Positions 1 to 20,337 of a stretch of 20,337 bases of DNA are shown here, one piece after another. The translations under genes were made by a program, and so were the position numbers. The notes under the pieces are model-generated. The model was not told where the DNA came from. It searched no databases and saw only the letters and a list, made by a program, of their open reading frames with translations. Numbering within the stretch: the first letter of the stretch is position 1; the number at the start of each line of letters is the position of its first letter. The stretch lies in IMG/VR virus record IMGVR_UViG_3300020477_000171, positions 1-20,337 of that record; one strand, written 5' to 3'. Source of the DNA: a virus.

Positions 1-21
1 CTTATAAGGAGAGTTTAGACG

Positions 22-189
22 ATGTGTATGATGTCAGCACCTCCTAGTGGAGTAAGTCCAGATAAACCTGAGATAGCACCATCTGGAAAAGGAATAACTG
101 ACTCTAATCCTTTGTTACAAACTAATAAAACTTCTAAAGTTAGATCAAGAAGAGTTAAAAAAAGTTTAAGAATTAATAAACCTTCCTAA
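22..189 (+). CDS. Small basic-tailed protein, possible gp7.3-like virion protein
   Basis: A 55-residue ORF beginning MCMMSAPPSG and ending in a basic tail that contains RVKKSLRI. An AAGGAG ribosome-binding site at 6-11 lies ten bases before the chosen ATG; ATGs at codons 3 and 4 are possible alternatives. The first half is rich in Pro, Ser and Gly and looks disordered; no membrane segment is visible. The basic tail resembles the end of the glycine-rich protein at 1162-1848 (RARKSLRI). It also recalls the C-terminal part of T7 gp7.3 (GGKKSLSV), a small virion protein that is ejected into the host. Its place just ahead of the portal block fits that family. The function is inference from this short motif and position; the coding call rests on the ribosome-binding site and the shared C-terminus. 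Confidence 0.6.
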   Translation: MCMMSAPPSGVSPDKPEIAPSGKGITDSNPLLQTNKTSKVRSRRVKKSLRINKPS

Positions 190-205
190 AAATTTTGAAG
201 AGGAT

Positions 206-676
206 ATGTTAAAGCTTTTAAGTCAAAAAAATATAAAAGAAAATTGGAAAACATATAAACCACAAATAGAAAAAGCTTTTACTTCTTCCGAAGGATCACA
301 TTTAATTACAAGTACTGAGTCTGTTGATATATATAAAACGATTTATGGCAGACTAATGAATCCTTTTAATGAAGACACTCATTTATGGCTTTCAAAATAT
401 AATAATTATCTTTTATTGACTCAGATACAGGAATGTGAGTTTACTGGTAGAAGAACTATAATCCTTGAATCAGGAACTAGACTAAAAGATGTAGGTACAA
501 AAATAAGAGATAAATGGTATCATGATATCCATAGTACTATTTCAAAGTTTGCAAAGGAAAGAGGTTGCGTAGCAATGTACGTCTTTAGTGATTTAGATTA
601 TTTTCTAAAGGTTGCGGAGAAAACAAAAAAATGGAGTAATGTAATAACTCGTTACCAATTTTACTTTCCACTTTAA
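206..676 (+). CDS. Hypothetical protein, first copy of a tandem paralogous pair (possible GNAT-like fold)
   Basis: 156 residues, the same length as the next gene and alignable to it without a gap; I count about 83 identical positions. Conserved stretches are MLKLLSQ at the start, AFTSSEG (24-30), HLW, LTQIQ in the middle, TISKFA, SDLDYF, and RYQF.FPL at the end. The order (a solvent-exposed W, a hydrophobic strand LLLTQIQ, a second strand, then a helix followed by GC..M) recalls small phage proteins annotated as GNAT-like, but I see no clear acetyl-CoA loop (Q/RxxGxG/A), so enzymatic activity is doubtful. The ribosome-binding site GAGG (200-203) is only two bases from the ATG. It sits between two proteins sharing a basic C-terminal tag, upstream of the portal. 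Function unknown. Confidence 0.7.
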   Translation: MLKLLSQKNIKENWKTYKPQIEKAFTSSEGSHLITSTESVDIYKTIYGRLMNPFNEDTHLWLSKYNNYLLLTQIQECEFTGRRTIILESGTRLKDVGTKIRDKWYHDIHSTISKFAKERGCVAMYVFSDLDYFLKVAEKTKKWSNVITRYQFYFPL

Positions 677-684
677 GAGGATGA

Positions 685-1155
685 ATGTTAAAATTATTAA
701 GTCAAGAAGATATAAAAAATAACTGGAATGAATATAAAGTTATTTTAAAAAAGGCTTTTACTTCTTCTGAGGGTACACACATTCTCACAGGAGAAGGATC
801 AGAAAATATTTATAAAGTTATTTATAATAAATTGACTAACCCTTTCTCTCATGATATGCATCTTTGGAGTGAAGGAGAAGGAGATTATATTGTATTAACA
901 CAAATACAAGTAAGTGATATTACAGATAAACAAACTTTATTATTATTTTCTGCTACTCGTACTGAAGAAGTAGATAAAGATACATTAACAGAAAGATACT
1001 ACGAAGCATATCAAACCATTTCAAAGTTTGCAAGAGAACAAAACTGTGAAGGAATGTATTGCTATAGTGATTTAGATTATTTTGCAAAATTAGCTGAACA
1101 AACAAAAGAATGGACTAATGTCATAATTCGTTACCAGTTCTTATTTCCACTTTAA
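685..1155 (+). CDS. Hypothetical protein, second copy of the tandem paralogous pair (possible GNAT-like fold)
   Basis: 156 residues, about half identical to the preceding gene over its full length. The start is set by AAGAGG (675-680), which overlaps the stop codon of the first copy and lies four bases from the ATG, so the two are probably translated in series. It keeps the shared MLKLLSQ, AFTSSEG, HLW, LTQIQ, TISKFA, SDLDYF and FPL blocks. It differs most in residues 75-115, which are acidic here and more basic in the first copy. The divergence says the duplication is not recent. The role is unknown; the fold suggestion is weak and based on pattern only. Confidence 0.7.
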   Translation: MLKLLSQEDIKNNWNEYKVILKKAFTSSEGTHILTGEGSENIYKVIYNKLTNPFSHDMHLWSEGEGDYIVLTQIQVSDITDKQTLLLFSATRTEEVDKDTLTERYYEAYQTISKFAREQNCEGMYCYSDLDYFAKLAEQTKEWTNVIIRYQFLFPL

Positions 1156-1161
1156 ACTAAT

Positions 1162-1848
1162 ATGAAAATATATACCGAAGTAAATTACCAATGGATAGAT
1201 GGTAAATTAGTTGAGACATCTTCCAAGTCCTTTGAGTACACTGGAAACCTTACCCTCTGCGGAGGAGGAGGTGGAGGAGGTGCTAAAGGAGGAGGTGGAG
1301 GAGGTGGAGGAGGACTGCTAGGAGGAGTAGCTGATGCTGTAACAGATACAACTTCTGCTGTTACTACAGAAGCAGGAAATATAGGGAGCACTATAGCAGA
1401 AGGAGCTTCAACAGTAACAGATCCAATTACATCAAATGTCACTGAGGCAGCAAATATAGCTGGTGACAATATAGCCACTGGAACAGAAGCCCTAACCACA
1501 GGAGTATCTGAAGGTGTATCTGAAATTGCTACTACAACCGCAACTAATTTACAACCTGTTATGGCAGAAGCATCCAGAGCCGGAGCTGCTTTAGATTCCA
1601 GTATGCAAGTAGTAGGAGATGAAGTAGGAAGATGGACTGACGCAGCACGAGAAAATATAGATTCAGGATTAGGATTTGTCAGGGACAAAATGGGTGAAGT
1701 ATCTACATTTATTCATGGTTCTAGAGACCCTGTTGATGAACCACTTAAAAAAGGAGCAGTAAGCGGATCTAAAAAAGGTAAAGGTAAATCAGAATTAGCT
1801 GTAAATAAAGGTAAACAAAGAGCTAGGAAATCCTTGAGAATAGGTTAA
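1162..1848 (+). CDS. Glycine-rich protein with basic C-terminal tag, possible gp7.3-like virion/ejection protein
   Basis: 228 residues in four parts. Residues 1-33 form a compact start (MKIYTEVNYQW... ending TLC) of a type I associate with marine podoviruses. Residues 34-55 are nearly pure glycine: seven G, AK, nine G, LL, GG. Residues about 56-150 are rich in Ala, Thr, Val and Gly with repeated small-residue segments that could form amphipathic helices. Residues about 190-228 are strongly basic and end in RARKSLRIG. The end resembles both the 55-aa protein at 22-189 and the tail of T7 gp7.3. There is no clear ribosome-binding site; the ATG follows the previous stop by six bases. Its stop overlaps the portal start by one base (TAATG), indicating coupled translation. 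A virion role is inference from position, composition and the tag. Confidence 0.65.
   Translation: MKIYTEVNYQWIDGKLVETSSKSFEYTGNLTLCGGGGGGGAKGGGGGGGGGLLGGVADAVTDTTSAVTTEAGNIGSTIAEGASTVTDPITSNVTEAANIAGDNIATGTEALTTGVSEGVSEIATTTATNLQPVMAEASRAGAALDSSMQVVGDEVGRWTDAARENIDSGLGFVRDKMGEVSTFIHGSRDPVDEPLKKGAVSGSKKGKGKSELAVNKGKQRARKSLRIG
1258..1326 (+). repeat. GGA/GGT microsatellite encoding the polyglycine tract
   Basis: A run of GGA and GGT codons, broken only by GCT AAA and CTG CTA, encodes residues 34-55 of the glycine-rich protein. It stands out from the AT-rich surroundings and repeats GGAGG many times. Confidence 0.85.
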
Positions 1849-3464
1849 TGAAATATAAAAAAAATAAAAAAACAAAAACTGCTATTAATGTAGAAGCTGA
1901 ATATTCAGATGAAGGAGAAGTAAAATCTAAATATTCTAAGTACTTACCTGATAGAGATAACTATCTAAGGAGAGGTAGAGAAGCTTCCTTATTTACTATT
2001 CCTACTCTCTTACCTCAAGATGGATTTGAAAGTTCTTCAGAAATAACTACACCTTACCAATCTATAGGAGCAGAAGGAGTAAATAATTTAAGCTCTAAAC
2101 TCCTTATGTCTTTACTTCCTCCTAATGCACCTTTCTTTCGTTTAGTAGTTGATAACTCTGAACTTGAATCTCTACTTGCAGAAAAAAGATCCGAAGCAGA
2201 GAAAGGATTAGCAAAGATAGAACGATTAGTAATGCAAGAAATTGAAGTTAGAGGACTTAGAGTTCCTATTGCCGAAGCATTAAAACAACTTATCGTTACT
2301 GGAAATGTACTACTTTATTTACCTCCTAAAGAACAAATAAGAGTATTCCGATTGGATCGTTATGTAGTTAAACGAGATTCAATGGGCAATGTATTAGAAA
2401 TTATTACTAAGGAATCCTTATCTCCTTTATCTCTTCCAGAACAGGCTAAAGAACTTATAGCTGATCCTGATTCAGATACACCAACAAAAGATTATGATTT
2501 ATATACTTGTATTAAATGGACAGGAAAAAACTGGATGGTTCACCAAGAAATAAATGGTGAAATAGTTCCTGGAACTGAAGGTACATATACTAAAAATAAA
2601 TGTCCTTATATTGCATTAAGATTTACAGCAATGGATGGAGAAGATTATGGGCGTGGATATGTGGAAGAATACTTAGGAGATTTAAAGTCTTTAGAATCAC
2701 TTACTCAATCTATTGTTGAAGGTTCAGCTGCTGCAGCAAAAGTTCTATTTCTCGTAAGACCTAATGGGACTACACGAGTCAAGACCCTTGCAGAATCTCC
2801 GAATGGTGCAATAGTTACAGGAGATGATAATGATGTATCTTCATTACAACTTGGTAAGTCTCAGGATTTCAATGTAGCACAGCAAACAATACAATTATTA
2901 CAGACTAGACTATCCAGAGTCTTTTTAATGAATAGTTCTATCCGAAGGGATGCAGAACGTGTAACTGCACAAGAAATAAGGATAGCACATCAAGAATTAG
3001 AAATTGCTTTAGGAGGAGTGTATGCAGTTCTTTCTCAGGAATTTCAATTACCTTTGGTAGAATTATTAATGCATAAAATGCAAAAAGAAAATAGAATTCC
3101 TAAGTTACCTGACGAAGGATTAAAACCCTTAATTGTTACAGGGGTAGAAGCTCTTGGAAGAGGAGAAGATATGAATAAGTTAGGAGTATTTATACAACAA
3201 CTTTCCCCACTAGGTCCTGAAGTTCTAAAAGAAATTAATATTGATGATTATATTATTAGATTAGCTGGCTCTCTTGGTATTGATACTGATGGATTAGTTA
3301 AATCACCTGAAGAAAAGAAATTAGAAGCTGAACAATTAGAAGCACAACAAGCTCAAATAGCAAATCAACAAATGATGGGTAAGATAGCTGAGAAAGCTAC
3401 ACCAGAGATGATGAAAAGTATGAATCAACAACAGCAACAACCTTCACCAGAAATGGCAAATTAA
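1848..3464 (+). CDS. Portal protein (head-tail connector, T7 gp8-like)
   Basis: 538 residues against 536 for T7 gp8. The protein forms the dodecameric ring at the unique capsid vertex through which DNA is packaged and ejected and to which the tail attaches. The diagnostic N-terminal region runs from about residue 35: RDNYLRRGREASLFTIPTLLP, then SSSEITTPYQSIGAEGVNNL, SSKLLMSLLPPNAPFFRL. The first eleven residues are almost all Lys, Tyr and Asn, and the last 40 are rich in Gln (QQQQQ near the end), probably disordered. The ATG overlaps the stop of the glycine-rich gene and has no clear ribosome-binding site of its own, so it likely depends on coupling. Family assignment is secure. Confidence 0.95.
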   Translation: MKYKKNKKTKTAINVEAEYSDEGEVKSKYSKYLPDRDNYLRRGREASLFTIPTLLPQDGFESSSEITTPYQSIGAEGVNNLSSKLLMSLLPPNAPFFRLVVDNSELESLLAEKRSEAEKGLAKIERLVMQEIEVRGLRVPIAEALKQLIVTGNVLLYLPPKEQIRVFRLDRYVVKRDSMGNVLEIITKESLSPLSLPEQAKELIADPDSDTPTKDYDLYTCIKWTGKNWMVHQEINGEIVPGTEGTYTKNKCPYIALRFTAMDGEDYGRGYVEEYLGDLKSLESLTQSIVEGSAAAAKVLFLVRPNGTTRVKTLAESPNGAIVTGDDNDVSSLQLGKSQDFNVAQQTIQLLQTRLSRVFLMNSSIRRDAERVTAQEIRIAHQELEIALGGVYAVLSQEFQLPLVELLMHKMQKENRIPKLPDEGLKPLIVTGVEALGRGEDMNKLGVFIQQLSPLGPEVLKEINIDDYIIRLAGSLGIDTDGLVKSPEEKKLEAEQLEAQQAQIANQQMMGKIAEKATPEMMKSMNQQQQQPSPEMAN

Positions 3465-3485
3465 TTATAGAAAGGGGAAATAAAT

Positions 3486-4292
3486 ATGGCAGAATTCCAA
3501 CAAATCAGTACACACGAAGAAGCTCCTCCACCTCCTGAAGGAACTAAGGAGCATGAACAAGCTATGGTTCAACTAGCAGAGGAAGCTGGTGCAGTAGAAC
3601 GAGATGATGAACAACCAGCATGGTTACCTGATAAGTTTGAAAGTCCTGAAGATATGGCGAAAGCCTATCATGAATTAGAAAAAAAATTATCTACTCCAAA
3701 TACGGAGTCTGTGACGGACAGCGATGAGGGTACACCACCTCCGCAGACTCCCCAATTAGACTTAAATGTAGAACAAGCTAGAAAAACTTTATCAGATCAG
3801 GGATTAGATTACAATAAATACTATAATGAATATATAGAAAATGATACTTTATCCGAAGAATCATTTAAAGAATTGAATGATAAAGGAATGAGTCAAGAAA
3901 TGGTCACTTCTTGGATTGAAGGTCAACAAGCTATAGGAGAACAAATTAAAAACGAAGCTTATAATTCTGTAGGAGGAGAAGAAGTATATAATAATATTAC
4001 AAAATGGGCAGGAGAAAATCTATCGAAATCTGAGATAGGTGTATTTAATAGGGCATTGGAAAGTAATAATCCAGATGATACTGCATTTGCTATTAAATCT
4101 CTTAATGCTCAATATTTACTGGCAAACGGAAGTTCGCCTAATCTTTTACAAGGGTCAACTGGGGGATCTTCAGCCGAAGCATTTACATCGCTAGCTCAAA
4201 TGTCTGAAGCAATGAAAGATCCAAAGTACCAGACTGATTCTTCTTTCAGGGAAGAAGTAACTAGAAAATTGGAAGCTTCTAACCTAATGTAA
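3486..4292 (+). CDS. Capsid assembly scaffolding protein (T7 gp9-like)
   Basis: 268 residues; T7 gp9 has 307. Scaffold guides procapsid assembly and then leaves. The N-terminal third is acidic and Pro-rich. At about residues 42-68 it carries the family signature PAWLPDKFESPEDMAKAYHE followed by LEKKL. The C-terminus has the helical capsid-binding type tail with AMKDPKYQTD and ending RKLEASNLM, close in pattern to the end of T7 gp9. A good ribosome-binding site (AAGGGG, 3472-3477) lies eight bases before the ATG. The gene sits directly between portal and capsid, as in all T7-like phages. Confidence 0.92.
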   Translation: MAEFQQISTHEEAPPPPEGTKEHEQAMVQLAEEAGAVERDDEQPAWLPDKFESPEDMAKAYHELEKKLSTPNTESVTDSDEGTPPPQTPQLDLNVEQARKTLSDQGLDYNKYYNEYIENDTLSEESFKELNDKGMSQEMVTSWIEGQQAIGEQIKNEAYNSVGGEEVYNNITKWAGENLSKSEIGVFNRALESNNPDDTAFAIKSLNAQYLLANGSSPNLLQGSTGGSSAEAFTSLAQMSEAMKDPKYQTDSSFREEVTRKLEASNLM

Positions 4293-4424
4293 TACGGAAG
4301 AACACACGAGAAAATTATTGCCCACTGAGGTGGATAACTTTAATTGAGGTACGATGTAGTTATAGCCGTAACTAAATTCGTGCTAGGTAAAACTAGCTAA
4401 ACTTAACCTTAATTAAAATAAATT
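4293..4424 (+). promoter_or_regulatory. 132-base capsid leader with three small hairpins; possible late promoter region
   Basis: This is the longest non-coding gap in the window and lies where T7 has its strongest late promoter, phi10. I see three short inverted repeats: CCAC/GTGG (4322-4333, 4 bp), TAGTTA/TAACTA (4357-4374, 6 bp, 6-base loop) and GCTAG/CTAGC (4382-4397, 5 bp, 6-base loop). None is followed by a T run, so they are not typical terminators. The 7-mer TAATACG (4290-4296), the first seven bases of the T7 promoter, overlaps the scaffold stop codon, but the rest of that consensus is poorly kept. The stretch just before the capsid ATG is A/T-rich with TTAATTAA (4409-4416) and no Shine-Dalgarno sequence. 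A regulatory role is inferred from position and structure. Confidence 0.45.
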
Positions 4425-5606
4425 ATGGCAGACAATTATACTGGTCACCGATCTGGTATGGTCAATGCGGCTAATAACTCTAGAGCGTTATTTCTAAAGT
4501 TATATGCCGGAGAGGTCATGACCGCCTTTCAGACCAAGAATATAATGATGAATTATTGTCGAACCCGAAACATTAAGTCAGGTAAATCGGCTCAATTCAT
4601 CATGACAGGTAAACATAGGACAGCTGCATATCATACTCCTGGAAATGAGATTGTTCCAAATGTTGCTGCTAAACATTCAGAGAGAGTAGTCACGATTGAT
4701 GATCTCCTGATTGTTCATCAATTCATTCCAAATATTGATGAAGCAATGGCTCATTATGATATACGTTCTGTCTATACTCAGGAAGCCGCTTATGGATTAG
4801 CCAAAGCTGCTGACCAAAACATTCTCAGAACGGCTATTAAAGCTGCTTTGACAACTAACAAGGAACGTGCAGGAAAATTAGTTCAAGATTATAACGCATG
4901 GGATGATGAAGATTTCACTCCAAATGTTGTTTATTCTAGTACTAGCTTTGCAAATTCTTTAAAATCTTCAAATTTCTTTGAAGGTGTTCTGGAAGCAAAG
5001 CGTATCCTTGAGAGTGCAGGAGCACCTTTAGATGATCTGGTATGTATAGTAAGTACCGATCTTTTCTATGAGATGTTTAAAGCAGGTTCAAATAGTGAAG
5101 CAACAACCTCACTACATATGTTTAATACAGACATTGGTGGTAAGGGTTCTCTAGTAGATGCAAACATGCCTAATATTGCAGGAATTCCTGTAGTTAGAAC
5201 TCCTCATATGGGTAGTGGAACTCGTTCAGCATGGACAGATTCTCTTTGGAGTACTGGTGCAACAACTGGTGCCGCTCCATTAGGTGCAGCTGAATCTAAC
5301 AGGGCAACTGTTTATGATCTTCCTGCTAACTATAATGCCGCATCAAATGGAGATAACTTAGTTGGTCCTACTGGCGGTACTGATGCAAACGGAGCAGCTG
5401 TAGCTTTGCGTACTGAAGGCACAAAAGTTCGTGCTTTAGTTATGAATAGAGATGCAGTAGCAACTGTGAAACTATTAGACCTTTCGGTTGAGACAGATTA
5501 TATGGTCAATCGTCAGGGAACATTAATTGTTTCTAAGTATGCAATGGGTCATAACGTACTACGACCAGCAATGGCTGTAGCATTATCATCCTCGCATATT
5601 GCATAA
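4425..5606 (+). CDS. Major capsid protein (T7 gp10-like)
   Basis: 393 residues against 345 for T7 gp10A; it forms the icosahedral shell with the HK97-type fold. Family signatures include the IKSGKSAQFIMTGKHRTAAYH and TPGNEI region (about 50-77), RVVTIDDLLIVHQFIPNIDE followed by AMAHYDIR (about 87-115), and near the end VATVKLLDLSVE, then IVSKYAMGHNVLRPAMAVAL. There is no canonical ribosome-binding site before the ATG, odd for what should be the most abundant product. The 5' third uses more G/C-ending codons than its neighbours, which may reflect high expression. I see no sign of a T7 gp10B-style frameshift: a CCTTTTT run lies just after the stop codon. Confidence 0.95.
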   Translation: MADNYTGHRSGMVNAANNSRALFLKLYAGEVMTAFQTKNIMMNYCRTRNIKSGKSAQFIMTGKHRTAAYHTPGNEIVPNVAAKHSERVVTIDDLLIVHQFIPNIDEAMAHYDIRSVYTQEAAYGLAKAADQNILRTAIKAALTTNKERAGKLVQDYNAWDDEDFTPNVVYSSTSFANSLKSSNFFEGVLEAKRILESAGAPLDDLVCIVSTDLFYEMFKAGSNSEATTSLHMFNTDIGGKGSLVDANMPNIAGIPVVRTPHMGSGTRSAWTDSLWSTGATTGAAPLGAAESNRATVYDLPANYNAASNGDNLVGPTGGTDANGAAVALRTEGTKVRALVMNRDAVATVKLLDLSVETDYMVNRQGTLIVSKYAMGHNVLRPAMAVALSSSHIA

Positions 5607-5613
5607 CCTTTTT

Positions 5614-5652
5614 GTGGGATGTAGTTTATCCTCTTGCTATGTCCCACGTTTT
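5614..5652 (+). terminator. Hairpin 1 after the capsid gene (late terminator candidate)
   Basis: An 11-bp stem: left arm GTGGGATGTAG (5614-5624), right arm CTATGTCCCAC (5637-5647), with two G.U pairs in the RNA and a 12-base loop. It is followed by GTTTT. It starts eight bases after the capsid stop, the same place as the T7 late terminator between genes 10 and 11. The short, interrupted T run makes it a partial terminator or an RNA-processing/stability hairpin. Confidence 0.65.
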
Positions 5653-5700
5653 GTAGAGGGGTGAAAGTAGTTCTCCATACCCCTCTACTCTCCTTTCCTC
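5653..5700 (+). terminator. Hairpin 2 after the capsid gene (tandem late terminator candidate)
   Basis: An 11-bp stem: GTAGAGGGGTG (5653-5663) with TACCCCTCTAC (5678-5688), ten Watson-Crick pairs plus one closing G.U, and a 14-base loop. It is followed by a pyrimidine-rich tail TCTCCTTTCCTC rather than a pure T run. It begins six bases after hairpin 1 ends, so the two form a tandem pair. It is likely to cut read-through into the tail genes or protect the 3' end of capsid mRNA. Confidence 0.65.
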
Positions 5701-5721
5701 AATTTAATTAATCCTCAAAAT

Positions 5722-6351
5722 ATGGCTATATCCAAAACTACTAAACTAGATGCTATTAATTCCATGCTTATTGGAATTGGAGAAGCTCCTGTGAATACAC
5801 TTAACTCAGGACTTCAAGAAGCTGAAGTAGCTGCCATACTCCTTGATAACGTATCTCGTGAAGTCCAATCAGCTTGCTGGTCTTTTAATACTGATTTACG
5901 TTATAAATTAGGTACAAATTCTGATAAACATATTGTACTTCCTTCCAATACTTTAGTAGTCGATACAACAAAATTAAAAAGAGATTACAATACAGATGTA
6001 ATAGAACGAAATGGTAAATTGTATGACCGAACAAAAAATAGTTTTGAATTTGATGATGAAGTAGAAGTTGATATTACATACCTTTTTGATTTTGAAGAAC
6101 TACCTGAAATAGCAAGACGATATATTACATTAAGAGCAGGAAGAAAATTCCAAGAAAATACTCTTGGTTCTAGTGAAATGACTCAACTTCAATTTAAAGA
6201 TGAGCAAGCAGCTTTAATAAATCTAAAAGATTTTGAATCTCAGACTGCTGATTATAATATTTTTGATAACTATGATACTTATGCAGCAGTGGATAGAGGT
6301 TTAGGTTCTCCTGTGAATACACTTGATACTCAACGAAGACTATATTCCTGA
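5722..6351 (+). CDS. Tail tubular protein A (T7 gp11-like)
   Basis: 209 residues; T7 gp11 has 196. This protein forms the ring between the portal and the tail nozzle. The start MAISKTTKLDAINSMLIGIG and then EAPVNTLNSG.QEAEVAAILLDNVSREVQS are typical of the family, as is the later helical block EELPEIARRYITLRAGRKFQ (about 135-154). There is no ribosome-binding site: the leader is CAATTTAATTAATCCTCAAAAT. It is the first gene after the tandem hairpins and begins the tail operon. Tail tube B follows after two bases. Confidence 0.93.
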   Translation: MAISKTTKLDAINSMLIGIGEAPVNTLNSGLQEAEVAAILLDNVSREVQSACWSFNTDLRYKLGTNSDKHIVLPSNTLVVDTTKLKRDYNTDVIERNGKLYDRTKNSFEFDDEVEVDITYLFDFEELPEIARRYITLRAGRKFQENTLGSSEMTQLQFKDEQAALINLKDFESQTADYNIFDNYDTYAAVDRGLGSPVNTLDTQRRLYS

Positions 6352-6353
6352 TT

Positions 6354-9098
6354 ATGCCTTTAATTTCTAGCTCTATACCTAATTTAATTAATGGGATTTC
6401 CCAACAACCAGCAGAAATTAGGTTACCATCACAAGGAGAACGACAAATAAATGGTTTAAGCTCAGTTGCTAGAGGTTTAGAAAAAAGACCGGGAACAGAA
6501 CACAAAGCAAAACTCTCTAGTACTGCGGAATCAGATTCTTTTGTTCATAGTATACGAAGAGATAGAGATGAAGAATATACTATGATTCTCAGTAGAGCTT
6601 CAAATGGTACTAAAAATCTTGAGATATATGATCAAGATGGTACGTCTATTCCTGTAAAATCTGCACCTACTGCAAATGCTTCCACTTCTACAAATGATAT
6701 TACAAATTCAGATTTATCATATCTTGAAACTACTTCAGTAAAAGATAATATAGTAGCCACAACAGTTGCAGATACTACTTTTCTTATTAATAAAACAATT
6801 ACAGTAGAAAAAGCTACCCAAGATAGTGAGGTATCAGGAGAAGGGACAACATCATATTTATCTCCCAGAGGTTCAGATAATTGGACTAGTACTTATGATT
6901 ATGAAGGATTAATTAATATTAAAGTTGGGGATTATAGTTCAAAGTATGTTGTAATTTTAAAGCCTAAAGGAGGAACACTTAGCGGAAATACTTATAAAGT
7001 AGGATTTCAAACTCCTGCATCTAATGTTGCTCTTAACCAAAAATATGTAGCTACTCCTGTTATTGCAAAAATTATAAAAGAAGGATCTAGTGCTATTAGT
7101 GTTGCTGGTACAGATCATTGGGATTCTTTCAGTCAAGGAACTCCAGCCGAAGGTTTTGGAGGATGGAAACCTACTGCTGGAAGAAATGAAGATGGAGAAA
7201 CTGGTAACTCAGAATATTATAATGGTTTGAATGCTATAGCATCAGGAACTCTTGCTAATAGTCCATTTACATTTACATTAGAAGCTAGTAAAAGTGTTAT
7301 TGTTATAAAAAGTACAGAGCCTTTTGAAATTGAAACTGCTGATTCTCATGGTGGTAATGATGTAATAGGAATCACAACAAGTACAACTTCTTTTTCAAAA
7401 CTTCCGGGAACAGGAGCACCTAATAATTATATTGTAAAAATTGCAGGAAGTAGTGATGCAACTCAAGATGATTTTTATGTTAAATATAATAAGACTGAAG
7501 AGAACTGGAAAGAAACTCTTGGTTTTGATGTAAATGAAACTACATTAGTATCTAGCGGTATAGTAACAGGTTTTAATATGTTCACTATGCCTCATAGATT
7601 GATAAGGTTGTATGATAATCAAGGAACTCCTAATAAATATTTTCTTTTTGAACCAGTAAAAGAAGCTTCAGCTTCTAATGGAGCACCTGATCGTTATGGA
7701 TGGTCTTCTAGAAAATCAGGAGATGATACATCTAATCCATTTCCATCTTTTACAGGAGGAAAAATAAATGATATATGTTTTCATAAGAACCGCTTTGGAG
7801 TCCTTAGTGATGAAAATATTATATTTTCTGTTGCAGGAAACTTCTACAATTTTTTTCCTATTTCTGTAATGACAGGATTGGAAAGTAATCCTATTGATAT
7901 TTCAGTATCGAATAATGAAGTTTCTATACTTAAACATGCTGCAGCATTTGACCAAAGTTTACTACTTTTCTCAGACTTTCAGCAATTTAGTTTAAATAGT
8001 AGTGATGGTGCATTCACTCCTTCTAATGTCTCAGTAGACGTTGTAACTCAATTTGAAAGTACTTCAGAAGCTCCTCCTATTTCTTCTGGTAAATTTGTTT
8101 ATTTCCCATTTAAACGTGGTGAGTATTCAGGAGTAAGAGAATACTTTGTTGATATAGGGTCGGCAGATTCTAATGATGCTACAGATATTACTGCTCATGT
8201 ACCTCAATATATTAAAGGTACTATTAGTAAGATGGTGGTAAGTTCTACTGATCAAATGATAGCAGTATTAAGTACTGATGATACTAAACGAGTTTATATT
8301 TATAAAAACTTTTGGACAGGTCAGGAAAAAATACAAAACTCTTGGAGTCATTGGGTATTTGATGGAGACATTCTTAACTGTGCATTCTTAGGATCGACTT
8401 TAAAGTTACTTGTAAAGAGAGCAGATGGTTTATATTTAGAAGATATTAATTTAAGTTTAGATTCCGCAGAAGCAGTTATGGAAGATAAAACTTCTGTACT
8501 TTTAGATAGGAGAGTTAAATTAACTTATGCTTCAAACTTTACTCTCTCAGCTTCTAATCTTCCTTACTATGCAAATAAACCTAGTAACATGGTCTATGTT
8601 ACAGACAATGCAAGAAAACTAATTACAGAAGCAGAGGTTAATGAATATTTATCAGATTCAAATAATCAAGATAATGTAGTATATGCAGGAATTCCATATA
8701 CTTTTGAATATGAATTCTCTAGATTTATTCATAAAGAAAATGATCTTCCAGTACAAACAGCTAAACTTCAAGTTAGGAATATTAACTTACTTTACAATAA
8801 TACTGGATTCTTTAATGTAAAAGTTAATGTAACTCCAGGAACTATTAAGATTCCAGATGGGTCTGGAGGAACTACTACTGTAACTCCTCGTACAAATTAC
8901 TCTAAAAACTTCTCAGGAATGCTCACTAACACTTCTGCTTTTGGTGAGTATAAATTGCTCTCAGGGACCTTCAAAAGCTCCGTCATGACAAATAGTTCTA
9001 ACTGTAATATTATATTAGAGAATGATCAATACTTGCCGTGTGCCTTTCAGAGTGCAGAATGGGAAGGATTCTTACACAAGAGAAATACAAGAGTATAG
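6354..9098 (+). CDS. Tail tubular protein B (tail nozzle, T7 gp12-like)
   Basis: 914 residues against 794 in T7 gp12. It forms the hexameric nozzle below the gp11 ring. The N-terminus is diagnostic: SSIPNLINGISQQPAEIRLP, then GERQINGLSSVARGLEKRPGTE. Other family traits are the segment DICFHKNRFGVLSDENIIFS (about 475-495) and the following residues DISVSNNEVSILKHAAAFDQ (about 518-537). The extra length seems to lie in the Gly/Ser/Thr-rich region of about residues 160-350. The start lies two bases after the tail tube A stop with no clear ribosome-binding site, so coupling is likely. The stop TAG is directly followed by the next ATG. Confidence 0.94.
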   Translation: MPLISSSIPNLINGISQQPAEIRLPSQGERQINGLSSVARGLEKRPGTEHKAKLSSTAESDSFVHSIRRDRDEEYTMILSRASNGTKNLEIYDQDGTSIPVKSAPTANASTSTNDITNSDLSYLETTSVKDNIVATTVADTTFLINKTITVEKATQDSEVSGEGTTSYLSPRGSDNWTSTYDYEGLINIKVGDYSSKYVVILKPKGGTLSGNTYKVGFQTPASNVALNQKYVATPVIAKIIKEGSSAISVAGTDHWDSFSQGTPAEGFGGWKPTAGRNEDGETGNSEYYNGLNAIASGTLANSPFTFTLEASKSVIVIKSTEPFEIETADSHGGNDVIGITTSTTSFSKLPGTGAPNNYIVKIAGSSDATQDDFYVKYNKTEENWKETLGFDVNETTLVSSGIVTGFNMFTMPHRLIRLYDNQGTPNKYFLFEPVKEASASNGAPDRYGWSSRKSGDDTSNPFPSFTGGKINDICFHKNRFGVLSDENIIFSVAGNFYNFFPISVMTGLESNPIDISVSNNEVSILKHAAAFDQSLLLFSDFQQFSLNSSDGAFTPSNVSVDVVTQFESTSEAPPISSGKFVYFPFKRGEYSGVREYFVDIGSADSNDATDITAHVPQYIKGTISKMVVSSTDQMIAVLSTDDTKRVYIYKNFWTGQEKIQNSWSHWVFDGDILNCAFLGSTLKLLVKRADGLYLEDINLSLDSAEAVMEDKTSVLLDRRVKLTYASNFTLSASNLPYYANKPSNMVYVTDNARKLITEAEVNEYLSDSNNQDNVVYAGIPYTFEYEFSRFIHKENDLPVQTAKLQVRNINLLYNNTGFFNVKVNVTPGTIKIPDGSGGTTTVTPRTNYSKNFSGMLTNTSAFGEYKLLSGTFKSSVMTNSSNCNIILENDQYLPCAFQSAEWEGFLHKRNTRV

Positions 9099-9575
9099 AT
9101 GTATTATAAGGATCATGTAAAGTCTTTTGAACCTTCTTATGTTGATCTTTTAGGGGATAATATGTGTGAGGTAGATAAAGATGAGGTATATGCAACTTCA
9201 GGACAGAATCCTAAAGAAGCATTAACTACTTCTATAATGAGAAGTGACCAGTTAATATGTTATTTTGATAAAGATAAATTACTTGGTATTGGAGGAGTAG
9301 GTGTAGAGCTTAGTGGAGAAGGGATTCCGTGGTTCTTGAGAACAAAGTATTTTAATTCTTGGAAGAAAAAGAATAAAAAAAGCTTTCTCAAAAGTAGTAG
9401 ATCTTGGATCGAACATATGGGAGAGATGTATCCTGCAATGTATAATTATGTAGATAAACGAAATAAAGAATCAATCACTTGGCTTAAACATTTAGGATTT
9501 CAATTTACACAAACTGTACAACATTACGGATTTCTTAGGATTCCTTTTATTAAATTTGAAAAATATAACGGGTAA
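9099..9575 (+). CDS. Internal virion protein A (T7 gp13-like, GNAT-related fold)
   Basis: 158 residues; T7 gp13 has 138. In T7 this protein is needed for correct virion assembly. The sequence shows the family pattern: a strand pair around LICYFDKDKLLGIGGVGV, PWFLRT (about 75-80), a helix SFLKSSRSWIEHMGEMYPAM, then NYVDKRNKESITWLKHLGFQ (about 120-140) and a final PF..F. The last blocks are typical of GNAT-like phage proteins. The start directly abuts the tail tube B stop. It is first in the gp13-14-15-16 order, which supports the call. Whether it acetylates anything is unknown. Confidence 0.85.
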   Translation: MYYKDHVKSFEPSYVDLLGDNMCEVDKDEVYATSGQNPKEALTTSIMRSDQLICYFDKDKLLGIGGVGVELSGEGIPWFLRTKYFNSWKKKNKKSFLKSSRSWIEHMGEMYPAMYNYVDKRNKESITWLKHLGFQFTQTVQHYGFLRIPFIKFEKYNG

Positions 9576-9580
9576 ATAAT

Positions 9581-10099
9581 ATGAGTGCATTGCTTGCTAT
9601 TTCTGCTGGATCAGCAATACTGAACCATGATGCCCGAAATAGGCAAAATGCATCTGATAATCTATGGATGCATGAACAAAAAAAGAGGATTGCTCAACAA
9701 CTAAGGATACAAGAAGCCGGAGCTAGACAGAATATAGCTGATATTGATAGACAGAAAGAGAGAGATAAAGAAATAACTACTGATCAGCTTGTTAATAGCC
9801 AATTAGATCAATTAAGAATTCAAGAGTCAGCTAAAGCTTCTGGACTTCCAGAAGGACAGAGTACTGATGCTGTAATTAGATCTACTATAGGAGAAGTATT
9901 AAAACAAGAGAACGCTTTTCTTAAAGATATGGATGTAAAACAACAACAATATGCACTTCAAGAAAGAGAAATTATGCATGGTATGGACATGGCTTTCCTA
10001 GATGCCGAAGCTTCTATTAATAGTATGAGATATAAGCGAGGGGATGGAGGTATGGGATTGTTTATGGATATGGCTGGAGCTTACGCAAAACACGGATAA
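9581..10099 (+). CDS. Internal virion protein B (T7 gp14-like)
   Basis: 172 residues; T7 gp14 has 196. In T7, gp14 is part of the inner core and is ejected to form a pore in the outer membrane. Here the protein starts with a short hydrophobic stretch (ALLAISAGSAIL), followed by a long charged helix rich in Gln, Arg and Lys (residues about 15-75). It then has the family's small-residue block SAKASGLPEGQSTDAVIRST and a second helix. It ends in a Gly/Met-rich tail (GGMGLFMDMAGAYAKHG). Spacing to both neighbours is under six bases and no strong ribosome-binding site is seen. Position between gp13-like and gp15-like genes supports the call. Confidence 0.85.
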   Translation: MSALLAISAGSAILNHDARNRQNASDNLWMHEQKKRIAQQLRIQEAGARQNIADIDRQKERDKEITTDQLVNSQLDQLRIQESAKASGLPEGQSTDAVIRSTIGEVLKQENAFLKDMDVKQQQYALQEREIMHGMDMAFLDAEASINSMRYKRGDGGMGLFMDMAGAYAKHG

Positions 10100-10102
10100 T
10101 AA

Positions 10103-13100
10103 ATGGCACAACAAGCAATTTCCCAAAGAGAATTATCAGGTAATTGGGCTGGTAATAGAAGAGCACCTACACTAGGTATAGGAGGAAAACCACCTACTGA
10201 TGAAGGTGCAGCTAATCTAGCAGCTTTTGCTCAAGATCTTGATGACTTTGGAGATGATTTACAACAAGGAAGAAAAAGAAGGGCTGCTGAAGAAAAAGCT
10301 AGAAAAGACGCTCAAAAAATAAAAGATGATGCAGAAGCAGAACGTCTTAAAATAAAAGCTAAAAGAAGAGAACTAGAATCTTCTGGTCAAGATTATAAAA
10401 CTGCTCATGGAATCTCAGTATTAGATAGTGGTGAACCGGGTCAAAAAGCCAGAGATCAAGGTGATCCTGATGTTATGAATCCGATATATCGGAAAGAATA
10501 CGAAAGAGCTTATACTGGTAGAAAAGTAGAACAATTCCAAACAAATTTAGATGCACGATCTGAAAAAGAAGTTGGAGAAATGTATAATGTCTGGAAGCAA
10601 GGCTTTGGAAAAGAAGGACATCCTGCAAATGGTATTTCTTTTGAATATTTTGCATCAGAAGCATTAAGTAGAAGAAAAGATGATATATTTGCAAATGAAC
10701 TTTCTCATCTTCCTCATCTTGGAGAATTTGCTGATAAAATAAGTTTTAAATCTTATACAGATAATATAGCTAAATTTGATCAAGAATTTAGGGATGAGAC
10801 AAAACGTAAATTTTTAAATGGTGCAGTTAATGATCATTTAGAATCATTTGCTCCAGAAGGTAGAACAGGATTACCTAGACCTCAAACAAAAGATGGAAAA
10901 GAAATCTCAGCAGCCTCTGATTTATTAAATAAAGCAGAAGGTTTAATGGGTAAGCAAGTAACTGAAGATGGGCAACTAAGAGGAATTTATTCTAAAAATG
11001 AAGTTCATGGAGCATTTATTAAAGAATTTAGTGATCGAATAACACTTGCTGATGATCCTAACGATCCTATATTTGAATCGTTAGATACTATTTTTGATAG
11101 TCCTGATGCTCATAAATTATTAAATTTAGATCCTAATAATCCTCAAGGCATAGGAAAACAATATGAAGATATAAAATCTAAAGCAGAAAGTAAATTTATA
11201 TCTCTATCAAATAAAAAAGAATCAACAGATAAAGCTAAAAGTAAAGAAATTACAGATCAACATACTGGAGTAGTTCAGAATCTTTATGCAAGAGCATCTT
11301 CTTTAAAATTAAAAGCTGAAGAAGGTAATCTTGATATATCTGAATTAGAAGAGTTAAAAGCGATTGTAGCAGATGAAGATTCTTATAGTAAAGGTAAATT
11401 AGAATTCTTAGATGATAGTGTAAAAATTATATCTCAATTAAGTGGTCCAGATATTAAGTCTAGTTCTACTCCTTTAACACAACCAGAAGCTACTGCTGTT
11501 AAACAATTTACTGAGAATGAATTATCAAAAGTAGATAATTTAGAAGATTTAGCAGATCTTAGAAAGAAAATTTTACATGGAAAAGATGGCTCTCGCCCAA
11601 AAATGGCTAAGATCAAAGCTCTGGATGCTCAAAAAAAAGCTTTAGAAGATAGAAATGCAGGAAGAAAGATTAAAAGAGATATCTTCAAAGAAAATAGTAC
11701 AGAGCAAATGAGTTCGTTACAAACTAATTATAAAACAGAAGCAAGTAATATTAGAAAAATAGAACGAAGTAAAGATGGAAAAAGATCTGGAGCTTTGAAA
11801 AAGTTTCTTGGCAGTATAGATAAAAGAAAAGAAACGATTAGAAATAGAGTTGATCTTTCAGCTGCCGATAAACTAACTGCTATCGCTTCTCTAGAAGCTG
11901 AAGCTAAGGATTTAGAACAGGAAGAAAATACTTACTTAGATGGTCAACAAACAGAAAGTTTCTATAATTATTTACAAGATCCCACTAAATTTAATTCAGA
12001 AAAAATAACTGATAAAAATAGAAAAGAATTACAGAAAAAAATAGACAAAATTAAAGATCCTTCTTTACGAAAAACATTAAACAGTAAACTTACTGAGATT
12101 ACCGATAATAAACATTCTCAGGATTCTTTAAAAGAAGAATTTAAAAATCTTAAAGTTGCCGATAAAGCATTTTCTATATTTGGAAAAGAACTTAATGGAA
12201 TAAAAGCTTTAGGTAGTGAAGCAGGATTAGCGGAGTTAAAAAAACTTCAAGAAAAATATGAAGAAGATGAGAACTTTTTAGAACAACTTTCCAAAGATCC
12301 TTCTAAAAGAAATTTTCTTGATGATATAGTTCAAGCTGAACAATATTTACTTGCTAAAGTTCCTGAAGAAAAAAAGGAAGCAGAAAGAAAGATCGCATTA
12401 GAAGGTGTTGAAAAAAGTAAGGAAGAAAGAACAGGAAAACAAAATGAAGCTATGGAAACAATCCTAGCTCTTGAAGAGGATTATAGTATTGAAAATTATA
12501 ACGCTGCATTTTCTGCTATTACTGCTGAAATAGATATGAATCAATTAGAAGGTCCTCCTATTAAAGATAATATTTATGCAGAAGAAAGACGAACAGCTTT
12601 AATAGATAGAATAAATGACATCAAAACTAAGTCTTCAGGTAGAGTTCCTACTATTGGTTCAAAAGAATTTGATCCTACAATTTATACAAAATATGAAGAG
12701 AAGATAGCAGCATTAAAAAGTCTTGAAGGTCAACCTTTAATAGATGCAGTTAAGGCTGTAAAATTAGAACTGAAAGAACAATATCATGGATTTGAAGTCC
12801 CTCAGCAAATTTATGAAGATTTCTCCAATGAATTAGACAGTTCAATTCCTGGATCTCCTGTAACACTTTCTCCTGTAGTTCATGGAAGAAAAACAGTAAG
12901 ATCAGCATTTCTAGGTAAATTTGATAAATATGATGATTCCAGTGAGTTTCAGTTGTTGGGAGGAAAAGAAGGTGCAGATTTATATGAAAAAATACGAGCT
13001 GTTTATGAAAGAAAAGTTACTGCTGCAACTAAAAAAGAAGATTGGAAAGCTTTAACTGCGGAAGAAAAATTAGAAAAAACAGAGTTAATAGCTTCAAATT

Positions 13101-13447
13101 TATTAAATACTAAATTAACTCCTGAAGAAGGAGGTATGGATGAAGGTTGGAGAAGTAGAATGGAAATTTATTCTGCTAAATGGGAAGAAGCTCAGAAACT
13201 AAAAGAAAAACAAGATCAATTAACAACAATACAAGTAGATCAAGACTTAACGGCTGGTGGGCAAAAACAGACTATTGAAGAAACTACCACAGATAGACAG
13301 TTAATTAATTTTCAAATAAAAAACCCTTTTAATGATAAAGCTTTATACACATCTTATAAAGACGATATAAAAAAAGTTACCACAACAAAAGTAACAAAAT
13401 ATGTTAATCAAAGTATGGCTAATAATCCAAAATCCATAGGAGGCTAA
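10103..13447 (+). CDS. Internal virion protein C (T7 gp15-like), enlarged
   Basis: 1114 residues, far longer than T7 gp15 (747). In T7, gp15 stacks in the head core and after ejection builds the periplasmic part of the DNA tunnel. The sequence is highly charged (Lys/Glu) and mostly helical, with likely coiled coils at about residues 55-95, 380-560 and 600-790. The N-terminal segment NPIYRKEYERAYTGRKVEQF (about 126-145) has the look of gp15-type proteins. No enzyme domain or membrane span is visible. The call depends chiefly on position between gp14-like and gp16-like genes, size and composition. A strong ribosome-binding site for the next gene (AGGAGG) is built into its last codons. Confidence 0.8.
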   Translation: MAQQAISQRELSGNWAGNRRAPTLGIGGKPPTDEGAANLAAFAQDLDDFGDDLQQGRKRRAAEEKARKDAQKIKDDAEAERLKIKAKRRELESSGQDYKTAHGISVLDSGEPGQKARDQGDPDVMNPIYRKEYERAYTGRKVEQFQTNLDARSEKEVGEMYNVWKQGFGKEGHPANGISFEYFASEALSRRKDDIFANELSHLPHLGEFADKISFKSYTDNIAKFDQEFRDETKRKFLNGAVNDHLESFAPEGRTGLPRPQTKDGKEISAASDLLNKAEGLMGKQVTEDGQLRGIYSKNEVHGAFIKEFSDRITLADDPNDPIFESLDTIFDSPDAHKLLNLDPNNPQGIGKQYEDIKSKAESKFISLSNKKESTDKAKSKEITDQHTGVVQNLYARASSLKLKAEEGNLDISELEELKAIVADEDSYSKGKLEFLDDSVKIISQLSGPDIKSSSTPLTQPEATAVKQFTENELSKVDNLEDLADLRKKILHGKDGSRPKMAKIKALDAQKKALEDRNAGRKIKRDIFKENSTEQMSSLQTNYKTEASNIRKIERSKDGKRSGALKKFLGSIDKRKETIRNRVDLSAADKLTAIASLEAEAKDLEQEENTYLDGQQTESFYNYLQDPTKFNSEKITDKNRKELQKKIDKIKDPSLRKTLNSKLTEITDNKHSQDSLKEEFKNLKVADKAFSIFGKELNGIKALGSEAGLAELKKLQEKYEEDENFLEQLSKDPSKRNFLDDIVQAEQYLLAKVPEEKKEAERKIALEGVEKSKEERTGKQNEAMETILALEEDYSIENYNAAFSAITAEIDMNQLEGPPIKDNIYAEERRTALIDRINDIKTKSSGRVPTIGSKEFDPTIYTKYEEKIAALKSLEGQPLIDAVKAVKLELKEQYHGFEVPQQIYEDFSNELDSSIPGSPVTLSPVVHGRKTVRSAFLGKFDKYDDSSEFQLLGGKEGADLYEKIRAVYERKVTAATKKEDWKALTAEEKLEKTELIASNLLNTKLTPEEGGMDEGWRSRMEIYSAKWEEAQKLKEKQDQLTTIQVDQDLTAGGQKQTIEETTTDRQLINFQIKNPFNDKALYTSYKDDIKKVTTTKVTKYVNQSMANNPKSIGG

Positions 13448-13451
13448 CTTG
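13438..13451 (+). promoter_or_regulatory. Strong ribosome-binding site with TTG start for the gp16-like gene
   Basis: AGGAGG (13438-13443), then five bases, then TTG (13449-13451). It lies within the last codons and stop of the gp15-like gene. It is the only perfect AGGAGG I see at a gene start in this window, paired with the only non-ATG start. Confidence 0.75.
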
Positions 13452-16400
13452 CCAGAAGAAGAAACACAAAAAAAAGTTCTAAGTGAACATAAAGAACTTC
13501 TGGAAAAAGAAACTCCTGATGCTCCTATTGAGGAAGAACCAGATTCTACTTTACTTGAACTATCTCAGGACCCATTTAGAGGAAGAGAACAGAAATCTTA
13601 TCCGTGGTTAGAAAGAGCTTTTGATCCTGAGTCTCCTACTATTAATGACAGATCTATTTATACTCAGTCAGCTTGGGATAAATCCAGTGGTCAAGAATTA
13701 CTATTTCCTACTATAAGATTAGATAAAAGCACAGGACAGTTATTTCAGTATGATACTTCTACTCCTGAAGGAATTCAAGAAGCTTATGAAAAAGCTATAG
13801 CAGAAGATGATTATTTAACTTTTGCGAGTGCAGATGAAGCAACTACTTTTAGCAAGCATGTTAGTGAGAGAATAAGTCAAATAAGAGCTTCTCATAAAGC
13901 ACAGCAAGAACAACATAAAATAAATAGAGAGAAAGCTAGACAGACTCCTGCATTATTACCTAATGAAGTAATACAGAAATACCATCAAATAGAAGATTTA
14001 ATGGTTCGTATATCTAGCCATGAAACTCAAAGCTTTGAAGGAATGCAGAATCTTATTGCTGCTATAGAAGATCAAACAGATGATTTTAATGTAGAATCTG
14101 GAGATTATGCAGAAATGGATCTTCTTAGGGAATTTCCTAGTCTTGTAGATGCAAAGCCTACTACACTTCTTAAAGAAATAGAAAGAAGATTTCCAGATAC
14201 AAATTCTACTCCCGGAGCTAATCTTCTTAAACATTATCTAAAAGAAAAATGGCTTGATGAAAATCGTTCCATGTTTTCTCCTCAAGGTGATCCTCTTACA
14301 GCTACTTGGAAAGTTGCAGGAAAACTGAAACAACTTGGTATTGATAGCTACGAAGCTTACGATAAATTCATGTTAGATCTTCCTAATATAGGAGGAAACA
14401 TTGGTTACTCCACAATGGAATTTATGATGTTGGTTACAGAAGGTATCCTAAATCCTCCCGGACTTAGACCAATGACCAATAATATTCAAGTTTGGTATGA
14501 AAAAGTTCAAGGATTAGAACCAAAAGAAGCAAGGAAAAAAGCAGAAGAACTATCTTCTAAAATGTTCCAATGGAGTACTTATGTAGGAGAGCAAGTTCAG
14601 CCTAAAACAGAACTAGGTAAAGCAACTGCCACTATAGGAGAATATACTTTAGGTGCTTTTGGAGGAAAACATATTTGGAAATGGGGATTAACAAAAGCAA
14701 TGAAATGGGGAAAGGTTTTAGAGAAGACCAAAGTTAAAGAATGGGGAAGAGAGATAGGAAAAATAAAACCTACAGATTGGAAAACTCTAGAAAAAGTTGC
14801 TACATCTGATAAGACATCCTTTATAGGAGGAGGAACTTTAGGATTAACAGCCGCCATGTCTCCTGAAAATAGACTTCTTCCTTTCTTAGAAGACATTGGA
14901 ATGCCTCCTGAAATAGCTAGGATAACTGCAGCATCTCCAGATGATACAACCTTCATGAAATACATGAAGAACTTTTATGATGCTTCAGTAGATATAATGG
15001 GATTTGATTTAGTAATTCCCGGTATGTTAGCTTTAAGCAGAGCTATGTATTATTGGTCAAAACCATATACAGTAGAGTCAGTAAAAAAAGCTAAAGAAGG
15101 TTTAAATGTAGCTTCCTCATATTTTGATAAAATAAAATGGTTATTTCCAGAAGAAGCAGCATTTAGAAAACCTAGAAAAGTAACTGGAGCAGAAGCAACA
15201 TTAGCTTCTTTAAAGGAAACATCTCAAAAGGAATTACAGGAATTAATACAAGCTGATAATAAAGGTGAATTACTTAAATATGTAGAATCAAAAGGATATA
15301 CTGTTGATGAAAAAGGTTTAATAGTTCCTAAAGCTCTTGTTCCTAAAGGAAAACCTACTAAAGTAGATAAATTAGAAATTCCAGATGCAGGAATAAAAGA
15401 TGAATCTTTGATTGCTAAAGAACTAACTGATGAAGATAAATTAAGAATTGCAGAATTAGCAATTAAAGATGCTAAAGATTTCTCAACTAGTACCCAGAAA
15501 ATACTTAATGTTGATAAAATAACTACGGAAGAAGACAGATTAAAGTATATTAAAAAGGGTGCTGAAATATTTGATCAACTATATCAAACAGGAAAAAAGA
15601 GAACTACACAAACTTTCCAAGATGCTGAAAGAATAAGGAGAGAAATAGAAGCTTGGGTAGGTCCTGATAACGTAGGTTCATATCTTCAAAAGTTTGCAGG
15701 AATGACTAAGAATTTTCCTGCTCTTATGCATTCAGTACGAACTTATATGTTTGAGGAAGCAAAAGCATTTGCTAGATCTTCAAAAAGAATTTCTGATTTA
15801 GGACCTAGTGCAACCGATAAGGATCTTGTAGAATATTTCTTAGATGTTCATAAGTATGTAGGTGCAATGGAAACAGATGTTAGAATTGCTGGAAATATAG
15901 CAAGAACATTACAAATAAGAAATACAATACTAAATGCTTCTGATAATGTTTTAGCTAATGTTATAGAAGGTGCTGGTAGGTACGGAGAAGATGGTAGAAA
16001 AACATTACTTCAAGTAGCTGATGCTGTAGGAAATCAACCTGATCCATTAGGTATTAAAAATATTGTAAATAGAAGAAATGGACCTCTTTACAATCTTTTT
16101 GAATTTGCAAAATCAAATGCAATTACAGGATTTATTAGTAATGGTGTCACTCTAGCAGCTACAAATCTAGGAGTTCTTTCCTTTATGATAAGTAGACAGC
16201 ATGAACATCTTTCTGAAGTAATGCTTAATACAGTAGCAAGAGAATGGAAAGATAGAACAGGAAAATCCTTCTTTGGATTACAAGGAGAAGGTATGACTTG
16301 GGGAGCATTAAAAGCAGAACATTTTGGACTACAACAAGCTACATTTGAATTATTTGCTGGAGCACACTTTGGACCACGCTCTCCTTTAGGTTCAGCTTAT

Positions 16401-18488
16401 AAAGCAGGAAAAAACTTACAAGTTGATTCTATTGCTCATCATGAACTTTCGGATACTTTCAGAGCTTCTGGTGAAGTATTAAATATTCCGTGGATTGGTG
16501 AAGTAGCTTTATCGAGAGGATTAACTGCTGAAGTATTTGGAGATTATTTAGATACTGCATTTATGAAAGGAGATATAGGATCAGTTATGAAATTGATCGT
16601 AAATAGTGCAGGATTAATAAATACTGCTTCTGGTAGAGCGATTGTTATGACTGATGCTTTTTGGAGAAATGTATCCGAAAGAATGGAGTTACACAAACTT
16701 GCTTATATTGATGCTACTAATACTGTTAGAAATAGTTTACGAAACTCAGACGGAACTTTAAAAATAACTGACAAGGATGCCTATTTAGATAAAGTTCAAG
16801 AAGAATATATGTATATTATTAGGAATCCTGATGATGAACTTCTTAAAACTGCAAAAGCAAATACACAAGTTGCTTTAATGCAAGCTCCTCTCAATAAAAT
16901 TGGACAAAGTATAGAAAAATTTAAAACTAAAACGTCTAATAGAAGAGGAGGAAAAGATTGGTATGAAACTGGTCATGGAAGTTTTGGTAAGAATCTCAGA
17001 CAAAGTATGCAGAATATAGGTGAGAATGTTACCCAATCAATGTTTAACATAGGTGAGAATATACCTAGAGCTTTTGTAGCTTCTAAGTTTGCCTTTCTCA
17101 GGACAATGACAAATATTTTTAAAGAGTATGTATTAGAAAGAACTCCTTTTAAGTTCTTAGATCCTGATATGTATAAAAAAATGAGCGAAGCAGAAAGACA
17201 AGCATCATTAGCAAAAATAGGAAATGGAACATTGATGCTTTCAATGGGATACGCTCTTGGAAATAAAGTCTTTATGAAAGATGGTAAAGGATTTTATATG
17301 GAAGGATTGGATGCTGCTGATCCTTCAAGTAGATTTATTAAATATGTAGAAGGAGGAAGAAGTCCAGAGATAAGTTACCAAGATGGAAAAGGAAATGAAT
17401 ATTCTGTATCTTTAGATAGAATAGATCCCGGAAAAGCTACATTAGCTATTGGAGCTATATTCGGAGATTATCATGATCAAATGCAAGAAGCTATATCTTT
17501 AATGGATGAAAAATTTCAGAAAGATAGTATTGAATTAGAACAAGTTCTAAGAGAAAAATTAACATGGGCGTTAGCAGATTGGTTCTATGGTGTTCCAATG
17601 ATGCAAGGAATTAAAGATACCGCAGGAGCTATCATACCCGGTATTGATCCCTATGGTCCAGACTTATCTAGAGAAGTTACACAATTTGCTACAGAATTTA
17701 TTAATCCGTGGATTGCTGGTCAATCTTCATTACGAAAAGCTATTCATAAAACTCTTGATCCTTTCGCAGTTATGGGAGGAAAAACTGAAAAATTAGAAAA
17801 AGTAAAGACTATAGATGATGCAAAATACATGGATGATCGTGGTGGAGAAAGGGATGATCTTAGAGAATGGAATACTAAAAAAGCTGGTATTCTATTTACA
17901 GCTTTACAAAATTATATAGAAGCAGTCCATAAAGTATCTATAATAGATAGAACTGATATAAGAAATCCAAAAATAGGACAAAATTTATATGCTTTAGTAG
18001 GTCCAGAAGGTAATATGGTTAAACATTTACCACATTTAAAACTTAGATCTCTTGAACGAGGATTAGCTACTTTAGCCTTACCTATAGTAGGAAAAAGAAA
18101 AATTAGAACTAATACTTCAGATTTAATACTTGGACTAGGTATTCCATATAAAGATCCTAGACAATGGCAAGCAACTCCAGGAATTGTACTTTCTCCAGAA
18201 CAAAGATATGAATGGGTAGTTCTTGCAGGAAGATTAAATAAGAAATATTTTAATAATGAATATTATCGTCAAAAAATAGAATTATTAAATTCTGGAAAAT
18301 TAGATAATATACACGATGAAAAACAGAGGAGAACTAAGTATAGACTTAAAGATAGAGTCCATGCTAGAATATTACTTAACAGACAAAGAGCTTATAGATC
18401 TATGATGAATTCTAAAAGAAATATTGATAATGGTTTTAAAAAGCAAGATAGAAACCAATCAAGAGTTAATAAACTTACTTCAGGATAA
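13449..18488 (+). CDS. Internal virion protein D (T7 gp16-like), TTG start, enlarged
   Basis: 1679 residues against 1318 in T7. In T7, gp16 has an N-terminal lytic transglycosylase and after ejection spans the inner membrane. The start is TTG with a perfect AGGAGG (13438-13443) five bases upstream; no nearby in-frame ATG has a better site. Residues 1-50 are acidic. Residues about 76-148 (LLFPTIRLDKSTG..., ending TFASADEATTFSKHVSERI) form a small domain seen in large phage virion proteins. I do not see a convincing transglycosylase motif; HETQSFEGMQ (191-200) is only a faint echo. Hydrophobic segments occur at about 456-470, 888-916 and 1259-1275. An 11-residue repeat (QSMxNIGENxx) lies at 1185-1206. 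Identification is by order, size and overall character. Confidence 0.82.
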   Translation: MPEEETQKKVLSEHKELLEKETPDAPIEEEPDSTLLELSQDPFRGREQKSYPWLERAFDPESPTINDRSIYTQSAWDKSSGQELLFPTIRLDKSTGQLFQYDTSTPEGIQEAYEKAIAEDDYLTFASADEATTFSKHVSERISQIRASHKAQQEQHKINREKARQTPALLPNEVIQKYHQIEDLMVRISSHETQSFEGMQNLIAAIEDQTDDFNVESGDYAEMDLLREFPSLVDAKPTTLLKEIERRFPDTNSTPGANLLKHYLKEKWLDENRSMFSPQGDPLTATWKVAGKLKQLGIDSYEAYDKFMLDLPNIGGNIGYSTMEFMMLVTEGILNPPGLRPMTNNIQVWYEKVQGLEPKEARKKAEELSSKMFQWSTYVGEQVQPKTELGKATATIGEYTLGAFGGKHIWKWGLTKAMKWGKVLEKTKVKEWGREIGKIKPTDWKTLEKVATSDKTSFIGGGTLGLTAAMSPENRLLPFLEDIGMPPEIARITAASPDDTTFMKYMKNFYDASVDIMGFDLVIPGMLALSRAMYYWSKPYTVESVKKAKEGLNVASSYFDKIKWLFPEEAAFRKPRKVTGAEATLASLKETSQKELQELIQADNKGELLKYVESKGYTVDEKGLIVPKALVPKGKPTKVDKLEIPDAGIKDESLIAKELTDEDKLRIAELAIKDAKDFSTSTQKILNVDKITTEEDRLKYIKKGAEIFDQLYQTGKKRTTQTFQDAERIRREIEAWVGPDNVGSYLQKFAGMTKNFPALMHSVRTYMFEEAKAFARSSKRISDLGPSATDKDLVEYFLDVHKYVGAMETDVRIAGNIARTLQIRNTILNASDNVLANVIEGAGRYGEDGRKTLLQVADAVGNQPDPLGIKNIVNRRNGPLYNLFEFAKSNAITGFISNGVTLAATNLGVLSFMISRQHEHLSEVMLNTVAREWKDRTGKSFFGLQGEGMTWGALKAEHFGLQQATFELFAGAHFGPRSPLGSAYKAGKNLQVDSIAHHELSDTFRASGEVLNIPWIGEVALSRGLTAEVFGDYLDTAFMKGDIGSVMKLIVNSAGLINTASGRAIVMTDAFWRNVSERMELHKLAYIDATNTVRNSLRNSDGTLKITDKDAYLDKVQEEYMYIIRNPDDELLKTAKANTQVALMQAPLNKIGQSIEKFKTKTSNRRGGKDWYETGHGSFGKNLRQSMQNIGENVTQSMFNIGENIPRAFVASKFAFLRTMTNIFKEYVLERTPFKFLDPDMYKKMSEAERQASLAKIGNGTLMLSMGYALGNKVFMKDGKGFYMEGLDAADPSSRFIKYVEGGRSPEISYQDGKGNEYSVSLDRIDPGKATLAIGAIFGDYHDQMQEAISLMDEKFQKDSIELEQVLREKLTWALADWFYGVPMMQGIKDTAGAIIPGIDPYGPDLSREVTQFATEFINPWIAGQSSLRKAIHKTLDPFAVMGGKTEKLEKVKTIDDAKYMDDRGGERDDLREWNTKKAGILFTALQNYIEAVHKVSIIDRTDIRNPKIGQNLYALVGPEGNMVKHLPHLKLRSLERGLATLALPIVGKRKIRTNTSDLILGLGIPYKDPRQWQATPGIVLSPEQRYEWVVLAGRLNKKYFNNEYYRQKIELLNSGKLDNIHDEKQRRTKYRLKDRVHARILLNRQRAYRSMMNSKRNIDNGFKKQDRNQSRVNKLTSG
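17001..17066 (+). repeat. 33-bp tandem repeat inside the gp16-like gene
   Basis: Two in-frame units, 17001-17033 and 17034-17066, encoding QSMQNIGENVT and QSMFNIGENIP. The core ATAGGTGAGAAT is identical in both; the flanks have diverged, so the duplication is old or under selection. Confidence 0.7.
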
Positions 18489-18494
18489 TAAACC

Positions 18495-20066
18495 ATGCCA
18501 GATTTAGCAAGACAAGGACCATTTAGTTATGATGTTCTAAGTAGAACAGGAAATGGTGAATATACACTAGACAAATCTGATTTCAATGCTGATAATGGTG
18601 AGATCTTAGAAGTCATCGTGAATGGTGTAAAGATAGAAGGAGATGGTTCTGTAGCTAATGCAACTGATGCTGGAAATAAATCTCCTGCACATGGTTTCTT
18701 TGTAGACAGTCTTACTAATCCTACAAAAATAACACTAGTTTCTAATCCCGGTTCAGGAACAATAAAGATTTATAGACTCTCTAATCGTTCTTCAGCTTCA
18801 GTAGACTTTGCTCCCGGATCTGTGATCAGAGAACAAGACTTAGATAACAGTACTAGCCAAACTCTCCACGTTGCACAGGAAGCTATTGATATAGCTCTTA
18901 ATGGAGTTGTACTTGCTACTGATGATAAATGGGATGCAAACAGTAAAGTAATTAAGAGTGTTGCTGATGGTTCTGCGGATAATGATGCAGTAAACAAAGG
19001 ACAATTAACTGTTCACGATACTACTATTACTGGCTATAGAGATACTACTAATGATTATAAGCTAGAAGCAAAGGATTGGGCACAATTAATTACTTCTCAA
19101 GTAAAGGCTTATTCTGGTGGATCAGTAACAGGAAGTTTTATTGACGATTCTGCAAAGAACTGGGCTTCAGGAACAACATCAGCTGCACCTTCTGCTGGTT
19201 CTGCTAAAGAATGGGCTATTGGTGGAGAAGGTACTGTAGGTACAGCCGTTGCAGGAGGAGAATATTCTGCTAAAAAACATGCACAAGATGCATCTACATC
19301 TGCAGGAGAAGCTTTAGCATCTAAAACCGCTGCAGCAGCTAGTGAAGCCGCAGCAAATGCCTCTGCAGATGCTGTCTCAAGTATTATAGACAACTTCTAT
19401 GATAAGTACTTAGGAGCAATGGCAGATAATGCCACTCAAGGTACTAATCCTACACCTACAGGAGAATGGGCAAAGGATTCATCTACAATTACAGTATCAG
19501 CAAATACAAATATAAAGGTAGGACAAGTTGTAACAGGACATTCATCCATACCAGCAGGAGCAAATGTATTATCAATAGATGGAACTGCAATAGTTATTTC
19601 CGCTAATATGACTGCTGCAAGTCCAGAGACTGATCCTACATTAACCTTTACTGGTTATGGTGTATATGGTACATTCAATGGTACTAAAGATGGCCCTGCT
19701 ACTGATAATGACGGAGATGCGTTAGCAGATGGAATGTTGTACTTTAATACAACTGATGATGTAATGATGGTTTATGATACCACATCTAGTAAGTGGAAAC
19801 AGTTGCAACCCACTACATCAGAGATGACAGCTATTCAGACATGTCATACTAATATTAGTACTATTAATGATTTTGCTGAAAAGTATAGAATAGCTGGTTC
19901 TGCTCCCGGATCTGACAATGATGAAGGAGATCTTTATTATAACACAACTGATAATAAATTAAGATATTATGATGGAAGCTCATGGACAGCATTCGGACTT
20001 ACCGAAGCTCAAACTCAAACAGAAGCAAATAACGCAAGCGTGGCGATGTCGATTGCCCTCGGCTGA
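18495..20066 (+). CDS. Tail fibre protein (T7 gp17-like N-terminal domain)
   Basis: 523 residues; T7 gp17 has 553. The N-terminal domain (about 1-140) attaches the fibre to the tail. Its signature here is VDFAPGSVIREQDLDN then TLHVAQEA (about 104-131), matching gp17, followed by DANSKVIKSV and NDAVNKGQL. Next come KEWA/YSAKKHA segments and an Ala-rich helix (about 269-298). After FYDKYLGAM (about 300-308) lies a beta-rich Thr/Val/Gly segment (about 328-386), then two copies of a small module: LYFNTTDDVMMVYD (about 412-425) and LYYNTTDNKLRYYDGSSW (about 479-496). The C-terminal receptor-binding part is short. The last 33 bases are unusually GC-rich. A weak AGGAT precedes the ATG, six bases after the previous stop. 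Confidence 0.9.
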   Translation: MPDLARQGPFSYDVLSRTGNGEYTLDKSDFNADNGEILEVIVNGVKIEGDGSVANATDAGNKSPAHGFFVDSLTNPTKITLVSNPGSGTIKIYRLSNRSSASVDFAPGSVIREQDLDNSTSQTLHVAQEAIDIALNGVVLATDDKWDANSKVIKSVADGSADNDAVNKGQLTVHDTTITGYRDTTNDYKLEAKDWAQLITSQVKAYSGGSVTGSFIDDSAKNWASGTTSAAPSAGSAKEWAIGGEGTVGTAVAGGEYSAKKHAQDASTSAGEALASKTAAAASEAAANASADAVSSIIDNFYDKYLGAMADNATQGTNPTPTGEWAKDSSTITVSANTNIKVGQVVTGHSSIPAGANVLSIDGTAIVISANMTAASPETDPTLTFTGYGVYGTFNGTKDGPATDNDGDALADGMLYFNTTDDVMMVYDTTSSKWKQLQPTTSEMTAIQTCHTNISTINDFAEKYRIAGSAPGSDNDEGDLYYNTTDNKLRYYDGSSWTAFGLTEAQTQTEANNASVAMSIALG

Positions 20067-20081
20067 AATTAAAGGATAAAT

Positions 20082-20337
20082 ATGGCAAACACATTTAAGA
20101 ATATAACAGCAAGGTTAGATGCTACTTATAACTCCAATAATGGTGTAGCTGCTAATGCTCTCACTAACGTAGGAGATTTCGGAGGAACAAATAATGCCGT
20201 TGCTTCTGGATCACAGATAACCTTAATTGGTATGACTATAGCTAACATTACAAGTGGAGTAATTAATGTTGGTATAAAACTTATTAATGGATCTGATCAA
20301 ACATGGTTAGTCAAGGATGCACCCATCCCCACTGGTG
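20082..20337 (+). CDS. Small structural-type protein after the tail fibre (partial, runs off the window)
   Basis: The 85 visible codons begin MANTFKNITARLDATYNSNN and remain open to the window end. AAAGGA (20071-20076) lies five bases before the ATG, 15 bases after the fibre stop. The sequence is beta-rich with a pattern (ITLIGMTIAN, then INVGIKLINGSDQTWLVKD and APIPTG) that I associate with short tail- or virion-associated proteins next to fibre genes in marine phages. The family is recalled rather than checked. It may be a fibre accessory or tip protein. The 3' end is missing. Confidence 0.6.
   Translation, partial: MANTFKNITARLDATYNSNNGVAANALTNVGDFGGTNNAVASGSQITLIGMTIANITSGVINVGIKLINGSDQTWLVKDAPIPTG

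Follow-up and report, generated by a model that had tools for sequence, protein, structure and literature searches.

Tandem hairpins between phage capsid and tail genes display anti-Shine-Dalgarno loops and may repress early genes

The short stretch between the capsid and tail tubular protein A genes of this marine phage lineage contains two tandem hairpins, and their apical loops are complementary to the Shine-Dalgarno (SD) variants that stand before many genes of the same clade. Comparison of start regions makes it very likely that this match between loop and SD within a clade holds. We think it rather probable that early and middle genes are repressed by this element, acting as an anti-SD RNA within the late capsid transcript.

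Two stable hairpins follow the capsid gene

In the window (the whole 20,337-nt stretch of viral DNA analysed), 115 nt containing two hairpins separate the capsid gene from the next tail gene (5722–6351; Table 1). The latter codes for a tail protein (phrog_446), which gene order in annotated relatives identifies as tail tubular protein A. In hairpin 1, positions 5614–5624 pair with 5637–5647 in 11 pairs, two of them G-U, with a possible U-G closing pair in addition; in hairpin 2, positions 5653–5662 pair with 5679–5688 in 10 Watson-Crick pairs, to which the minimum free energy (MFE) fold adds one G-U pair. The original prediction, made from the DNA sequence, of two hairpins in tandem directly 3' of the capsid gene is confirmed, with 11 pairs in the first and 10–11 in the second, and the folding energies that it named as a check agree: the intergenic region has an MFE of −36.0 kcal/mol, its shuffled versions averaging −18.1 (sd 3.0; z −5.9), and none of 200 shuffles is as stable. 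Taken singly, the hairpins have z scores of −6.6 (hairpin 1) and −3.9 (hairpin 2), each again unequalled in 200 shuffles. The minus strand of the region folds more weakly (−29.7, z −3.7), which fits use of the G-U pairs in plus-strand RNA, and these pairs themselves point to such an RNA.

A terminator scan of the window listed nothing at either stem, and the earlier observation that neither hairpin is followed by a clean T run was borne out. The same prediction had correctly described GTTTT and then a C/T-rich tail; up to the next ATG this tail is also free of G in all 20 distinct tails examined. Among Rfam covariance models run on window positions 4300–6400 none matched at the element, the one match up to E 1 falling inside the capsid gene below the gathering score, and BLASTN of the intergenic region against phage records gave no match up to E 10. 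The loop 1 pattern occurs once per contig in six clade-A contigs (coding strand) and once in the window, with no second copy of the element found.

Table 1. Coordinates of the post-capsid element, its neighbours and its predicted targets in the window; duplex energies are for bare duplexes
Feature	Position	Strand	Remarks
Predicted target AAGAGGAT, abutting the ATG of ORF 206–676	198..205	+	Loop 1 duplex −12.5 versus −6.3 kcal/mol for the canonical 16S tail
Predicted target AAGAGGAT before ORF 685–1155	675..682	+	Loop 1 duplex −14.2 versus −7.9 kcal/mol for the canonical 16S tail
Major capsid gene, transcript expected to include the element	4425..5606	+	phrog_267; leader without target motif
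Hairpin 1	5614..5647	+	11-bp stem, loop conserved as TTNATCCTCTTG; 165/165 cells paired, 15 distinct rows
Loop 1 anti-SD	5628..5635	+	ATCCTCTT, complement of AAGAGGAT; start-region matches
Hairpin 2	5653..5688	+	10–11-bp stem, constant 5' arm GTAGAGG, loop conserved as AGTTCTCCAT
Loop 2 anti-SD	5670..5676	+	GTTCTCC, complement of GGAGAAC; start-region matches
G-free, SD-less leader of the tail tubular protein A gene	5689..5721	+	No G in 20 distinct tails

Stems covary and loops stay constant

A capsid protein search of IMG/VR gave 64 loci, and the tandem element follows the capsid gene in 27 of them; two loci (L005, L034) are cut off inside the tandem, three (L039, L040, L064) end before it, and 32 differ at this site. 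Further searches added loci, one of the added lists being the best 80 of more. The pattern scan for the element also gives chance matches, and only loci with a paired stem were counted as having it.

Pairing is conserved in these relatives. The hairpin 1 alignment comprises 16 rows chosen from A loci, 15 of them distinct. Changes on both sides of the stem occur in 10 of its 11 pairs, every pair cell (165/165) is standard, and none is broken. The covariation score of 0.542 exceeds the value of 0.371 in shuffles (0/500 as high) and falls to at most 0.230 when the pairing is slid. Above this variable stem, loop 1 is constant except at N, a constancy partly built in because the A rows were selected by ATCCTCTTG; no tandem with another loop 1 was seen among the folds listed for relatives. 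Loop 2 played no part in picking the elements and is invariant in 20 distinct ones. Hairpin 2 shows little covariation in its outer stem, which hardly varies because the GTAGAGG arm is constant. We regard it as nearly certain that the tandem hairpin structure is real and under selection.

The constant arm (5653–5659) is itself of note, as the rest of the hairpin 2 stem varies around it; its AGAGG has a second potential partner in the CCUCU of loop 1.

Post-capsid elements differ among relatives

Four types of post-capsid element, A to D, were named by eye, and further types exist. Type or clade A is the tandem of the window, with an intergenic distance of 111–126 nt wherever the tail gene is present (the start in L006 being corrected). 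Type B, that of a sister clade, is one long stem with the apical loop CCUUCCU (e.g. L026, L028, L232), often preceding a T-rich stretch; type C has a large C-rich loop (e.g. L189, L203, L204); and type D has the short loop and T run of a classical terminator (e.g. L018, L227, L244). The full set of loci in which a hairpin and then a T run occupy the post-capsid site comprises L018, L042, L200, L202, L227 and L236–L246.

These relatives bear on a reading close to the original prediction, in which the phage's single-subunit RNA polymerase would partly terminate at the element and so fix the ratio of capsid to tail transcripts, the anti-SD loops being incidental. Such a polymerase is encoded in the lineage (phrog_414 in G004), outside the window. 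Position fits this reading, the T7-type late terminator T16 of LUZ100 lying directly 3' of the MCP gene and resembling the element in place and hairpins, and so do the hairpins with T runs at this site in clade D and the T-rich stretches 3' of many clade B stems. Unlike LUZ100 T16, clade A has constant anti-SD loops and no U run. Judged against T7-type class I intrinsic terminators, its transcript includes a stable post-capsid hairpin, whereas the U run directly after the stem is missing, stem 1 being followed across the clade by no more than short, interrupted runs of T. Given also the empty terminator scan, and given that termination needs neither constant loops nor loops that match SDs of the same clade, we consider a terminator unlikely to be the function of the element. 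A combination of termination and anti-SD action would agree with either reading.

Several other post-capsid elements were observed. In clade C loci (L189, L190, L194, L195, L203, L204, L213), a long stem is capped by a large loop without G (CTCCACCC..CTCCCACACACCTCTCG), which looks anti-SD-like. No clear set of start-region partners for it was found in the C contigs scanned, and clade C was rejected as a third loop/SD pair. At the post-capsid site of pelagiphages and their relatives (L281 21217, L282 20641, L054–L059) are hairpins whose constant loop is a different one, TTAACACWGACAA; few 8-nt complements to it were found, none standing out as a start-region set. HTVC011P has two hairpins in tandem. 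One contig (L012/L196) combines an A-type capsid leader with a B-type post-capsid element, as in a recombinant. Capsid relatives that are 46% and 44% identical (L257 and L258) are found within a Rhodobiaceae MAG and a Poseidoniales single-cell genome, and the contigs that bear them may be phage contigs caught with those assemblies.

Loops match the SD variants of their own clade

Loop 1 presents AUCCUCUU, the reverse complement of AAGAGGAT, and loop 2 presents GUUCUCC, the reverse complement of GGAGAAC. ORFs were called greedily on nine A, three B, three C and three D contigs, the start region being the 22 nt upstream of either the first ATG or the start with the best canonical SD; SD-chosen family counts are preferred, those from first ATGs being inflatable where starts differ. 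By gene family with SD-chosen starts, AAGAGGAT is the commonest NNGAGGNN variant of clade A (12 families, 23 start regions), and GGAGAAC is its commonest GGAGNNN variant (21 families, 36 start regions). The commonest AGGANNN variant of clade B is AGGAAGG (12 families, 18 start regions), which complements the apical loop of that clade. None of these three leads in C or D, and first-ATG starts give the same ranks. With first-ATG starts, A-motif and B-motif start regions stand at 49:1 of 294 in A, 0:20 of 108 in B, 1:0 of 157 in C and 1:2 of 110 in D; these counts take in related, non-independent contigs, so Fisher p values come out too small. Among the 58 and 43 annotated starts of two pelagiphage controls, AAGAGGAT and AGGAAGG do not occur, and GGAGAAC occurs once in the first and not in the second.

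Part of the signal is generic anti-SD complementarity, since the A loops match, over at least 7 nt, 18/115 start regions in D as well as 103/308 in A. A paired test that took in the full set of 32 families common to A and B, the majority of which have no such motif, gave no significant result (18 up, 12 down, 2 ties, p 0.16); the tail tubular A family was left out of it because the element lies inside its start region. Counts of AAGAGGAT in 10 whole contigs showed no clear excess over a reversed control, and for this reason start regions and SD flanks were tested instead.

Held-out contigs provide a further comparison. A search with the clade-A primase gave 32 loci, of which six (on contigs already used or near copies) were dropped and 26 kept; all 26 have a primase that, of the four clades, is closest to A, and none includes the element. 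In these A-like contigs the A motif occurs in 27/139 new start regions and the B motif in one. GGAGAAC is again the top GGAGNNN variant, in 22 of the 67 start regions with GGAG; AAGAGGAT, in 5 of the 52 with GAGG, does not lead among the NNGAGGNN variants. Among held-out loci centred on the capsid gene, those of clade B have the B motif in 10/72 start regions and the A motif in none, those of clade D have the A motif in 2/123 and the B motif in none, and both motifs are absent from the C loci (0/17) and from the A loci, which hold mostly late genes (0/95).

The complementarity can also be placed along the DNA. The profile of 7-nt complements along each phage's own element is highest over the apical loops in both A and B. 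A scan was also run over every 80-nt stretch, on the transcribed strand only, using 7-mers with at least 3 G/C, a filter introduced after the unfiltered scan was seen, to drop U-rich windows. With the filter, no other 80 nt is as SD-complementary as the element in 7/8 A contigs, and in the eighth there is a tie; in contig G001 it reaches 18/41 start regions, the best stretch elsewhere reaching 11. Without the filter it ranks first in 4/8 A contigs at 7 nt and in 2/8 at 8 nt, and at 8 nt the element of one clade-C contig (G012) also ranks first, partly via its U-rich flank. Stretches as good as the element number 0 to 6 in B contigs and 1 to 42 in C contigs. In the 20-kb window, which holds mostly late genes and two clear targets, the element does not stand out in the scan. 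A random-window null on two strands was dropped in favour of these one-strand scans because both strands include complements of the SDs themselves.

Protein-binding sites, too, typically combine a constant loop with a stem that varies, and the loops could instead bind a phage or host protein for processing or RNA stability, their anti-SD likeness reflecting generic pyrimidine-rich composition. The pelagiphage hairpin, whose own constant loop has no SD match seen, and the C-rich loop of clade C, which has no SD partners, would be in keeping with this. However, the SD flanks of A and B match the loop of their own clade, again in held-out contigs, and we judge a protein site to be improbable.

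Predicted targets and their place in the genome

Several start sites are predicted targets in the clade, and two of these lie in the window itself (Table 1), before tandem paralogs of 156 aa; the first paralog, when searched, had no PHROG match. The 157–161-aa protein family of unknown function has AAGAGGAT in 9/9 clade A members. GGAGAAC precedes the ssDNA-binding protein in 7/7 and the methyltransferase family in 4/7 members, two of the seven being pieces in G002. The exonuclease has AAGAGGA or AAGAGGAT in 5/8 and GGAGAAC in 2/8, and the use of either A motif by the same gene suggests that the two addresses may be interchangeable. Matches to loop 1 extend over 7–8 nt in 4/7 primase genes, and 7-nt matches are present in 5/7 ribonucleotide reductase and 4/7 RNAP genes. 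Clade B has GGAAGG or GGAAGAGA instead, before the 157–161-aa protein (2/2), scaffold (3/3) and exonuclease (3/3); the SDs of several orthologous genes thereby switch between A and B together with the loop. The primase and ssDNA-binding protein genes of B have neither GGAAGG nor GGAAGAGA, and one B start region (RNAP of G008, inner start) has AAGAGGAT.

In five A contigs, a 7- or 8-nt A motif is present for 58/168 genes located up to the end of the capsid gene and for 0/47 beyond it. Scaffold is an exception among late genes, having the clade motif in both A and B. None of 21 distinct capsid leaders in A and none of 12 in B has the motif of its own clade (one B leader, in L030, probably has a wrong start); another SD-like GG is present in 9/21 A capsid leaders. 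RNAduplex energies, which describe bare duplexes without accessibility costs and use a canonical 16S tail that may not be the host's, favour loop 2 over 16S at the G004 start regions of the ssDNA-binding protein (−12.2 vs −8.2) and the methyltransferase (−14.4 vs −8.2), and the scaffold start region of the window, a non-target, prefers 16S (−12.4 vs −9.1).

Two further features were observed upstream of the capsid gene. A single-copy block at 4313–4346, between the scaffold and capsid genes, reads AATTATTGCCC[AT]CTGAGG[AT]GGATAACTTTAATTG and is conserved in clade-A contigs, with a variant form in clade B and a compensatory exchange of CCAC/GTGG to CCTC/GAGG; its role may be that of a structured RNA within the capsid leader or of a local promoter. 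A second small hairpin, GCTAG-gtaaaa-CTAGC, lies at 4382–4397 before the capsid ATG and is followed by a G-free leader without an SD. A repeated promoter motif upstream of the capsid gene was found neither in the window nor by pattern searches.

A putative RNA switch from early to late genes

The constant loops of clade A are left unexplained by termination or by protection of RNA 3' ends, the two functions originally suggested, and their match to SDs points to antisense control. In the mechanism that we propose, the DNA separating the capsid gene from the tail tubular A gene would encode a structured RNA with two anti-SD hairpins, whose loops would display AUCCUCUU and GUUCUCC, the complements of the lineage SD variants AAGAGGAU and GGAGAAC. 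These variants precede many putative early and middle genes (methyltransferase, ssDNA-binding protein, primase, exonuclease, ribonucleotide reductase and small ORFs). The capsid transcript, or a piece of it that ends at the hairpins through processing or termination, would become abundant late in infection; the loops would then pair in trans with the target SDs, outcompete 16S rRNA and stop translation. Capsid and tail genes would escape because their leaders, on this proposal, do not have these SD variants. Repression in trans by the element is likely; we infer its abundance, pairing in trans, repressive effect and timing from sequence comparison. Complementarity is symmetrical, and early mRNAs might conversely bind the loops to control the stability, termination or translation of the capsid or tail transcript, but the paired site is the SD itself, where the ribosome would be blocked, and we consider this reverse action very improbable.

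Known systems share some of the properties of this putative anti-SD element. The alpha-r14/NfeR1 RNAs of alpha-proteobacteria are described as having several hairpins with a constant unpaired anti-SD motif on stems that differ in sequence, the redundant motifs blocking the translation starts of many mRNAs (PMC10746234). The phage element likewise has constant anti-SD motifs in unpaired hairpin regions with varied stems, hairpin 1 being the case in which a constant motif sits on a demonstrably variable stem. As that account presents it, however, alpha-r14/NfeR1 is a bacterial stress or symbiosis RNA with one identical CCUCCUCCC motif, whereas the present element is phage-encoded, lies after the capsid gene, and has two different motifs tuned to phage SD variants, with another motif in the sister clade. 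Membership of the alpha-r14 family by descent was rejected, as the identical CCUCCUCCC motif is absent and the loops are ATCCTCTT and GTTCTCC.

Phage T4 shuts off early mRNAs at the translation start with RegB and RegA, RegB cutting GGAG in SDs according to the account in PMC3014915. Those regulators are proteins, whereas here an RNA is proposed for the same late shut-off at the SD. Known phage regulatory RNAs such as lambda OOP, PreS and VpdS are phage-encoded base-pairing RNAs, as the element is proposed to be; those in the passages considered from PMC12197685 are antisense, single-target or host-directed, and none is described as an SD-wide switch. A search of open-access literature other than preprints found no report of a comparable RNA switch in a phage.

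The broadest form of the proposal is an early-to-late switch made of RNA only, in which two interchangeable addresses in the SDs of early and middle genes would be answered by matching anti-addresses on the capsid transcript, so that production of capsid RNA would turn those genes off, and in which loops and SDs would have moved together to another address in the sister clade; we see this as evenly poised between right and wrong. If true, a phage would have an RNA as its temporal switch, in the role that RegA and RegB play in T4, and the proposal would account for the many SDs that pair better with the phage's own loop than with the canonical 16S tail. It would also yield target predictions gene by gene, and exchange of the loops should retarget repression.
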